From NCBI RefSeq assembly GCF_900100255.1, contig NZ_FMTS01000001.1, positions 868,001 to 932,000 of the forward strand: a stretch of 64,000 nt of DNA, in the 5' to 3' direction. Both the position numbers and the translations under genes were made by a program. Shown piece by piece: positions 1-64,000 of the stretch. How positions within the stretch are numbered: the stretch's first letter is position 1; each line of letters begins with the position of its first letter. The notes under the pieces are model-generated. The model searched no databases, was not told the DNA's origin, and was given only the letters and a program-made list of their open reading frames with translations. The stretch is from Asticcacaulis taihuensis. GTDB lineage: Bacteria > Pseudomonadota > Alphaproteobacteria > Caulobacterales > Caulobacteraceae.

Positions 1-29
1 GTGCCGCTGAAAGACCGTCCTTAAATTTT

Positions 30-167
30 CTCCTCCCTTGCGAGCGTCTTGGCGAAGCGGGGGAGGTGTCACGGCGAAGTCCGTGACGGAGGGGGCAACC
101 CCAACCGTCCGAAAGCCCCCTCCGGCGAGACAAGCTCGCCACCTCCCCCCTTACACAGGGGAGGAGA
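30..167. repeat. Intergenic palindromic repeat (C/G-run type)
   Basis: The stretch before prpD carries no gene. It begins with CTCCTCCC and GGGGGAGGTG and ends with CACCTCCCCCC and GGGGAGGAG, so its two ends are inverted copies of each other around a GC-rich core. Elements of this look are common between genes in Caulobacterales and related Alphaproteobacteria, and are probably non-coding mobile or structural repeats. It ends about 18 bases before the prpD start, so it forms part of the prpD leader. The family assignment is from memory, not from a search. Confidence 0.6.
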
Positions 168-184
168 AGTAGAAGAGACCCCAA

Positions 185-1636
185 ATGTCCGCCCATATTC
201 CTAACGAACGTCCCGCCCCCGATACCGTCCTCACCGATATCGTCGATTATGTCCTGAACTACGAAATCACTTCCGACCTCGCCTACGAGACCGCCCGCAA
301 CTGCCTGATCGACACCCTCGGCTGTGGGCTGGAAGCGCTCGACTATCCCGCCTGCACCAAGCTGATGGGCCCGATCGTCCCCGGCACCATCGTGCCCAAT
401 GGCGCCAAGGTGCCCGGCACCCAGTTCCAGCTCGATCCGGTTCAGGCCGCCTTCAACATCGGCGCCATGATCCGCTGGCTCGATTTCAACGACACCTGGC
501 TGGCGGCCGAATGGGGCCATCCGTCCGATAATCTCGGCGGCATACTGGCGGTGGCCGACTGGCTGTCGCGCACCGCGGTCTCTGCCGGGAAAAAGCCATT
601 GCTCATGCGCGACATACTGACTGCCATGATCAAGGCGCACGAGATTCAGGGCTGCCTGGCCCTGGAAAACAGTTTCAATAAGGTCGGTCTCGATCATGTG
701 GTGCTGGTCAAGGTGGCCTCCACAGCCGTGGTGGCACAGATGCTGAGCCTCGACCGCGAAGAGATCATCAATGCCGTGTCGTTGGCCTGGGTCGATGGCC
801 AAAGTTTACGCACCTATCGTCATTCGCCGAATACCGGTTCGCGCAAGTCCTGGGCCGCCGGTGACGCCACGGCGCGCGGTGTCCGCCTGGCTCTGATGGC
901 CGCCAAGGGCGAGATGGGCTACCCGTCCGTGCTGACGGCCAAAACCTGGGGCTTCTATGATGTGCTCTTCAAGGGCCAGCCGTTCAAATTCCAGCGCCCT
1001 TATAGCGCCTATGTGATGGAACATATCCTGTTCAAGATCAGCTTCCCGGCCGAGTTCCATTCCCAGACTGCCGTCGAAGCCGCTATGATGCTGCATCACA
1101 AGCTGGCCACCATCGGCAAGACGAGCGAGGATATCCGGCGCATCACCATCCGCACGCACGAAGCCTGCATCCGCATCATCGACAAGAAAGGCAAGCTGGA
1201 CAATCCGGCCGACCGCGATCACTGCATCCAGTACATGGTCGCCGTGCCGCTGATCTTCGGCCGCCTGACCGCCGCCGATTACGAGGACAGCGTGGCTGCC
1301 GATCCGCGCATCGATGCCCTGCGCGACAAGATCGCATGTGTTGAAGACCCGCAATTCACCGCAGATTATCATGATCCTGACAAGCGTTCGATTGCCAATG
1401 CCCTGACCATTGAACTGAACGACGGCACTATGCTGGATGAAGTCGTGGTGGAATACCCCATCGGCCACAAGCGCCGCCGCACTGACGGCATTCCCCTGCT
1501 GGAGGCCAAGTTCCGCACCAATCTGGCGCGCCGTTTCCCGGCAAAACAACAGGCCGCCATCCTCAGGGTCAGCCTCGATCAGCAGGCGCTGGAAGCCATG
1601 CCGGTCAATGAGTATGTCGATCTATATGTGATCTGA
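185..1636 (+). CDS. prpD: 2-methylcitrate dehydratase PrpD (MmgE/PrpD family)
   Basis: This cytosolic enzyme dehydrates 2-methylcitrate to 2-methyl-cis-aconitate in the methylcitrate cycle for propionyl-CoA. The 483-residue length fits PrpD. The family pattern [15 protein letters not shown] is visible around residues 219-235, and HPSDNLGG (about residues 112-119) matches the conserved N-terminal part. Propionyl-CoA is a product of valine and isoleucine degradation, so the gene fits the valine operon 1.5 kb away, although that operon lies on the other strand. Usual partners prpB and prpC are not in the window and could lie upstream. The ATG follows a purine-rich stretch (GAGACC). A different MmgE/PrpD substrate cannot be excluded. 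Confidence 0.88.
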
Positions 1637-1639
1637 CAA

Positions 1640-2137
1640 TTATCTGCCCAGATTAAGCGGCATGGCAAAAACCTGCGTCCAGTAGGCGTGAAACTCCGGT
1701 GACACGCCGGCCACGCGCTGATCGTCCTCCTGCCAGGCCATGGCAATGCCGGTTTCCTTGAAGGCGCACATCAGGATGTTCTGACGATGCCCCGGACTAT
1801 TCATCCAGGCATCGAACACCTCTTCAGGGTCATCTGTATTGGCTTCTATATTCTCGCCGACCATCTGAAACACATAGCCGGTATCACGCACCCGCCTGCC
1901 GGGTGTCGAGCCATCCGGGGCATTGTGGTTGAAATAATGGCGCTCGGCCATGCCGCGGCTCTGACGCTCGGCGGCTTCGGACAGCCGCGCCTCAACGCGC
2001 AGGGGCTGGCAGCCATGACGGACACGCTCGGCATTGATCATGGCCAGCACGTCGGCCTCCGGACCGCGCGGCCTGGCATCGGCATGTGAGCAAACAAGGC
2101 CGGAACAGGCGGCCAGAAAAAGGGCAAGGGTACGCAT
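1640..2137 (-). CDS. Secreted CAP (SCP/PR-1) domain protein
   Basis: The protein has a CAP fold with the usual marks: an N-terminal N-A-E-R-x-x-H-G helix, HNAPDGSTPGRR, GENIEA, and the signature SPGHRQNILMCAF, followed by YWTQVFA at the C-terminus. I start it at the ATG at 2137 because this gives a signal peptide (Met-Arg, a hydrophobic stretch, then a SHADA-R cleavage region). The frame stays open upstream to 2203 but that extension would hide the signal. It is therefore probably exported to the periplasm or outside. Bacterial CAP proteins have few proven functions, so no reaction is claimed. It converges on prpD with a gap of three bases. Confidence 0.85.
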   Translation of the reverse strand: MRTLALFLAACSGLVCSHADARPRGPEADVLAMINAERVRHGCQPLRVEARLSEAAERQSRGMAERHYFNHNAPDGSTPGRRVRDTGYVFQMVGENIEANTDDPEEVFDAWMNSPGHRQNILMCAFKETGIAMAWQEDDQRVAGVSPEFHAYWTQVFAMPLNLGR

Positions 2138-2260
2138 ACTTAAATTCCGATTGGGGAGTATCGGTGACGATGCGCCGGATCCGTTAACTTTTTCCAAACG
2201 CATAGCCTGACCGCGCCATTAAGGCTTTTCGCGGCGGCCAACAAGCCCTATAGCCAGCCC

Positions 2261-2743
2261 ATGCTGATCCGTCCCGCTACTTCCGCCGACCACGACGCCA
2301 TCTGGCGCATTATCGAACCCATATTGCGCGCCGGTGAAACCTATGCCCTGCCGCGCGACTGGGACCCCGAGACCGCCCTCACCTACTGGTTCGCGGCGCT
2401 GCACCAGGTTTTTGTGGCGGAAAGCCATGGCGAAGTCCTCGGCCACTATTTCCTGACGCATAACCAGAAAGGCGGCGGCGCTCACGTCGCCAATTGCGGC
2501 TTCATGGTCTCAGCAATAGCCACCGGCAGAGGCGTGGCCGGCGCCATGTGCACTCACGCCCTGCAAACGGCCAAATCGCAGGGCTTTCGCGCCATGCAGT
2601 TCAATTTCGTGGTTAGCACCAATGCGCGCGCCGTCGCCCTGTGGCAACGGATGGGCTTCGAGACCATCGGCCGTCTGCCCGGCGCCTTTGATCATCCACG
2701 CCTGGGTTATGTCGATGCCTTGGTGATGTATAAAGCGCTCTGA
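2261..2743 (+). CDS. GNAT family N-acetyltransferase
   Basis: This is a single-domain GNAT enzyme of 160 residues, expected to move an acetyl group from acetyl-CoA to an amine. The N-terminal IRPAT-ADHDAIWRI start, the central beta strand with F-VAE-HGEVLGHYFL, the acetyl-CoA loop ATGRGVAGAM (a variant of Q/R-x-x-G-x-G/A), and the C-terminal N-RAVALWQRMGFE-IGRL pattern are all present. The acceptor is unknown. It stands alone, divergent from the CAP gene, with only about 120 bases between the two starts. Confidence 0.85.
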   Translation: MLIRPATSADHDAIWRIIEPILRAGETYALPRDWDPETALTYWFAALHQVFVAESHGEVLGHYFLTHNQKGGGAHVANCGFMVSAIATGRGVAGAMCTHALQTAKSQGFRAMQFNFVVSTNARAVALWQRMGFETIGRLPGAFDHPRLGYVDALVMYKAL

Positions 2744-2856
2744 TCACGCCTGATCAAATTTTTCCTTGCCCGGCTAACGCGGAAGTGAGCAAGCGTTAAT
2801 TGGCGTATGCCCCCGACCGTGCGACCTTCCTCTCATGGTTTTTCGGGAGCATCACC

Positions 2857-3162
2857 ATGAGCCTCAATCTGTTCAATGAAGCGGCGCGCAAGGCGTTTGT
2901 CGATCAGCACATGGCAGCCTTCAGGGCTGGTATACGCGAAGGCCGCGCCGCGAGGGAAAACCTTCAGACCCGGATCGAATCCATGACTTCGGTCCGCTTC
3001 GGTGAGGACGACAGGATCGCCCTGCGCGACTATCTGCGCAAGCTCTCATGGATGTATAGCAAGGGCGAAATCGACGAACGCACGACGCAACAGGGCCTGA
3101 ACAAGGTAGTCATGGCCGCCGCCGCCAACAGTCCGGAAGTATTGAACTATATCCGCGCCTAA
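2857..3162 (+). CDS. Small conserved-looking hypothetical protein
   Basis: This gives a 101-residue soluble protein with no signal peptide or membrane segment. The ATG at 2857 is chosen over upstream starts because CGGGAG sits seven bases before it. The protein looks helical and charged, with a repeated R/E/Q-rich N-terminal half (REGRAARENLQTRIES) and a conserved-looking LRKLSWMYSKGEID centre. I do not recognise a family. The stop overlaps the convergent mmsB stop by four bases. Confidence 0.6.
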   Translation: MSLNLFNEAARKAFVDQHMAAFRAGIREGRAARENLQTRIESMTSVRFGEDDRIALRDYLRKLSWMYSKGEIDERTTQQGLNKVVMAAAANSPEVLNYIRA

Positions 3163-4037
3163 GCCCCGCGCCTGATCCTTTCCATCATATAGGAAAAATC
3201 CTGCGTCGCATGGCCCTGGTTGCACAGGGCCTCATAGAGCGCATGGGCGCGAGAGCCCAGCGGCGTATCGGCATTGGTCTGGGCCGCCGCCTGCATGGCC
3301 AGGCTTAAGTCCTTCAGCATCAACGAGGCGGCAAAGCCCGGCTGATAATCATTATTTGCTGGCGAGGTCGGCACCGGCCCCGGCACCGGGCAATAGCTGG
3401 TCATCGACCAGTTCTGACCGGACGCCTTCGAGGCGATATCGAAGAAGACCTGATCCTTCAGACCCAGCTTTTCCGCCAGGGCAAAGGCTTCGCAGGTGCC
3501 GATCATGGTGATGGCCAGCAGCATGTTGTTGCATAGCTTCGCCGCCTGCCCCGCCCCCGCAGCGCCGGCATGGATGACGACCTTACCCATCTGTTTCAGG
3601 ATCGGTTCGGCACGCTCGAAAGCGTCTTTCGGCCCGCCGCACATGAAGGTCAGGGTGCCGGCCTTGGCGCCGGTCACGCCGCCGGAGACCGGCGCATCGA
3701 TCATCGGGAAACCAGCCATTTCAGCCTGCGTGGCCACCTGGCGGGCGCTCTCGACATCAATGGTTGAGCAATCGATCAGCAAGGCGCCCTTCGGCGTGCG
3801 CTCCAGCACCTGCGAATAGACGGACAGCACATGCTGGCCGCCCGGGAGCATAGTGATCACGGCCTCAGCCCCTTCGCACGCCTGACCAAGGGAGGCCGCC
3901 CCTATGCAGCCATCGGCCACGGCCTGTGTCACCGCCGCCTCGCTGAGATCATAGGCGCGCACCGCGTGCCTGGCCTTCGCCAGATTGGCCGCCATGCCGG
4001 AGCCCATATGACCCAGGCCGATAAATGCGATTTTCAT
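3159..4037 (-). CDS. mmsB: 3-hydroxyisobutyrate dehydrogenase
   Basis: This NAD-dependent enzyme oxidises 3-hydroxyisobutyrate to methylmalonate semialdehyde in valine degradation. The N-terminal Rossmann motif GLGHMG lies at residues 7-12. The substrate signature DAPVSGGVTGA-AGTLTFMCGG follows near residue 120, and the catalytic lysine motif GAGQAAKLCNN near 170. The start at 4037 is chosen because GAGGAG lies upstream and the nucleotide-binding fold then begins at residue 1. Its ATG overlaps the hydrolase stop in an ATGA junction, which suggests translational coupling. It is the last gene of the valine operon. Confidence 0.93.
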   Translation of the reverse strand: MKIAFIGLGHMGSGMAANLAKARHAVRAYDLSEAAVTQAVADGCIGAASLGQACEGAEAVITMLPGGQHVLSVYSQVLERTPKGALLIDCSTIDVESARQVATQAEMAGFPMIDAPVSGGVTGAKAGTLTFMCGGPKDAFERAEPILKQMGKVVIHAGAAGAGQAAKLCNNMLLAITMIGTCEAFALAEKLGLKDQVFFDIASKASGQNWSMTSYCPVPGPVPTSPANNDYQPGFAASLMLKDLSLAMQAAAQTNADTPLGSRAHALYEALCNQGHATQDFSYMMERIRRGA

Positions 4038-5065
4038 AGCGAAAGCTCCTCTGAAACCGGGGCAAACATGGCCTTTACCAGATTTTGCGATACGCCGGCC
4101 GGTGTTTCCGGCGACCATTTTGGCGCGTGATCCTTGTCCTCGATCACTGCGCGTACGCCTTCGGAAAAATCGTGGGTGCGGATAATATGGCAGGCGATGC
4201 GGTATTCCATGCGCATGATATCCTCGAAGGACGACATCTGCGCGCCGCGTCGCAATTGTTCGAGCGATACGGCCATGGACAGCGGCGAACGCGTCTTCAG
4301 GATATCGGCCTGCGCCGTGGCCCAGTCGTTATCGGCCATTTTCAGCGCCAGGCAGATATCGGTAATAGTCGGCCTTGAAAAGCAATGATTGATTGTATCG
4401 AGATGCTCGGCATAGGCCGGTATTTTGGCCGCCTCGGCATAATCGGCCAGGACCGCATCCGGCGCTTCGCCCGCCAGAATCCGCGCCTTCACCTCCGGCA
4501 ATTTTTCGGAGGCGACAAAATGCGTGGCGATGCCCGCCGCCAGCACATCCCGGCCCTTCAGTCGCGCGCCAGTAAGCGCCAGCCAGGTGCCCAGTTCGCC
4601 CTGCAGACGCGGCAGAAACCACGATCCGCCGACATCGGGGAAGAGGCCGATACCCGTTTCCGGCATGGCGAACAGCGTATGTTCCGTGGCAATACGATGC
4701 GAGCCATGAATGGAGATACCGACACCGCCGCCCATCGTCACCCCATCGAGGCACGCAATATAGGGTTTGGGAAAGCGCTTGATTTGGGTGTTGAGCGTAT
4801 ATTCGATGCGGAAGAAGTCCTCGCCGGCCTTTCCATCCTGGCGACCGCTTTCAGCCACCATGCGGATATCTCCGCCGGCGCAGAAGCCGCGTGTGCCCTC
4901 GGCATGGTCGATCATCAGGAGTTTCACACGGTCGTCAGTCGCCCATTCGGCCAGGGCCTCGCTCATCATTCGGCACATATCGGTATTGAGCGCGTGCAGG
5001 GCCTGCGGACGGTTGAGCGTGATCCGGCCGATGCCGTTCTCGATACGGATAATAACGTCCATCAC
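4034..5065 (-). CDS. 3-hydroxyisobutyryl-CoA hydrolase (enoyl-CoA hydratase family)
   Basis: This crotonase-fold thioesterase removes CoA from 3-hydroxyisobutyryl-CoA and so prevents build-up of the toxic methacrylyl-CoA pathway products. Visible marks are GRITLNRPQALHALN, the oxyanion region GTRGFCAGGDI, GVTMGGGVGIS and the hydrolase-specific MPETGIGLFPDVGGSWFLPRL. Its 343 residues match the hydrolase, longer than plain enoyl-CoA hydratases (about 260). The start could be the GTG at 5065 or the ATG at 5062. Both overlap the end of the acyl-CoA dehydrogenase gene. A separate crotonase for methacrylyl-CoA hydration is not in this operon and must be encoded elsewhere. Confidence 0.9.
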   Translation of the reverse strand: MMDVIIRIENGIGRITLNRPQALHALNTDMCRMMSEALAEWATDDRVKLLMIDHAEGTRGFCAGGDIRMVAESGRQDGKAGEDFFRIEYTLNTQIKRFPKPYIACLDGVTMGGGVGISIHGSHRIATEHTLFAMPETGIGLFPDVGGSWFLPRLQGELGTWLALTGARLKGRDVLAAGIATHFVASEKLPEVKARILAGEAPDAVLADYAEAAKIPAYAEHLDTINHCFSRPTITDICLALKMADNDWATAQADILKTRSPLSMAVSLEQLRRGAQMSSFEDIMRMEYRIACHIIRTHDFSEGVRAVIEDKDHAPKWSPETPAGVSQNLVKAMFAPVSEELSL

Positions 5066-6186
5066 TGATCTTTCAGCATGTCGCGCGCGATGATGACGCG
5101 CATGATTTCATTGGTGCCTTCGAGGATCTGATGGACGCGCAGGTCGCGCACAATGCGCTCGACGCCATAGTCATGCAGGTAGCCATAGCCGCCATGGATT
5201 TGCAGGGCCTCATTGGCCACTTTCGAGCCGGTGTCGGTGACGAAGCGCTTGGCCATGGCGCACCATTTGGTGGCATCCGGTGTACCCGCATCCAGCCGCG
5301 CAGCGGCTTCATAGAGCATGGCGCGCGCCGCCTGAATTTCGGTCTCCATGTCGGCCAGCTTGAACTGTGTCACCTGAAACTCATTAATATGCCTGCCGAA
5401 CTGGCTGCGCTCGGCAGCATATGACCGGGCGCGATCAAGGGCATCCTGCGCGCCGCCTAAGCTACAGGCCGCGATATTGAGTCGGCCGCCATCCAGTCCC
5501 TTCATGGCGAATTTGAAGCCCTCGCCTTCCGCGCCGATGCGGTTTTCCGCCGGGATGCGGACATTATCGAACATCACCTGCCGGGTCGGTTGCGCATTCC
5601 AGCCCATCTTCTTTTCATTGGCACCGAAGCTCAGGCCCGGCGTCTCCTTCGGCACGACAAAGGCGGAAATCGTCTCGCCGGTTTTTGCCATCACCACATA
5701 GATGTCCGATGTGCCGGCGCCGGAAATGAACTGCTTCGAGCCCGCGAGCACATAGGTCTCGCCCTCAGCCTCGGCACGCGTCTTCATAGCGGCCGCGTCG
5801 GAACCGGAGCCAGGCTCGGTCAGGCAATAGGAGGCGATCAGTTCCATCCCCGTCAGCTTTGGCACGAAGCGCGACCGCAGATCAGTCGAGCCGAAGCTGT
5901 CGATCATCCAGGTACACATATTGTGAATGGAAAGGAACGCGGCCGTGGCGATGCAGCCGCGCGAGAGTTGTTCAAAGATCAGCACGGCATCGAGACGGCT
6001 CATGCCCGATCCGCCATGTTCTTCCTGAGTATAGATAGCGGCGAAGCCCAGTACCGCCGCCTCGCGCATCACATCGACTGGAAAGTGCTTGTACGCATCC
6101 CATTCGCCCGCATTGGGCCGCAGGCGGTCATAGGCGAAGCGCTGCGCCGCTTCCTGAACCATAAGCTGGTCGTCGTCGAGTGGCAT
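5062..6186 (-). CDS. Isobutyryl-CoA dehydrogenase-type acyl-CoA dehydrogenase
   Basis: This FAD enzyme probably oxidises isobutyryl-CoA to methacrylyl-CoA. The ACAD motifs CLTEPGSGSDAAAMKT (flavin and substrate binding) and GERSQFG-type AAERSQFGRHINEFQ are present, and so is the catalytic glutamate region HQILEGTNEIMR near the C-terminus. The position of that glutamate and the operon context favour a short branched-chain substrate. The length of 374 residues is normal. Isovaleryl- or 2-methylbutyryl-CoA activity is possible, so substrate assignment rests on the neighbours mmsA, mmsB and the hydrolase. Confidence 0.88.
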   Translation of the reverse strand: MPLDDDQLMVQEAAQRFAYDRLRPNAGEWDAYKHFPVDVMREAAVLGFAAIYTQEEHGGSGMSRLDAVLIFEQLSRGCIATAAFLSIHNMCTWMIDSFGSTDLRSRFVPKLTGMELIASYCLTEPGSGSDAAAMKTRAEAEGETYVLAGSKQFISGAGTSDIYVVMAKTGETISAFVVPKETPGLSFGANEKKMGWNAQPTRQVMFDNVRIPAENRIGAEGEGFKFAMKGLDGGRLNIAACSLGGAQDALDRARSYAAERSQFGRHINEFQVTQFKLADMETEIQAARAMLYEAAARLDAGTPDATKWCAMAKRFVTDTGSKVANEALQIHGGYGYLHDYGVERIVRDLRVHQILEGTNEIMRVIIARDMLKDQ

Positions 6187-6239
6187 TGTGATCCCTGTTC
6201 TATTTTGAACACCCGTTGTCTCGCGGGTTTACGTACAAG

Positions 6240-6695
6240 TTATTGCTTCGCAATCGGCCAGAGCCTGCGCCACCAACTCTTTTGCATATTGTGGAAAGTG
6301 CGATAGCGATGCGAGATGACAGGCTTCAACGTGTCATAAGTCTCCCATGTATCTGGAACATGATATAGTGTTGAAAACGTCGCTCCGACAGATTTCGCAT
6401 AATCGATATAGTAGCCTTGATCCCCATAATAGGACGCAGCAAAGCGATTTCCCTCGTCATTCAGATCAGCATCAATAAACTTCTCATCCGATGCCTTATT
6501 GAAAATTCCACCCGGTGTACCCCTTCGCCTTTTGATAGCTTCAAGCGCGTCTGCTTCTTCAAGAATTTCATCACCGGCGAGGCCATTTTCCCAACACCAG
6601 ACAGCAAACATTGCGATGTGCGTAACACCGGCCGAAGGCGGCAAGTCAGCCGGAAAATCACCCCCATAATGCCAAGACGCATCGTCATACTTCAT
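6240..6695 (-). CDS. DUF7832-like small protein inserted in the valine operon
   Basis: The 151-residue protein starts with the pattern MKYDDASWHYGGDFPADLPP followed by THIAMFAVWCWENGL. I associate this with an uncharacterised family (DUF7832 type) that often occurs near polymorphic toxin or immunity genes; the family name is from memory. No signal peptide or membrane helix is seen. The DNA is visibly richer in A/T than its neighbours, and the gene splits mmsA from the acyl-CoA dehydrogenase. The start lies three bases after the mmsA stop and has a poor ribosome binding site, so it may be translated by reinitiation. No toxin gene is nearby, so no immunity role is claimed. Confidence 0.65.
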   Translation of the reverse strand: MKYDDASWHYGGDFPADLPPSAGVTHIAMFAVWCWENGLAGDEILEEADALEAIKRRRGTPGGIFNKASDEKFIDADLNDEGNRFAASYYGDQGYYIDYAKSVGATFSTLYHVPDTWETYDTLKPVISHRYRTFHNMQKSWWRRLWPIAKQ

Positions 6696-6698
6696 GAC

Positions 6699-8195
<1,497 letters not shown>

Positions 8196-8217
8196 CAGGT
8201 GCCTCACAATCGTGGAG

Positions 8218-9288
8218 TTAAGCGGCCTCGGTCACTTTGGTCCTGGCCTTTGCCGCGGCGATCTTATCCCGCGCCATCGAATCGGCAACCACATTTGTGA
8301 TCACATTCGCGCTTTTTGCCCTGGCGAAAATATCCGCCAGGCGCGGGCCAATGGCATCAACCTGCGCCTGGATATGCGCTTCGTCATTATGGCCGGAGAT
8401 TTCACCCGCCACCATGATGATGCCGCCGGCATTGATCACATAATCCGGCGCATAGAGAATACCGCGCTCCCCAAGGATCACCCCGGCCTGCGGCGTCAAT
8501 AGTTGATTGTTGGCTGCGCCCGCCACGATGGTGGCCTGAAGCTGCCGGACCACATCCTCGCTGATCGCGCCGCCGAGCGCGCAGGGCGCCACGACATCGA
8601 CCGCCTGCAAAAGGATATCCTTCACCGGCACGCTTTCAGCCCTGAAGCGATCGCGCATTTCGCTGACACGTTCGGCGTTAATATCGGCCACCACCAGCCT
8701 GGCGCCCAAGTTGAACAGTTCCTCGCACAGATAGCTGCCGACATGCCCAAGCCCCTGCACAGCCACACGGATACCTGCCAGGTCCGAACGCCCCAGCCTG
8801 GACTTGACCGCGGCTTCGATGCCGACACGCACGCCGCGCGCTGTGAAGGGCGAAGGATCGCCGCCGGACTTGCCGATGGCCGCATCAAGCCCCGACACAT
8901 AACCGGTGGTGCGCGCCACGATCTTCATGTCGGCCACCGAGACCCCGACATCCTCGGCGGTGATATACTGGCCATCGAGGCTATCGACTGCACGCCCAAA
9001 AGCTTCCAGAACGGCTTCCCGACGATCTGGGAGAACCGGACCCAGAATAACTGCCTTGCCCCCGCCCATCGGCAGATTGGCCATGGCGTTCTTGTAGCTC
9101 ATCCCGCGTGACAGGCGCAGCGCATCACCCAGCGCGGCCACGCCGCTGTCATAGGCCCACAGGCGGCAACCGCCGGCCGCCGCACCCAAGGCGGTGGAAT
9201 GGACGGCGATAATCGCCTTCAGGCCGGAGGCGGCATCCTCCACCATGAGGACTTTTTCGTGGGCGTCGTAATCGGGATGGTCAAACAT
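8218..9288 (-). CDS. Leucine/valine dehydrogenase (Glu/Leu/Phe/Val dehydrogenase family)
   Basis: This NAD-dependent enzyme deaminates branched-chain amino acids to 2-keto acids, opening the pathway that the following genes complete. The two lysines expected from leucine dehydrogenases are seen at about residues 66 (SRGMSYKNAMA) and 78 (PMGGGKAVI). The NAD site is VAVQGLGHVGSYL. The start is the ATG at 9288, preceded by AAGGAAA. It leads the operon, with mmsA 22 bases downstream. Branched-chain keto acid dehydrogenase genes are not in the window. Phenylalanine dehydrogenase activity is possible but less fitting here. Confidence 0.88.
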   Translation of the reverse strand: MFDHPDYDAHEKVLMVEDAASGLKAIIAVHSTALGAAAGGCRLWAYDSGVAALGDALRLSRGMSYKNAMANLPMGGGKAVILGPVLPDRREAVLEAFGRAVDSLDGQYITAEDVGVSVADMKIVARTTGYVSGLDAAIGKSGGDPSPFTARGVRVGIEAAVKSRLGRSDLAGIRVAVQGLGHVGSYLCEELFNLGARLVVADINAERVSEMRDRFRAESVPVKDILLQAVDVVAPCALGGAISEDVVRQLQATIVAGAANNQLLTPQAGVILGERGILYAPDYVINAGGIIMVAGEISGHNDEAHIQAQVDAIGPRLADIFARAKSANVITNVVADSMARDKIAAAKARTKVTEAA

Positions 9289-9663
9289 CTTTTGTTTCCT
9301 TGAACTCAGGCATTGGGTGTGTGGCATTATGTGGAAGATTGGGGAGCCTGGAGACCAGCCCGCCGCCTAGCGCGCTGGTTCCGGCGAAAGGCATGTTTGC
9401 CTGTCAGGTCCGTTCCCGGGCCATGACCGGAGCCGGCGCCGAGCGGAGAGCCCCGGCGGCCATAATCCGGCACGTCTGTTTCCGCTGGCGTCGCATGAGC
9501 GTACATGGCGGTGTCCCTGTCTTATATAGTTGCGTTAGAGACTAGGCGCGTTTCAGGAGAAAGTGTTTCCGAACTATCGCCACAAAGAGATTGGCACGGG
9601 TGAAACTATCTGCGATAATGAGCAAACAAAGAAAAATATTTTGCTGCAGGGCAAAAAGACGCA
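9289..9663. other. Divergent promoter region, leucine dehydrogenase / Lrp regulator
   Basis: This 375-base gap lies between the start of the valine operon and the start of the divergent Lrp-type regulator, so both promoters should lie here. The right third, near the regulator, is clearly A/T-rich while the left part is GC-rich. I see no convincing ORF, RNA gene or terminator. Possible promoter sequences are too degenerate to name. Confidence 0.5.
9630..9645. promoter_or_regulatory. Candidate Lrp-type operator
   Basis: AGAAAAATATTTTGCT is a near-palindrome of 16 bases that resembles the A/T-centred dyads bound by Lrp/AsnC proteins. It lies 18 bases before the start of the Lrp-family gene and faces the valine operon. 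Autoregulation and control of the operon by branched-chain amino acids are plausible. The site is inferred from pattern only. Confidence 0.35.
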
Positions 9664-10143
9664 ATGAACAAGAATAAAGCCGGCCATTCCCTGGATGAAA
9701 TCGATCGCAAAATCCTGCGCCTGCTGCGCGCCGACGCCCATCTGACCACGCAGGAAGTGGCGGATAAGGTGGGCCTGTCCCAGACCCCCTGCTGGTCACG
9801 CATCAAGCGGCTGGAGGAATCGGGCGTGATCGCCGGCTATGTCGCCCTGCTCGATCCTGAAAAGATCGGCCGCCCTTTATCTGTGATCGTCGAGGTCAAT
9901 CTCGATCAGCACGATGACGAAAAGATCGAGACCTTTTCCCGCCATCTGGCACAACTGCCGGAAGTGACCGACGCCTATCTCACCACCGGCGAATATGACT
10001 ATGTCATCATTGCCGCAGTCGAGAATACCGAGGACTATGAAGGCTTCCTGCGCAAGCGCCTGCTGAAATTTCCCGGTATACGCCACGCACGTTCCACCTT
10101 CTGCCTGCGCCGCCTGAAACGCGATCCGTCACCATCCCTGTAA
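9664..10143 (+). CDS. Lrp/AsnC family transcriptional regulator
   Basis: The 159-residue protein has the standard layout: a winged helix-turn-helix at residues 8-65 (LDEIDRKILRLLRADA, then TTQEVADKVGLSQTPCWSRIKRLEESGVI) and a RAM effector domain at about 70-150 (SVIVEVNLDQHD, DAYLTTGEYDYVIIA). It is divergent from leucine dehydrogenase and most likely senses a branched-chain amino acid and activates the operon, as BkdR-type regulators do in pseudomonads. The ligand is inferred from context only. Confidence 0.9.
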   Translation: MNKNKAGHSLDEIDRKILRLLRADAHLTTQEVADKVGLSQTPCWSRIKRLEESGVIAGYVALLDPEKIGRPLSVIVEVNLDQHDDEKIETFSRHLAQLPEVTDAYLTTGEYDYVIIAAVENTEDYEGFLRKRLLKFPGIRHARSTFCLRRLKRDPSPSL

Positions 10144-10243
10144 AAGCGAGCCGCCCGCCCCACCTTCCCCAACCGCGCGATCTGCGGTAAGGTGAAGCCG
10201 CCCGGTCCATCGGGCTCATCGCTTCAGCAGAAGGCGCCGCTCC

Positions 10244-10741
10244 ATGATCGTTCGTACCGGATTTCTGATTACCGCTGGCCTTGTCACCACCCTTGCCCTG
10301 ACCGCCTGCGCCACGGATGCGCCGCAGGCTTCGGTCGATGCGGGCGCCCCTGCAGCCACTTCAGGAGAGCCGCCAAAAACCCTGGTTGGCACCTGGCAAC
10401 TGGTGCAGTTCCAGCCGAATGATGCGGGGGCGGCGCCGGTGAAACCCGACGCGCCCGACAAATACGAACTGACCTTCCTGAGCGGCGGGCGAGCGGCCAT
10501 GAAGGTCGATTGCAACCGCGCCACTGCCATCTGGGAAATGACCCCGACCGACGGCACCCACGGCCACCTGACCTTCGGGCCGCTGGCCATGACCCGCATG
10601 GCCTGCCTGACACCGGGCCTGGACACCAAATGGGAACTCAATGCCAATTCCGTTGCGGACTATAGGGTGGACGGCGATACCCTGTCGCTCGGCCTCGAAG
10701 GCGGCAAAGGCACCTACACCTGGTCACGTAAACCGGAATAA
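10244..10741 (+). CDS. META domain lipoprotein (HslJ-like)
   Basis: A lipobox LTAC with the lipidated cysteine at residue 22 follows a hydrophobic signal, so this is an exported lipoprotein. A Pro/Ala-rich linker leads to a META domain at about residues 45-160, marked by LVGTWQLVQFQP, the DCNRA-A-WE motif and MTRMACLTPGLD-KWE. META proteins such as HslJ are linked to envelope stress or stress resistance, but their chemistry is unknown. Its stop meets the convergent BolA stop directly. Confidence 0.8.
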   Translation: MIVRTGFLITAGLVTTLALTACATDAPQASVDAGAPAATSGEPPKTLVGTWQLVQFQPNDAGAAPVKPDAPDKYELTFLSGGRAAMKVDCNRATAIWEMTPTDGTHGHLTFGPLAMTRMACLTPGLDTKWELNANSVADYRVDGDTLSLGLEGGKGTYTWSRKPE

Positions 10742-10975
10742 TCAGCCCTTCGCCACAGTTTCCAGCGCCAGGGCATGGAGCGGACCGCTCAGCAGGTCCG
10801 CCAGTGCCTTGTTAACCAGTTGGTGCTGACGCACGCGCGGCAAGCCATTGAAGGCATCCGATACGATACGCGCCCGGTAGTGATCGCCGTCACCGGCCAG
10901 GTCGGTAATGGTGATTTCCGCTTCCGGAAAGGCCGCTTCTATGCGGGCCTGAAGATCGCTTTGCGCTATGGCCAT
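10742..10975 (-). CDS. BolA/IbaG family iron-sulfur maturation factor
   Basis: This 77-residue protein is a complete BolA domain: IEAAFPEAEITITDLAGDGDHYRARIVSDAF, then the invariant R-x-x-x-H region VRQHQLVNKALADLL. BolA proteins pair with monothiol glutaredoxins in Fe-S cluster handling. The GDGDHY sequence, without a Cys before it, resembles the IbaG/BolA2 type with a His ligand. The glutaredoxin partner, often adjacent in Alphaproteobacteria, is not seen here. Confidence 0.88.
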   Translation of the reverse strand: MAIAQSDLQARIEAAFPEAEITITDLAGDGDHYRARIVSDAFNGLPRVRQHQLVNKALADLLSGPLHALALETVAKG

Positions 10976-11352
10976 GACAAGTGTTCCTGAAAATCCTGCG
11001 CCCCTTTAACCGGTTTCCATCAATTTGGGTAGGGTTTTGGCGGTTTGGGCAGGGTCTCAGTCAATGCATGTCCCGCCCGTTACCTAATTTATTCAGCCCG
11101 CGGCGTCGCAAAGACGGACGCCCCCTTTCCGCTGGCTCAAATTTATCAATCACACACCCTAAAAGTCTGGGCTGAACGCTTAACGGCCTTTAATGCCGAA
11201 GCCCCCTGCATCCCCTATAGAGAGCGCAGGGCATGTCAAACCGTATCATAATGGTCACTCATTCGGGGTTTTTCAGACACGCATTTTCCCCCGCAAGATG
11301 CAATTAACCAAATAACACTATGGTCCATAACAGTTTCAACGGAGCCTCCTCT
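10976..11352. other. Intergenic region upstream of the porin gene
   Basis: There is no convincing gene in this gap between the divergent BolA and porin genes. It should hold both promoters. A weak Pho-box-like run (TGTCA, then ATCATAA after five bases) is seen near 11234 but with wrong spacing. TTAACGGCCTTTAA at 11180 resembles a CtrA half-site pair with a six-base spacer instead of seven. Confidence 0.4.
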
Positions 11353-12882
11353 ATGCGTACCCCCTTCCGCCGGACACACCGGACCTTTATCGCCGCCGCC
11401 AGCCTGATGGCCCTGACCTTTGCCGTTCCGGCCCTGGCCCAGCAGGTGCCGCCGGATGTTCAGGCGAAAATCGACGCCATGCAGGCGCAGATCGATGCCC
11501 AGCAGGCGCAGCTCAATGCCCTGAAATCGCAGATTGCCACGCAATATAATGCGCCGGTCGCGGCACCGATTGCGCCCGCCCCGTCCGTGGCCGCAGCGCC
11601 AGCTAAGCCGGTCGCGCCTGCCGTCACCGCAACGCTCAAGAACGGTTCGCCGATGCTGGCCTCCAGCGACGGCGCCTTCACCTTCAACATCAAGGGTCTG
11701 TTCCAGGCCGATGCCGCCACCTACAATCAGGACAGCAACCTGCCCGCCGCCGTCACGGCTCGCGACCTCAACAGCGGCACCAATATCCGCCGCGCCCGCG
11801 TCATCTTCAACGGCAAGATGTTCAGCGATTTCGATTATAACCTGACGTTCGACTTCGGCGGCGCCGGCGCCGAGGATGTCGGCCGCGTCCACGAAGCCTG
11901 GGTCCAGTATTCCGGCTTCAAGTCGGCCAAGTTCCGCGTCGGCGAATTCGCTCCCAGTGTCGGCCTGGCCGATGCCGGTTCGCAAGGCGGCTCTGCCTTC
12001 CTCGAACGTCCGGCCGCCGCCGAAATGGCCCGTAATGTCAGCGCCGGCGACACACGCATGAGCATCGCCGCCTTCAATGCCAGGGATCGCTACCTGTGGT
12101 CGTTTGCTGTTACCGGCAACACCATGTCATCGCTCAATACGGCGGCCAGCGGCTTCAACACCGTCAATAATGACGAGCAACTGGGCATAGCGGCCCGCAT
12201 CGCCGGCACACCGGTTAAAACTAAGGATGCGCTGATCCATGTCGGCCTGAACTATTCCGGCATTATCAATCCCGCCGATACCGGCGCCGCGGCGGCGACC
12301 CGCTATCCGGTTCAGTTGCGTGAGCGTCCGGAACTGCGCGTCGATGCTACCCGCCTGGTCGACAGCGGCGCCATCAATGCGGATTCGGCCTCTGTTACCG
12401 GTCTTGAATTCGGCGCCCAGTACAAGAGCCTCTTCCTGCAAAGCGAAGCCTTTGATTACCGTATCGAACGCCTGAATGCCGCGACCGGCGTCACCAACCC
12501 GAAATTTACCGGCTGGTATGTCGAAGGCGGCTGGGTGCTGACCGGCGAAAGCCGCAAGTACAATACCCAGACGGCGGCCTTTGATGGCGTTACGCCCGCG
12601 GCCAATTTCGATCCGGCCTCCGGTCACTGGGGCGCCTTCGAACTGGTGGCGCGCTATTCGACGCTAGACCTGAACTATCATGACCAGGCCGCGCTCGCCG
12701 CCGATCGTATCCGGGGCGGTCAGCAGGATATCACCTCGCTGGGTCTCAACTGGCAGCTTACACCCACGGTCCGCTTCCTCTTCCAGGGCCAGAGCGTCGA
12801 GGTCAAACGCCTCAATGCCGCCGGCGACCCAATCGGCCAGGATTACACGGCCTTCGCCGTCCGCAGCCAGTTCGGCTTTTAA
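11353..12882 (+). CDS. OprO/OprP-type anion-selective porin
   Basis: The protein has a signal peptide ending in PALAQ, a short Gln/Ala-rich coiled coil (residues about 38-67, repeats of DAMQAQID and AQQAQLNALKSQI), an Ala/Pro linker, and a beta-barrel domain that starts with FNIKGLFQADA. RRARVIFNGKMFSDFDYNLTFDFGG is characteristic of phosphate-selective porins, and the last residue is Phe, typical of barrel assembly. The start at 11353 follows GGAG at eight bases. The next genes are modABC, so the channel may serve molybdate or another oxyanion, but a terminator separates them. Substrate is not determined. Confidence 0.85.
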   Translation: MRTPFRRTHRTFIAAASLMALTFAVPALAQQVPPDVQAKIDAMQAQIDAQQAQLNALKSQIATQYNAPVAAPIAPAPSVAAAPAKPVAPAVTATLKNGSPMLASSDGAFTFNIKGLFQADAATYNQDSNLPAAVTARDLNSGTNIRRARVIFNGKMFSDFDYNLTFDFGGAGAEDVGRVHEAWVQYSGFKSAKFRVGEFAPSVGLADAGSQGGSAFLERPAAAEMARNVSAGDTRMSIAAFNARDRYLWSFAVTGNTMSSLNTAASGFNTVNNDEQLGIAARIAGTPVKTKDALIHVGLNYSGIINPADTGAAAATRYPVQLRERPELRVDATRLVDSGAINADSASVTGLEFGAQYKSLFLQSEAFDYRIERLNAATGVTNPKFTGWYVEGGWVLTGESRKYNTQTAAFDGVTPAANFDPASGHWGAFELVARYSTLDLNYHDQAALAADRIRGGQQDITSLGLNWQLTPTVRFLFQGQSVEVKRLNAAGDPIGQDYTAFAVRSQFGF

Positions 12883-12900
12883 TCAAGCCTGAGACTTGCA

Positions 12901-12938
12901 AAGGCCCGGTGATCAGACGATCATCGGGCCTTGTTTTG
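12901..12938 (+). terminator. Rho-independent terminator after the porin gene
   Basis: AAGGCCCGGTGATC and GATCATCGGGCCTT form a 14-base stem with one G-T pair and an AGAC loop, followed by GTTTTG. It lies 18 bases past the porin stop and before modA, and separates the two transcripts. It also rules out the upstream alternative start of modA at 12931. Confidence 0.88.
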
Positions 12939-12957
12939 CTTCGTTTTGGACAGCCCG

Positions 12958-13716
12958 ATGTTTACCAGAACCATTCTCTTCCGGCTTGTCTATCTGACGG
13001 CCTTGTGCCTGCCTCTTGGCACGCCCGCCTTAGCCGGTGATGTTCAGGTGGCCGTGGCCGCCAATTTCACCGAACCGGCCAAGGAGATCGCCGCCGCTTT
13101 TGAAAAGAAAACCGGCGATCACGTCGTCATGAGCTTTGGCTCTTCCGGCGCCTTTTACAGCCAGATCCAGCAGGGCGCGCCGTTTGAGGTCTTCCTGAGC
13201 GCCGATGCCGAGCGCCCGACCAGACTCGAAGCTGAAAACCTGGGTGTCAAGGGCAGCCGTTTTGTCTACGCCTACGGCACCCTGGCCCTGTGGAGCGCCA
13301 CGCCCGGTTTGGTCGATAACAAGGGCGCCGTCCTGAAAAAAGGGAATTTCCAGCATATCGCCATCGCCGATCCGGCGGCCGCGCCCTATGGCCTGGCGGC
13401 GGTCGAGACCATGAAGAAACTCGGGCTTTACGATGCCCTGTCGCCGAAGATCGTCAGGGGCAGTTCCATCGCCCAGACCTATGGCTTTATCGACAGCGGC
13501 TCGGCCGAACTGGGCTTCGTGGCCTTGTCACAGGTCTATAAGCAAAACAAGGGCTCGCGCTGGAACGTGCCAGCCGCCTTCTATACGCTAATCGACCAGC
13601 AGGCCATCCTGCTCGCGCCCGGCGCCAATGATCCAGCAGCCAAAGCCTATATCGCCTTCCTGAAAAGCCCGGAAGCGGTTAAGATCATCAAATCCTACGG
13701 CTACGCGGTTCACTGA
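12958..13716 (+). CDS. modA: Molybdate ABC transporter substrate-binding protein
   Basis: This periplasmic protein binds molybdate or tungstate. A signal peptide ends near PALAG at about residue 26. The mature protein begins [25 protein letters not shown] with the oxyanion loop [13 protein letters not shown], and [13 protein letters not shown] and [13 protein letters not shown] follow, all typical of ModA. The length of 252 residues is normal. modB starts eight bases after its stop, so the three genes form an operon. Confidence 0.93.
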
Positions 13717-13724
13717 AAGGCGCC

Positions 13725-14399
13725 ATGACGGATCTTGCCAGCGCCCTTCATGTTACCGTTCTGCTCGCAACGGTCACCACACTGTCCCTGCTGGTGATCG
13801 CCACGCCGATCGGCTGGTGGCTATCGCGCAACCGTAGTTTATTCAAGGATATCGTCACCGCCGTTGTCGCCCTGCCGATCGTGCTGCCCCCTACAGTGCT
13901 GGGCTTCTACCTGCTGGTCGCCATGGGGCCGAAAAGCCCGCTGATGGACCTGCTGCATCCGTTTGGCATCCGCACCCTGAACTTCTCCTTCGCCGGGCTG
14001 GTGATCGGCTCGATCATCTACTCCCTGCCCTTCGCCATCCAACCGATCCGCAACGCCTTTGAAAGCCTGGGCCAGCGCCCTTTCGATGTCGCCGCCACCC
14101 TCCGCGCAACACCGCTCGATACCTTTTTCACCGTGGCCCTGCCGATGGCGCGCAAGGGCTTCCTGACGGCCGCCCTGCTCGTCTTTGCCCATACGGTCGG
14201 TGAATTCGGCGTGGTGCTGATGATCGGCGGCGCCATTCCCGGCAAGACCGAGGTGGTCTCCATCCGCATCTGGCAACTGGTCGAGCAACTCGACTGGCCC
14301 AATGCGCACCGGCTGGCGGGCGGTCTGCTGATTTTCGCCTTTATTGTCCTGCTCTCTCTGCTGCTGATTGACCGCCGCTGGAGCCAAAGGCATGATTGA
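13725..14399 (+). CDS. modB: Molybdate ABC transporter permease
   Basis: The 224-residue integral membrane permease has about five to six hydrophobic segments. The coupling loop reads [37 protein letters not shown], matching the EAA motif, and [14 protein letters not shown] is typical of ModB. It forms the membrane channel with ModC driving it. It overlaps modC by eight bases, indicating coupled translation. Confidence 0.93.
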
Positions 14400-15114
14400 G
14401 GTTTCACTCAAAGGCATGACCGGCAGTTTTGGCCTGGATGCCAGCTTTTCCGTTCCGGCACAGGGCGTCACCGCGATCTGGGGACCATCCGGCTCCGGCA
14501 AGACGACCTTGCTGCGCGCCATTGCCGGCCTGACCCGGCTCGAAGGCCATGTAAAAATTGGCACGGATATCTGGCAGGACGGACAAGGGTTCGTGCCCGT
14601 TCATAAACGTCGCATCGGTTATGTTTTTCAGGAAGCCTCTCTGCTGCCGCATATTTCGGTGCGCGGCAATCTCGATTTTGCCCTGAAAAGAAACGGCGGC
14701 CACACCATCGATTTCGACGGGCTGGTCGACCGCCTGAAACTGCCCCCCCTGCTCTCTCGATCAGTGCACAAACTCTCGGGCGGCGAACGCCAGCGCGTCG
14801 CCCTGGCGCGCACCCTTATGAGCGCGCCCGAAATTCTGCTGATGGATGAACCCCTGTCCAGCCTCGACGGCGAGGCCAGGGCCGAAATCGTGCCGATGAT
14901 CGCGTCGCTTTCGCGCGATACCGGCCTGCCCGTTCTCTATGTCAGTCATGACGCCTATGAGGTCGAACGGCTGGCGGACCGGGTTCTGCGGATGAGCAAG
15001 GGACGGATAATCGAGACGCCGGACACCGTCTTCAATGCCAATCTGGACGGCCTCTGCGAAGCCCAGGTCCGCGCCCTGGCAGAAGCCGCGCTCAAAGCCG
15101 GCATAAAGGTTTAG
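14392..15114 (+). CDS. modC: Molybdate ABC transporter ATP-binding protein, short form
   Basis: The ATPase has Walker [10 protein letters not shown] at about residues 32-40, the Q-loop in FQEASLLPH, the signature [13 protein letters not shown] and Walker [13 protein letters not shown], followed by the H-loop VSHDAYE. I start it at the ATG at 14392, preceded by AAAGG and overlapping the modB stop. At 240 residues it stops right after the ABC domain and lacks the C-terminal Mop/TOBE molybdate-sensing domain of the usual ModC (about 350 residues). Feedback inhibition by molybdate is therefore probably missing. Its stop overlaps that of convergent nadK. Confidence 0.9.
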
Positions 15115-15869
15115 CTGACGAACTGCTCGGCCAGCACACGCTCGTCATAGCCGTTGCCGGCATCGAACAGCAGGGTCGCCTTCAGGTCTTCCGCCTCGGC
15201 GATATCGACGCTGATGACATCGCGCACGTCATAGGTATCGGCCGCCGCGCTGATCGGGCGCTTCTCGACCTCCAGGGCCTCGATCCGCACCTTCGCCGTG
15301 TGCGGCAGGATGGCGCCGCGCCAGCGCCGGGGGCGGAAGGCGCTGATCGGCGTCAGGGCCAGGGCCTTGGCGGTCAGGGGGATGATCGGCCCGTGCGCCG
15401 ACAGGTTATAGGCGGTGGAACCGGCCGGCGTCGCCACCATGATGCCGTCGCAGATCAGTTCGTCCAGCCGCACCTTGCCGTCGATCAGGATACGCAGCTT
15501 GGCCCCCTGGTGCGACATGCGCAGCAGCGACACCTCATTGAAGGCCAGCGCCGTATGCTCGGTGCCGGCACGGGTGCGCGCGGTCATGCTGAGCGGACTG
15601 ATCAGGGTGCTTTCGCTCTTGAGGATACGCTCCAGCAGGTTGTCTTCGGCATAATCGTTGAGCAGGAAGCCGACACTGCCGCGGTTCATGCCGAAGATCG
15701 GTATCTGCGCCTTGAGATATTTATGCACGGTCTGTAACAGGAAACCGTCACCGCCCAGCGCCACGACCACATCCGGATTGGCGGCGGCGCCGTATCGCGC
15801 CTTTAAACGCGCGCAGGCTTCCTGCGCTTCGGGGCGGTCTGAGGCGGTGAAATCGAGGCGAAGTGACAT
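15111..15869 (-). CDS. nadK: NAD kinase
   Basis: The enzyme phosphorylates NAD to NADP with ATP. The diagnostic GGDG motif lies at residues 39-42 (VVVALGGDGFLL), followed by NRGSVGFLLN and the second conserved block CDGIMVATPAGSTAYNLSAHGPI. The 252 residues match the short alphaproteobacterial form. It stands as a single gene between the modABC operon and a DUF2336-like gene. Confidence 0.93.
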   Translation of the reverse strand: MSLRLDFTASDRPEAQEACARLKARYGAAANPDVVVALGGDGFLLQTVHKYLKAQIPIFGMNRGSVGFLLNDYAEDNLLERILKSESTLISPLSMTARTRAGTEHTALAFNEVSLLRMSHQGAKLRILIDGKVRLDELICDGIMVATPAGSTAYNLSAHGPIIPLTAKALALTPISAFRPRRWRGAILPHTAKVRIEALEVEKRPISAAADTYDVRDVISVDIAEAEDLKATLLFDAGNGYDERVLAEQFVS

Positions 15870-15934
15870 CCGGGCCGTTGTGACGGTGAATTTGCGCCTA
15901 TCTAAGCCGGTTTTAGCCGATAAGTCTAAGCAAA

Positions 15935-16927
15935 TCAGAGCGCCTGATCGATCAGTACGGCTAACCTGCGGCGCGCCTCGGTGGCTGACAGACCGAAAAT
16001 CGACAGGACCAGGGGCCTCTGCCCCTCCGTCATTTGCGGTGCCGCCTCATAGGCGGCCTGCCAGACCGCCAGGATGTGCAGGAATACAGCGCGATCGAAA
16101 CCAGCGGCGCAACAGGCCAGGGCCAGCGGCACGGCCGATTCCGACGCCAGAACCCGGCCCAGGCCAACCGTGTCAAGCTTCAGACGCCGGGCCAGTTCGC
16201 GCACGAAACCCGCCGCCTCTCCGCCCCGCACCAGGGCAATCAGTTTGAGATTGCCGTGCGCCTGTCCGTTGCCATAGCTCAGGCGAAGCTGCGACTTGGC
16301 GACGGGCAGACCCTCATGCGCCAGGATGGCGGCGCGGATGTCGGGATTTTCAGATGCGCGTCTCGCAAAGGAAAGCTGGTCTTCCTCATCGAATGACAGG
16401 GCCGGATTACGGATAAGCGCCGCCATTACCCTGTCATTGTTCGTGCGGATCAGGGCCTTGATCACCTTCCAGTCAAGGCCGGGACGCGCGGCGATCAGGC
16501 GATGGTGCGCTTCTCCACTCGCCGCGATCAGGGCCAGAAGCGCCTGCGGCGTCAGGGCCGGCAGCGAGGCGCGGAGTAAAGGCGCCGCCAGACCGACCGG
16601 CATCCGGCACAGACGCACCACCAGATCCTCGTCTGAGCGGATCAGGTCACTAGGTGAAAGCTCAGCCGCCTCATGGGTTTCACACAACGCTGGCCGCGCG
16701 GCCAGGGCGAGCCCAGCATTACGGAAATCATGCCGCACAGGCCCTTCCGGCCGCGCTACGCTCAGTTGCTGCGAGCCAGGCCTGGTTTCCGATAAAATGG
16801 CGAGCGGCTGGGCGGACAAGGGCGTGGAAAGACCTGAAACGGATAGAATCGTGGTGAACGGAGTATGACAAAACAGGGTGAAGACTTGCTTAATAACCAG
16901 GACATGACACCGGCAGCTCAACCGCAA
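15935..16927 (-). CDS. DUF2336-like helical repeat protein
   Basis: This is a soluble, Ala/Leu/Arg-rich, helical-repeat protein of up to 330 residues. Helix pairs such as HHRLIAARPGLDWKVIKALIRTNNDRVMAALIRNPAL resemble the HEAT-like repeats of DUF2336. The start is unsure: the longest frame opens with TTG at 16927 and no strong ribosome site is seen, so the real protein may begin 30-60 residues later. It is divergent from the EAL-like gene at 17036 and sits near a clear DUF2336 gene at 18427. DUF2336 proteins have no established biochemical role. Confidence 0.6.
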   Translation of the reverse strand: MRLSCRCHVLVIKQVFTLFCHTPFTTILSVSGLSTPLSAQPLAILSETRPGSQQLSVARPEGPVRHDFRNAGLALAARPALCETHEAAELSPSDLIRSDEDLVVRLCRMPVGLAAPLLRASLPALTPQALLALIAASGEAHHRLIAARPGLDWKVIKALIRTNNDRVMAALIRNPALSFDEEDQLSFARRASENPDIRAAILAHEGLPVAKSQLRLSYGNGQAHGNLKLIALVRGGEAAGFVRELARRLKLDTVGLGRVLASESAVPLALACCAAGFDRAVFLHILAVWQAAYEAAPQMTEGQRPLVLSIFGLSATEARRRLAVLIDQAL

Positions 16928-17035
16928 GTTAAGATAATAACGTTATGTTTGAAAAATGTGGGCGGTATTAAGGTTGTCTCAATTGACAGCCGCTAGGATA
17001 GGTTTCTGTTCAGTGTACCCATAAAAAGGACATCC

Positions 17036-18388
17036 ATGTCCGATACGTCTCAGGAAACCCCCAGGGCACCGATATCCGAGTTGGCCAGTGCCAGCCCTGC
17101 CGCCATGCCGATGTCCGGCAGACGCGAGGCGCTTATTATCGAGCATGATGACGCGGTCGAAATCATCGAGCGCCTGAGGGAAACCCATGTCGATATCAAT
17201 GGCCACACCTTCCTTCTGAAGCTAGACACCCTGATTGTTCGCTTAGGGGCCAAGTGGGAAGACAAGCGCGAGCAGGTTTTCGATCACCTGAAGCTGGCCT
17301 TTGAGCGCGCCCATCCTGAACCCAACTGGTGCATCCCGATCAATGAGGATTGCTGGCTCGGCATGTTGCCTGAATCCGGCTCCCGCAAGGCCGCCCTCTT
17401 CATGGCCGAGACCTGGCGCGAACTCTGCGGTTTCTTCGTCGGCGACATGTCGGCTCTGGAAATTCCGCTTTATGATGTTCTCGCGGAGGATGTTGACCGT
17501 CTTTCGCTGAAAAAGATCGATCTCGCTACCTATTTTCCATCCGGCGATGCCGAAAGCGCCCCGATCAAGGCCCGTCATGGTTTTTCCGGTGACGACTCAA
17601 AAGCTGACGGCGGCTCATCCGCCGGACAGCGGCCGCTGATCGTCGCCACCAGCCTTTCCCATGCCGGCCGCAATCTCAAGGTCGCCAGTTCGATCGAGCC
17701 CCTGTTCGAGATGAAGAAGATGGTCCTGATCGGCCATCGCCTCGAATCGCTGGTGATGGAAAACCTCGACAATACCCTGCTCGACCGCAAGGCCCTGGCC
17801 AATCTCGACTGGGGCCTGCGCGAAATGGTCGATATTCTGAATATCGACCAGGGCCTGAAACTGCTGAAACTGCGCACCCCTGAACAGCGCAAAATGATGA
17901 TGGTGGTGCCCGCCGCCTTTTCGACCTTCGCCTCGGCCCGGGCGCGACAGAGGATCACCCAGGAGGTCCAGAAGGCCGCCATGGAAATGGGCCTGAAAGT
18001 CCTGTTCGAGGTTCGCGGCCTGGATGGCGTGCCGCCGCACCGGGTGCTGGAAATTGTGTCCCTGATCAAACCCTTCTGCATGACCGTTGTCGGCTCCGTC
18101 AGCCCTGACCGCAAGGTGATTGCCGGTCTGGCGAAATGCGGCCTGTCGGGCGTCTGCGTCGAATATGACGGCGCGAAACGCGACGAGGACAATCTGCGCG
18201 ACTATCTCGGCGCCCTTGCCGCCGCGGCCAAGGTGTCCGCCGGTGCCTGTATGGTTCAGGGGTTCGACAACTACCGCCAGATGGCCGTGGCGCGCCTCGC
18301 CGGTGTCACCCACGCCAGTATGCGCACCGCCGCCCTGATGTCACCCAGGTCACCGACACCTGCTGTAACGGAAGACGCCGGAAGCTAA
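17036..18388 (+). CDS. Unrecognised protein with a degenerate EAL-like C-terminal half
   Basis: The 450-residue soluble protein has no signal peptide. AAAAAGGA seven bases upstream supports the ATG. The N-terminal 170 residues (HVDINGHTFLLKLDTLIVRLG) match nothing I know. A Ser/Gly/Asp linker follows at about 180-200. The C-terminal half has the order of strands and helices of EAL phosphodiesterases: VPAAFSTFASARARQRI, LKVLFEVRGLDG, KPFCMTVVGS, GLSGVCVEYDG and SAGACMVQGFDNYRQMAVARLAG. The catalytic E-A-L, N and D-D-F residues are absent. If this reading is right it is a non-catalytic sensor or scaffold. The neighbours suggest a signalling cluster. Confidence 0.6.
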   Translation: MSDTSQETPRAPISELASASPAAMPMSGRREALIIEHDDAVEIIERLRETHVDINGHTFLLKLDTLIVRLGAKWEDKREQVFDHLKLAFERAHPEPNWCIPINEDCWLGMLPESGSRKAALFMAETWRELCGFFVGDMSALEIPLYDVLAEDVDRLSLKKIDLATYFPSGDAESAPIKARHGFSGDDSKADGGSSAGQRPLIVATSLSHAGRNLKVASSIEPLFEMKKMVLIGHRLESLVMENLDNTLLDRKALANLDWGLREMVDILNIDQGLKLLKLRTPEQRKMMMVVPAAFSTFASARARQRITQEVQKAAMEMGLKVLFEVRGLDGVPPHRVLEIVSLIKPFCMTVVGSVSPDRKVIAGLAKCGLSGVCVEYDGAKRDEDNLRDYLGALAAAAKVSAGACMVQGFDNYRQMAVARLAGVTHASMRTAALMSPRSPTPAVTEDAGS

Positions 18389-18426
18389 ACCTCCGGCGCC
18401 AAACCGTAATTGAAAATCATTTAAGA

Positions 18427-19614
18427 TCAGGCGGCTGTGCGTGTCAGCCCATCGCCGGCGGTTTCCGCCGCACGCTGCCAACGGCGTCCCTTGCTGTCGC
18501 GGTCAAGACGCTCATAAAGATAGATCAGGTCTTCACGCGGCGCAAAAGGCACCTGGGTCAGGAAGCGTTCGATCAGGCGCTCCTGCATCCGGACCGGATC
18601 GAGATGACCGGCTTCGGCCTGGAGCATATGAAAGGTCTCGACCGCCATGCGGAAGGTCTGGAACATGCGTGCCGGCAGGCCGGCACGATCATAGATGGCG
18701 CGCAGGCCCAGGGCGCCGGCGTCATGCACCATCAGCCAGGTGCGCTCATGCGGCACCCCCGAAAGCTCGGCCAAGGCGTGCTCAAAGAAGCTGATATGCC
18801 CCCGCGCCAGCGCCCGCAACATCAGCGATGGCGTCAGGCGGCCGGAGATCATCAGATGATGCGCCAGTCCCTGCGGATCAAAGCTGGCGCCGGCCTGGTC
18901 TGCCATGTCTACCGTGGCACGCTCCTGCGTGGCGTTGACTATTTCAACAGCCGTTTCCGGTGAAATCGCGTGCTGCGAAATCAGTTGCTCACGCAGGGCC
19001 GCGCTGACGACATTGACGAGGCGTTCGCTGATGGAAACCGGCAGGGTCTTGCGATTGACCAGGACGCTGTGCAGCACTTCCGACGTGCCGAAGCGGTCCA
19101 TGACCCGGTTCATGCCGCCTTCGGAAAACCGGGCATTGTCATTGGCGCAGGCGATCACAACGGCTTCCTCGACGCCATTATCGGCCAGGGACAACGTAAC
19201 GACCTCCGACAGCGTCTCACGCTTGGCGATGGCGATCTGGCGCACCGGCCCGCCCGAACGGATAATATCGGCCAGGTCTTCATCGGTAAAAAGCGGCGAA
19301 TGGGTCAGGACCGGCACCGATACGGTGATTACGTCCTGCGCCAGTTTCAGGGCGACATCGTGCGGCAAAAGCTCGGACGTGCGCAGGGTTACGGCCAGCG
19401 CGCGGCGCACCAGTTCGGCGGCGTCCTGAGCCAGCATACGGATGATTTCCTGCGCGGCCCGGCGGTCCCCTTCCGACAAACCGCCGCGCTCCATGACCCG
19501 GCAGATCTTGTGCGTGGCGACCGCGCGATCATCGGCGTTTTCGCTGCGGACCAGGCGCTGGATATCCAGGTCGGACAGACTGGCGCGCTGAGTGAGAATA
19601 TTACCGGCGGTCAT
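18427..19614 (-). CDS. DUF2336 domain protein
   Basis: This is a clear member of the DUF2336 family, common in Caulobacterales and other Alphaproteobacteria. Typical blocks are SLSDLDIQRLVRSEN-DDRAVATHKICRVME, AAELVRRALAVTLRTSELLPHDVALKLAQD, LTHSPLFTDEDLADIIRSG and the C-terminal PVRMQERLIERFLTQ. It is all-helical and cytosolic. I start it at the ATG at 19614 with AAGGA about nine bases before; the frame is open further upstream but that part is not protein-like. Function unknown. It converges on the EAL-like gene with 38 bases between the stops. Confidence 0.82.
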   Translation of the reverse strand: MTAGNILTQRASLSDLDIQRLVRSENADDRAVATHKICRVMERGGLSEGDRRAAQEIIRMLAQDAAELVRRALAVTLRTSELLPHDVALKLAQDVITVSVPVLTHSPLFTDEDLADIIRSGGPVRQIAIAKRETLSEVVTLSLADNGVEEAVVIACANDNARFSEGGMNRVMDRFGTSEVLHSVLVNRKTLPVSISERLVNVVSAALREQLISQHAISPETAVEIVNATQERATVDMADQAGASFDPQGLAHHLMISGRLTPSLMLRALARGHISFFEHALAELSGVPHERTWLMVHDAGALGLRAIYDRAGLPARMFQTFRMAVETFHMLQAEAGHLDPVRMQERLIERFLTQVPFAPREDLIYLYERLDRDSKGRRWQRAAETAGDGLTRTAA

Positions 19615-19860
19615 AAGGCGAATCCTTGCGAAAGGCTTGAAAATACAGTGTCGCGCCGGAATCCTAATGAAACCTTTATCCGCACGGTTGCCGCCCTGTT
19701 TACCATGATAAATAAGGCGAAAAGCTCGCCCTGACGGCGCCCCCTCCGTTTCCGGCAAGGGAATCAAACGCGCTCCGCCTTTCACAAAACCACATCAAAA
19801 ATTTACATCCCGCTCCCAAAGGTAACCGGGCGGCAACGAACACCTGTTACACTCGGCCGC

Positions 19861-21669
19861 ATGAACGCGTTCAACCCTAACCTGTCTCGCACGCCGGCCC
19901 CGCTTCCACGCGGAGCCTCACGCGATTCCGTCGTGCTCGATTACGGCCTGATCGCGCAGTGGCGGCTGGCGCCTTACGCGCTCGGCTTCTTCGGCATGGG
20001 GCTGCCATTGTTCCTGTGGACGACACAGGTCGCCCTGCCCGTGTGGCTGACGGGCCTGTTCATGCTTCTGTTCATCATCAACTGGACGGTCTTCATGATC
20101 ATGAAGGGCCAGACGGCGCGCCGCATGACGCCGGTGCCCGTGCCGGATGCCGCCATCCGCCGCGCCCTTATCCGCGAACGCCTATGGCGGCAGTGGCTGG
20201 CGGGCGGGCTATGGACCCTGACCCTTCTGGCCATATCGCTCAGCATCGGCGCCGGTCCCCATACGGCCACCCTGCTTCTGCTCTGCGCCGGCGCGGCGGT
20301 GGGCATCATCTTTTTCAGCGCGCCGGTCCTGCTTTTCCTGCTGACCCTGGGGCCGCTCGCGGCGGCCGGGCCGGTTTTTGCCCTCTATCATCTCGATTCT
20401 TCCGGCACATTGGCTCAGCCAATGATCGGCGGCATGGCCCTGGCCCTGGCCATGGCCTTTATCCTCAACCGCCACATGCAGGAACATTACCTGCTGGAGA
20501 ACGCCCAGCTCGATGCCGCGCTGGAACGCGAAGCCATCCGTGCCGACACCGAAGCCCTCAATGAAGCCAGGGTGGCCCTGATGGAAACCCTGTCACGCGA
20601 GGTGCAGAGCGGCCTGAAAGGTGTCGAGCAGAACCTGCTGCAGGGCCTTACCCACCTGACGCGGGCCCCGGCGCCGCGTCAGTATGTTGACGCCGCCCTC
20701 GCCGAAATTACCCATCTGCAAACCATACTGGTCACCACGCTGGATAACGATACCGCCGCCGCCGGCCAGATTGAGATTGACCTGCAACCGCTGGATATCG
20801 AGTTGCTCGCAGAGCGCCTGATGGCGCAGTTCGCCGATCTGGCCCGCACCAGGGGCCTGGCTATTACCTGCAATATGCAGGGCCTGCCGACGGAGGGCGC
20901 CGTTCGCGGCGATGAACACCGCGTCGAACAAATCCTGGCCCATCTGCTGAGCAATGCCCTGCTTTATACCCAGCAGGGCCGGGTCGAACTAAAACTGCTC
21001 CATCTGCCCGAAGGCTATCTGCGTATCGAAGTGGTCGATTCCGGTCCGGGCCTCAGCGAGGATGAACTGGCCCTGGCCTTCGCCCCGCACAGCCGTATCT
21101 TGCGGACCTCCTCCGGTCATTCGGGCGCCGGTCTGGGCCTCAGCCTGTCGCGTTCCTTGAGCGAACTCATGGGCGGCCGCACCGGCGCGGAAAGCACGCT
21201 CGATGTCGGCTCTAAATTCTGGCTCGATCTGCCTTTCGACAGGCACGCCAAGGCGCCGCCGCGCCCGGCCGAGCCGGAAGTCGATGAAACTGCACCCGAC
21301 CATTCCCTGCGCATTCTGCTGATCGCCAATGACAGCCTGCGCGCGGCGCAATTGCGCGATGTGCTGGAGCATCAGGGCCACAAATGCCTGACATCGACCA
21401 CGCGCGAGCGCGCCCTGACCCTGGCCAGGAAAGCGCCGGTCGATGCCTGCCTGATCAGCACCGGCCCTTTCGAGGCGCTGGAAGACGCCGCCAACCGCGA
21501 AAAGTTGGCGGCCTGGCTTGAGAGCCTGCGCGCCACACAAGCCGACGCCCATCTCAATATTATCGCCCTGCTGCCGGATGGCCTGCAGGCCGAAGCCCTG
21601 AGCGAACTGGGCGTCCGCGCATTGCTTATGCCGCTTAACCGGGAAGCCCTGGTCCGTGCGCTTGCTTAA
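19861..21669 (+). CDS. Membrane hybrid histidine kinase with degenerate acceptor sites
   Basis: Residues 35-205 hold about six hydrophobic segments in two blocks (39-80 and 108-202). A helical dimerisation region follows at 210-290, then an HATPase domain at about 350-460 with N-box EQILAHLLSNAL, G1 VVDSGPGL and G2 GAGLGLSLS, all well preserved. The C-terminal receiver-like domain runs 484-602. The usual H-E/D-x-R-x-P of the H-box is absent; the matching helix reads LSREVQSGLKG. In the receiver the acidic pair is AN-D-S, the acceptor position reads CLISTGPF without Asp, and the Lys-Pro is replaced by Met-Pro. It may bind ATP yet act as a pseudokinase, or use another residue. Confidence 0.8.
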   Translation: MNAFNPNLSRTPAPLPRGASRDSVVLDYGLIAQWRLAPYALGFFGMGLPLFLWTTQVALPVWLTGLFMLLFIINWTVFMIMKGQTARRMTPVPVPDAAIRRALIRERLWRQWLAGGLWTLTLLAISLSIGAGPHTATLLLLCAGAAVGIIFFSAPVLLFLLTLGPLAAAGPVFALYHLDSSGTLAQPMIGGMALALAMAFILNRHMQEHYLLENAQLDAALEREAIRADTEALNEARVALMETLSREVQSGLKGVEQNLLQGLTHLTRAPAPRQYVDAALAEITHLQTILVTTLDNDTAAAGQIEIDLQPLDIELLAERLMAQFADLARTRGLAITCNMQGLPTEGAVRGDEHRVEQILAHLLSNALLYTQQGRVELKLLHLPEGYLRIEVVDSGPGLSEDELALAFAPHSRILRTSSGHSGAGLGLSLSRSLSELMGGRTGAESTLDVGSKFWLDLPFDRHAKAPPRPAEPEVDETAPDHSLRILLIANDSLRAAQLRDVLEHQGHKCLTSTTRERALTLARKAPVDACLISTGPFEALEDAANREKLAAWLESLRATQADAHLNIIALLPDGLQAEALSELGVRALLMPLNREALVRALA

Positions 21670-21689
21670 AGCTGGACCAGCCCCCGTCC

Positions 21690-23732
21690 CTACCAGACCT
21701 GAACACGTTTCTCCGGCGGCAGATACATCTTATCGCCCGGCTTGACATCGAACGCCGCATACCAGGCATCGAGATTACGCACCGTATCGCCGCGATATTC
21801 GTCCGGCGCGTGGCCATCGGTCAGGATCTGCTGCTTTAATGCCGCCTCGCGGTCCTTGGCGCGCCAGCTCTGCGCGAACGCCAGGAAGAAGCGCTGCTCG
21901 CCGGTCATGCCGTCCTTGACCACATCAGGCTTGCCACCGAGCGACAGCAGATAGGCGTCATGTGCCGCCGAAAGCCCCGCCACATCGGCGATGTTTTCGC
22001 TCAAGACCTGCTTGCCATTCAGGCAGACGCCCTCAAACGGGCAATAGGCGTCATACTGCGTGGCCAGCGCTGCGCCGGCCGACTGGAAGTGCGCCAGGTC
22101 CTCCGGTGTCCACCAGTTGGCCAGACGCCCTTGCGCATCGAACATGGCCCCCTGGTCGTCGAAACTGTGGCTGATCTCATGGCCGATGGTGGCGCCGATC
22201 GCCCCGAAATTATAGGCGGCATCGGCCTGCGGATCGAAATAGGGCGCCTGCAGTATGGCCGCCGGGAAGTTCAGTGAATTCATCATCGGCAGGTTGACGG
22301 CATTGACCGTCTGCGGCGTCATCACCCATGTGCCGCGATCGGGCGCCTTGCCGAGCTTGGCAAGGTTGAGCTGATAATTGAACATTTCGGCGCGTTTCAT
22401 ATTGCCGACCGGATCGGCGCGATCGACCTTCAGCGCTGAGTAGTCGGCCCACTTGTCCGGATAGCCGACCCCGACCTTAAGTGTTGCCAGCTTGGCCAGC
22501 GCCTTCTGCCGCGTTTCCGGCGACATCCAGGTGATGTTCTCGATGCGCGTATGATAGGCGGCCAGTTCTTGGTCGACCATGGCATTGATCTTCGCCTTGG
22601 CTTCCGGTGGGAAATAGCGTTCGACATACATCTGGCCGACGACCTCGCCCAGCGCGCCATTGGTGGCGCTGATTGCCCGCTTCCAGCGGTCACGCGGCTT
22701 GGGCGTGCCGGTCATGGCCGTACCGAAGAAGGCAAAATAATCAGTATAATAATCCTTTGGCAGCACCGATGTGTAATGCTCGATGGTGCGGAAGGTCAGG
22801 TAGTCCTTCCAGACCGACAGCGGCTGGCTTTTGACCAGGGCCGCCACGCCGGTGACCGCCGAAGGCTGCCAGATGATAAAATCCTTTTGTCCTTCAAGCC
22901 CCGCCGCCTTGAAATAGGCCACCCAGTCCATGCCCGGCGCCTTGGTGGCGAAATCGGACGACTTCCATGGATTGTTCGCCTTGTGCACGTCGATCGAGTC
23001 GACACGCGTGGTATGGGTTCTGGCGATTGCTGTTTCCAGCGCCATGATCTGTGCCGCCTTCGTTTCGGCATCTGTGATACCGGCGCGGGTCAGGGTCGAG
23101 AAGATATGCGCCTGGTATTGCTTGCGCAGGCCAGTCATTTCCGCCGAGTCTTCGAGATAATAGTCGCGGTCCGGCATCCCCAGCCCGCCCTGCATCAGAT
23201 AGGGCATATTGTGGTCCGGGTCTTCGAACCCCTGCTGCACCCACATGCCGAGCACGTGATCCGTGTACATGTCGGTGGCGTTCAGCGCGTCGACATCAGC
23301 GCGAAGCTGGCTGCCGAGATAGGCCGAGAGCGAGGCCGTGTCATGGATGGCGTTGATGGCGTCGAAATCGCCTTTAAGCGGCGCCAGCCCCTTGGCGTCG
23401 ATGCCGTCTTCATCCATGAAGGCGGCATAGTAATCGCCCACCTTGCGCTGGCCTTCGCTGGCTGATGCTGCGGCCGCGGCATTCTGGATCAGCGCCTTGA
23501 CCTCGTCATTGGTCTTTTCGACCAGAACAGCGCCGGGACCATAGGACGACTTGTCGGCCGGGATTTCGGTCGCCGCAATCCACGCACCATTGGCGTACTT
23601 ATAGAAGTCATCGCCGGCCTTGACCGAACTGTCGATCCCCTTGAGATCGACCGTGTGATCCTGCGCCAAGGCGCCGCCACACAGCCATACCGTCGCCATT
23701 GCCGTGCCGAATATCAGCCGAAGCTTTTTCAT
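21690..23732 (-). CDS. M13 (neprilysin/PepO) family metallopeptidase
   Basis: This zinc oligopeptidase is exported: the signal peptide ends at GGALAQ near residue 23. The zinc site is HEISH within IGATIGHEISHSFDDQGAMFD, and the third ligand is in the ENIADVAGL motif, both typical of M13. The 680 residues are the family size. The start at 23732 is preferred because GGTGGGAG lies six bases upstream; the ATG at 23738 would abut that site. It is expected to trim peptides in the periplasm. Its end lies 20 bases from the hybrid kinase stop, convergent. Confidence 0.92.
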   Translation of the reverse strand: MKKLRLIFGTAMATVWLCGGALAQDHTVDLKGIDSSVKAGDDFYKYANGAWIAATEIPADKSSYGPGAVLVEKTNDEVKALIQNAAAAASASEGQRKVGDYYAAFMDEDGIDAKGLAPLKGDFDAINAIHDTASLSAYLGSQLRADVDALNATDMYTDHVLGMWVQQGFEDPDHNMPYLMQGGLGMPDRDYYLEDSAEMTGLRKQYQAHIFSTLTRAGITDAETKAAQIMALETAIARTHTTRVDSIDVHKANNPWKSSDFATKAPGMDWVAYFKAAGLEGQKDFIIWQPSAVTGVAALVKSQPLSVWKDYLTFRTIEHYTSVLPKDYYTDYFAFFGTAMTGTPKPRDRWKRAISATNGALGEVVGQMYVERYFPPEAKAKINAMVDQELAAYHTRIENITWMSPETRQKALAKLATLKVGVGYPDKWADYSALKVDRADPVGNMKRAEMFNYQLNLAKLGKAPDRGTWVMTPQTVNAVNLPMMNSLNFPAAILQAPYFDPQADAAYNFGAIGATIGHEISHSFDDQGAMFDAQGRLANWWTPEDLAHFQSAGAALATQYDAYCPFEGVCLNGKQVLSENIADVAGLSAAHDAYLLSLGGKPDVVKDGMTGEQRFFLAFAQSWRAKDREAALKQQILTDGHAPDEYRGDTVRNLDAWYAAFDVKPGDKMYLPPEKRVQVW

Positions 23733-23834
23733 GACCATCTCCCACCAGGGTTGCTGTTCTGTATTGTCTCATATGTGACGAACTGTTTCGTCACAAAGTC
23801 AAATTACAAAACAGCAATCCATTGAGAGCCCGGT

Positions 23835-24782
23835 TTACCCCATCAGATTCCCGAAGGCTTTGTCGAAACCGCCCGAACTGTCGCCGGGCTTATTGTCGCC
23901 ATCGCCTTCTTCGCCGGGACCGAAGGCCGACATCAGTTGCGTGGCAAACAGCATACTCTGCTGGCCGTCGCTGCCGAAGACCATGTTCATGATCGCCTGA
24001 TCGGCCTTGACCTTGTCCCAGCGGGCAGCCAGCAGAGTATTGCCGGGGGCATTGTCCTCGATCGGGTCCAGCGGACGGACGGTGACGGTCGATGCGCCGC
24101 CGGTGCGCGTCAGATTGGCGACCACATCCGTGACATTGAGCGCGTGGCCATTCCTGTAGAAAATACTGCGGTTGGCCCGCGCCGCCGCCGGAAACAGATT
24201 GGCGGCAATGGCATTGGGCCGGCTCTGGCTGGCGCTGATCAGGCTGGCGGCGCCATCGGGCCCCAAAAAGTGCGCGGCATAGAGTTCGCCCTGAGTCGGG
24301 TCGCGGCCAATACGTCCTTTGAGATAGGCGGCATGACCGGCGGTGAGTTCCGCCCCCATGACGGCACTGGCATTGGCGTCATAACGCAGGCCGAGCACCT
24401 GCCTGCGCGCCACCGGGTTACTGACGTGATAGAGGCCGTCGCGCCCCTTGCTGATCTGATCGGCATAGGCACCGTAGCCGTGTTTGGCGCCGTGATTTTT
24501 AACAACCCCCAGCCAGGTCTGCTCGATGAACTGGAACAGCCCCGCCGCCGACGAGGTCGGCGCCTTGGCATTGGGGTTCAGCGAACTTTCCCGCGTCGCC
24601 GTCTTGACCAGGTAGTTGAAATCCACGCCGGTGGCATCGGCCGCGCGCTGCAAGGCGCCCATGACGCCGGTCCCGGCCTGACGCGCGGTGTTGCTGACAC
24701 CGCGGCTCATCTGGTCCGCCATCTGGCTCAATATGTTCGGATCAACCGTTTGAGGAATATAGCTACGCATCAACACACCCAT
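23835..24782 (-). CDS. Lytic transglycosylase (SLT-domain) protein
   Basis: The SLT core is at about residues 45-150: the catalytic glutamate lies in TATRESSLNP, followed by AAGLFQFIEQTW-GVV and the later AAHFLGPDGAASLI. It should cut peptidoglycan glycan strands, forming 1,6-anhydromuramic ends. No signal peptide is evident, which is usual for some flagellum- or secretion-linked transglycosylases. Two ATGs are possible (24782 and 24770). A CtrA-type box lies just upstream, suggesting cell-cycle control, as expected for wall remodelling or flagellum assembly in Caulobacterales. Confidence 0.82.
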   Translation of the reverse strand: MGVLMRSYIPQTVDPNILSQMADQMSRGVSNTARQAGTGVMGALQRAADATGVDFNYLVKTATRESSLNPNAKAPTSSAAGLFQFIEQTWLGVVKNHGAKHGYGAYADQISKGRDGLYHVSNPVARRQVLGLRYDANASAVMGAELTAGHAAYLKGRIGRDPTQGELYAAHFLGPDGAASLISASQSRPNAIAANLFPAAARANRSIFYRNGHALNVTDVVANLTRTGGASTVTVRPLDPIEDNAPGNTLLAARWDKVKADQAIMNMVFGSDGQQSMLFATQLMSAFGPGEEGDGDNKPGDSSGGFDKAFGNLMG

Positions 24783-24813
24783 TGCGGACCGGCAGATTTT
24801 GCCGGTCGCGTGG

Positions 24814-24838
24814 TTAATATGCGCTTAACGTGTGTTAA
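24814..24838. promoter_or_regulatory. CtrA-type binding box (TTAA-N7-TTAA) with a third TTAA
   Basis: TTAA at 24814-24817 and TTAA at 24825-24828 are separated by exactly seven bases, matching the CtrA consensus of Caulobacter. A third TTAA at 24835-24838 follows after six bases and overlaps the stop codon of the oxidase gene. The site lies 32 bases before the transglycosylase start, where a -35 region could fall. Confidence 0.6.
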
Positions 24839-25926
24839 TTTTCCGGATTGCGAAAGCGGTCCGGCCTGTAGATTCCGCCGTCCGGGCTTTCCCGGCCCTC
24901 GACCAGGGCCAGAATGATCTTAGCTGCCATAGGCGCAAAGACATAACCATTGCGCCGCATCCCCGTGGCGACCAGAACGCCAGACGCCGGGTCGCGGCCG
25001 ATCAGCGGCCAGCCGTCCGGCGTGGAGGCGCGAATACCGGTGCGCGGCACGGCCTTGTCCAGTTCGAGGTCGGGAAACAGGGTCTTTGCGCGGCCTTTGA
25101 GATCAGCGACCACGGCCGGCTCAATATCGAGGTCCGCCCGTCCGGCCTGCATGGTGGCGCCAAACGCGCCGCCTGTACTGCCACCGACCAAATAGCCTTT
25201 AGTACTTCGCAAAACGACCGGATTGGTAATCTGCGATAGATCAAGCAAGTGCCCTTTGATTGGACTTAGTTTTTTCAGCACGGGCACAGGATGCCGCAGC
25301 CCATACGCGCCGTAACCTGCTGCAATCACGACTTGGTCGGCGTTTACCCAGCCGCCATGTCGGACACGGACACGTTTGGCTTCGACCCCATAGACTTCGC
25401 CACGTATTAAGTTCCCGCCCGAAACCAAGAAATGAGCTTCAAATTCTTTCAATAGATGTAAAGCCGGCACCCGCCCGTCGTCCATTACGCGCAGAATCTG
25501 TAGTTCCGGCTGCAAATTTAACCACTTTCGCGTCTCCGCCGAAACGACTTGCAATTCCGCGCCTGTCATCACGAGTCTATCGGGCGGCCCATCCCCTTCG
25601 TTTTCGGGCCATATAAAATATGAATGGCCCTCTTCTTGAGCAAACTGCCATAAGAAGCGCAGTCTCGGTGGCCACAATTCTATCCCTTCGCGCCAAGCTT
25701 GCTGCGCATTTCTGAGACGCTGGTAACTGAAGGCCGGATCGGGCTCGTTCATGGCCTCCATAGCCGGCGCGATCATCCCCGCCGCCACGCCTGAAGCCGT
25801 ATCTTCCGGTGCATCGCGGGCAATCAGCGTCACCTTGTGACCACTGGCCTGCAAGGCAACCGCGGTCGTCAGGCCGGTAATACCGCCGCCAACAACAATG
25901 ACTGATCGGGAGGGCAATTGCGTCAT
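24835..25926 (-). CDS. FAD-dependent D-amino acid oxidase-like (DAO) protein
   Basis: The DAO fold begins with the dinucleotide motif VIVVGGGITGLTTAVAL and the strand KVTLIARD. SGVAAGMIAPAME, QVVIAAGYGA and the C-terminal GIRASTPDGWPLIGRDPASG and VLVATGMRRNGYVFAPM fit D-amino acid or glycine oxidases (ThiO-like). It would oxidise an amine to an imine with release of peroxide. Substrate unknown; no thiamine genes are nearby. The middle third (about 25190-25720) uses A/T-ending codons such as TTA, CTA, ATA and AAA far more than its flanks. Confidence 0.8.
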   Translation of the reverse strand: MTQLPSRSVIVVGGGITGLTTAVALQASGHKVTLIARDAPEDTASGVAAGMIAPAMEAMNEPDPAFSYQRLRNAQQAWREGIELWPPRLRFLWQFAQEEGHSYFIWPENEGDGPPDRLVMTGAELQVVSAETRKWLNLQPELQILRVMDDGRVPALHLLKEFEAHFLVSGGNLIRGEVYGVEAKRVRVRHGGWVNADQVVIAAGYGAYGLRHPVPVLKKLSPIKGHLLDLSQITNPVVLRSTKGYLVGGSTGGAFGATMQAGRADLDIEPAVVADLKGRAKTLFPDLELDKAVPRTGIRASTPDGWPLIGRDPASGVLVATGMRRNGYVFAPMAAKIILALVEGRESPDGGIYRPDRFRNPEN

Positions 25927-26026
25927 GAGGACGACCTACGCGATTCCGCCCGTGGAAGCCATGCGGCAATCTGACATTTCAGGGAATTATCCGACCAGCG
26001 CCTGAAGATGCGTGGGAAAAACGCGA

Positions 26027-26102
26027 TGGTACCGCCTGCAGGTTTCGAACCGGCTACCTCCAGAGCCACAATCTGGCGCTCTACCAAGTGAGCTAAGGCG
26101 GC
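26027..26102 (-). tRNA. tRNA-His (GTG), without G-1 and with A73
   Basis: A complete 76-base cloverleaf is seen with encoded CCA. The D stem is GCTC/GAGC, the anticodon stem CCAGA/TCTGG, the loop TTGTGGC with anticodon GTG, and the T loop TTCGAAA. The T stem carries one C-T mismatch. The acceptor stem has G1 opposite U72 and A73; the base before G1 is T. Most bacterial tRNA-His encode G-1 opposite C73, so this is the altered alphaproteobacterial type known from Caulobacter. Confidence 0.93.
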
Positions 26103-26198
26103 ACGCTAACGCGAGGGGCCATCCTCTAATATGGCCCGGCCCCTCAATCAAGCCCTTATATGCGTTTTATACAAGATTCAGGTCAGGGCAGCACGTCC

Positions 26199-26957
26199 CT
26201 ACTTATATCCCTTGGCCGCGATATAGTCCTGCAAGTCCTTGATGCGCGTTTTGTCAGAGGGGTGGGTCGACAGGAATTCCGGCGGCGCGCCCGAATTCTG
26301 CGCCATCATATTCTGCCACACCTCGATGGCGGCGCTGGGCCGATAACCGGCCTTGGCCATCAGATCAACACCAATACGGTCGGCTTCGGATTCATGCTTG
26401 CGGGAATAGGGCAGCAGGATACCGACCTGCGCCCCAAGGCCGCCATAGCTGGCGATCGCCTTCTGCACATTGCCCTTGGTGGCCCCTGTCGCCACCTGTA
26501 ACGCCCCTTGCGCCGCCATCTGCTGCGAGGCGCGTTCGGCCGCGTGCTTGCCGAGAACGTGCGCCGTTTCGTGGCCGATCACCGCCGCCAGTTGGTCGTC
26601 CGTCTTCACCACCTTGAACAGGCCGGTATTGATGCCGACCTTCTTGCCCGGAATGACGAAGGCATTGGGCTGAGGATCATCAAACAGCACATATTCCCAG
26701 CCGGTCGCGCCCAGGCCGGATGCCGCGGCAATCCGCGCCCCCACCGTCTGGATGCGCTTGTTCAGCGTCGGATCTTTTGAAATCTTCGCCGTCTTGAGTT
26801 GCTCCTGCCAGGCCGCCAGCGCGCTTTGTTCCAGGGCCGCGTCATCCACCAGCAAAAATTGCGACCGCCCCAGCGTCTGATTGGTTTCGCAGCCTGTCAG
26901 GGCGCCGCCCCCTAAAAGCGCCAGCCCCAGCACGGACAGTTTCAGATAACGCCTCAT
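26199..26957 (-). CDS. M48 family lipoprotein metallopeptidase
   Basis: The protein starts with a lipoprotein signal (lipobox LTGC, cysteine about residue 23). The M48 zinc site is HETAH in AAVIGHETAHVLGKHAAERAS, and the third ligand is in the ESEADRIGVDLMAKAGY motif. It resembles LoiP/YggG-type periplasmic peptidases that act on outer-membrane proteins. The ATG at 26957 is chosen because of the signal and GGGAGA just upstream; the longer frame to 27089 overlaps a terminator hairpin. Confidence 0.9.
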   Translation of the reverse strand: MRRYLKLSVLGLALLGGGALTGCETNQTLGRSQFLLVDDAALEQSALAAWQEQLKTAKISKDPTLNKRIQTVGARIAAASGLGATGWEYVLFDDPQPNAFVIPGKKVGINTGLFKVVKTDDQLAAVIGHETAHVLGKHAAERASQQMAAQGALQVATGATKGNVQKAIASYGGLGAQVGILLPYSRKHESEADRIGVDLMAKAGYRPSAAIEVWQNMMAQNSGAPPEFLSTHPSDKTRIKDLQDYIAAKGYK

Positions 26958-27042
26958 GGTCTCTCCCTCAGATGTCATGTCACCAGTGTCACTTTTGACC
27001 ACCCTAACCTGTGGCAGATAAAAAGAACATGTGTTTGCGCAT

Positions 27043-27074
27043 GAAAAAACGCCCCGGACACATGTCCGGGGCGT
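27043..27074 (-). terminator. Terminator of the TonB operon
   Basis: ACGCCCCGGACA and TGTCCGGGGCGT form a perfect 12-base inverted repeat. Read on the minus strand it is followed by GTTTTTTC. It lies 19 bases past the stop of the last tonB gene. Confidence 0.88.
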
Positions 27075-27092
27075 CTCTACAGATCTCACACC

Positions 27093-27791
27093 TTAGTTCA
27101 GTTGCCACTTGACGGTGGTACGCAGCACGGATCCGATTTTCACATCGCCCTGGCTGGTATCGACCCGGCCCTTATCCTGGACCATCCGGACCGTGGCCGG
27201 GCCGAAGCCGTAATTTCCGGGGCTTTCAGACAAGGCCGTACAGTGAACGCGGCCTGCCTTGTCGAGCACCGTGCATTCGACAGTGGCCGTCCCTTCGACC
27301 TCATTATCCGCCGCGCGCGATGGATAGTATTGCCCCAGGGCATTCGCATCCGGGAACCGCGTCCAGCGCGCCTTTACATAGGGACTGGCGGCGGCTGTTG
27401 AAGACGAGTCGCCGGATGCGGCGCTAATGATTGGCGGCGTCTTTGTGCCCTCGTCGGGCTTGGCCGTCACCTGCGGATCAAGCGGCACGGTCGGGACCGT
27501 CGGGGGCGCTTCAGCGACAGGGGGATGCGCCACAATGACATTCCTGGGTGCCGGTGCCGGATCAGGCGGCGGTGGCGGCAGGGGCGGCTTGTAAATCTCC
27601 ACGATCGCAGGCGGCGGCTCTGGCGAGTTTTCGACTATGGCCGTGGTGAAGGTCTGGTTGAAGAAATAATACAACAGGGCCAGATGCAGAATAACAGCAA
27701 ACAATATGCCCCAGTAGAAGGAAGGTGGCAGCTTTTTTGATCTTGGGGTGTCAAATATGGGCGAATGAAAGCTGTGAACAGCCTCTGTCAT
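27093..27791 (-). CDS. tonB: TonB family energy transducer (second copy)
   Basis: The 232-residue protein has a short cytosolic N-terminus, a single membrane anchor at about residues 25-45 (YWGILFAVILHLALLYYFF with the family His), a Pro-rich periplasmic spacer (LPPPPPDPAPAP) and a C-terminal TonB domain from about 140 (QYYPSRAADNEVEGTATVECTV, ESPGNYGFGPATVRM). It passes proton-motive energy from ExbBD to TonB-dependent receptors. It resembles the upstream tonB in domain order. A separate terminator and palindrome upstream suggest its own promoter. Confidence 0.9.
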   Translation of the reverse strand: MTEAVHSFHSPIFDTPRSKKLPPSFYWGILFAVILHLALLYYFFNQTFTTAIVENSPEPPPAIVEIYKPPLPPPPPDPAPAPRNVIVAHPPVAEAPPTVPTVPLDPQVTAKPDEGTKTPPIISAASGDSSSTAAASPYVKARWTRFPDANALGQYYPSRAADNEVEGTATVECTVLDKAGRVHCTALSESPGNYGFGPATVRMVQDKGRVDTSQGDVKIGSVLRTTVKWQLN

Positions 27792-27944
27792 AATAAATCT
27801 CCTCCATGATTACAAAAACCACGCAGAAGGGATTACAGCCCCGCCCGGCAAAAACATCACCGACACAATGCTGTACGCACCTGCATCAACGAGTATATAG
27901 GATTTACTTTTCTTGCTCTGGTAAAAAGGTACTCCCGTTTCAAA

Positions 27945-27962
27945 TTTGACGCAAGCGTCAAA
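27945..27962. promoter_or_regulatory. 18-base palindrome upstream of second tonB
   Basis: TTTGACGC-AA-GCGTCAAA is a perfect eight-base inverted repeat with a two-base centre. It lies in the 255-base gap between the two tonB genes, past the terminator of the first, and about 150 bases before the second tonB start. It looks like a dimeric repressor site. The protein that binds it is unknown. Confidence 0.45.
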
Positions 27963-27987
27963 GCCACATCAATTCGCCACGACAGGC

Positions 27988-28020
27988 ACAAAAAAACACC
28001 CCGGATAAATCCGGGGTGTT
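27988..28020 (-). terminator. Terminator after first tonB
   Basis: AACACCCCGGAT and ATCCGGGGTGTT form a perfect 12-base stem with an AA centre. On the minus strand a T run follows. It lies 26 bases past the stop of the exbB-exbD-tonB unit. Confidence 0.88.
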
Positions 28021-28046
28021 TCCTGGTTCTTGAGCCTGGGCGGTAA

Positions 28047-28757
28047 TCAGCCCGGCAACGTCCACTTATAGGTGAACTTCCGACGGTCACCGTCACGCAA
28101 CTGACCACCAACCGAAGAGGGGTCAACCTTGGCGTACTTGATGAACGCCTTGACCGTAGCTGCGGCAAACCCATAACCCTTCGGGCTTTCGTTCACCACG
28201 TCGCAGGAGGTCACGCGGCCCGATGCATTGATCGCGCAGTCGATCGTGACCGTACCTTCAACTTCGTCGTTCAGAGCGCGATCCGGATACAGATCGGCCA
28301 GAACGTCACCGCTCGGATAGCTCCACTTACCGGCCACATAGTGAGGCCCTGGCGGGGTCACTGGCGGCGGCGTACCGGTGTTCATCTGCGCCGGCGGCTC
28401 CTTGTATTCCACGCGCTTTTCCTGCGGAACAGGCGGCACGGGGATCGGCGGTGGCGGCGTGATGTTCGGCTGAGGCGGCGCTTCACGCGGCTGAACCACG
28501 GGAGGCGGCGGCGCCTTGGGTGGCGGAGGTGGAGGCGGAGGCGGAGGTGGAGGAGGCGGCGGCGCGACCAGGTCGACGTTCACCTTCTCATCCGTAAACT
28601 TTTCCGCCTTCAGCTCAAATTTCGCCTGGAGGAAGTAGTACGCGACACCTAAGTGCAGCGCGGCGGCGACGCCAAGACCGACCCAGAGAGAGGCCGAAGA
28701 CTTCTTCTCTGGCGGATCAAGAATCGGGTCCCGTTTCCTATGGGGTGTTTCTTCCAT
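28047..28757 (-). CDS. tonB: TonB energy transducer with long poly-proline spacer
   Basis: The protein has an anchor at about residues 24-44 (ASLWVGLGVAAALHLGVAYYFL, with the His needed for ExbB contact), then an uninterrupted run of about 15 prolines, further PPPPI-type repeats, and a C-terminal TonB domain (ADLYPDRALNDEVEGTVTIDC, SPKGYGFAAATV). It sits in an operon with exbD and exbB just upstream and is probably the main housekeeping TonB. The proline run is encoded by an almost pure GGCGGAGGT-type tract on the plus strand. Confidence 0.92.
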   Translation of the reverse strand: MEETPHRKRDPILDPPEKKSSASLWVGLGVAAALHLGVAYYFLQAKFELKAEKFTDEKVNVDLVAPPPPPPPPPPPPPPPKAPPPPVVQPREAPPQPNITPPPPIPVPPVPQEKRVEYKEPPAQMNTGTPPPVTPPGPHYVAGKWSYPSGDVLADLYPDRALNDEVEGTVTIDCAINASGRVTSCDVVNESPKGYGFAAATVKAFIKYAKVDPSSVGGQLRDGDRRKFTYKWTLPG

Positions 28758-28771
28758 AAATTAAGACCCTC

Positions 28772-29206
28772 TTACTTTGCGTCGTCTTCACCCTGAAGGG
28801 CGACGCTGTAGAAACCATTGTCCTGCAGCTTGTTCATCACCTTCATGAACTCAGCGTAGCGGGTGCCTTTGTCACAACGGATGAAAATACGCTCTTCATC
28901 GGGGTTACGTGCACCGATTGCCTTCTTGAGATCATCCCCAAGGGTATCGAGCGACGATAGTTCGTTGCCGACATACACATTGCCGCTTTTTTGCAGCGAG
29001 ATGTAGACCGGCTTCGGCGGGTTGGCGATCGGCTTGGCGATCGCCGGGGGCAGCTTCACTTCTACCGACACAGTGGCGAGCGGTGCCGCCACCATGAAGA
29101 TAATAAGCAGAACCAGCATGACGTCGACGAACGGCGTAACGTTGATTTCGCTGTTGGCTTCGACGTGAAACTTCGAGCCGCCACCACCTGATAGCTTGGC
29201 TCCCAT
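28772..29206 (-). CDS. exbD: Biopolymer transport protein ExbD
   Basis: This 144-residue inner-membrane protein has one N-terminal helix containing the essential aspartate (EINVTPFVDVMLVLLIIFMV) and a periplasmic domain from about residue 50. With ExbB it forms the proton channel that drives TonB. It starts with a Gly-rich cytosolic tail. Gaps of five bases to exbB and 14 bases to tonB indicate one transcript. Confidence 0.93.
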   Translation of the reverse strand: MGAKLSGGGGSKFHVEANSEINVTPFVDVMLVLLIIFMVAAPLATVSVEVKLPPAIAKPIANPPKPVYISLQKSGNVYVGNELSSLDTLGDDLKKAIGARNPDEERIFIRCDKGTRYAEFMKVMNKLQDNGFYSVALQGEDDAK

Positions 29207-29211
29207 ATCAG

Positions 29212-30102
29212 TTACGCCCCTTTGTCGAGTTGACGCGACAGGGAATTGATCAGTTCGGAGACGAATTGTTCCGAACGGATGCCATAGTTGGAGATGGAGG
29301 TGTTGAAGATGTTGTACATGACAACGGCCGGGATAGCGGCGATCAGGCCGAGGCCGGTAGCCATAAGAGCTTCAGCGATACCCGGAGCAACGACGGCCAG
29401 GTTGGTCGTGTGCGACTGGGCGATCGAGATGAAGGAGTTCATGATGCCGTAAACGGTACCGAACAGACCGATGAAGGGCGAGGTCGAACCGACCGAGGCC
29501 AGGAAGGACAGACCGCCCGACAGGCGCTTGGCCAGACCGGCCTGAACAGCAGCAACCGAAGCCTGGGCGCGGTGCAGAACGCTGTCACGATGCTCGCCCG
29601 AGATCGACAGACCGGCTTGCTTCGAGAGCTGGACTTCTTCGGTTGCCACGGCGGCCATGTCGGCCAGCGGGTTACCGGCGAACTCGTCCGAAACCGAGAT
29701 GCGGTTGATGTCGGCGATCGAACGGGCGCCACGATAGGCTTCGAGATAGTTCGTGGTGACGCGGTTCAGCGACGAGAAGTCCATCAGCTTCATGATCAGC
29801 AGAACCCAGGAAATGACCGAGCAGATGGCCAGCAGGGTCATGACGAGCTTAACGACAACCGTCGCGCCCATGAACATGGAGACGAAATCGACATTGGCGG
29901 CGTGCGGCGCGGCGGCGGTCGACGAGCTGTCTTCCGTCGTGGCTTCGTCGGCGGCCGGAGCGGCCGTGTCCGTCGGGGCGGCGACCGAAGCGGCGGCCGA
30001 GGTGGGGGCCGCGGCCGTGGCGGCCATGGCGGGAGCGCTCATCAGCAGGGCGGCAGCGCCAAGCAGAGCAATGAGCGGATTAGATTTCTTGTGTTCGAGC
30101 AT
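29212..30102 (-). CDS. exbB: ExbB/TolQ/MotA-family proton channel protein
   Basis: The 296-residue protein begins with a signal peptide ending near PAMAAT and an Ala/Thr-rich stretch (residues 30-65). The channel domain has three helices, with the family block FLASVGSTSPFIGLFGTVYGIMNSFISIA and EALMATGLGLIAAIPAVVMYN. The N-terminal extension is the long ExbB form seen in many Alphaproteobacteria. The ATG at 30102 is chosen because the signal begins there. It leads the operon. Confidence 0.92.
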   Translation of the reverse strand: MLEHKKSNPLIALLGAAALLMSAPAMAATAAAPTSAAASVAAPTDTAAPAADEATTEDSSSTAAAPHAANVDFVSMFMGATVVVKLVMTLLAICSVISWVLLIMKLMDFSSLNRVTTNYLEAYRGARSIADINRISVSDEFAGNPLADMAAVATEEVQLSKQAGLSISGEHRDSVLHRAQASVAAVQAGLAKRLSGGLSFLASVGSTSPFIGLFGTVYGIMNSFISIAQSHTTNLAVVAPGIAEALMATGLGLIAAIPAVVMYNIFNTSISNYGIRSEQFVSELINSLSRQLDKGA

Positions 30103-30958
30103 TTTTCGCCAATTCCTGAATATGGACTTCACCCACCGAAGGGTTGACCAAGGACTAAAGGGGAAGCGTTTACCCCATGTTAAAAACAACAGACGCGCAA
30201 AAGACCTCAGGCGCAAGCCCCAGGCCCCAACGAGTCCCCGTGTCCCGACATAGCCCGTACGAAATCTGACGTCCGTATCACGCTGTGCCAGGGCACAAAC
30301 TCTGCCAGTATGAACCAAAGCGGCTCAAAAGGCGACCTCTTTGTTACAGGCTGTTACACCCGTGACCCAAGCGGTTTGGGCCTAAATGATCCGGCTACGC
30401 CTTAAACGTCAAGGTGTCAGTTACAGACTTTTCACGCCACCGTGACCTCTAAAACCCAGCCCTTACCAAACTGTGAAGCAAAAGTTCAAACATGTCCGAT
30501 AGTTAATGTTGCAAAGGGGGCGCAAAAAAAATTTGCCGCATGGTCAAAAAAAATTCGTTGCCGCGGCTGTCCGTTCGCAAAAAACGCCTTTAAGGCGAAA
30601 TTTGTACCGTAACTGCAACCCCCGGACACGTACCCGATATGTTAGCGCTCCCAAAAACGGCGTTATAAGGGATTTTCGACTCGTCATTTTCCCCCTTGCC
30701 CCTCCCACATAACGGTCGGCGCTGAGAAAAGACGCGCGTTCGCGGCATTGTCGGCGCGTTAAAGTGGTATTCAGCATCAGCCGACACACGGCGGCAGCCG
30801 GTTGCATTGTACCGTCCTAGCGAATGTGCAAGATTTTTGCGCCTGTTCGACAAATCTTCGAGAATGCCGCATCGTTTTCGGAGTTTCCCCGATAGTCTGG
30901 CAGCCTATCCCCCACCCTATGGCCTAAGCTGTCACTTACCGCTCCCCGGACCGATCAA
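30103..30958. other. Long intergenic region between exbB and alr
   Basis: No gene is convincing in these 856 bases. The right half is richer in A/T with runs of A around 30521-30552 and 30579-30584. GTTACA occurs three times (30343-30425) in front of exbB and may belong to its control region. A small hairpin CGCCT-TTA-AGGCG lies at 30585-30597. An unannotated small RNA cannot be excluded. Confidence 0.4.
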
Positions 30959-32086
30959 ATGCAGACCTCACCTGAAACACGCGCCCGCGCCGCAGGGACT
31001 GGCGGCTACCTCGTCATCGACCTGGCCGCCCTCGTCGCCAATTACACACAATTGTCAGCGCGTAGCGGGCAGGCCCTTACGGGCGCCGTGGTCAAGGCCG
31101 ATGCCTACGGACTGGGCGCCTTTCAGGTAGCCACCGCCCTTTATGACGCGGGCTGCCTTCATTTTTTCGTTGCCCAGGCGTGCGAAGCCTTTACCCTGCG
31201 ACCAAGCCTCCCCGCCGATGCCGCACTTTATGTGCTCAATGGCCTGCCCGAAGACTGCGAGGCGAGCTGCGCCGACCAGAACATCATTCCGGTGCTTAAT
31301 TCACTGCGTCAGATCGCACGCTGGGCTGATTTGGCGAAGACTCGCGGGCAGCGCCTGCCCGCAGTGGTGCAATTCGATACCGGCATGGCGCGGCTTGGCC
31401 TTTCATCGGAAGAGGCCCGCGCCCTAGCTGCAGCGCCGGATACCCTGAAAGCGCTAGATATACGCTTTATAATGAGCCATCTCGCCTGCGCCGACACGCC
31501 GGAAAATATTGCCAATGCCGACCATCTGGCCCATATGCGTAACATCAGCGCGCTTTTCCCCGGCCTGCCGGTCAGCCTCGCCAATTCCGGCGGCCTGTTT
31601 CTCGGTGACGGATTTCTGCAACATCTGACACGCCCAGGCATTGCGCTATACGGCGGCGCGCCCAATGACGCCGGCCCAAACCCGATGCAGGCCGTCGTCA
31701 GCCTGCATGCGGCCGTCATTCAAACCCGTACCGTACCCACCGGCACACGGATCGGTTATGGCGGCGCCCATACCGCCACGCACGACATGCGGCTGGCGAC
31801 CCTCGGCGCCGGTTATGCCGATGGCCTGCCGCGGTCCTTAAGCCCGCGTGGCGCGGCCTGGCATGGTGACATCCGCCTGCCGATCGTCGGGCGGATATCT
31901 ATGGACAGTTTGATGGTCGATATCACCGATCTGCCGGAAGGTACGCTGGCCGAGGGCGATTTCGTCGAGCTGATCGGCCCGCATCAGTCGATCGATACCA
32001 TTGCCGCCGATGCCGGCACCATTTCCTACGAAATCCTGACGGCGCTGGGCCGTCGCTTCTACCGCGAATATCGGGGCCACACATGA
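30959..32086 (+). CDS. alr: Alanine racemase
   Basis: This PLP enzyme interconverts L- and D-alanine. The cofactor lysine is K46 in [13 protein letters not shown]. The second-site tyrosine region reads RIGYGGAH, and [15 protein letters not shown] and [16 protein letters not shown] complete the pattern. Because its stop overlaps the dadA start (ATGA), its main role is likely catabolic (DadX type), racemising L-alanine for oxidation. The window shows no second racemase, so a role in wall synthesis is also possible. Confidence 0.93.
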
Positions 32087-33330
32087 AAATCCTCATCCTC
32101 GGGGCCGGCGTGATCGGCGTCACCACCGCCTGGTATCTGGCCAAGGCGGGCCATGAAGTCACGGTGCTCGACCGCCAGTCCGGCGCCGGGCTCGAAACCA
32201 GCTTTGCCAATGCCGGCGAGGTCTCGCCCGGCTATTCTTCGCCCTGGGCGGCCCCCGGCATCCCGCAAAAGGCGCTGAAGTGGCTCTTCATGGAACACGC
32301 CCCACTGATCGTGCGCCCGACCATAGACCCGGCCACGGTGCGCTGGATGCTCTCCATGCTGCGCAACTGCACGAAGGCCCGCTATACGCGCAACAAGGGC
32401 CGCATGGTGCGGGTCGCCGAATATTCGCGCGACTGCCTGATCGCCTTGCGGGCCGAAACCGGCATCCAGTACGACCAGCGCACACAAGGCACACTGGAGG
32501 TCTTTCGCAGTCAGAAGCAGCTCGACAATATTGGCAAGGATGTCGAGGTGCTGAAGGCCGGCGGCGTACCGTTCGAGATACTGGACGCGGCCGGCTGCGC
32601 CCGCACCGAACCCGGTATCGACGCCAGCCGGATTGTCGGTGGTTTGCGCCTGCCCAATGACGAAACGGGCGACTGCCACAAGTTCACCACCGCCCTGGCC
32701 GCCCTCGCTGAGACCGCCGGCGTGCGCTTCATATATAATGTCGATATTCGCGGCCTGAGGCATGACGGGCGTCAGATCACCGCCGTTGAAACCGACCAGG
32801 GCACCTATACGGCCGACGTCTTTATCGGGGCGCTGGGCAGCTATACGCCGAAACTGGTGAAGCCGCTGGGCCTCGACCTGCCGGTCTATCCGGTCAAGGG
32901 CTATTCGATCACCGTACCGATCATCAATGAGGCCCGCGCCCCCGTTTCGACCGTCATGGACGAAACCTACAAGGTGGCCATCACCCGTCTGGGCGACCGT
33001 ATCCGCATCGGCGGCATGGCCGAGATCGCTCGTTTCAATATGGATCTGCCCCCGGCCCGCCAGGCTACCCTCACCCACTCGGTCGAGGATCTCTTCGCCG
33101 GCGCGGGCGACCAGTCACAGGCGAAATTCTGGTGCGGCCTGCGCCCGATGACGCCCGACGGCACACCGGTGATCGGCCGGACGGGCTATGACAATTTCTG
33201 GCTCAATACCGGCCATGGCACGCTCGGCTGGACCATGTCCTGCGGCTCGGCACGAGTACTGGCCGATATGATTAGCGGTGTAAAACCGGAAATTGACACG
33301 ACGGACCTGTCGATAGCGCGCTATAGTTAG
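32083..33330 (+). CDS. dadA: D-amino acid dehydrogenase, small subunit type
   Basis: This FAD enzyme oxidises D-alanine to pyruvate and ammonia and feeds electrons to the respiratory chain from the inner face of the membrane. The N-terminal motif is [16 protein letters not shown], followed by [37 protein letters not shown] and [16 protein letters not shown]. These are all DadA marks. The 415 residues fit. It is coupled to alr by a four-base overlap. Confidence 0.95.
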
Positions 33331-33377
33331 GGTGAAATCACTTTAGCCGCTACGCGCGGCTCAAGATCTTAAAGGAT

Positions 33378-33548
33378 AAGGGAATCCACAGATTACACAG
33401 ATTGTGCCGCGCATGACCTGTAACTTTTCAGCAAGAGCCTTGTCGTGACAGACTGGCACTTCGCGCCGAATTCAGGCTCTATTACGCGAGATCGCTGCGA
33501 AAGCACTGAAAAAATCTGTGCCAATCTGTGCAATCTGTGGATTCCCTT
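33378..33548. repeat. 26-base inverted repeat pair flanking 119 bases
   Basis: The left arm at 33378-33403 and the right arm at 33523-33548 are reverse complements with a single mismatch in 26 bases. Each arm carries CACAGATT-type words twice (AATCTGTG and AATCTGTGG). The enclosed 119 bases hold no gene. It may be a miniature mobile element or a dispersed repeat. Its position between the convergent dadA and regulator genes would also suit a bidirectional terminator. Confidence 0.7.
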
Positions 33549-33578
33549 AAAAATCGAGTCACACCGCGGACTATCGAC

Positions 33579-34160
33579 CTAATCGGGATGAGCAACCACC
33601 AGCAGCATGGTCGCCACCGACTTGCCGGGATTTGAAATGGCATGGGGCACATCCACGGCATAGCGCGCCGTCTCCCCCTGCCGCAGCTTCGTCTCTTCGG
33701 CACCGGCCCGCACAACAGCAGAACCGGACAGGACGGACAGATGCTCGCGCGCGCCTGGCTCATGCGCTTCAGAAGTCAAAGACCCACCCGGCTGGATGAT
33801 CAGTTCATACCATTCAAACTTTCCGGCCAGTTCGATCGGCCCCAGGATTCGCAACTCGCTCTGACCATCCGGATTGATCAGAGACGGCGTGGCATGAACC
33901 GCCACCACCGAAATCAGCGGCGCAGCCCGTTCCGGCCGGCCGCTGGCCAGAAAGTCGGTGATCGAGACCCCCAGCGCATTGGACAATCGCCACAGCACGG
34001 CGACGGTCGGATTGGTAGTATTGCGCTCGATCTGGGACAGCATCGACTTGGAAACCCCTGCTCGCTTCGACAGTTCATCGAGCGACAGTTTCTGCCCCTG
34101 GCGCAGGGCCTGCAATGTGGCGCCTATGGCGGGCGGGCCTTCAATGGCGGGGTTGGACAT
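33579..34160 (-). CDS. XRE-cupin transcriptional regulator
   Basis: The N-terminal helix-turn-helix (residues 14-70, LSLDELSKRAGVSKSMLSQIERN) is followed by a cupin domain at about 115-185 (ELIIQPGGSLTSEAHEPGAREHLSVLSG, then RQGETARYAVDVPHAISNPG). Such proteins sense small molecules. It is divergent from kbl-tdh, so control of threonine or glycine catabolism is likely. The inverted repeat at 34183 is a candidate operator. Confidence 0.88.
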   Translation of the reverse strand: MSNPAIEGPPAIGATLQALRQGQKLSLDELSKRAGVSKSMLSQIERNTTNPTVAVLWRLSNALGVSITDFLASGRPERAAPLISVVAVHATPSLINPDGQSELRILGPIELAGKFEWYELIIQPGGSLTSEAHEPGAREHLSVLSGSAVVRAGAEETKLRQGETARYAVDVPHAISNPGKSVATMLLVVAHPD

Positions 34161-34182
34161 TCGTATTGTTCTTTTTCAAATT

Positions 34183-34198
34183 ATCCGTTATAGCGGAT
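34183..34198. promoter_or_regulatory. Candidate operator between cupin regulator and kbl
   Basis: ATCCG-TTATAG-CGGAT is a perfect five-base inverted repeat with a six-base centre. It lies 22 bases from the regulator start and 62 from kbl in an A/T-rich divergent promoter region. Binding by the XRE-cupin protein is inferred. Confidence 0.4.
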
Positions 34199-34259
34199 TC
34201 AAGATCGATATATTGCACAATGTTCGATTTAACGGTTACCCTAGCCCAAAGAGGTTTTC

Positions 34260-35477
34260 ATGTCGAGCCAGTCCCCGAATCGCACGGATGCCTTTTATGA
34301 AGACGTAAAAGCCGCGCTCGCCACCACACGGCAGGAAGGGCTGTTCAAGTCCGAGCGGGTGATCGCCACCCCGCAGGGCGCACTGGTGCGCCTGGCCGAT
34401 GGTCAACAGTTGATCAATATGTGCGCCAACAACTATCTCGGCCTGTCCTCGCACCCGGCGGTTATCGCAGCGGCCCACAAGGCACTGGACGAACGCGGTT
34501 TTGGCCTGAGTTCCGTGCGCTTCATCTGCGGCACCCAGGACCGGCACAAGGAACTGGAGCAGCGGCTGGCGCGCTTCCTGGGGACCGAAGACGTCATTCT
34601 TTACGGTTCGGCATTTGACGCCAATGGCGGCCTGTTCGAGACCTTGCTGACCGATGCGGATGCCGTTATCAGCGATGAACTTAACCACGCATCAATCATT
34701 GACGGCATTCGTCTGTCGAAAGCCCGGCGCTACCGTTACAAGAATAATGACATGGCCGATCTGGAGCGCTGCCTCCAGGAAGCGGACGCCGCCGGCGCGC
34801 GTCATAAGCTGGTCTTTACCGATGGCGTCTTTTCCATGGACGGCATCATTGCCCGACTGGATGAGATTCGCGCCCTATGCGACCGTTACGGCGTTCTGCT
34901 CGGCGTCGATGACAGTCATGCGTCCGGTTTTATCGGCGCCCGCGGGCGCGGCACTCATGAGTTGCGCGGCATCTTCGGCAAGGTTGACATCATCACTGGC
35001 ACGCTCGGCAAGGCGCTCGGCGGCGCGTCAGGTGGCTTTACCGCCGCGCGCCGTGAGGTGGTCGAGTTGCTGCGCCAGCGCTCGCGCCCGTACCTCTTCT
35101 CCAATACGGTCGCGCCCATGATCGTCGGCGCCACCCTGGCCGTGCTCGACCTGCTGGAACGCGACACCACCCTGCGTGACCGCCTGGAACAGAATGCGGC
35201 CCGTTTCCGCAAGGGCATGACCGAGCTGGGTTTTGAACTCAAGCCCGGTGAGCACCCGATCATTCCGGTCATGACTCACGAAGCTGAAACGGCTCAGAAA
35301 CTTTCCGCCCGCCTGCTCGAACTGGGCGTCTATGCGGTCGGCTTCTTTTATCCCGTCGTGCCGAAGGAAAAGGCGCGCATCCGCGTCCAGATCAGCGCTG
35401 CCCATACGGATGAGGAACTGGACCAGGCGCTGGCTGCCTTCGCCACCGCCGGCCGCGAACTGGGGCTGATCCGATGA
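34260..35477 (+). CDS. kbl: Glycine C-acetyltransferase (2-amino-3-ketobutyrate CoA ligase)
   Basis: This PLP enzyme splits 2-amino-3-oxobutyrate with CoA into glycine and acetyl-CoA. It has the alpha-oxoamine synthase marks [28 protein letters not shown] and [10 protein letters not shown], and the cofactor lysine in [15 protein letters not shown]. The start has GAGG five bases upstream. The stop overlaps the tdh start by four bases (ATGA), so the two work as a pair on threonine. Confidence 0.95.
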
Positions 35478-36439
35478 GCAAAATCCTGATTATCGGCGCA
35501 AATGGCCAGCTCGGCAGCGAACTGGCCATGGCGCTTGCGGAAAAGTATGGCGCGGCCCAGATCGTCACCAGTGATATCGTGCCGGCGAAATCGGGGCCTC
35601 TCAAGCACGAAATCCTCGACGCCACCGATGCAGACGCCCTGCGCCGCGTCGTGACCGAACACGATATCACCCAGGTCTATCATCTCGCCGCCGCGCTTTC
35701 CGCCACGGGGGAAAAGAAACCCCTGTGGGCCTGGAACCTGAATATGAGCAGTCTGCTCAATGTGCTTGAACTGGCGAAGGAATTTAACTTGCGCCTCTTC
35801 TGGCCCAGTTCCATTGCCGTATTCGGTTCGACCACGCCGGCCGATCTTACGCCGCAGAAGACCATTATCGAACCGGAAACCGTCTACGGCATCTCCAAGC
35901 AGGCCGGCGAAGGCTGGTGTCGCTGGTATCATGAAACCCACGGCGTTGATGTGCGCAGCCTGCGCTATCCCGGCCTGATTTCTTACAAGACCCCGCCAGG
36001 CGGCGGCACCACCGATTACGCCATCGATATCTTCCGCGCGGCGGTAGCGGGCGAGCCTTACACCTGTTTCCTTGATGCGAATGAAACCCTGCCAATGATG
36101 TACATGGATGATGCCGTGCGCGCCACGATCGAGCTGATGGAAGCGCCGCCCGAAGCCATCGCAGAGCGCGGCAGTTACAACATTGCCGGGGTCAGCTTCT
36201 CGCCGGCCGAGATCGCCGCCGAAATTGGCCGCCAGTCACCGGGCTTCCGCATCGACTACGCGCCCGATTATCGTCAGGCCATAGCCGCCGCCTGGCCGAA
36301 CTCGCTCGATGACAGCCAGGCCCGGCAGGACTGGGGCTGGCGCGCCGCATACGGCCTGTCTCAGCTTGTCAGCGAAATGCTGGCCGGCATGAAACAGCAA
36401 ATGCCTGTCAGCCCTCCCGCGCGCGCCGCACACGGATAG
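35474..36439 (+). CDS. tdh: L-threonine 3-dehydrogenase, short-chain (SDR) type
   Basis: The enzyme oxidises L-threonine to 2-amino-3-oxobutyrate with NAD. It is the extended-SDR form, not the zinc alcohol dehydrogenase type of E. coli. The NAD motif is [11 protein letters not shown], the active-site pair is in YGISK (residues about 137-141), and [19 protein letters not shown] and [12 protein letters not shown] are typical of this subfamily. It supplies the unstable substrate used by Kbl. Confidence 0.92.
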
Positions 36440-36481
36440 ATCACTTTATCAGCGGGTAAATAGATTTAAATTTTCAGATCT

Positions 36482-36760
36482 TTACGACATTAATCGTACG
36501 TCGTACTTGAACTCGAAACCGCGTATGCCGGCTACCGTCTCGGCCACCGCCATCAGCAAGTCGTTATAGGCCCGCGAGTCGAATGACTTGTCGGGACAGG
36601 CTTCCTTCTGGACCTCCAGCGCCGCCTTCTTCTCGAATAAAAGGTCGGCCAGGGCGGCATCCATGGCCAGTTCATCCTGTGTCACGCCACCAGATACCGC
36701 CAGCCGCGAAGCCGCCAGGACTTCCGTGATGTTTTCAAGTCGTGTCAGGCGGTCATGCAT
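36482..36760 (-). CDS. Small hypothetical protein
   Basis: This 92-residue acidic helical protein starts at the ATG at 36760, preceded by AGGGAG about ten bases upstream. Visible parts are a short coiled-coil-like N-terminus (DRLTRLENITEVLAASR) and LFEKKAALEVQKEA. There is one cysteine, no signal peptide and no membrane helix. I do not recognise a family. It stands alone, convergent with tdh. Confidence 0.55.
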   Translation of the reverse strand: MHDRLTRLENITEVLAASRLAVSGGVTQDELAMDAALADLLFEKKAALEVQKEACPDKSFDSRAYNDLLMAVAETVAGIRGFEFKYDVRLMS

Positions 36761-36911
36761 CGGGTCATCTCCCTGAAGCACGATGTGCAGATAAGATTAA
36801 AGGCCAGGTTAAAAATACCGCGCCGGATCATACGACGCTCACAATCTGCACCGGAAAAACATATGGCTCTCTGATGCGCAGTTTGCGACGCTTCCGGCAA
36901 GGAGCCAGCGC

Positions 36912-37229
36912 ATGATTACCGCAGATGAAACCCAGATCACCAGGGCCCAGATGGCCGCTCTTCTTGTGGCCTTCCGGCTGGAGGATCATCCTGACGATAT
37001 CCCGCTCGATATCATCGAGCTGATCGCCCTGCGTATGCGGCGCCGTGAGGATATCGACGTATTCGAACTGGGGATTTTCGTCCGCGCCAACCTGATCAGC
37101 TTCGAGCAGGGCGTCATGTCCTTTCCCGATATCCACACCCGCTTCATGGCTGCCGCCCTCGCCGCCCCTCTGGGGCCCGCCGAATTCGCGGAAACCCTGC
37201 ATATCGGCACGCGCGGCTGCCGGCTCTAA
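36912..37229 (+). CDS. Small hypothetical protein
   Basis: The 105-residue protein is acidic and helical (RAQMAALLVAFRLEDHPDDIPLDIIELIALRMRRREDI) with no export signal. AAGGAG lies 10-15 bases before the ATG. No family is recognised. It overlaps the end of the convergent GH27 gene by four bases. Confidence 0.55.
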   Translation: MITADETQITRAQMAALLVAFRLEDHPDDIPLDIIELIALRMRRREDIDVFELGIFVRANLISFEQGVMSFPDIHTRFMAAALAAPLGPAEFAETLHIGTRGCRL

Positions 37230-38572
37230 CTCAAGCGCCAGAGCCCCGCCCCGTGAGTCGGAATACGGGCCGTGAAACGCCCGCTGACCTTATCCAGGTC
37301 GGTACGTGCCCACAGATCGCGCACCTTCGCGCTTTTGCGTCCCAATATGCCCAGGTCGAAGCTCAGTTCGGCGTCATCGGGCGTAGTATTGAACAGTGCC
37401 AGGTAATGATCGCCATTTTCGGCCCGTGCCGTCCAGACACGCCGGCCATCGGCCAGGAAATGCGGCTGGTTGTCATGGCTCGACTGGTTGACGGCAATCA
37501 CCTCATCGTTTGTCAGGAGATCGAGCGTCGGTTGATCGAGGTGACGCAGATCGCCGCCCATGATCAGCGGCGAACGCGCAATCGACCACAGGGTCATCAG
37601 CGTCTTCTGCTCCGCCGGGGTGAACTTGGTGTCGCGGTTGCCAAGCGCCAGCCGCCCCAATGGCAGCATGTCGGCATCCGGCCAGCCGCCGATCGTGCGG
37701 TGTTCGTTCCAGTTTTCCAGCCGCGTGAACTGCGCCTCAAGCAGCGGCCACTCGTCCCAGAAATCATCGCTGATCCGCCACATCTGGGCGTATTTCCGCA
37801 CATGAGCGGCACGCGGCACCGGCGTTTCGCCAGGCGACAGGCTTAGGATGATCGGCCGGCCGGTCTTGACAATGGCTGCATGCGCCGCCTCGATTTCCGG
37901 CGCGTGCGCGTCATAAGGCCGGCTCATGTCGTCCATCTTGACGAAATCGACGCCCCAGGAGGCATAGAGGGTGAACACGCTGTCATAATAGGCTTGCGCA
38001 CCCGGCTTCGTCATATCGACGCCGTACATATCCGGGTTCCAGGGGCAGATGCTTTCCATATTGGCAATATCCCGCGCATGGAATTGGGTACCAAATACCG
38101 GCAGGTTCTGCTCGACCGCCAGACGCGGTATACCGCGCATCAGATGAATGCCGAATTGCAGGCCCAGGGCGTGAACCTGATCGGCAATGGCCTTGAAGCC
38201 TTTGCCATCCGTCGCCGAGGGAAAACGGTTCGGCGCCGGCAACAGGCGGCCATAGCCGTCCATGGTCGGGACCGGTTTGGCGGCATAGGTGTAGCTGGTG
38301 GCGCCGGGCTCGTACCACTGAATATCGATGGTAAAGACCGTATAGCCGTGCGGTTTCAGCTTGTCGGCCATGATTTGTGCTGTTTCCAGCGCCTGGGCCT
38401 CGTTGATGGTAGTGGCGAAACTGTTCCAGCTATTCCAGCCCATCGGCGGCCGTGGCGCCAGTGCCGCCCCCGGCGCGGCGTGGGACTCTTTGGCAGACGC
38501 CAAAAAAGGCAAGGCGCCGGTTCCGGCAATCAGGCCGTACATCAGGCTGCGGCGGCTGGTGGTCAGGTTCAT
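37226..38572 (-). CDS. Glycoside hydrolase family 27 alpha-galactosidase
   Basis: This exported enzyme should release terminal alpha-galactose from oligosaccharides. The N-terminus holds a twin-arginine-like signal (SRRSLMYG followed by a hydrophobic stretch and ASAKESHAA). The catalytic barrel starts with PPMGWNSWNSF. The nucleophile lies in the VDFVKMDDMSRP segment, and SPLIMGGDLRHLDQPTLDLLTNDEVIAVNQ is a family mark. The ATG at 38572 is chosen over 38626 because GGGAGCGAG lies just upstream and the signal then starts the protein. Alpha-N-acetylgalactosaminidase activity is possible. Confidence 0.9.
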   Translation of the reverse strand: MNLTTSRRSLMYGLIAGTGALPFLASAKESHAAPGAALAPRPPMGWNSWNSFATTINEAQALETAQIMADKLKPHGYTVFTIDIQWYEPGATSYTYAAKPVPTMDGYGRLLPAPNRFPSATDGKGFKAIADQVHALGLQFGIHLMRGIPRLAVEQNLPVFGTQFHARDIANMESICPWNPDMYGVDMTKPGAQAYYDSVFTLYASWGVDFVKMDDMSRPYDAHAPEIEAAHAAIVKTGRPIILSLSPGETPVPRAAHVRKYAQMWRISDDFWDEWPLLEAQFTRLENWNEHRTIGGWPDADMLPLGRLALGNRDTKFTPAEQKTLMTLWSIARSPLIMGGDLRHLDQPTLDLLTNDEVIAVNQSSHDNQPHFLADGRRVWTARAENGDHYLALFNTTPDDAELSFDLGILGRKSAKVRDLWARTDLDKVSGRFTARIPTHGAGLWRLS

Positions 38573-38713
38573 GGTCTCGCTCCCGTTTATTGTCTGAGTA
38601 ATATCAGCCTGATTGTAAAAATCCACCCCCTCAAACGCTTTATGGACATTTTATACGGCCTCCGGGGTATCGGCATAATAACCTTACGGAGAGGCGCGTA
38701 GAGTATGGCCAGA

Positions 38714-38731
38714 TGTCATTTAAAAATGACA
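38714..38731. promoter_or_regulatory. 18-base palindrome TGTCATTT-AA-AAATGACA
   Basis: This is a perfect eight-base inverted repeat with an AA centre, located in the 217-base divergent gap between the GH27 gene and the gene at 38790. A TTGACC hexamer that could be a -35 element follows about 13 bases later on the plus strand. It is probably a regulator site for one or both genes. The regulator is unknown. Confidence 0.4.
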
Positions 38732-38789
38732 AAAAATCAAAGCGTTGACCTTTCTGGTCCGCAGTTTCTCACATACCCAGGAGATATCC

Positions 38790-39782
38790 ATGGCCACGAC
38801 CGGATCTTCCCAAACATCACAGGACAAAGGCGCCAGCAAGATCAAAAAAGGCGCCGCGGCACGCATTCAGCGCGACAATGATATGGATAATGAACGGAAT
38901 CATGCCACGCACCAGGAAAGCCGGGACCGGGACGAACACAGGCATTTTCATGCGGCGGATACGCAGGATATCGAGCGTTCGCAATCTTCGGCCCGGGCCC
39001 AAAAACGCGAAAAGGGCTGGGAAGACAAGGATGGCGGCCGCGAGAACTGGCGCGGCGAAACGGCCGCAGACCGCAATTACACCCATTCCGACTATTCGCA
39101 CTATAATGACGACAGCCGGGCCTATCAGTCCTTTAGCCGCTCCGGTGGCAATCGCTCGGCCGGCAGCCGCTATGTCCAGATGGGGCATGGCGCCAATCGC
39201 CGCCCGGACGATGGTTATGGCGATCCGATGAACGAGGTGGACCGCCGCTATCTCAGTCATGAACGCGGCTATTCCGGCGCCCGACTGGACGACCGTCGCT
39301 GGCATGAGGACGACCGGGGGCATTATGACGGCAACCGCGCTGAACGCGATCGGGATGACCTGAACGACCGGCAAAATGGCTGGCAGGCAAACGTCCGCGT
39401 CGACAATCGGGATGATGAACGCCGCCATCCCGACGACCGGCGCTTCCAGAACAATTGGCGTGACCGGCAGTGGCGCGAAACCGCCTATCGCAGTGGTGCG
39501 CATGAGTGGCGCCCAAATGATGACTGGCGCAACGAACAGCGCAACGGCAGCGAATACGACCGTGACCGCGGCTCCTATGGCAATTCCCGTTTCCGTGACG
39601 ACGATTACGGTTATCGCGCCTCACGTCCGGACGAACGCGATTATGGACACGAGGACGATCGCAGCGATCCGCGCCAGCCGCGCGGCTACAGCGCCACTTC
39701 GGAGCGCGATTTCGAGGATCGCAACCCGTCGCGTGAGTGGGAACGCAACCCGCCTCATACCGGCCGGGGGCGACGTTGCTGA
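38790..39782 (+). CDS. Intrinsically disordered Arg/Asp/Tyr-rich protein
   Basis: The 330-residue protein is almost wholly low-complexity: Arg, Asp, Glu, Tyr, His, Asn and Gly dominate, aliphatic residues are scarce, and short units such as DDRRW, NRAERD and RRHPDDRRF recur. The N-terminus (residues 1-40) is Lys/Ala-rich. The only Cys is the last residue, after GRGRR. AGGAGA upstream supports the ATG at 38790. Its composition resembles RNA-binding or condensate-forming proteins, which is an inference. The CBS gene follows 38 bases later and may share its transcript. Confidence 0.65.
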   Translation: MATTGSSQTSQDKGASKIKKGAAARIQRDNDMDNERNHATHQESRDRDEHRHFHAADTQDIERSQSSARAQKREKGWEDKDGGRENWRGETAADRNYTHSDYSHYNDDSRAYQSFSRSGGNRSAGSRYVQMGHGANRRPDDGYGDPMNEVDRRYLSHERGYSGARLDDRRWHEDDRGHYDGNRAERDRDDLNDRQNGWQANVRVDNRDDERRHPDDRRFQNNWRDRQWRETAYRSGAHEWRPNDDWRNEQRNGSEYDRDRGSYGNSRFRDDDYGYRASRPDERDYGHEDDRSDPRQPRGYSATSERDFEDRNPSREWERNPPHTGRGRRC

Positions 39783-39820
39783 ACCGACGGATTTTCGTCC
39801 GTCAACCACAGGAGGAAAAG

Positions 39821-40231
39821 ATGCACGTCAAGGATATCATGAGTACCGATTTTCACATCGCCAGCCCGCAGACCACCCTGCGGCAGGCGGCGGAAATGAT
39901 GCGCGATGGCGATTTCGGCTACCTGCCGGTCGGCGATGGCGTCAAATTGAAGGGCGCGGTGACGGACCGCGATATCGTCATTCGCGCCGTGGCCGCAGGC
40001 ATGGGACCGGATACACATCTGAGCGATGTCATGTCGGAAACCATTGTCTACTGTTTCGAGGATGACGACCTGCGCGAAGCCGCCGATGTGATGAAACGCG
40101 AGCAGATCCGGCGCCTGGCGGTGCTGAATGACAGCAAGCGCCTGGTCGGCGTCATCACGCTGGGCGATATTGCCCGCGCCGATGAACAAAGACTGGCCGG
40201 TGAGATCGAACTTCAGGTGGCCCAGATTTAA
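39821..40231 (+). CDS. CBS domain pair protein
   Basis: The 136-residue protein consists of two CBS motifs: VKDIMSTDFHIASPQTTLRQAAEMMRDGDFGYLPVGDG with TDRDIVIRAVA, and SDVMSETIVYCFEDDDLREAADVMKREQIRRLAVLND with LVGVITLGDIA. Such stand-alone Bateman modules bind adenine nucleotides. A strong AGGAGG stands before the ATG. No catalytic domain is attached, so the partner is unknown. Its stop overlaps the next convergent gene. Confidence 0.9.
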   Translation: MHVKDIMSTDFHIASPQTTLRQAAEMMRDGDFGYLPVGDGVKLKGAVTDRDIVIRAVAAGMGPDTHLSDVMSETIVYCFEDDDLREAADVMKREQIRRLAVLNDSKRLVGVITLGDIARADEQRLAGEIELQVAQI

Positions 40232-40392
40232 GCCACTAGATCGTTTATAAAGCCAGCCAGGAAGAAGGCTGTATAGGCGCCGAAGGCCGCCAGGCCGAGC
40301 AAAGACAACCCAAGGCCGATCCACGCCACGGCGTCCATTTCGGCGTGAGCGGTGTTCGCGCGAACATTATGGTGGTCGTTATAGATTTGCAT
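40228..40392 (-). CDS. 54-residue single- or double-span membrane protein
   Basis: This mini gene begins at the ATG at 40392 with AGGAGG six bases before it, which is among the best ribosome sites in the window. The protein has a polar head (about 20 residues, with NDHH and NTAHAE) and a hydrophobic tail of about 30 residues (VAWIGLGLSLLGLAAFGAY-TAFFLAGF), enough for one long or two short membrane helices. Function unknown. It is divergent from the triple YbjQ gene. Confidence 0.65.
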   Translation of the reverse strand: MQIYNDHHNVRANTAHAEMDAVAWIGLGLSLLGLAAFGAYTAFFLAGFINDLVA

Positions 40393-40564
40393 ACCCGCCT
40401 CCTGTAAATTCAGCGAGCCTGATCTTTTAGGCGTAATGTTGCAGTTGTGGACATCACTCCCGAATATAAATCCCAGATAAGCCGAAAAGCGTCGGCGACC
40501 GTTGACTTTTCGCGTGAAAAGCCGCCACCCTTGCCCTTCCAGATGCAAAGCAAGGAACGCGGTT

Positions 40565-41689
40565 ATGGCAAAAGTTACCGGACTGTCGGGCAATGAAATC
40601 TACTGCATGGCGCTCAAGGGCTATTCGGCCGGCGAGCTTGTGGTGGGCAACAGCGTCAATTCCATGGGCTTTCTCGGTTCGCTGGGCGCCGGGCTGAACA
40701 ATATCCTGGGCGGTGAAATCCCGCAGGTCACCCAGGCCATCCAAGACGGACGGATGCACGCCTTCGCCCGCATGGCCAAGGAGGCGCAAAATCACGGCGC
40801 TTCAGGCGTCGCCGGCGTTTCCGGTGACCTGCGCGCCTTTTCCGGCAATACGGAATTTCTGTTTGTCGGCAGTTGCGTCTTCTCGAAAAGCGGGGGCGGC
40901 GACTTCTTCACCACTGCGGGCAATGCTCAGGAACTGTGGTGCCATATGGATGCCGGTTACCGGCCGATCCAGCATGTCTTCGGCAATATCGCCTATTCCA
41001 TGGGGATTGGTGGCGGCTTTATCGGCGCGCTCAAGCAACTGGGCCGCGGCGAGATTTCGGAATATTCCGACGTCTTCAACAAGACCCGCCACAAGGCGCT
41101 GGACCGCATCACTGCGGCAGCGCGGGCCGATGGTGCCAATGCGGTGCTGGGCATCCGCACCACCATCCTGCCGTGGATGGGCACGCATGAAATGGTCATG
41201 ACCGGCACGGCGGCACATCATCCGGGCCTCGATAGTGATCATGTGGTCACCTCCGACCTGACCGGCGAGGAACTGTGGTCGATGGCAAGCCTTGGCTACG
41301 CGCCGATGAAGCTTTTGATGTCGACCTCGATCTATTCGCTGGGCCTGGTCGGCGGTATATTCTCGGCGCTCAAATCCTTTGCCAAGGGGGAGATCAGCGA
41401 ACTGACCTCACTGGTGCATGACGCCCGCGAACATGCGCTCGATCGCCTGAAGGCGGAGGCCGATTCCATCGGCGCCGAGGAGGTTGTGGGGGTGAAGACC
41501 TACATCATCGAGATCGGCCAGGGCCTGATCGAGTTCATGGCCATAGGCACGGCGGTACGCAAGGCGTCCGGCATGGCGACGGCCACGCAGATGATGCCGG
41601 CCCAAGCCATTGTCCACGACAAGGATACCTGGATGGATTCGGATATGGGCATGTCGCTGATGCGTCCGGCGGATAGCCAGGGGGCGTGA
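40565..41689 (+). CDS. Triple YbjQ (DUF74) domain protein
   Basis: Three related segments lie in tandem at about residues 1-120, 121-235 and 236-345. Each has a copy of the pattern VxNSVxSxGFxGxL / FGNIAYSMGIGGG / MSTSIYSLGLVGG, followed by GE-I--x-T/S-x-L, then H-AL-R-x-x-A-x-GA-x-V-G-V. Single YbjQ proteins form a pentameric beta barrel once proposed to bind metals. Here one chain supplies three units. AAGGAA supports the ATG at 40565. It overlaps the next gene by four bases. Confidence 0.8.
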   Translation: MAKVTGLSGNEIYCMALKGYSAGELVVGNSVNSMGFLGSLGAGLNNILGGEIPQVTQAIQDGRMHAFARMAKEAQNHGASGVAGVSGDLRAFSGNTEFLFVGSCVFSKSGGGDFFTTAGNAQELWCHMDAGYRPIQHVFGNIAYSMGIGGGFIGALKQLGRGEISEYSDVFNKTRHKALDRITAAARADGANAVLGIRTTILPWMGTHEMVMTGTAAHHPGLDSDHVVTSDLTGEELWSMASLGYAPMKLLMSTSIYSLGLVGGIFSALKSFAKGEISELTSLVHDAREHALDRLKAEADSIGAEEVVGVKTYIIEIGQGLIEFMAIGTAVRKASGMATATQMMPAQAIVHDKDTWMDSDMGMSLMRPADSQGA

Positions 41690-42264
41690 CACCGCTCCTC
41701 AATGATATTGCCGCCTGCACAGTATGCGCCACACACCTGCTATTGGGACCAAGGCCGGTGGTTCAGGCCGGCGATCCACGCGCGAAAATACGGATTATCG
41801 GTCAGGCGCCCGGCCTGAAGGTACATATGTCGGGTATCCCTTTCAATGACGCGTCAGGTGATCGTCTGCGCGACTGGCTGGGCGTGACGCCGGCGCAGTT
41901 CTATGACGAAAGCCTGTTCGCCATCATGCCGATGGGCTTCTGCTATCCTGGCCGAGGTAAAGGCGGCGACAATCCCCCGCGCCCGGAATGCGCACCGCTG
42001 TGGCATGAGCGCGTGCGCGCCACCCTGCCCGATATCAAACTGACCCTGCTCATCGGCGCATACGCGCAGGCCCATTACCTCGGCTCTCGCCGCAAGGCCA
42101 CACTGGGGGACACCGTCCGCGCCTGGCGGGACTATATTGATGACGGCTACCTGCCGCTCGTCCATCCCTCCCCTCGCAACCAGATATGGCTAAAGCGCAA
42201 TCCGTGGTTCGAGACGGAGATCGTGCCCTATCTGCGTTCCACCATAATGACAGCGCTAACATAA
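41686..42264 (+). CDS. Uracil-DNA glycosylase family protein with Fe-S ligands
   Basis: The protein should excise uracil or a related damaged base. Motif 1 reads IIGQAPGLKVHMSGIPF and motif 2 HPSPRN near residue 160. Four cysteines are spaced as in Fe-S UDGs: C11-x2-C14 and a later C-x15-C flanking YPGRGKGG. The start is GTG, overlapping the triple YbjQ stop (GTGA), hence coupled translation. Several Fe-S UDG families exist and I cannot assign the exact one. Confidence 0.85.
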   Translation: MTPLLNDIAACTVCATHLLLGPRPVVQAGDPRAKIRIIGQAPGLKVHMSGIPFNDASGDRLRDWLGVTPAQFYDESLFAIMPMGFCYPGRGKGGDNPPRPECAPLWHERVRATLPDIKLTLLIGAYAQAHYLGSRRKATLGDTVRAWRDYIDDGYLPLVHPSPRNQIWLKRNPWFETEIVPYLRSTIMTALT

Positions 42265-42321
42265 TTTACGCGACCTCGGGTCCGGCTTTGTGGTAATAAG
42301 GGCGAAATAAAGACCGCCTCC

Positions 42322-43053
42322 ATGTTTGACCGTACCCAGCGCTACCTGTTCGAGGATTTTGTCAGGGATACCCAGGCCGCCCAGACGGGCGAGGCCCTGT
42401 TCGCGCACCTGCAACGCAGCGTCAGCCAATATGGCTATGACCAGATGATTTTTTCGATCGCTCACGATCCGCTGCTGCCAAAATCTCATCAGCGGCCGAA
42501 CATCTTCAACACCTATCCGGATGACTGGCAAAAAACCTATCTGGAAAAGGACTATGCCCGTCTCGATCCGGTGCTCCACGCAGCCCTTACGCACTCTTCC
42601 GGCTTCACTTGGGAAAACCTGAAAGCCACTTCCACCTATACGCCGGCCCAGACCCGTTTCATGAACGAAGCCGTCGATGCGGGCCTGAACAATGGCATAG
42701 CCGTGCCCATGCGGGCGCTGAAGGCTGTAGGCGGAGTCGGGCTAGCGGCCTCCACACCGAATGACGGCGCATACGCCCATCTCGATCTGATCAATGCCCT
42801 GTGTACGCAGTTTTATCTGTCCTACCGCCGGCTTTACGCCCGCCCGGCGCCGACGTTCAGCCTCTCGCCCAGGGAGACGGAAGTTCTGACATGGATTGCC
42901 GCCGGGAAAACGGACGAAGAGATTGCCGTCATCCTGGGCATCAGCCGCAATACGGTCGATACCCACCTGCGCAGCATCTTCCGCAAGCTTGACGCCACCA
43001 ACCGGGTCTCGGCCGTGGTGACCGGATTGACACAGGGGCATATCTGTCCGTAA
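42322..43053 (+). CDS. LuxR-type regulator with autoinducer-binding domain (solo)
   Basis: The N-terminal domain (residues 1-165) retains ligand-pocket marks of AHL receptors: YPDDWQKTYLEKDYARLDPVL with Trp, Tyr and Asp-Pro, then FTWENL, and NNGIAVPM. The C-terminal HTH (about 178-240) reads SPRETEVLTWIAAGKTDEEIAVILGISRNTVDTHLRSIFRKL. No luxI synthase lies in the window, so it may answer to a foreign or plant signal or to a synthase elsewhere. A paralogue follows 72 bases later. Confidence 0.88.
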   Translation: MFDRTQRYLFEDFVRDTQAAQTGEALFAHLQRSVSQYGYDQMIFSIAHDPLLPKSHQRPNIFNTYPDDWQKTYLEKDYARLDPVLHAALTHSSGFTWENLKATSTYTPAQTRFMNEAVDAGLNNGIAVPMRALKAVGGVGLAASTPNDGAYAHLDLINALCTQFYLSYRRLYARPAPTFSLSPRETEVLTWIAAGKTDEEIAVILGISRNTVDTHLRSIFRKLDATNRVSAVVTGLTQGHICP

Positions 43054-43125
43054 CGCTGTTGCGAATTTGCGCGCCCGTTTCGCGGCGCCATGTTAATAAA
43101 GAGCCGCTTGATGAGATTTGGCTCC

Positions 43126-43884
43126 ATGTTTGATTCTGAACAGCGCTATCAGTTTGAGGATTTTATCACCGACACCCGGCAGGTGACGGAGGATGCCGAT
43201 CTGTTTCGCCTGCTGAAAAAGGCCGTGGCGCAGCATGGTTATGATCGCATCAGCCTGTGGGTGATCGATGATCCGGACCTGCCGCAGCGCGTGCATGGCC
43301 GCGGCGTCCTGCACAATTTCCCCGAAGAACTGCGTGATTTCTACAAGGAAAACAACTGCGATTCCTATGATCCGGTGATGCAGGCGCTTAAGGTCCGGAC
43401 CGGCAGCCTGGACTGGGAAACACATGAAAAACGCTCTCAGTACAAACCGGCCCAGACGCGCCTTTACAATGTGGCGCGCGAGGGGGGGCTGCATAATGGG
43501 GTATCGACACCGATCTGGGGCCGCAACGGATTGATGGCCAGCCTGGGCCTGGCCTCGGCGGAAAAACAGGATGCCACCCATGCGCGCACCCAGGCCAATC
43601 TGGACCTGATCGGCGCCCTCACAGCGCAGTTTTATCTCAGCTATAAGCGGCTGAATGCCCGCCCGCCCTCACCGTACCGTCCCGCCACGGGAGTAACGCC
43701 TAAGGAAGCCGAAATCCTCAGTTGGGTGGCCTCCGGCAAGACCGATGCGGAAATCGCCATTATCCTGGGTATCAGCCGCAATACGGTCGATACACATATG
43801 CGCCATGTCTTTGCCAAGCTGGGCGCCCACAGCCGCGTAACGGCAGTGGTAAAGGCCATCGCCGAAGGTATTGTTCATCCCTGA
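43126..43884 (+). CDS. LuxR-type regulator, second tandem copy
   Basis: The protein is a diverged paralogue of the preceding gene. The start at 43126 is chosen to align MFDSEQRYQFEDF with MFDRTQRYLFEDF. In the ligand region the first conserved Trp is replaced (NFPEELRDFYKENNCDSYDPV), while Asp-Pro and LDWETH remain. The HTH (PKEAEILSWVASGKTDAEIAIILGISRNTVDTHMRHVFAKLG) is intact. The altered pocket suggests a different ligand from the first copy, or none. Confidence 0.85.
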   Translation: MFDSEQRYQFEDFITDTRQVTEDADLFRLLKKAVAQHGYDRISLWVIDDPDLPQRVHGRGVLHNFPEELRDFYKENNCDSYDPVMQALKVRTGSLDWETHEKRSQYKPAQTRLYNVAREGGLHNGVSTPIWGRNGLMASLGLASAEKQDATHARTQANLDLIGALTAQFYLSYKRLNARPPSPYRPATGVTPKEAEILSWVASGKTDAEIAIILGISRNTVDTHMRHVFAKLGAHSRVTAVVKAIAEGIVHP

Positions 43885-43970
43885 GCCTGCCGGATCACGA
43901 ATTCTCGTGATAGCGCGACACAGATGACTGTGATTGTCTTAGCCTGATGCGTAGCGTTTCAGAGGCGGAC

Positions 43971-44222
43971 ATGTCCAGCAGGGTCGAGTCAGGGAAAAAG
44001 CCTTTTCCAGAACCACTGACACATGACGAAACATGTATGGAGGTTCTTGAACGCCTGGAGGAACTGAAATGCCTGGCGCTCCAAACCGGGGATCATGAAC
44101 TGGTCGATGGCCTGGATTATGTTTTCGAACGGTTCATCACGCGCTACTGCGATTCCAAGCACGCCGAACTGAATGCCCGGATGCGCCGGCATTTCCATCC
44201 ACCCAAAGCGTATATGAATTAA
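43971..44222 (+). CDS. Small hypothetical protein downstream of the LuxR pair
   Basis: This 83-residue protein starts at the ATG at 43971 with AGAGG six bases upstream; an earlier ATG at 43947 lacks a site. The chain is helical and charged (CMEVLERLEELKCLALQTGDHELVDGLDYVFERFI), with three Cys, and ends with RRHFHPPKAYMN. No family is recognised and no export signal is seen. Confidence 0.55.
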   Translation: MSSRVESGKKPFPEPLTHDETCMEVLERLEELKCLALQTGDHELVDGLDYVFERFITRYCDSKHAELNARMRRHFHPPKAYMN

Positions 44223-44286
44223 AGACTTCGCTATTCAGGAGGCACCGCTCCGATTGGAGCTTGCACCGGGGGGCGCGGGGGGCCAG

Positions 44287-44328
44287 AATTGTCCGCACAT
44301 ACGGGAGGCAACCTATGTGCGGACAATT
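44287..44328 (+). promoter_or_regulatory. Perfect 15-base hairpin over the SRAP start codon
   Basis: AATTGTCCGCACATA (44287-44301) and TATGTGCGGACAATT (44314-44328) are exact reverse complements. The 12-base loop CGGGAGGCAACC contains the Shine-Dalgarno sequence, and the ATG start (44315) lies in the right arm. In the mRNA this would lock the start codon in a stem and expose the ribosome site in the loop. A DNA-level operator is the alternative. Confidence 0.75.
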
Positions 44329-44947
44329 TGAGGCCGCCCTCTATCTCAACTATCTGAAAAATACCCTGCACCTGCCGGATGCGCCTGATCAGGTAGAATT
44401 TGGCCAGCCGTCAAGGGTGGTGCCGACCGGCGGCGCGCCGATCGTGATCGAAAACCCGGAAAGCGGCCGGCTGGAAGTCATACTGGCGCGTTTCGGACTG
44501 ATACCGCACTGGTATTCCGGCGCATTGAAGGACTGGAAAGCCACCACCTTCAATGCAAGGCTGGATACGGTAACGGAAAAGCGTGTCTTCCAGGGGGCCT
44601 GGAAATACCGTCACGCCGTTGTGCCGGCCGATTGTTTCTATGAATGGTCCGGCGAGAAAAATACTCGCCGCAAATGGTGCCTCACGCGCGCTGACAACCA
44701 GCCCCTGGCTTTTGCCGGCCTCTGGGACTGTGCAAACCTGACGGAGGGTGAAATCTGGAGTTTCACCCTGCTGACCCGCAATGCCGGCCATGATATGGTC
44801 CCCATCCATGACCGCGAACCGGTTATACTGGCCCCGGACCAATGGGATAACTGGCTGCGTCGCAAGCCGGTCGATCTGACGGCCTCCGTATCGCTCCGGC
44901 TCCAGGCGGAAACACCCGTGGCGCCCATGCAGGGCTCGCTGTTCTGA
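44315..44947 (+). CDS. SRAP (YedK/HMCES) abasic-site DNA-protein crosslink enzyme
   Basis: The protein shields abasic sites in single-stranded DNA by forming a thiazolidine link with its Cys2. The N-terminus is MCGQF after removal of Met, the conserved Asn is in TTFNARLDTV, the glutamate in ADCFYEWSG and the active His in IHDREPVIL. All key residues are present in 210 residues. GGGAGG upstream fixes the start at 44315. A strong hairpin covers that start. A nearby uracil-DNA glycosylase, which makes abasic sites, fits the same repair theme. Confidence 0.92.
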   Translation: MCGQFEAALYLNYLKNTLHLPDAPDQVEFGQPSRVVPTGGAPIVIENPESGRLEVILARFGLIPHWYSGALKDWKATTFNARLDTVTEKRVFQGAWKYRHAVVPADCFYEWSGEKNTRRKWCLTRADNQPLAFAGLWDCANLTEGEIWSFTLLTRNAGHDMVPIHDREPVILAPDQWDNWLRRKPVDLTASVSLRLQAETPVAPMQGSLF

Positions 44948-46738
44948 TCACATCTCGCCAAAGAACTCGCGCTGTGAGCGCTCCAGTTCTTCAACATAAC
45001 GGCGGTTGACATACTTTTCCGTCAGCAGACCCAGGAGTTTGTGGTCCTCATTCACCACCGCCAGGTCATCGACACCGAAATGCTCGAAGACGCGCATGAT
45101 GGCTGAAATATCCATGTCCGGCCGGACATAGACCTCGGTCTGGCGGGCCAGTTCACGCAAGGGGGTAAGCGTCTCCTGATTTTCGATCCACGCCTCGGCG
45201 GTGAGGACGATGCCACGGTAATCGCCCTTGTTATCAATCAGCAGGACACGCGACGTCGAGCCCAACGGCACCTGCTCGCGCATGGCCGCCACGCTGAGGC
45301 TATCCGGCAGGGTCGTATGGTTCTTGCGCATCAGGCTTTGCGCTGTCAGGGCCTTCACCCAGCCGATATCGCGAGCATTGCGCACCGTTTCGCCGCGCAG
45401 GTGCAGGCGCCAGGTCGAGAAGGAATAACCAAACCGCTCGCGGATGATAGCGCTCGAACACAGCGCCGCGGTCACCACCGCCGCCGTCAGGTTGAAGTCG
45501 TGCGTCACCTCCAGCACCATCAGCGACATGGTCATCGGCCCGCCGACCACGGCCACGGCCAGTGCCGCCATGCCGACCAGCGAGGCATTGAGGATATCGA
45601 GGTCAGCCGCTGGATAGATCTGGTTGACGATCTGGGCAAAGGCCGCGCCCAATAACGACCCCAGAAATAGCGAGGCAAAGAACAGACCGCCGCGAAAGCC
45701 GAAGGCTAACGAAATAACCGAGGCGCACAGTTTCAGGGCGAAAACCGCCAGTAGGGTCAGCACCGCTGCCTGTTGCGCCATATAGAGGTGCATGGCACCG
45801 TGTCCAGAACTCAGGGCCTGAGGCGCGGCCCAGGCCACCGGCATGAGAAACAGCCCGCCGATCATCGGCCGCCAGATATCGCCGATCGGCAGCTTGCGCA
45901 CCACGGCCTCCACGCTGGCCACCAGCCGGATGATGGCTATGCCCACCCCCGCGCACAACGCGCCCAGAACGGCATAGAGCAGGTAACCGCTGATCTCGAT
46001 GGTTTGCCCGACGGTCGAAGCGATGACGAAGGGCTCGATATTCATCAGTTGCGCTGCGAGCACCGCCATCAGCGAGGCGGCCGCCACCGGGGCCAGCGCC
46101 GCCACGGTATAGCCGCCAAGCACCAGTTCAAAGGCGTAAAACGCGCCGGCCAAAGGCGCGCCAAAGGCCGCGCCGATCGCCGATCCGGCCCCCGCCCCCA
46201 CGAGTGTGCGCAGGGAAACCCGCTTGAGATCAAGCCACTGGCCGATCTTGGAGGCGATGCCGCCGCCCAACTGGGCATAGGCCGCTTCCAGCCCGACCGA
46301 GGCGCCGAAGCCGTTGGACAGGAAGGTCTGAAACGACACGATCAGACTGTCGCGCAGCGGAATGCGGCCGCCATAAAGCGCATTGGCCTCGACCACGTCG
46401 ATCGGCTGACGGGTGCGGCGGGGAAATATGAATCGCACCAGCCCCAAGGCCGCGCCGCCGAGCGGCAGGGCGATCAGGTGCCAGGGCTCGATATTCGGCA
46501 GGGCGCTCAGGCGCAGGTCCGGCGAAAAGCCATACAGAATGGATTGCAGCATATGGGCGAAATGCCCCAGCAGGGCCGCCATGACACCGGCGAGCAGGCC
46601 GATGCCGCCGGCCAGCACGATGAACCACACTTCCGAGCCTTGCAAATGACGCTTGACCAGGGCCACGCCGCGCAGGACCGGCCGCTTGACGACCTTTCCC
46701 AGGATGTAATCACTCAGGTGCGGATTGGATAAGGACAT
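44948..46738 (-). CDS. ClC-type chloride transporter with C-terminal CBS pair
   Basis: The 596-residue membrane protein has about ten to twelve helices up to residue 430, then a cytosolic CBS pair (VRPDMDISAIMRVFEHFGVDDLAVVNED). The gating glutamate segment reads GASVGLEAAYAQLGGG, that is G-L-E-A-A in place of the usual G-R/K-E-G-P. FGAPLAGAFYAFEL and FGFRGGLFFASLFLGSLLG match other ClC blocks. It may move chloride or another anion; fluoride cannot be excluded. It converges on the SRAP gene with no gap. Confidence 0.88.
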   Translation of the reverse strand: MSLSNPHLSDYILGKVVKRPVLRGVALVKRHLQGSEVWFIVLAGGIGLLAGVMAALLGHFAHMLQSILYGFSPDLRLSALPNIEPWHLIALPLGGAALGLVRFIFPRRTRQPIDVVEANALYGGRIPLRDSLIVSFQTFLSNGFGASVGLEAAYAQLGGGIASKIGQWLDLKRVSLRTLVGAGAGSAIGAAFGAPLAGAFYAFELVLGGYTVAALAPVAAASLMAVLAAQLMNIEPFVIASTVGQTIEISGYLLYAVLGALCAGVGIAIIRLVASVEAVVRKLPIGDIWRPMIGGLFLMPVAWAAPQALSSGHGAMHLYMAQQAAVLTLLAVFALKLCASVISLAFGFRGGLFFASLFLGSLLGAAFAQIVNQIYPAADLDILNASLVGMAALAVAVVGGPMTMSLMVLEVTHDFNLTAAVVTAALCSSAIIRERFGYSFSTWRLHLRGETVRNARDIGWVKALTAQSLMRKNHTTLPDSLSVAAMREQVPLGSTSRVLLIDNKGDYRGIVLTAEAWIENQETLTPLRELARQTEVYVRPDMDISAIMRVFEHFGVDDLAVVNEDHKLLGLLTEKYVNRRYVEELERSQREFFGEM

Positions 46739-46851
46739 GCTGGCTCACGACGCATACCGGTTCACACTAGGCCGGCAAGGTGGCCTTGTGAAGACAATTC
46801 GCGCCTGGAGCGTCGATCTGAATGAATTAGGTCGGCGATCCAAGCTTTTGT

Positions 46852-46906
46852 TTTAACGCGCATCTTAATCCAAAAAGTGCGTCACACTTTTTGGGATGCG
46901 CTTTAA
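46852..46906. repeat. Alphaproteobacterial palindromic repeat
   Basis: GCGCATC...CCAAAAAGTG and CACTTTTTGG-GATGCGC surround a short centre and are framed by TTTTAAC and CTTTAA. This layout matches a dispersed palindromic repeat widely seen in Alphaproteobacteria with cores of AAAAGTG/CACTTTT. It lies 17 bases past the stop of the YoaK-like gene and may help end its transcript. Confidence 0.6.
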
Positions 46907-46922
46907 GATCAATATCCTGTCG

Positions 46923-47633
46923 CTATTTGTCTTCGCCCAACATCTCGCGGATTCCTTTCGTCCACGGCAGGCAAAGCGCAAAGGCCACGCTGAGCAGACC
47001 GACCGGCAACCAGACCGCCGCATGGCCCCACGTCAGGGTCGCCACCGCGCCCAACAGCGCACCACCGATGAAGCAGATGCACAGGCACAGGAAGAACAGC
47101 GATTCCCGACGCCTCTCCCGTCCTTCACCATAGATCAGCCAGGCAATGGTGGCGCTGGCGAAATGGCGCAGATTGGCGCTGGTGGTCACGGATGTGTAGG
47201 CAAATTCGCCCAGGCGGTAGAAGGCTGACGCCTGGAGCGCCGCCACGAAGGCGATACCGGTTACCACCAGCATGTCGGGCACGCTTTTAGGCAGGAAGGC
47301 GACAACGACCAGAAAGACAATCTCCAGGCCGAGCGAGAAACGTGCCTGCGATGGCAGAAGCCCGGCCAACGGTTTTTCCTTCAGCACCTGTGCCACCGCG
47401 ACGCCGCAGATATAGGCGGCGATCGGCGCCGCGAACGGCAGGACCAGGCGCCCTTCCCCCTCGGCCATCCGAACCACCATCAGCACAATATTGCCAGTCA
47501 TGGCATTGGCGAAGACACCGCCATAGCCGGCATAGGTGAAAGCATCGAGCATACCGGCCGCCGCGATCAGCAGGGCCGCCACCGGCAGGGTGCGTTCGGG
47601 TCTTTTGCCGAGAAGCGAAGGAACGGTGTTCAT
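46923..47633 (-). CDS. YoaK/DUF1275 family membrane protein
   Basis: This 236-residue protein has about six membrane helices. The N-terminal GMLDAFTYAGYGGVFANAMTGNIVLM and the central FRLGEFAYTSVTTSANLRHFA-type block (here FYRLGEFAYTSVTTSANL) are DUF1275 marks. Function unknown, though the family has been thought to include transporters. It follows the tetR gene by 24 bases on the same strand and may be part of its regulon. Confidence 0.85.
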   Translation of the reverse strand: MNTVPSLLGKRPERTLPVAALLIAAAGMLDAFTYAGYGGVFANAMTGNIVLMVVRMAEGEGRLVLPFAAPIAAYICGVAVAQVLKEKPLAGLLPSQARFSLGLEIVFLVVVAFLPKSVPDMLVVTGIAFVAALQASAFYRLGEFAYTSVTTSANLRHFASATIAWLIYGEGRERRRESLFFLCLCICFIGGALLGAVATLTWGHAAVWLPVGLLSVAFALCLPWTKGIREMLGEDK

Positions 47634-47657
47634 GCCCTCTTTTATGGCGAAGGCCGA

Positions 47658-48221
47658 TCAGGCCGCAAGCAGGATATGAACCGCCTTTTTGGCCGTCTCG
47701 AAAACCGATGGTTTCTGCTGCATCTGGGCGGTCATGGCCGCGCCCTGGAACAGCAGCCCGATCTGCCGCCCGGTGTCCAGCGGATTTACAAGGCCGGCCT
47801 TCTGGCACAGTTCGACGAACCGGCCTTCGACATATTCCGAAGCCGCCCGGCCGCGCGCGGCAATACCCTCATGCTTGCCGATATATTCCTGCCCGGCCTT
47901 CATGGCCAGGCATCCCCGGCAGGATGCTTCCATCATCTCGCGGCGGACATCGAACAGGGCCAGTATCTGCTCCCGGGGATCATCGCTGCGCGCCAAGGCC
48001 GGCTTGAAGAGATAGGTATCGGTGTCCTCGCCATACTGGTCCAGCACCGCCTCGATCAGGTCTTCCTTCGAGGGAAAATACTTATAGAGGGTGCGCTTGG
48101 AAATGCCGCTATTGGCCATGACCGTGTCGATGCCGGTGGCATGAAAGCCGCCGTCATAGAAGGCATCATAGGCCTGGGCAATGATCTCCTGCTTTTTGGT
48201 GGGGGTGGCGGTGCCGGCCAT
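47658..48221 (-). CDS. TetR family repressor
   Basis: The HTH is at residues 10-55 (IIAQAYDAFYDGGFHATGIDTVMANSGISKRTLYKYFPSKEDL). The ligand domain starts with a Cys-x-x-Cys pair (SCRGC), a feature of several TetR subfamilies. Two copies of GTAAAC-N6-GTTTAC lie in the 138-base gap to the divergent SDR gene. It thus likely represses both the SDR gene and itself with the downstream YoaK-like gene. Confidence 0.9.
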   Translation of the reverse strand: MAGTATPTKKQEIIAQAYDAFYDGGFHATGIDTVMANSGISKRTLYKYFPSKEDLIEAVLDQYGEDTDTYLFKPALARSDDPREQILALFDVRREMMEASCRGCLAMKAGQEYIGKHEGIAARGRAASEYVEGRFVELCQKAGLVNPLDTGRQIGLLFQGAAMTAQMQQKPSVFETAKKAVHILLAA

Positions 48222-48258
48222 GGCGAAATCTCCTTGAGAAATTTTCTATCATGTCCGC

Positions 48259-48312
48259 TTGACAATGTAAACCGATCTGTTTACCTATGGCGATGTAAAC
48301 AGATCAGTTTAC
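48259..48312 (+). promoter_or_regulatory. SDR promoter with double TetR operator
   Basis: A consensus -35 TTGACA (48259-48264) is followed about 17 bases later by a TACCTA-like -10. GTAAAC-CGATCT-GTTTAC (48267-48284) and GTAAAC-AGATCA-GTTTAC (48295-48312) are two perfect palindromes, centred 28 bases apart. The first lies in the spacer, the second just past the -10. Such placing fits repression by the divergent TetR protein. Confidence 0.75.
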
Positions 48313-48359
48313 ATTTCTCGGCCGCCGGATTCGACGGCTCTTTCAAAAGGAAGTTCGTC

Positions 48360-49079
48360 ATGTCCTATGCTAATCAAGTTGTCCTCGTTTCCGGCGCAAA
48401 CCGCGGCATCGGCGCCGCCACCGTCCGCGAACTGATCAAGACCGATGTAAAGAAGATTTACGCCGGTGCCCGCCGGCTGGAGTCGCTGCCCGATTTTGGC
48501 GATTCCCGCGTTGTGCCGCTGCAACTCGATATTACCGACCAGGCGTCGGTCGATGCTGCTGTGAAGGCCGCCGCCGATACCGACATCCTGCTCAATAATG
48601 CCGGCACCGCCGTCTTCGCCAACTTCATCGAAAGCCCGATCGAGTTGATCAATGGCGACATGGATACGAACTATTACGGCACCCTGCGTGTCATCCGCGC
48701 CTTCACGCCAGTTTTTGAGGCGCGCAAGTCCGGCACCATCGCCAATGTGATCAGCGTGGTCGGCCTGACTTCGGCGCCGGGCCTCGCCGGCTATTCCGCC
48801 TCGAAGGCGGCCCTTCAATCCCTGACCCAGACCCTGCGCGTCACGCTCAAAGGCTCCGGTATCAAAGTGCTCGGCATCTATCCCGGCCCGATCGATACCG
48901 ACCTGGCGAAGGATATCCCGATGGTCAAGGCCACGCCGGAACATGCCGCCGAACAGATCGTCAAGGGGATCGCTGCCAACGAGACCTACATCTTCCCTGA
49001 CCCGGTGGCGCTGCATATCGGCAACCTCTGGGCCACCGATGGCAAGACGCTCGATACAGCCCTGGCTGGTGAAGGCTAA
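48360..49079 (+). CDS. Short-chain dehydrogenase/reductase
   Basis: This 239-residue NAD(P)-dependent enzyme has the cofactor motif SGANRGIGAATV, LLNNAGTA (the N-N-A-G motif), the serine in NVISVVGL, and the catalytic YSASK. The substrate is unknown. I start it at the ATG at 48360 with AAAAGGAAG upstream; the frame is open much further back, but that part is only the antisense of tetR. Two TetR operators in its promoter suggest induction by a small molecule or aldehyde/quinone stress. Confidence 0.9.
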   Translation: MSYANQVVLVSGANRGIGAATVRELIKTDVKKIYAGARRLESLPDFGDSRVVPLQLDITDQASVDAAVKAAADTDILLNNAGTAVFANFIESPIELINGDMDTNYYGTLRVIRAFTPVFEARKSGTIANVISVVGLTSAPGLAGYSASKAALQSLTQTLRVTLKGSGIKVLGIYPGPIDTDLAKDIPMVKATPEHAAEQIVKGIAANETYIFPDPVALHIGNLWATDGKTLDTALAGEG

Positions 49080-49085
49080 AATAAT

Positions 49086-49111
49086 AAAGGCCGGGAGCAA
49101 TCCCGGCCTTT
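49086..49111. terminator. Bidirectional terminator
   Basis: AAAGGCCGGGA and TCCCGGCCTTT form an 11-base stem with a GCAA loop, with A-rich sequence on the left and TAATTTAT on the right. It lies between the convergent SDR and phosphatase genes. Confidence 0.85.
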
Positions 49112-49118
49112 AATTTAT

Positions 49119-49874
49119 CTAAAAGAACACCGGTGGAGCACGATCCAAATCCATCTCCTGTTGCACCTGAATCAGTTCGCGCTCTTCGCCACGCAGCCGC
49201 ATTGCCGTCAGTACGCCGCTATAATAGACGCCGGTATCGATCCCGATCCGCCAGCGCGTATTGGCCGGCACCTTGTGCGGCGAATGGCCGTGAACAACCA
49301 CATAGTCACACGCCTGATCCGCCCTCAGGAACCGTCCGCGAATATACATGAAGGTGGCGCTGTCCTGTTCTGCCAGCGGCCTGTCCGGATCGACCCCGGC
49401 GTGGACGAACAGATAATCGCCCGCCTGGAAGGAGGACGGCATGGCCCGCAGCATCTCCAGATGCGCCGGGTCAACCTTGGCCGCGAACCGGCGGCTGACC
49501 TCGTCCCAGATTTCCATGGACCGCGCCATGTAGGGCATGACCACGCCGTAGGAATCAAGCGTGGCCGCTCCGCCCCAGTCGCGCCACGTATCGCCAAACT
49601 CAGGCTCATCAAGGAAGCGCAGCAGCGCCTCTTCGTGATTGCCCATCAGCGCCACCACATCGCACCAATCCGCCGCCAGCAGGCGCCCAACCCGATCCAG
49701 CACCTGGCGCGAGGCCGGTCCGCGATCGACATAATCCCCCAGCAGGACAATACGCGGCCGCTCCCCCAGCCCTTCCGCATCAGCCCGGATATGATCGATC
49801 ATTCGCTCAAAGAGATCGTCATAGCCGTGGATATCGCCGATGGCGTAGGTCAGTTGTGCAATGCGGGAGGTCAT
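49119..49874 (-). CDS. Metallophosphoesterase (Ser/Thr phosphatase or ApaH-like)
   Basis: The protein carries the full two-metal set: GDIHGYDDLF near residue 13, GDYVDRGP near 47, GNHEE near 77, and later HAGVDP and VVHGHSPH. Its 251 residues and the sequence favour the PP2A-like or PrpA-like bacterial phosphatases. Substrate could be phosphoprotein or a dinucleoside polyphosphate. It is a single gene close to the epimerase gene. Confidence 0.88.
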   Translation of the reverse strand: MTSRIAQLTYAIGDIHGYDDLFERMIDHIRADAEGLGERPRIVLLGDYVDRGPASRQVLDRVGRLLAADWCDVVALMGNHEEALLRFLDEPEFGDTWRDWGGAATLDSYGVVMPYMARSMEIWDEVSRRFAAKVDPAHLEMLRAMPSSFQAGDYLFVHAGVDPDRPLAEQDSATFMYIRGRFLRADQACDYVVVHGHSPHKVPANTRWRIGIDTGVYYSGVLTAMRLRGEERELIQVQQEMDLDRAPPVFF

Positions 49875-49904
49875 GCGCCCTATATAGGCAGGGCGCCGTC
49901 GGTT

Positions 49905-50816
49905 TCAAAGCAAAGTCTTCATGGCTTCACTGAGCGGCGTGTGCGGCAACTCGCCGATCACCTCGGCTAGGCGCGGGTCTTCCAGCGCGTGCGGCACATC
50001 CCACAGGTACAGCATTTCCAGCGCCGCCCGCATGAAGGGATCAAACATGGCGATCAGCGAAAACAGGACGCGCGGCATATGGCCCACCGCAACCTTGCGG
50101 CTCAGGGCCATGCGCGCCGCGTCCGCCAGCCGTTTCGCCGAAACATTTTGGCTCTCGAAGTGGAACACCTCATAGGCGCCAAGCGTGGCTTCGACCTCCG
50201 CCAGTTTTACCACCGTAGCCGCCAAATCGGGCAGGAAGGCCCAGGCGTGGACGGTTGTCTTTTTACCGGGTGTCACGATCTTACCCTTGCCGAGGTCTTT
50301 GGCCACCAGCGCCCCCATCCAGCTATTGGGCGCCTCACTACCGAAGAAATCACCGGCACGGATGACGATGGTGCGCAGGCGGCCCGCTTCGGCGCGTTCG
50401 CGGAACAACCCCTCGATCGAGACCCGGATACGGCCTTTCAGCGTATCGGCCGCGAAGGGCGTCTGCGGGGTCAGGATCGGCGGCATGGAGGAGCCGAAAT
50501 TATAGACGCTGCCAGGATAGATCTGGCGGGCATTCAGCGCCTCGCAGATATCGGCCGCCGCGGTATAGGTCGGCAGGGCCTTTTCCGCCCAGACCGGATA
50601 GGGCACGTTGAGGCCATTGAACACCAGATCGACCGGGCCTGTGGCCCTTGCTACCGCGCTTGCATCGAACAGATCGGCATGGATCGGGACAATTCCCTCT
50701 CCGGTTGCCTTGCCGGCACGCACTAGACCCAATACACGCCAGCCCTTGTCAAGAAACGCCTTCGCCACCACCTTGCCGACGCCGCCATTGGCGCCCAGAA
50801 CCAGAACCGTCTTCAT
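49905..50816 (-). CDS. NAD-dependent epimerase/dehydratase-type protein
   Basis: The 303-residue extended SDR starts with VLVLGANGGVGKVVAKAFLDKGW, a complete dinucleotide site. Later parts (YPGSVYNFGSS, VIRAGDFFGSEAPNSWMG) keep the fold, with YNFGS in place of a clear Y-x-x-x-K, so it may be an atypical or non-catalytic NmrA-like member. It is divergent from a LysR gene that probably controls it. Confidence 0.82.
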   Translation of the reverse strand: MKTVLVLGANGGVGKVVAKAFLDKGWRVLGLVRAGKATGEGIVPIHADLFDASAVARATGPVDLVFNGLNVPYPVWAEKALPTYTAAADICEALNARQIYPGSVYNFGSSMPPILTPQTPFAADTLKGRIRVSIEGLFRERAEAGRLRTIVIRAGDFFGSEAPNSWMGALVAKDLGKGKIVTPGKKTTVHAWAFLPDLAATVVKLAEVEATLGAYEVFHFESQNVSAKRLADAARMALSRKVAVGHMPRVLFSLIAMFDPFMRAALEMLYLWDVPHALEDPRLAEVIGELPHTPLSEAMKTLL

Positions 50817-50918
50817 GTCATCTCTCCTTGCATTAACAGGACGAGATTTATTTCATTTAACTACGCATATAAATTACCTATAATCTGATCATAATTATTC
50901 AATTTTGGATGGATTAAA

Positions 50919-51806
50919 GTGCTCGACTGGACCCTGCTTCGCGCCTTTCTTGCCGTTATCGATACCGGATCGCTGTCGGCCGCCGCCTCGCGGATCGGCG
51001 CCACCCAGCCGACGCTGAGCCGCCATGTCAGGGAACTGGAAACCGCCATCGGCACACCCCTGTTCCGGCGCTCGGTCAGGGGGCTTGAGCCCACCGAGGC
51101 CGCGCTTGGCCTGATCGATGACGCCCGCGCAATGGGTCGCGCCGCCGAAGCCTTGGCCCTCAAGGCTCAGGGCAAGGCCGAAACTCTTTCGGGCACGGTG
51201 CGCCTCACCGCTTCGGTAGTGGTGTCCAACCTGATTCTGCCGCCGCTTATCGCCGACCTCAGGCGCGAAGAACCGCTGATCCAGGTCGAGATTGTGGCGT
51301 CAGATGCTTCGCAAAACCTGCTGCGCCGCGATGCCGATATCGCTCTGCGCATGTTTGACCCGACACAGAACGCCCTGATCGCCCGCAGGCTCGGCGAAAC
51401 GCCCCTGGGGGTTTATGCTACCAGGGACTATCTGGCACGCAAGGGCCGGCCGCAGACCATGCCGGAACTCCTCGGCCACGACGTCATCGGTTTCGACCGT
51501 GCTGACGATATTATAAAAGGCTATGCCGCGATGGGCTATCCGGTGACACGCCACCAGTTCCCGGTGCGAACCGACGACCAGATGGTGTGCTGGCACCTGT
51601 TGCTGGCCGGAGCAGGGATAGGGTTCGCGCAATGCCTGCTGGCCGATGCGCAGCCAAACCTTGAAAAAATCGACCTCGGCATGCCCCTGCCTGCCCTGCC
51701 CGTCTGGCTGGTCATGCACGAAGAGGTGCGCACCAACGCCCGCATCCGCCGCGTTGCTGACTTCCTGACCGCCCGTCTGACCGCCCTCCTCAGCGCAAGG
51801 GCCTAG
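50919..51806 (+). CDS. LysR family regulator
   Basis: The HTH lies at residues 1-62 (LDWTLLRAFLAVIDTGSLSAAASRIGATQPTLSRHVRELE) and the effector domain at about 90-290. The start is GTG after GGA and AAAG. The 102-base gap to the divergent epimerase gene is strongly A/T-rich and contains TAATCTGATCATAATTA, which could be the T-N11-A-like binding site. The ligand is unknown. Confidence 0.88.
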   Translation: MLDWTLLRAFLAVIDTGSLSAAASRIGATQPTLSRHVRELETAIGTPLFRRSVRGLEPTEAALGLIDDARAMGRAAEALALKAQGKAETLSGTVRLTASVVVSNLILPPLIADLRREEPLIQVEIVASDASQNLLRRDADIALRMFDPTQNALIARRLGETPLGVYATRDYLARKGRPQTMPELLGHDVIGFDRADDIIKGYAAMGYPVTRHQFPVRTDDQMVCWHLLLAGAGIGFAQCLLADAQPNLEKIDLGMPLPALPVWLVMHEEVRTNARIRRVADFLTARLTALLSARA

Positions 51807-51859
51807 ACAAGGGGATTATCAAAGTATATGGGGGCCAATACATTGGAGCCGATATATCT

Positions 51860-52342
51860 ATGTCCCCACCCACCGATCCACAAATCGTCATGGATTCCCT
51901 GCGGCGCATCGTCCAGGCCCTGCGCCAATCGGCCACGCACAGCGAACAGGCGACCGGCCTCACCGCCGCGCAACTGCTGGTGCTAAAGCGCATCCAGGCG
52001 CATGAGGGCCTGTCGGTCAATGAACTGGCCGCCGCGACCTTTACCCACCAGAGTACGGTGTCCGAAATCGTCACCCGCCTGGAAACCCGCGGTCTGATCC
52101 GCCGGGTGCGCGCCGCCGCCGACGGCCGCCGCGTCGAGCTTTACCTGACGGAGGCCGGCCAAGCCGTACTCACTGCCAGCCCGGTCAGTGCCCACGAAAA
52201 GCTGATGCAGGCGGTCGCCACCCTGCCGCCGCCGACCCTGGAAAAACTGGCCGGTGGCCTGAATGCGCTTATTGAAGCGGCGCACCTGAACGAACACCCC
52301 GCCCGCTTCTTCTTTGAAGACAAGAGTACCCCTGATGAGTGA
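51860..52342 (+). CDS. MarR family regulator
   Basis: This 160-residue winged-helix protein has TAAQLLVLKRIQAHEGLSVNELAAATFTHQSTVSEIVTRLETRGLIRR and the wing AADGRRVELYLTEAG. It overlaps the following ClC gene by eight bases, so it likely controls chloride or anion transport together with itself. GATATATC just before the start could be its operator half. Confidence 0.88.
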   Translation: MSPPTDPQIVMDSLRRIVQALRQSATHSEQATGLTAAQLLVLKRIQAHEGLSVNELAAATFTHQSTVSEIVTRLETRGLIRRVRAAADGRRVELYLTEAGQAVLTASPVSAHEKLMQAVATLPPPTLEKLAGGLNALIEAAHLNEHPARFFFEDKSTPDE

Positions 52343-53765
52343 CCACGAAATAAAGAACGCCTCCACCACGCCGGGCCTGCCGATCTCGCTGGGGCTCGGT
52401 CCGGTTCTGGAAAAGGCCGATGTCGAGCGCCATCCTCGTGCGCTTGATCGCCGCAGCCTGCTGGTCGGCGCTTTATGCATCGGTCTGGCCCTCATCATGA
52501 CGCCGATCGCACGCGGCCTGATGGCGCTGATCGGCCTGATCACCAACCTGGCCTTTTATCAGCGTGTGGGTTTTGATCTTGTCTCGCCCGCCGGGCATCA
52601 TCTCGGCCTGTTCGTGATTGCCGTGCCGGTGATCGGCTCGCTGATCGTTGGCCTGATGGCGCGCTTTGGCGCCAAGGCCATTCGCGGCCACGGCATTCCG
52701 GAAGCGATGGAGCAGATCCTGACCAATGACAGCCGCATTCCGGTGCGCATGACCTTCCTCAAGCCGCTGTCCGCTGCCATCGCCATCGGCACCGGCGGCC
52801 CCTTCGGCGCGGAAGGTCCGATCATCGCCACCGGCGGCGCGCTCGGCTCCTTGCTCGGTCAGGTCATCCACGTTACGGCGCATGAACGCAAAACCCTGCT
52901 GGCCGCCGGCGCCGCGGCGGGTATGACCGCCATCTTCGGCACACCCTTTTCCGCCATCCTGCTGGCTATCGAACTGCTGGTCTTCGAGTTCCGACCTCGC
53001 TCCTTTATCCCCATCGCCCTGGCGGCCTTGAGCGCCATCATGCTGCGGCCCTTCCTGTTCGGCACCGACCTGTTGTTCCATATCGCCATCTTCGCCCCAG
53101 CCTCCCCCGCCGCCCTGATCGGCTACGCTGCCCTGGGCGTCATCATGGGCCTGTTCGCGGTCATAATTGCCAAATCGACCTACCTGATCGAGGACCTGTT
53201 CGAGCGCCTGCCGATCCACTGGATGTGGTGGCCGGCCATCGGCGGTCTGATCGTCGGGCTGGTCGGCCTGTGGGAACCGCGCGTTATGGGGGTCGGTTAC
53301 GACAATATCGACCGAATCTTAAGCGGCAACTTCCTCGGCATCGCCTTGCTTACCTTCTGCCTGCTGAAATTCATCGCCTGGTCAATCGCGCTCGGCAGCG
53401 GCACATCGGGTGGCACGCTCGCCCCCATCTTCACCATCGGCGGCGGGCTGGGCGTTTTGACGGCTCAGGTGTTCGAGGCGGCATTGCCTTCGCTGGGCCT
53501 TGACCTGCGCATGGCCGGACTGGTCGGCATGGCCGCCTGCTTTGCCGGCGCCTCGCGCGCCCTCTTCGCCTCGGTGCTGTTTGCCCTGGAAGTGACTCAG
53601 CAGTTCAATACCCTGCTGCCGCTTCTCGCCGGTTGCGCGACCGCCTTTATGGTCTCGGCCTTTGTCATGAAAACCACAATCATGACGGAAAAGCTGGTGC
53701 GGCGGGGCCACCATGTGCCGTCGGAATATATGGCGCATGGGCCGCAAACCCCGGCAAAGCCTTGA
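52335..53765 (+). CDS. ClC-type chloride channel/antiporter
   Basis: The 476-residue membrane protein keeps canonical ClC motifs: GAEGPIIATGGALGSLLGQ with the gating glutamate, FGTPFSAILLAIELL, and GSGTSGGTLAPIFTIGGGLG. No CBS domain is attached, unlike the other ClC gene at 44948. The ATG at 52335 overlaps the marR stop. It should exchange chloride for protons. An acid-stress or osmotic role is possible. Confidence 0.9.
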   Translation: MSDHEIKNASTTPGLPISLGLGPVLEKADVERHPRALDRRSLLVGALCIGLALIMTPIARGLMALIGLITNLAFYQRVGFDLVSPAGHHLGLFVIAVPVIGSLIVGLMARFGAKAIRGHGIPEAMEQILTNDSRIPVRMTFLKPLSAAIAIGTGGPFGAEGPIIATGGALGSLLGQVIHVTAHERKTLLAAGAAAGMTAIFGTPFSAILLAIELLVFEFRPRSFIPIALAALSAIMLRPFLFGTDLLFHIAIFAPASPAALIGYAALGVIMGLFAVIIAKSTYLIEDLFERLPIHWMWWPAIGGLIVGLVGLWEPRVMGVGYDNIDRILSGNFLGIALLTFCLLKFIAWSIALGSGTSGGTLAPIFTIGGGLGVLTAQVFEAALPSLGLDLRMAGLVGMAACFAGASRALFASVLFALEVTQQFNTLLPLLAGCATAFMVSAFVMKTTIMTEKLVRRGHHVPSEYMAHGPQTPAKP

Positions 53766-53884
53766 ACGTACCAACGTAGCAACAATTTAATGTTGGCGAT
53801 TTTTGCGAAGCTTATGAATTTAAAGCTTTATTTCGGCAAATTTCTGCGTATGCCTTAAAGAAAACAATTCGGGGCAAGAGGCAT

Positions 53885-55480
53885 ATGGACGCCAAGGTAT
53901 TTCTCGACAGACGCGGTGTGTGGGCGTTCGGACTCGGCTGTGCATGTGTCACTATCGGCGTTTTGCTGCATCTGCCGATGTTCTGGATGGGCAAGGACAT
54001 GGGCTTCGCCCTGGCCGGAATGCCGATGGACAATGGCATGTTGTTCGGCATGTTCCTGATTGTCGCGGGCATTGGTATCGCCGCCTACGGCCTGCTGCCG
54101 AAAGGTGTCGACGCGCAGGTGAAATCCGCCGCGCGTATTGCGGTTGCCGCGCCGGAGGATGCGAAGCTTGGTCCCGCTCACGCCCTGCTGATGCTGGTTC
54201 TGGTCGTGGCCCTAATTATCGACGTCATGAAGCCCGCCTCTCTCGGTTTCGTCATGCCAGGCCTGATCAAAGAGTACGGCGTCAGCAAGGCGGAAGCCTC
54301 GCTTGTGCCCTTCTTCGCCCTGATCGGCACGGTCACCGGCTCGATCCTGTGGGGCATCATCGCCGACATCTACGGCCGTAAGGCCTCGATCCTCCTGTCT
54401 GCTGTGGTCTTCGTCGGCACCTCGATCTGCGGCGCCATGCCGAGCCTGTTGTGGAACGAGATCATGTGCTTCCTGATGGGCGCCGGCGCCGGCGGCATGT
54501 TGCCGGTCACCTATGCCCTGCTGGCTGAAACCATGCCGTCGCGCCATCGCGGCTGGGCGCTGGTGCTGGTCGGCGGCCTGGGGGCGGTCGGCGGCTATTT
54601 CGCGGCCTCGGGCTTTTCCTACCTGCTGGTGCCGACATTCAGTTGGCGCATCCTGTGGCTGATCAATCTGCCGACCGGCCTCATCCTCATCCTGATGGGC
54701 GGGCTGATCCCCGAATCGGCCAAGTTCCTCCTATCGCGCGGGCGTGATGAGGAGGCGCACAAGATCATGGCGCGGTTCGGTACGGTCAGCCACAAACTGG
54801 GCGCCAATGAAGAGGACACCGATGACACTTTTGCGCACCATCATTCAAAGCACGACGGCACCGAGCCCAAGCTCTGGACGCCCGGCCTGATCGGTAAAAC
54901 GGCGGCACTGACCATCGCGGCGCTGGCCTGGGGCCTGATCAATTTCGGCCTTTTGCTATGGCTGCCCAATGACCTGGTGGCCAAAGGCTATTCCATGGCC
55001 CTGTCATCGAAACTGCTGGCCGAATCCTCGCTGATCGCCTTCCCGACCGTTTTTGTCTGCACCTGGATCTACAGCCAGTGGAGCACCAAATGGGCCTTCA
55101 CCACCATGGTGACCATTACGCTCGCCGGGCTGATCTGGGTGCTGCTGTTAGAGACCGGCAAGGGGGGGAGTCCGGTTCTGCCGATCGCCCTGCTGATCAT
55201 TGGCTCCAATGGCATTCTGGCCATTCTACTGCCCTACGCCTCGGAGAGCTACCCCCTGGCAATCCGCGGACGCGCCACCGGCTGGATTGCCGCCTGCACC
55301 AAAGGCGGCGGCGTGCTGGCCCAGACGCTCAGCATTACCGCCCTGGTGCCGCCACTGGGGATCGCCGCGGGCATGATCATCGTGCCGATCGTCGTCACCC
55401 TTGGTTTATTTGTTAAATACGGCACCGAAACCAAGGGCCTTGACCTGCGGCAACTGGAAAAACCGCGCAGACCCGGCTAG
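53885..55480 (+). CDS. MFS transporter
   Basis: The 531-residue protein has about 14 membrane helices: two extra at the N-terminus (residues 10-70), then the 12-helix MFS core. The loop between core helices 2 and 3 reads GIIADIYGRKASI, a match to the A-motif, and PESAKFLLSRGRDEEA follows helix 6, as in sugar/organic-cation type MFS members. GAGG lies five bases upstream. Adenine deaminase begins 25 bases after the stop, so purine or nucleoside transport is a reasonable guess. Confidence 0.85.
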   Translation: MDAKVFLDRRGVWAFGLGCACVTIGVLLHLPMFWMGKDMGFALAGMPMDNGMLFGMFLIVAGIGIAAYGLLPKGVDAQVKSAARIAVAAPEDAKLGPAHALLMLVLVVALIIDVMKPASLGFVMPGLIKEYGVSKAEASLVPFFALIGTVTGSILWGIIADIYGRKASILLSAVVFVGTSICGAMPSLLWNEIMCFLMGAGAGGMLPVTYALLAETMPSRHRGWALVLVGGLGAVGGYFAASGFSYLLVPTFSWRILWLINLPTGLILILMGGLIPESAKFLLSRGRDEEAHKIMARFGTVSHKLGANEEDTDDTFAHHHSKHDGTEPKLWTPGLIGKTAALTIAALAWGLINFGLLLWLPNDLVAKGYSMALSSKLLAESSLIAFPTVFVCTWIYSQWSTKWAFTTMVTITLAGLIWVLLLETGKGGSPVLPIALLIIGSNGILAILLPYASESYPLAIRGRATGWIAACTKGGGVLAQTLSITALVPPLGIAAGMIIVPIVVTLGLFVKYGTETKGLDLRQLEKPRRPG

Positions 55481-55505
55481 AATAAAGCCTCTGAAGGAGG
55501 ATTAC

Positions 55506-56522
55506 GTGCCCGACACCTCACTTGATGCCTTTGTTGCCGGCCTGCCCAAGGCCGAACTGCACCTGCATATCGAAGGCTCGCTGGAGCCGGAGCTGATGTT
55601 CGATCTGGCACAGCGCAACGGCATAGACCTGCCCTACGCGTCGATCGAGGCTCTGCGCGCCGCCTATGACTTCTCCAACCTCCAGGATTTTCTGGATATC
55701 TATTATCAGGGCGCCAATGTCCTGCGCACCGAAGAAGACTTCTATGATCTGGCCATGGCCTATTTTAAAAGGGCGGCCGCCGATAATGTCCGCCATGCCG
55801 AAATCTTCTTCGATCCGCAGACCCACACCGATCGCGGCATTCCCTACGCCTATGTCATCGAGGGCCTGAACCGCGCGGCGAAGGATGCCGAGGCGTTAGG
55901 CTTGTCGGTCTCGCTGATCCACAGCTTCCTGCGTCATCTCTCCGAGGAGGCCGCCTTCGAGAGCCTGGCCATGGCCGTGCCATATCTCGATAAGATCATA
56001 GGCGTTGGGCTGGATAGTTCCGAGGTCGGTCATCCGCCGTCGAAATTCACTAATGTCTTCGCCAAGGCGCGCGAACTGGGCCTCAAACTCTGCGCCCACG
56101 CCGGCGAAGAAGGCCCGCCGGCCTATGTTTATGAGGCGCTGGATATCCTGCACATCGACCGCATCGACCACGGCAACCGCTCGCTGGAAGATCCTGTTTT
56201 GGTAGCACATATTGTGCGTGAAGGCATGACCTTGACGGTCTGTCCGCTCTCCAATCACAAGCTCTGCGTGGTAAAAGACCTGAACGACCACCCGATCCCC
56301 GACATGCTGGCAAAGGGTCTGCGCGCCACGATCAATTCCGACGATCCGGCCTATTTCGGCGGCTATGTGAACGACAATTTCCTCAGCTTGACCCGCTGCG
56401 GCCTGATCGACCGCGAGGATTGCCTGACGCTGGCGCGCAACTCGATAACCGGCTCTTTCCTGAGCGAGGAGCGGAAGACCGCCTTAATCGCTGAAATAGA
56501 GGCGTTCGCGGCGGAACACTGA
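55506..56522 (+). CDS. Adenine deaminase (adenosine deaminase family, type 5)
   Basis: This zinc enzyme should convert adenine to hypoxanthine. It has AELHLHIEGSLEPE (metal His pair), the strongly type-specific FFDPQTHTDRGIP and GLDSSEVGHPPSKF, then HAGEEGPP, RIDHGNRSLEDP, PLSNHKLCVV and INSDDPAYFGGYV. These match bacterial and fungal adenine deaminases better than adenosine deaminases. The start is GTG at 55506 after GAAGGAGG. It lies 25 bases from the MFS gene. Its end overlaps the convergent membrane gene by 39 bases. Confidence 0.9.
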   Translation: MPDTSLDAFVAGLPKAELHLHIEGSLEPELMFDLAQRNGIDLPYASIEALRAAYDFSNLQDFLDIYYQGANVLRTEEDFYDLAMAYFKRAAADNVRHAEIFFDPQTHTDRGIPYAYVIEGLNRAAKDAEALGLSVSLIHSFLRHLSEEAAFESLAMAVPYLDKIIGVGLDSSEVGHPPSKFTNVFAKARELGLKLCAHAGEEGPPAYVYEALDILHIDRIDHGNRSLEDPVLVAHIVREGMTLTVCPLSNHKLCVVKDLNDHPIPDMLAKGLRATINSDDPAYFGGYVNDNFLSLTRCGLIDREDCLTLARNSITGSFLSEERKTALIAEIEAFAAEH

Positions 56523-57143
56523 CGGCTGGGGCGCGGCCACGGCCGGCAGATCGGCTTGAAGCTTGCCTGGCAGGTCCGGCGGCGCCTCGTCAAGGATCGG
56601 CCCGCGCGGCAGGGGCGAATATGACCGGCTCGGTACTGAACGCACCGGAGTGGTGAACAGCAAACCAAAGGCGGCGCTGGAGGCTACGACTAGGCCGCCG
56701 CCAACCAGCAGACATAAGGCCAGCCGCAGGCTGCCTGGATCGCGGTAGTGATAATAGAGACCACACAGTACGGCAAAACTGACCACCCAGGCGATCAGAC
56801 TGCCGCGCACCGGATAATCGGGCGCGACCCGCCGCGCCAGCAGCGAGGTAAATAGATATATCCCCTGCAAGTAGATATGCAGCCCAATGATCCAGCCGGC
56901 CGCGCGCCAGGCATTGGCCCAGTAAAGCCCCCAGTCGCCGTTCATGAAATTCTGCGTCATGAAGGCGGCATCGGCGAGACTGTTGCCCAAGGTTTCGCGC
57001 ATCCCGACAGCAAAGGCGGGAAAATCGGCATAGCTTTCGGAAGATACCGGCAGCAGAAATTTCACCGCCAGCAACAGCGCAATCGCCAACTGCCACTCGA
57101 TCAGCCTTTCACCCAGCCAGAGTATAAAGCGTCTGATAGTCAT
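56484..57143 (-). CDS. Membrane protein of unknown function
   Basis: The 219-residue protein has about four hydrophobic segments (residues 16-34, 82-104, 113-133 and 141-165) and a Pro-rich cytosolic or periplasmic tail ending RRERLYFSD. The N-terminal half resembles DUF4405/DUF4400-like conjugation membrane proteins in layout (ADAAFMTQNFMNGDWGLYW), but I am not sure of any family. It overlaps the adenine deaminase gene tail-to-tail. No conjugation genes are near. Confidence 0.6.
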   Translation of the reverse strand: MTIRRFILWLGERLIEWQLAIALLLAVKFLLPVSSESYADFPAFAVGMRETLGNSLADAAFMTQNFMNGDWGLYWANAWRAAGWIIGLHIYLQGIYLFTSLLARRVAPDYPVRGSLIAWVVSFAVLCGLYYHYRDPGSLRLALCLLVGGGLVVASSAAFGLLFTTPVRSVPSRSYSPLPRGPILDEAPPDLPGKLQADLPAVAAPQPSVFRRERLYFSD

Positions 57144-57188
57144 GAAACTGCGCCTGAAAATACCGGGCCAGTATAGTGGCTATGGCTT

Positions 57189-57779
57189 TTAAACACCATA
57201 ACGGTAATGGCCGGTGATTTCAGCGCCGAAGAGACTGTCTTCCTGCTTTGGTCCCCAGCCGATATTGTGGATTATCAATGGCCGTCGCCTGTCTTCGAGA
57301 GCCCGTTCATCGCTGACAATAGCGATGTGAGGGTAGTTGCCCGGCAGACGATAAGTAACCAAATCACCCGCCACATAATCTGCCGGATTATGCGTCATAG
57401 GCAGGGACCGGCCATAGCGCCTCAGGAACACGCGCAGGTTAGGCACGCGACGGTGGTCAATGTTGCGGTCAGGGTGCGACAGACCCCAGTCTTTCGGGTA
57501 CAGGCTGAAATGCGCCGCCATATCCTCATGTACCTGCTGCTGAAGGTCGCCCCCTATGGCGCGATAGGCACGGATTACCACATCGCTGCACACCCCCCTG
57601 TTTTGGGGTACATCTCCCATAGGATAGGGAATGCGCGTGTAGGCGCTATCATAGGTTACGGAATGGCGGGTCTGCTCATGCGCAGCCTTGAGAAAAGCGC
57701 CGCACTTATCTGGCGTGGCCAGGGCTGGCCCAGAGAGGACCATGCCTGAAAATCCAGACAGAAAAGCGCGGCGGTTCAT
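57189..57779 (-). CDS. DUF1287 family exported protein
   Basis: The 196-residue protein has a signal peptide (RR then a hydrophobic stretch ending ALATPDK). The DUF1287 domain includes YPMGDVPQNRGVCSDVVIRAYR, NIDHRRVPNL, DYVAGDLVTYRLPGNYPHIAIVSD and HNIGWGPKQED. The Cys and His arrangement resembles NlpC/P60 hydrolases, so a role on peptidoglycan peptides is possible but not shown. It is upstream of two entericidin-like genes on the same strand. Confidence 0.85.
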   Translation of the reverse strand: MNRRAFLSGFSGMVLSGPALATPDKCGAFLKAAHEQTRHSVTYDSAYTRIPYPMGDVPQNRGVCSDVVIRAYRAIGGDLQQQVHEDMAAHFSLYPKDWGLSHPDRNIDHRRVPNLRVFLRRYGRSLPMTHNPADYVAGDLVTYRLPGNYPHIAIVSDERALEDRRRPLIIHNIGWGPKQEDSLFGAEITGHYRYGV

Positions 57780-57781
57780 GA

Positions 57782-57907
57782 TCAGTGGGTCGCGTCTTCC
57801 ATGCCCTTGCCGACGGCGGTGATATCCTTGCCGACGCCTTGGATGGTGTGACAGGCGGACAGCACCGGCAGAAGGGCAATAACAGCGATCAGGGCGAAAC
57901 GTTTCAT
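57782..57907 (-). CDS. Entericidin-like mini-lipoprotein 1
   Basis: This 41-residue gene is below normal size limits. It has a lipoprotein signal with LSAC (cysteine 19), then HTIQGVGKDITAVGKGMEDATH, the hallmark of the entericidin A/B family. These are small lipoproteins of the cell envelope, part of an antidote/toxin-like pair in enteric bacteria. GAGGAATCC lies before the ATG. A close paralogue lies 134 bases upstream. Confidence 0.85.
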   Translation of the reverse strand: MKRFALIAVIALLPVLSACHTIQGVGKDITAVGKGMEDATH

Positions 57908-57931
57908 GGTGGATTCCTCAGATTTAACAGC

Positions 57932-57986
57932 TTGCGAGCCTGACTCGCAATTGCGGCGAATTTACGGGAAATATGTCCCGCCGCAA
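57932..57986 (-). promoter_or_regulatory. Two stem-loops in the leader of entericidin 1
   Basis: TTGCGAG and CTCGCAA (57932-57950) form a seven-base stem with a five-base loop. Immediately next to it TTGCGGC and GCCGCAA (57951-57986) form a second seven-base stem. Both lie between the terminator of entericidin 2 and the entericidin 1 start. They could be leader structures or operator sites. Confidence 0.5.
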
Positions 57987-57991
57987 ACAGG

Positions 57992-58024
57992 AAAAGGCCC
58001 ATGACGCCAGCGCCATGGGCCTTT
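57992..58024 (-). terminator. Terminator after entericidin 2
   Basis: AAAGGCCCATG and CATGGGCCTTT form an 11-base stem. On the minus strand TTTTCCTG follows. It lies 18 bases past the stop of the second entericidin gene and separates the two genes. Confidence 0.85.
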
Positions 58025-58041
58025 GATAACATCGTGGGCAA

Positions 58042-58170
58042 TCAGTTGCTGGCGGCGCTTTCCATGCCCTTGCCAACAGCGGTCACGTCCTTGCCGGCCC
58101 CTTGGATGGTATGGCAGGCGGCCAGGATCGGCAGGATGGCGATAACGGTAAACAGTGCGAGGCGCTTCAT
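58042..58170 (-). CDS. Entericidin-like mini-lipoprotein 2
   Basis: The 42-residue product has the lipobox LAAC (cysteine 19) and then HTIQGAGKDVTAVGKGMESAASN, so it is a near-copy of entericidin 1 (about three quarters of positions equal). AAGGA lies before the ATG. It has its own terminator. The two probably arose by duplication. Confidence 0.85.
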   Translation of the reverse strand: MKRLALFTVIAILPILAACHTIQGAGKDVTAVGKGMESAASN

Positions 58171-58315
58171 GTCATTTGTCCTTCTCAGATTAGGTGGCAT
58201 CAGGCGCCACGTAAGATCAGAATTGAGTTTTGCGCATAAGGATTCAATGAGCGCGTCTTATGGATAAAATCATGGCGACATCGGGTAAGCATGGCGCCTG
58301 ACGCCGTAAAAGCGT

Positions 58316-59500
58316 ATGAGCGCCCCTATGAAAGACCCGATTATCATTATTGGCGCCGGCCCGGCCGGGCTGATGGCCGCCGAGATTTTAAGCGCCGCCG
58401 GAAGGCATGTGGAAATCTATGACCGTATGCCTTCGGTGGCGCGCAAGTTCCTGATGGCCGGACGTGGTGGGTTGAACCTGACCCATTCCGAGCCGTTTGA
58501 TCGCTTCGTCACTCGCTACGGCAAGCGCGCGCCCCTGCTGAAACCAGCACTGGAAGCCTTTACGCCGAAAGACCTGCGCGCCTGGGCCGACGGGCTGGGT
58601 GCGGAGACCTTCATCGGCACATCGGGGCGTATATTTCCGAAAGCCATGAAGGCGTCCCCCCTGCTGCGCGCCTGGCTGAAACGGCTAGAGGCGCAGGGCG
58701 TGGTTCTGCATACCCGGCATGAGTGGCGCGGATGGCAGGACGGAGCGCTGTTGTTCAATGACGATGTGCGGGTAACTTCGGCAGCCACCATATTGGCGTT
58801 GGGCGGGGCAAGTTGGCCGAAGCTTGGCGGCGATGGCGGCTGGACCGGCCTGCTGGCGGAAAAGGGCGTTGAGATAGCGCCTTTCCAGCCAGCCAATGTC
58901 GGTTTCCAGACGACATGGAGCGCGCATTTCGCCGACAAATTCGCCGGTGAACCGCTGAAAAATGTCGCCGTGAAATTCGCCGGCCGTGAGGTGAAGGGCG
59001 AGCTGATGCTGACGCGCACTGGCGTCGAAGGCGGCGCCATCTATGCCCTTAGCGCCGCTTTGCGCGATGCCATTGCGAAAGACGGACACGCCGATCTGGT
59101 CATAGACCTGCGTCCCGATCTGTCCGCCGACCAGGCGATCAACAAGCTGAAACGTGCCTCACCTAAGGACTCTTTAAGCAACCGGTTGCGCAAGGCGCTC
59201 AACCTGTCGCCGGCAGCCATTGCCCTGGTGCATGAAAAGCCAGGCGCCGACTTCAAGACGGTGACCGTGCGGCTGACTGGCGCGCAAGGCCTGGATCGCG
59301 CCATTTCCTCAGCCGGCGGCATCAGGTTTGAAGCCCTGGCGCCAGATTTCGAACTGAAGGCCCTGCCAGATGTCTATGCGATCGGCGAAATGCTCGACTG
59401 GGAAGCCCCGACCGGCGGCTATCTGCTGCAAGCCTGTTTTTCGACGGCCGTTGCAGCAGCACAGTCGATATTGGAGGCTAAGAAGCCCCATCTGCGCTAA
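58316..59500 (+). CDS. HI0933/YhiN-type flavoprotein
   Basis: The protein has an N-terminal FAD motif IIGAGPAGLMAAEILSAAGR, FLMAGRGGLNLTHSEP typical of the HI0933 family, and the C-terminal AIGEMLDWEAPTGGYLLQACFSTAVAAA block. These match the TIGR03862-type flavoproteins. Biochemical function is not established; it may reduce an unknown substrate with NAD(P)H. The 394 residues fit. It may be co-oriented with the mannosidases but has its own leader. Confidence 0.85.
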   Translation: MSAPMKDPIIIIGAGPAGLMAAEILSAAGRHVEIYDRMPSVARKFLMAGRGGLNLTHSEPFDRFVTRYGKRAPLLKPALEAFTPKDLRAWADGLGAETFIGTSGRIFPKAMKASPLLRAWLKRLEAQGVVLHTRHEWRGWQDGALLFNDDVRVTSAATILALGGASWPKLGGDGGWTGLLAEKGVEIAPFQPANVGFQTTWSAHFADKFAGEPLKNVAVKFAGREVKGELMLTRTGVEGGAIYALSAALRDAIAKDGHADLVIDLRPDLSADQAINKLKRASPKDSLSNRLRKALNLSPAAIALVHEKPGADFKTVTVRLTGAQGLDRAISSAGGIRFEALAPDFELKALPDVYAIGEMLDWEAPTGGYLLQACFSTAVAAAQSILEAKKPHLR

Positions 59501-59566
59501 ACGCCTTTACCCGCCTGTCATCCTTTGCCACTATGACAGGAATGAAATCGATATCAGGGGTACGAC

Positions 59567-60973
59567 GTGAAACTCAGCAAGCGTGAAATGCTCGTAACCC
59601 TGGCCGCTATTATGGCCTCTGGTGGCGCGAAGGCCGATACTGCAAGGTCCGGCCGGCCGCCGATCGGTGAGCGCAAGTTCGTCAGCCCGGCCATCGAGCA
59701 GGTCATCACCCAGACGAAAAAGAAACTGAAGGACAAGTCACTCGCCGCTCTGTTTGAAACCTGCTTCCCAAATACGCTCGACACCACCGTCACCACATCG
59801 GTCATTAACGGGAAACCGGATACCTTCATCATCACCGGCGATATCGACGCCATATGGCTGCGTGATTCCTCCGCCCAGGTTTGGCCCTACCTGCCCTATG
59901 CCTCCAGGGACAAGGCCCTGACCCAGTTGTTCCAGGGGCTGATCGGCAGGCAGGCACGCTGCATCCTGATCGACCCTTACGCCAACGCCTTCATGCGCGA
60001 TCCGGCGGCGAAATCGAACCTGGAGTGGTCTCAAGAAGACGATACCGAGATGAAACCGGGCGTCGCCGAGCGCAAGTGGGAGATAGACTCTCTCTGTTAT
60101 CCCATCCGCCTGGCGCACGGCTACTGGAAGGCCACTGGCGATACCGCGCCCTTCGATGCCGAATGGCGCCAGGCGATGCAGACGGTTGTGACCACTTTCA
60201 AAACTCAACAGCGCAAAACCGATCCCGGTCCCTATCGCTTTATGCGCAAGGCGACCTCCTCGAACGAAATGATGCCGCTGAATGGCTATGGCGCGCCGAC
60301 GAAGAAGGTCGGGCTGATCCATTCCGGCTTCAGGCCTTCGGATGACGCCTGCGTCCTGCCCTTCCTGATCCCGTCTAACCTGTTCGCCGCCGTTTCCCTG
60401 CGCCAACTGGCCGAAATGTCCGGCCTCGGTTTCGATGCCACCTTCCGCGCCGAATGCAGCGACCTGGCCAACGAAATCGGCACGGCCGCCGCGCAATATG
60501 GCAAGCACCGTCTCCCGGACGGCACAATCGTCTGGGCCTATGAGGCCGACGGTTTCGGCAATACGCTGTTCATGGATGACGCCAATGTGCCGAGCCTGCT
60601 GGGGCTGCCCTATCTCGATATCTGCGAGAAGACCGATCCGCTCTATCAGACCACCCGCGCCGCCGTCTGGAGCGACGCCAATCCCTACTTTTTCAAGGGC
60701 AGGGCGGCGGAAGGCATTGGCGGGCCGCATATAGGCATGGACATGATCTGGCCAATGTCGCTGATCATGCGCGCCCTGACCAGCGACGATGAAGTGGAGA
60801 TCACTGCCTCGATCAACACCCTGAAAGCCACCACCGCCGATACCGGCTTCATGCACGAAAGCTTCCATAAGGACGACCCGACGAAGTTTACCCGGCCGTG
60901 GTTCGCCTGGGCCAATACCCTGTTTGGCGAACTGGTGCTTGACATTACCCGCCGCAAGTCGAAACTGATGTAA
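59567..60973 (+). CDS. Glycoside hydrolase family 125 exo-alpha-1,6-mannosidase
   Basis: This exported enzyme removes terminal alpha-1,6-mannose. After a short signal peptide (ends near GGAKADT) it shows the GH125 marks [69 protein letters not shown] and [28 protein letters not shown]. The start is GTG. The GH92 gene starts 20 bases after its stop, so the two form an operon for mannan or N-glycan trimming. Confidence 0.92.
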
Positions 60974-60992
60974 GTGCGCTTTCGGGGGATTA

Positions 60993-63293
60993 ATGCTGTC
61001 GCGTCGTTCATTACTGGCTTCCGCCGCCGCTTCCGGTCTCGCCGTGGCCATGCCTCGCCTGGCCGCCGCGCAAACAGTGGGCTACAGCCAGTTCGTCAAT
61101 CCGATGATCGGTACCGGCGGCCATGGCCATGTCTATCCAGGCGCCAGTGTGCCCTTCGGCATGATCCAGCTCTCACCAGATACCGATAATGCCCGCTGGG
61201 ATGCCTGCTCGGGCTATTATTACGACGACAAGACTCTGCTGGGTTTCTCGCACACCCACCTCTCCGGCACCGGCGCTTCCGATATGCTCGACCTGCTGGT
61301 GGTGCCGGCCATTGGCGAGGTACGTATCAAGCCGGGGACGCTCGCTGATCCTGAAGGCAGTTACCGCACGGCGATGAGCCACGATCAGGAACACTCCCGC
61401 CCCGGCTATTACAGCCTTGTCCTGCCGGAAAGCGGCATCCGCGCCGAACTGACCGCCTCGGCGCGTGCCGGCCTGCATCGCTACACCTTTCCCGAAGGCA
61501 AGGACGCCCACCTTTTGATCGATTGGGCGCACGGCTTCCGCAATTACGACGGCAGCGCCACAAAGATCATCGCTTCCTCTATCGAGCTCCGCGAAAATCA
61601 GGTGCTGGTCGGTTCACGCCAGGTCCGGCAGTGGGCGCAGGGACGTTATATCCACTTCGCCATGAAGCTGTCGCAGCCGGCGGCGTCGATGACCTTCTAC
61701 AAGGACGACACCGAGATCACCGGCGCCACCACCTATCAGGGCCAATCGCTGAAGGTGGCTCTGCATTTCGGACACGGGTTAAAAGGACCGCTTCTGGTCA
61801 AGGTCGGGCTATCGGCGGTCGACATCGCCGGCGCTCTGAAAAACCTGGATGAGGATGGGCTGGGCTTCGATTTCGAGGCCATGTCCGGCCAGGCTGCCGC
61901 GCAATGGGACACGCATCTGTCGCCCATCGAGATCACCACCGAGGATATCGGCCAGCGCACCGCCTTCTACACCGCGCTCTATCATGCCCAACTGGCGCCC
62001 ACCCTGTTCTGCGATGCCGACGGCCGATACCGCGGCATGGACAAGCAGGTACACCAGCTTGAACCGGGCAAGGCCAATTTCAGCACCTACAGCCTGTGGG
62101 ACACCTACCGCGCTCTGCACCCCCTGCTGACGATCATCGATCCGCCACACGCCGCCGCCTTCGCGCAGAACCTGATCGAACAGGGCGAACAAAGCCCGTC
62201 CGGCCCGGTGATCTGGCCCCTGCAAGGTGTGGAGACCTTCTGCATGATCGGCTGGCATTCGGCCGTGGTCATCGCCGAGGCTATTCACAAGGGTCTGCCC
62301 GTCGATGCCAAACGCGCCTGGGCGCTTTATCGCCAGTTGGCTTTTGGCCGCAATACACCCGGCCTGAACGCCTACCGCGGCTTTGGCTACATCCCGTGCG
62401 ACCTTGAGGGTGAATCCGTCTCCAAGACGCTGGAATATGCCTATGACGACTGGGCCATGTCGCACATGGCCCAGGCCGCCGGCGACTATATGAGCGCGGC
62501 TATTTTAAGGGAACGCTCGCGCAATTACCGCAATGTCTTCGACTCGAAAACGCAGTTCTGCCGCCCGCGCCTGATGAGTGGCCAGTGGGCCCTGCCCTTC
62601 GATCCGCGCAGCATGGGCCACGACTCCAAGCGCTGGTGGGACTATACCGAAAGCAATGCCTGGCAGGCGACCTTCCTGAACCAGCACGATCTCTACGGCC
62701 ATATCGGCCTGTTCGGTGGAGACGCGGCCTTCGAGGCCAAGCTCGATGCCCTGTTCAACGCGCCCTCCGACCTGCCGCCCGACGCCCCGCCCGATATGAC
62801 CGGCATGATAGGGCAATATGTCCATGGCAATGAACCCAGTCACCACATCGCCTATCTTTATGCCTATTGCGGCGCGCATTACAAAACCCAGGCACGCATC
62901 CGCGAGATTCTGAAAACCCAGTATCGCGCCGCGCCGGACGGCATGGCTGGCAATGAGGACTGCGGCCAGATGAGCGCCTGGTATATCCTGTCTGCGCTGG
63001 GCTTTTATCCGGTCGATCCGGTCGGCGGAGTCTATGTGTTTGGCTCGCCGCTGTTTCCACAGGCGCGCGTTCACCTGCCGGCGGGGCGCACGCTGACCAT
63101 TCGCGCCGAGGGCACGGAAACGAAACCCTATATCGAAAGCGTCACCTGGCAGGGCCGTCCCTGGTCGCGGTCATGGATCAGCCATGCCGAGTTGATGCAG
63201 GGCGGCGAACTGGTATTCGTGATGTCGGATAAGCCCAATCCAGCCTTCGGGTTCGATATCACCGACCGGCCACCGTCATTTCAGTTTAGTTGA
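60993..63293 (+). CDS. Glycoside hydrolase family 92 alpha-1,2-mannosidase
   Basis: The 766-residue protein has a twin-arginine-like signal (SRRSLLASAAASG, then RLAAAQ). GH92 marks include NPMIGTGGHGHVYPGA, VPFGMIQLSPDT, GFSHTHLSGTGASDM, and the catalytic regions GNEPSHHIAYLY and GNEDCGQMSAWYILSALGFYPV. It is calcium-dependent in the family and removes alpha-1,2-linked mannose. With GH125 just upstream it would break down mannan-type glycans in the periplasm. Confidence 0.93.
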   Translation: MLSRRSLLASAAASGLAVAMPRLAAAQTVGYSQFVNPMIGTGGHGHVYPGASVPFGMIQLSPDTDNARWDACSGYYYDDKTLLGFSHTHLSGTGASDMLDLLVVPAIGEVRIKPGTLADPEGSYRTAMSHDQEHSRPGYYSLVLPESGIRAELTASARAGLHRYTFPEGKDAHLLIDWAHGFRNYDGSATKIIASSIELRENQVLVGSRQVRQWAQGRYIHFAMKLSQPAASMTFYKDDTEITGATTYQGQSLKVALHFGHGLKGPLLVKVGLSAVDIAGALKNLDEDGLGFDFEAMSGQAAAQWDTHLSPIEITTEDIGQRTAFYTALYHAQLAPTLFCDADGRYRGMDKQVHQLEPGKANFSTYSLWDTYRALHPLLTIIDPPHAAAFAQNLIEQGEQSPSGPVIWPLQGVETFCMIGWHSAVVIAEAIHKGLPVDAKRAWALYRQLAFGRNTPGLNAYRGFGYIPCDLEGESVSKTLEYAYDDWAMSHMAQAAGDYMSAAILRERSRNYRNVFDSKTQFCRPRLMSGQWALPFDPRSMGHDSKRWWDYTESNAWQATFLNQHDLYGHIGLFGGDAAFEAKLDALFNAPSDLPPDAPPDMTGMIGQYVHGNEPSHHIAYLYAYCGAHYKTQARIREILKTQYRAAPDGMAGNEDCGQMSAWYILSALGFYPVDPVGGVYVFGSPLFPQARVHLPAGRTLTIRAEGTETKPYIESVTWQGRPWSRSWISHAELMQGGELVFVMSDKPNPAFGFDITDRPPSFQFS

Positions 63294-63380
63294 GCCGGAA
63301 TACCTTTACATCTCAAACTAAAAGGGAATGGCGAGCCGCCCTTGAGAAAAAAGGAGAATCTGCCTACAGGTTGCAGGCTA

Positions 63381-64000
63381 GTGCCGCATGGAGTTCTCTT
63401 GACCGCATCGCCCCATCCGCTTGTGCTAAAGGGCCGACAGGCATTTCAGGCCGGTGATTTTTCCGGTGCGCTCAGTCTGTGCGGGATGCGTCTGAATGAA
63501 GCGCCAGACGATGGCGACGCACTGGAGCTAAAGGCGGTTATCCAGTCCGCCCGCAAGGATTTTCGAGCCGCCGAAACCACCATGCGGCAGGCTATCGCTT
63601 ACGATCCGGCCAGCGAGTGGGCACTGAATGACCTGACGCACCTGTTGCATTCTCAGGGACGAAAAGCCGAGACCGAGACCGCCGCCCGCGCCGCCCTGAT
63701 CGCCCGGCCTGAAGACCCGCAGGCACACTTGCAACTGGCTGTTATTCTCGGTGAAAAGGACGACCTGCCCGCCGCCGAATATCACAATCGCCGCGCTCTC
63801 GAACTGGCCGGCCCACATCCGCAGATCCTCGTTAATCTCGGCCTGTCCTTTTACAACCAGGGCCGGATTGATGAAGCCTTGCTGGCGCTCATGGAGGCCC
63901 ATCGCCTTCAGCCGGATTCAGCGCAGATCATGGCGCATATTTCCCGCGCCCATGAGGCCAGACGCGACATGGCCGATGCCTATATCTGGCTGGAGCGCGC
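63381..64000 (+). CDS. TPR-repeat protein, cut by the window end
   Basis: An open frame runs to the window edge and consists of repeated helix pairs typical of TPR: GRQAFQAGDFSGALSLCGMRLNEAPDDGDALEL, FRAAETTMRQAIAYDPAS, LQLAVILGEKDDLPAAEYHNRRALELAG and LGLSFYNQGRIDEALLALMEAHRLQPDS. The start is unsure: GTG at 63381, TTG at 63399 or TTG at 63342, with AAGGAG near 63351. Such N-terminal TPR blocks often precede a sulfotransferase domain in Alphaproteobacteria, but the rest is out of view. Confidence 0.7.
   Translation, partial: MPHGVLLTASPHPLVLKGRQAFQAGDFSGALSLCGMRLNEAPDDGDALELKAVIQSARKDFRAAETTMRQAIAYDPASEWALNDLTHLLHSQGRKAETETAARAALIARPEDPQAHLQLAVILGEKDDLPAAEYHNRRALELAGPHPQILVNLGLSFYNQGRIDEALLALMEAHRLQPDSAQIMAHISRAHEARRDMADAYIWLER

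Follow-up and report, generated by a model that had tools for sequence, protein, structure and literature searches.

A conserved leader RNA hairpin at the start of an SRAP gene in Asticcacaulis

The SRAP locus and its start-codon hairpin

The window analysed here is a stretch of 64,000 nucleotides from Asticcacaulis taihuensis (contig NZ_FMTS01000001.1 of assembly GCF_900100255.1, positions 868,001 to 932,000), and its genome is referred to as G000. An SRAP gene in this window is preceded by a structured leader and by several genes on the same strand, and the following features are of interest, in window coordinates:

41686-42264, plus strand: uracil-DNA glycosylase superfamily gene (PF03167, E 3.3e-25; start codon uncertain)
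42322-43053, plus strand: LuxR1, second autoinducer-binding LuxR regulator
43126-43884, plus strand: LuxR2, autoinducer-binding LuxR regulator (start codon at 43126 or 43090)
43895-43910, no strand: DNA palindrome TCACGAATTCTCGTGA, also given as TCACGRATTCTCGTGA, between LuxR2 and ORF91
43947-44222, plus strand: ORF91, open reading frame for a small protein without known family, directly 5' of the leader
44247-44260, plus strand: P0, possible upstream hairpin GCTCC-GATT-GGAGC (from folds)
44263-44276, plus strand: P1, small hairpin GCACC-GGGG-GGCGC with a GGGG loop (from the alignment)
44286-44329, plus strand: P2, start-codon hairpin with arms 44286-44301 and 44314-44329 (from sequence, fold and conservation in six genomes)
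44303-44308, plus strand: likely Shine-Dalgarno sequence GGGAGG in the P2 loop, 6 nt 5' of the ATG (from sequence)
44315-44947, plus strand: SRAP gene, 210 aa, protein start MCGQF (PF02586 over residues 1-187)

The original prediction, which was made from the DNA letters, had named the gene as SRAP, and the Pfam match (PF02586, E 2.8e-46) confirms it. The domain begins with Met-Cys at the N-terminus, the mark of the HMCES/YedK family, and the sequence matched both the YedK and the HMCES structures. SRAP/HMCES proteins shield abasic sites through covalent attachment, so that untimely expression may be costly.

The hairpin P2 is set in a run of genes on the same strand. Its exact 15-bp core, described earlier as two perfectly complementary arms around a 12-base loop, is present at 44287-44301 (AATTGTCCGCACATA) and 44314-44328 (TATGTGCGGACAATT), the arms being 100% complementary and 12 nt apart. 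The outermost pair of P2 is G.U, and in the fold of G000 a lower GGCC/GGCC stem (44281-44284 with 44332-44335) lies beneath it. The sequence also bears out the placing of the start signals, as the right arm holds the ATG (44315-44317), SRAP codons 2-4 and two bases of codon 5, and the likely Shine-Dalgarno sequence lies in the loop. The RNA 44281-44335 is predicted to fold at -35.0 kcal/mol (z -8.4), and 0 of 200 shuffles were equally low.

Within the window, P2 is the longest of 15 perfect inverted repeats (counted from 10 bp upwards with loops of 3-40), the runners-up being 12 bp long, and 12 simulated order-2 Markov windows gave a single 13-bp repeat and nothing longer. Among 174 possible starts, taken from 59 rough gene calls, the start region at the SRAP ATG is the lowest in energy (-26.9 kcal/mol), by a narrow lead over the TTG at 12931, at the foot of another hairpin (-25.7 kcal/mol). 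No T run follows P2, as the 15-bp core is followed directly by TGAGGCC, and P2 thus lacks this mark of an intrinsic terminator; the terminator scan took loops of 3-8 only and says little about a hairpin with a 12-nt loop. Rfam gave no match for the leader, the hit over P2 in 43800-44500 being mir-147 at E 0.91, far below the gathering score. Across five loci, Rfam returned only KCNQ1OT1 (E 0.42, locus L003), away from the leader and far below the gathering score. Elsewhere in the window, an 11-bp perfect inverted repeat with a 10-nt loop that is not GC-rich (GATCTGTTTAC...GTAAACAGATC, 48274-48305) is possibly an operator.

The leader and its neighbours across genomes

The SRAP gene is common in the genus, with a match in 23 of 25 genomes. 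The listing of SRAP relatives held 50 places, 31 of which were read, and the 28 of these with a Met-Cys start were folded. A start hairpin was found in three (-26.9, -26.9 and -30.4 kcal/mol); the remaining 25 lie between -15.7 and -5.7 kcal/mol. Relatives that conserve the protein start and lack the upstream arm had been named beforehand as a finding that would speak against the idea. Genus-wide this is indeed the picture, with 25 of 28 starts lacking the arm, but it is not so within the clade that carries the leader.

That clade was delimited with pattern and covariance searches. A pattern with 9-bp exact arms found only G000, G017 and G020 among 390 family genomes, each time at SRAP, and missed three further carriers, G011, G023 and G002. 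The SRAP identity to G000 is 87% for G017 and 61% for G020. A covariance model built on the first three (R1) added the other three from the family genomes, at E values of 8.7e-7 to 7.4e-4. The leader is thus found in 6 of 390 family genomes, all Asticcacaulis, with one clear copy each and always at the SRAP locus. A second model (R2), built on the six sequences and taken up to E 1, returned the same 6 of 25 genus genomes; its other hits were echoes on the complement strand and a weak extra one in G023 (E 0.64). On 372 class genomes with stricter filters, R2 returned the window's genome alone. In a tree of the neighbouring CLC protein, the six leader genomes lie on one side of a branch (support 92/91, and 90% of bootstrap trees), and the fork of G011, G000/G017 and G002/G023 is not resolved. 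In the SRAP tree, queried for G000, G017 and G020 only, these three did not come together (8% of bootstrap trees).

The start hairpin was also sought more widely. In the class, a pattern with 8-bp arms matched in 12 of 385 genomes (control 1), and an SRAP frame was seen by eye in the window's own genome only. The class-wide pattern also met two other frames, L094 of 235 aa and L088 of 83 aa, beginning MCGRF. Viral contigs gave six pattern matches, none with an SRAP-like frame by eye. The short viral contigs L068, L069, L072 and L073 (4.1-4.8 kb) carry TCCGCACAT...ATGTGCGGA hairpins, and no SRAP-like frame was seen in them by eye. A second SRAP group (L012-L016, in G008, G014, G005, G021 and G018) has a strong terminator-like hairpin of its own (ACGCCCCCGT/ACGGGGGCGT, then T-rich), its stem ending some 18 nt 5' of the SRAP ATG. 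There, SRAP must start within or behind that hairpin, or be attenuated. The gene 5' of SRAP in this group we take to be TerC-like, from its sequence.

Near SRAP, LuxR genes were examined in ten genomes; the leader is present in all six with a SRAP-adjacent LuxR and absent from G010, G003, G009 and G022. A CLC channel gene lies 3' of SRAP on the opposite strand in 10 of 10 genomes examined in this SRAP branch. Of the leaderless four, G010, G009 and G022 have a uracil-DNA glycosylase gene abutting or overlapping SRAP; in the fourth it lies 554 nt off. In G000 and G017 this gene lies 5' of LuxR, and the LuxR genes part it from SRAP. G011 has a partial match on the opposite strand, where its stretch ends, and none was seen in the fetched stretches of G020, G023 and G002. 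The abutting or overlapping arrangement in three relatives (L129, L131 and L132) makes a natural pair of an abasic-site maker and its shield.

The small ORF91 has no Pfam or NCBIfam match. Five of the six genomes with the leader have it directly 5' of that leader, behind LuxR2; G020 has no match. All six carry the palindrome TCACGAATTCTCGTGA, altered at one position at most, 3' of the upstream LuxR gene. Counting exact and one-mismatch copies, it occupies a single place in each leader genome, plus one more in G011, and G010 and G022 each have one one-mismatch copy inside another reading frame. It is a candidate operator or promoter region of an ORF91-leader-SRAP unit, perhaps for LuxR. As an operator, it would imply that ORF91, leader and SRAP share one transcript; a weak terminator-like site at 43919-43932, between the palindrome and ORF91, counts against this.

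In G000, G017 and G020 the SRAP ATG lies inside P2 and the Shine-Dalgarno sequence in its loop. The leader of G011, G023 and G002 is placed differently. It lies between an ORF91 homologue and a LuxR gene, and that LuxR gene stands 21-28 nt 5' of SRAP. The LuxR ATG comes 44-95 nt after P2, and P2 covers the start of no full gene. The right arm in these three genomes still reads MCGQF, likely a relic of the SRAP start. After it comes a stop in G011, a frame open into LuxR in G023 and another frame in G002; TTG replaces ATG as the relic start codon in G023 and G002. The simplest history, judged from these sequences, would be that a LuxR gene came, once or more often, between SRAP and its leader, the latter keeping the first codons.

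Conservation of the leader as RNA

The conservation rests on six genomes of one genus with five distinct P2 sequences. P2 is the last stem of a larger conserved leader, which comprises P1 and P2 and probably also P0. In P1, CCGGGGGG is unchanged in all six genomes; G000 and G017 have an A.C mismatch in place of the middle pair. The P0 region of G020, G011, G023 and G002 folds into a stem of about 8 bp of the TCCTGA/TCAGGA type, and aligns poorly. A loop-loop (kissing) contact between P0 and P2 did not rise above shuffles. Two leader peptides were considered and found no support. The TTG frame at 44254 crosses both arms in G000 and stops at 44331, but in G020 it has only a later TTG and lacks that stop; the TTG frame at 44261, in phase with SRAP, meets a stop in G020, as read by hand.

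Over the five distinct sequences, 97.8% of alignment cells are paired in P2, 96% in P1 and 97.5% in both together, where three pairs change on both sides. Sliding the pairing partner by 1-3 columns lowers the paired cells to 30-52%. Of the 19 pairs of P2, ten are invariant, eight have one-sided changes between a standard pair and a wobble, G002 adding a true mismatch at one of the eight, and one is changed on both sides; this last pair is not formed in G000 and G017. Pair 47-55 is gapped in part. P1 has two compensated pairs, changed on both sides, of which one is unformed in G000 and G017. Two pairs in P2 and one in P1 fail in some sequence. A first count on three genomes had found no two-sided changes. 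Covariation among related start regions had been proposed as a check: P1 offers two compensated pairs and P2 one two-sided pair, and the covariation score was reached by 26 of 500 shuffles, so that its statistical support is modest.

The left arm is the informative one, because synonymous changes in the SRAP codons of the right arm are pair-keeping transitions anyway. A reading by hand, which omits alignment columns 44 and 47 with their ambiguous or gapped partners, gave six left-arm changes. Five keep the pair, all as G.U (A to G four times, C to U once), and the sixth, A to U, breaks it. Such pair-keeping changes are modest evidence for RNA over DNA, since a G.T position breaks a DNA dyad and keeps the RNA pair.

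This bears on the other option of the original prediction, in which a dimeric protein would bind the inverted repeat at the SRAP start. The dyad is exact in G000 and G017, and two LuxR regulators adjoin. However, several positions are G.T in the other genomes, where the dyad is broken and the RNA pair kept. No regulon of P2-arm sites emerged in the window's own genome either, where the arm matched 44 times at up to three mismatches, P2's own two arms included, and the reversed pattern 45 times, and the nearby palindrome TCACGAATTCTCGTGA is more operator-like. A DNA operator at P2 is less likely than an RNA role, and we judge it very improbable. A corresponding search with TTGCACCGGGGGG at up to two mismatches gave, among the matches listed, 75 against 51 for the control in G000, 57 against 69 in G017 and 60 against 60 in G020.

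G011 and G023 agree at 40 of 48 positions in P2 and 43 of 52 in P0-P1 (83% each), and between the P2 end and the LuxR ATG at 31 of 95, the same as shuffles. The identity of P2 thus persists in these two genomes without the constraint of SRAP coding. G000 and G017 show no difference in the 82 nt 5' of the ATG or in the initial 32 nt of SRAP, against 88 differences in the whole SRAP gene (545 of 633 positions identical). The loss of identity after P2 in the one pair and the identity around the ATG in the other show selection on the leader as a unit that ends at the P2 foot. The same evidence weighs against a chance origin, or a functionless template-switch copy of the gene start. Template switching can create short perfect inverted repeats, and the right arm is mostly dictated by the protein start MCGQF. 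Yet six genomes keep P2 with pair-keeping changes while flanking sequence is lost, which makes such an origin hardly credible. The earlier judgement that chance is unlikely stands, as G017 and the distant G020 both keep the left arm together with the start codon, and the changes mostly keep RNA pairs.

Translational control and its meaning

The comparison of sequences establishes that P2 can form and is conserved in the clade, and in three genomes it would pair the SRAP start codon. We lean, at little better than an even chance, towards a leader RNA that keeps SRAP translation off by default. The transcript arriving from the LuxR/ORF91 side would fold P2 once the right arm is made. The AUG would then be held in a stem of 16-19 bp, 30S subunits would start rarely, and SRAP would be made only if P2 is opened or missing. 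The lock on the start codon put forward originally is the natural reading of the arm conservation, but P2 is only one stem of a larger leader. SRAP as the target of the lock fits G000, G017 and G020, but in three relatives the leader precedes LuxR; with LuxR between leader and SRAP, a kept leader would act on the start of a LuxR-SRAP unit.

In the modelled G000 leader at 37 C, the three AUG bases are unpaired with probabilities of 0.009, 0.001 and 0.000. Temperature had been suggested as an opener. The modelled AUG stays over 93% paired from 20 to 60 C, its unpaired fraction in G000 reaching no more than 5.7% at 60 C and 11% at 70 C, so a simple RNA thermometer is unlikely; we dropped this candidate, as the start region does not melt in the model up to 60 C. 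Opening the region from -18 to +15 is predicted to cost 31.2 kcal/mol in G000 and 28.9 kcal/mol in G020, and 9.4-13.4 kcal/mol at four hairpin-free SRAP starts. With a cost this high, the lock must be actively opened or bypassed. Most likely, a trans factor would act on the G-rich loops of P1 and P2, or the left arm would be lost by cleavage or a late transcript start. Other conceivable openers are an upstream ribosome, a helicase or an sRNA. The invariant CCGGGGGG of P1 suggests a binding partner. CsrA was rejected as the opener, as PF02599 occurs in 0 of 25 genus genomes, with 3 of 14 control genomes positive.

A late start is the core of a read-through insulation, in which P2 would silence only the long LuxR transcripts and a separate promoter in the left arm or loop would yield a short mRNA open to translation. 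Such insulation falls under the lock, so the likelihoods of the two overlap; taken for itself, we hold it to be unlikely. The position of the P2 arm inside a same-strand gene run suits it. Modelled transcripts starting at -16 and -10 leave the first base of the AUG 0.58 and 0.93 unpaired in G000, and 0.37 and 0.99 in G020, but the G of the AUG in G020 is still paired with the start at -10 (0.014 unpaired). A scan of 43700-44500, blind to other promoter types, gave no sigma-70-like promoter, and TTGCAC-N17-CAGAAT of G000 has no counterpart hexamer in G020. Additionally, P1, conserved as paired RNA, sits upstream of the start of such a transcript. Precedents for insulation are phage T4 gene e (PMC3014915, in excerpt) and sigG (PMC5942855, in excerpt).

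The main result against the lock is that P2 lies away from the SRAP start in G011, G023 and G002. The leader precedes LuxR there, so the sequestering of SRAP cannot be its sole role, and its conserved function may be something other than start-codon locking. This favours RNA processing or stability, with P2 serving RNase III cleavage or stabilising the LuxR-ORF91 mRNA, and the overlap with the SRAP start secondary. P2 is a near-perfect stem of 16-19 bp, a length usable by RNase III. A Shine-Dalgarno sequence in the loop and an ATG in the stem, as in G000, G017 and G020, should nevertheless affect translation, and processing as the main role seems to us unlikely.

The start-sequestering leader, as a kind, is well known, with T4 gene e, sigG and tisB as examples. 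In the T4 genes e, soc, 49 and I-TevI, the Shine-Dalgarno sequence and/or AUG lies inside an RNA helix, as here, and long transcripts are poorly translated (PMC3014915, in excerpt). However, the T4 late promoters lie just upstream and give transcripts without the 5' strand (same excerpt), whereas no sigma-70-like promoter was found here, and the Asticcacaulis leader also conserves the upstream stem P1. In Bacillus subtilis, a hairpin of more than 20 pairs over the start of a chromosomal gene, sigG, is similarly long and has been suggested to keep read-through mRNA of the operon before it untranslated; sigG differs in having its own promoter, whose transcript is unable to form the hairpin (PMC5942855, in excerpt). 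The Escherichia coli tisB mRNA likewise joins a DNA-damage-linked gene, a buried ribosome site and a structured leader. It is DNA-damage-induced and, unlike SRAP, encodes a toxin, translated via a standby site after mRNA processing (PMC7708055, in excerpt). In Caulobacter, a related genus, the C-rich loop of the sRNA GsrN pairs with the G-rich katG 5' leader and raises translation (PMC5869019, in excerpt). The P1 and P2 loops of the SRAP leader are likewise G-rich, and GsrN as the opener of P2 would be a lead only, by analogy with that excerpt. Listings of open-licence papers showed none that deals with a leader RNA in front of SRAP.

A wider proposal, which we put forward tentatively and regard as doubtful in its full form, is that DNA-damage tolerance is gated at translation by a clade-specific cis-regulatory RNA, which lies between LuxR regulators of the quorum-sensing type and an enzyme that protects abasic sites. 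The invariant GGGG-loop hairpin P1 would dock an RNA or protein that unlocks P2, and the module would have been kept when LuxR came behind it. A translational lock of this kind would keep the SRAP enzyme ready but silent and, if true, would link cell-density-type regulators to DNA-damage tolerance.
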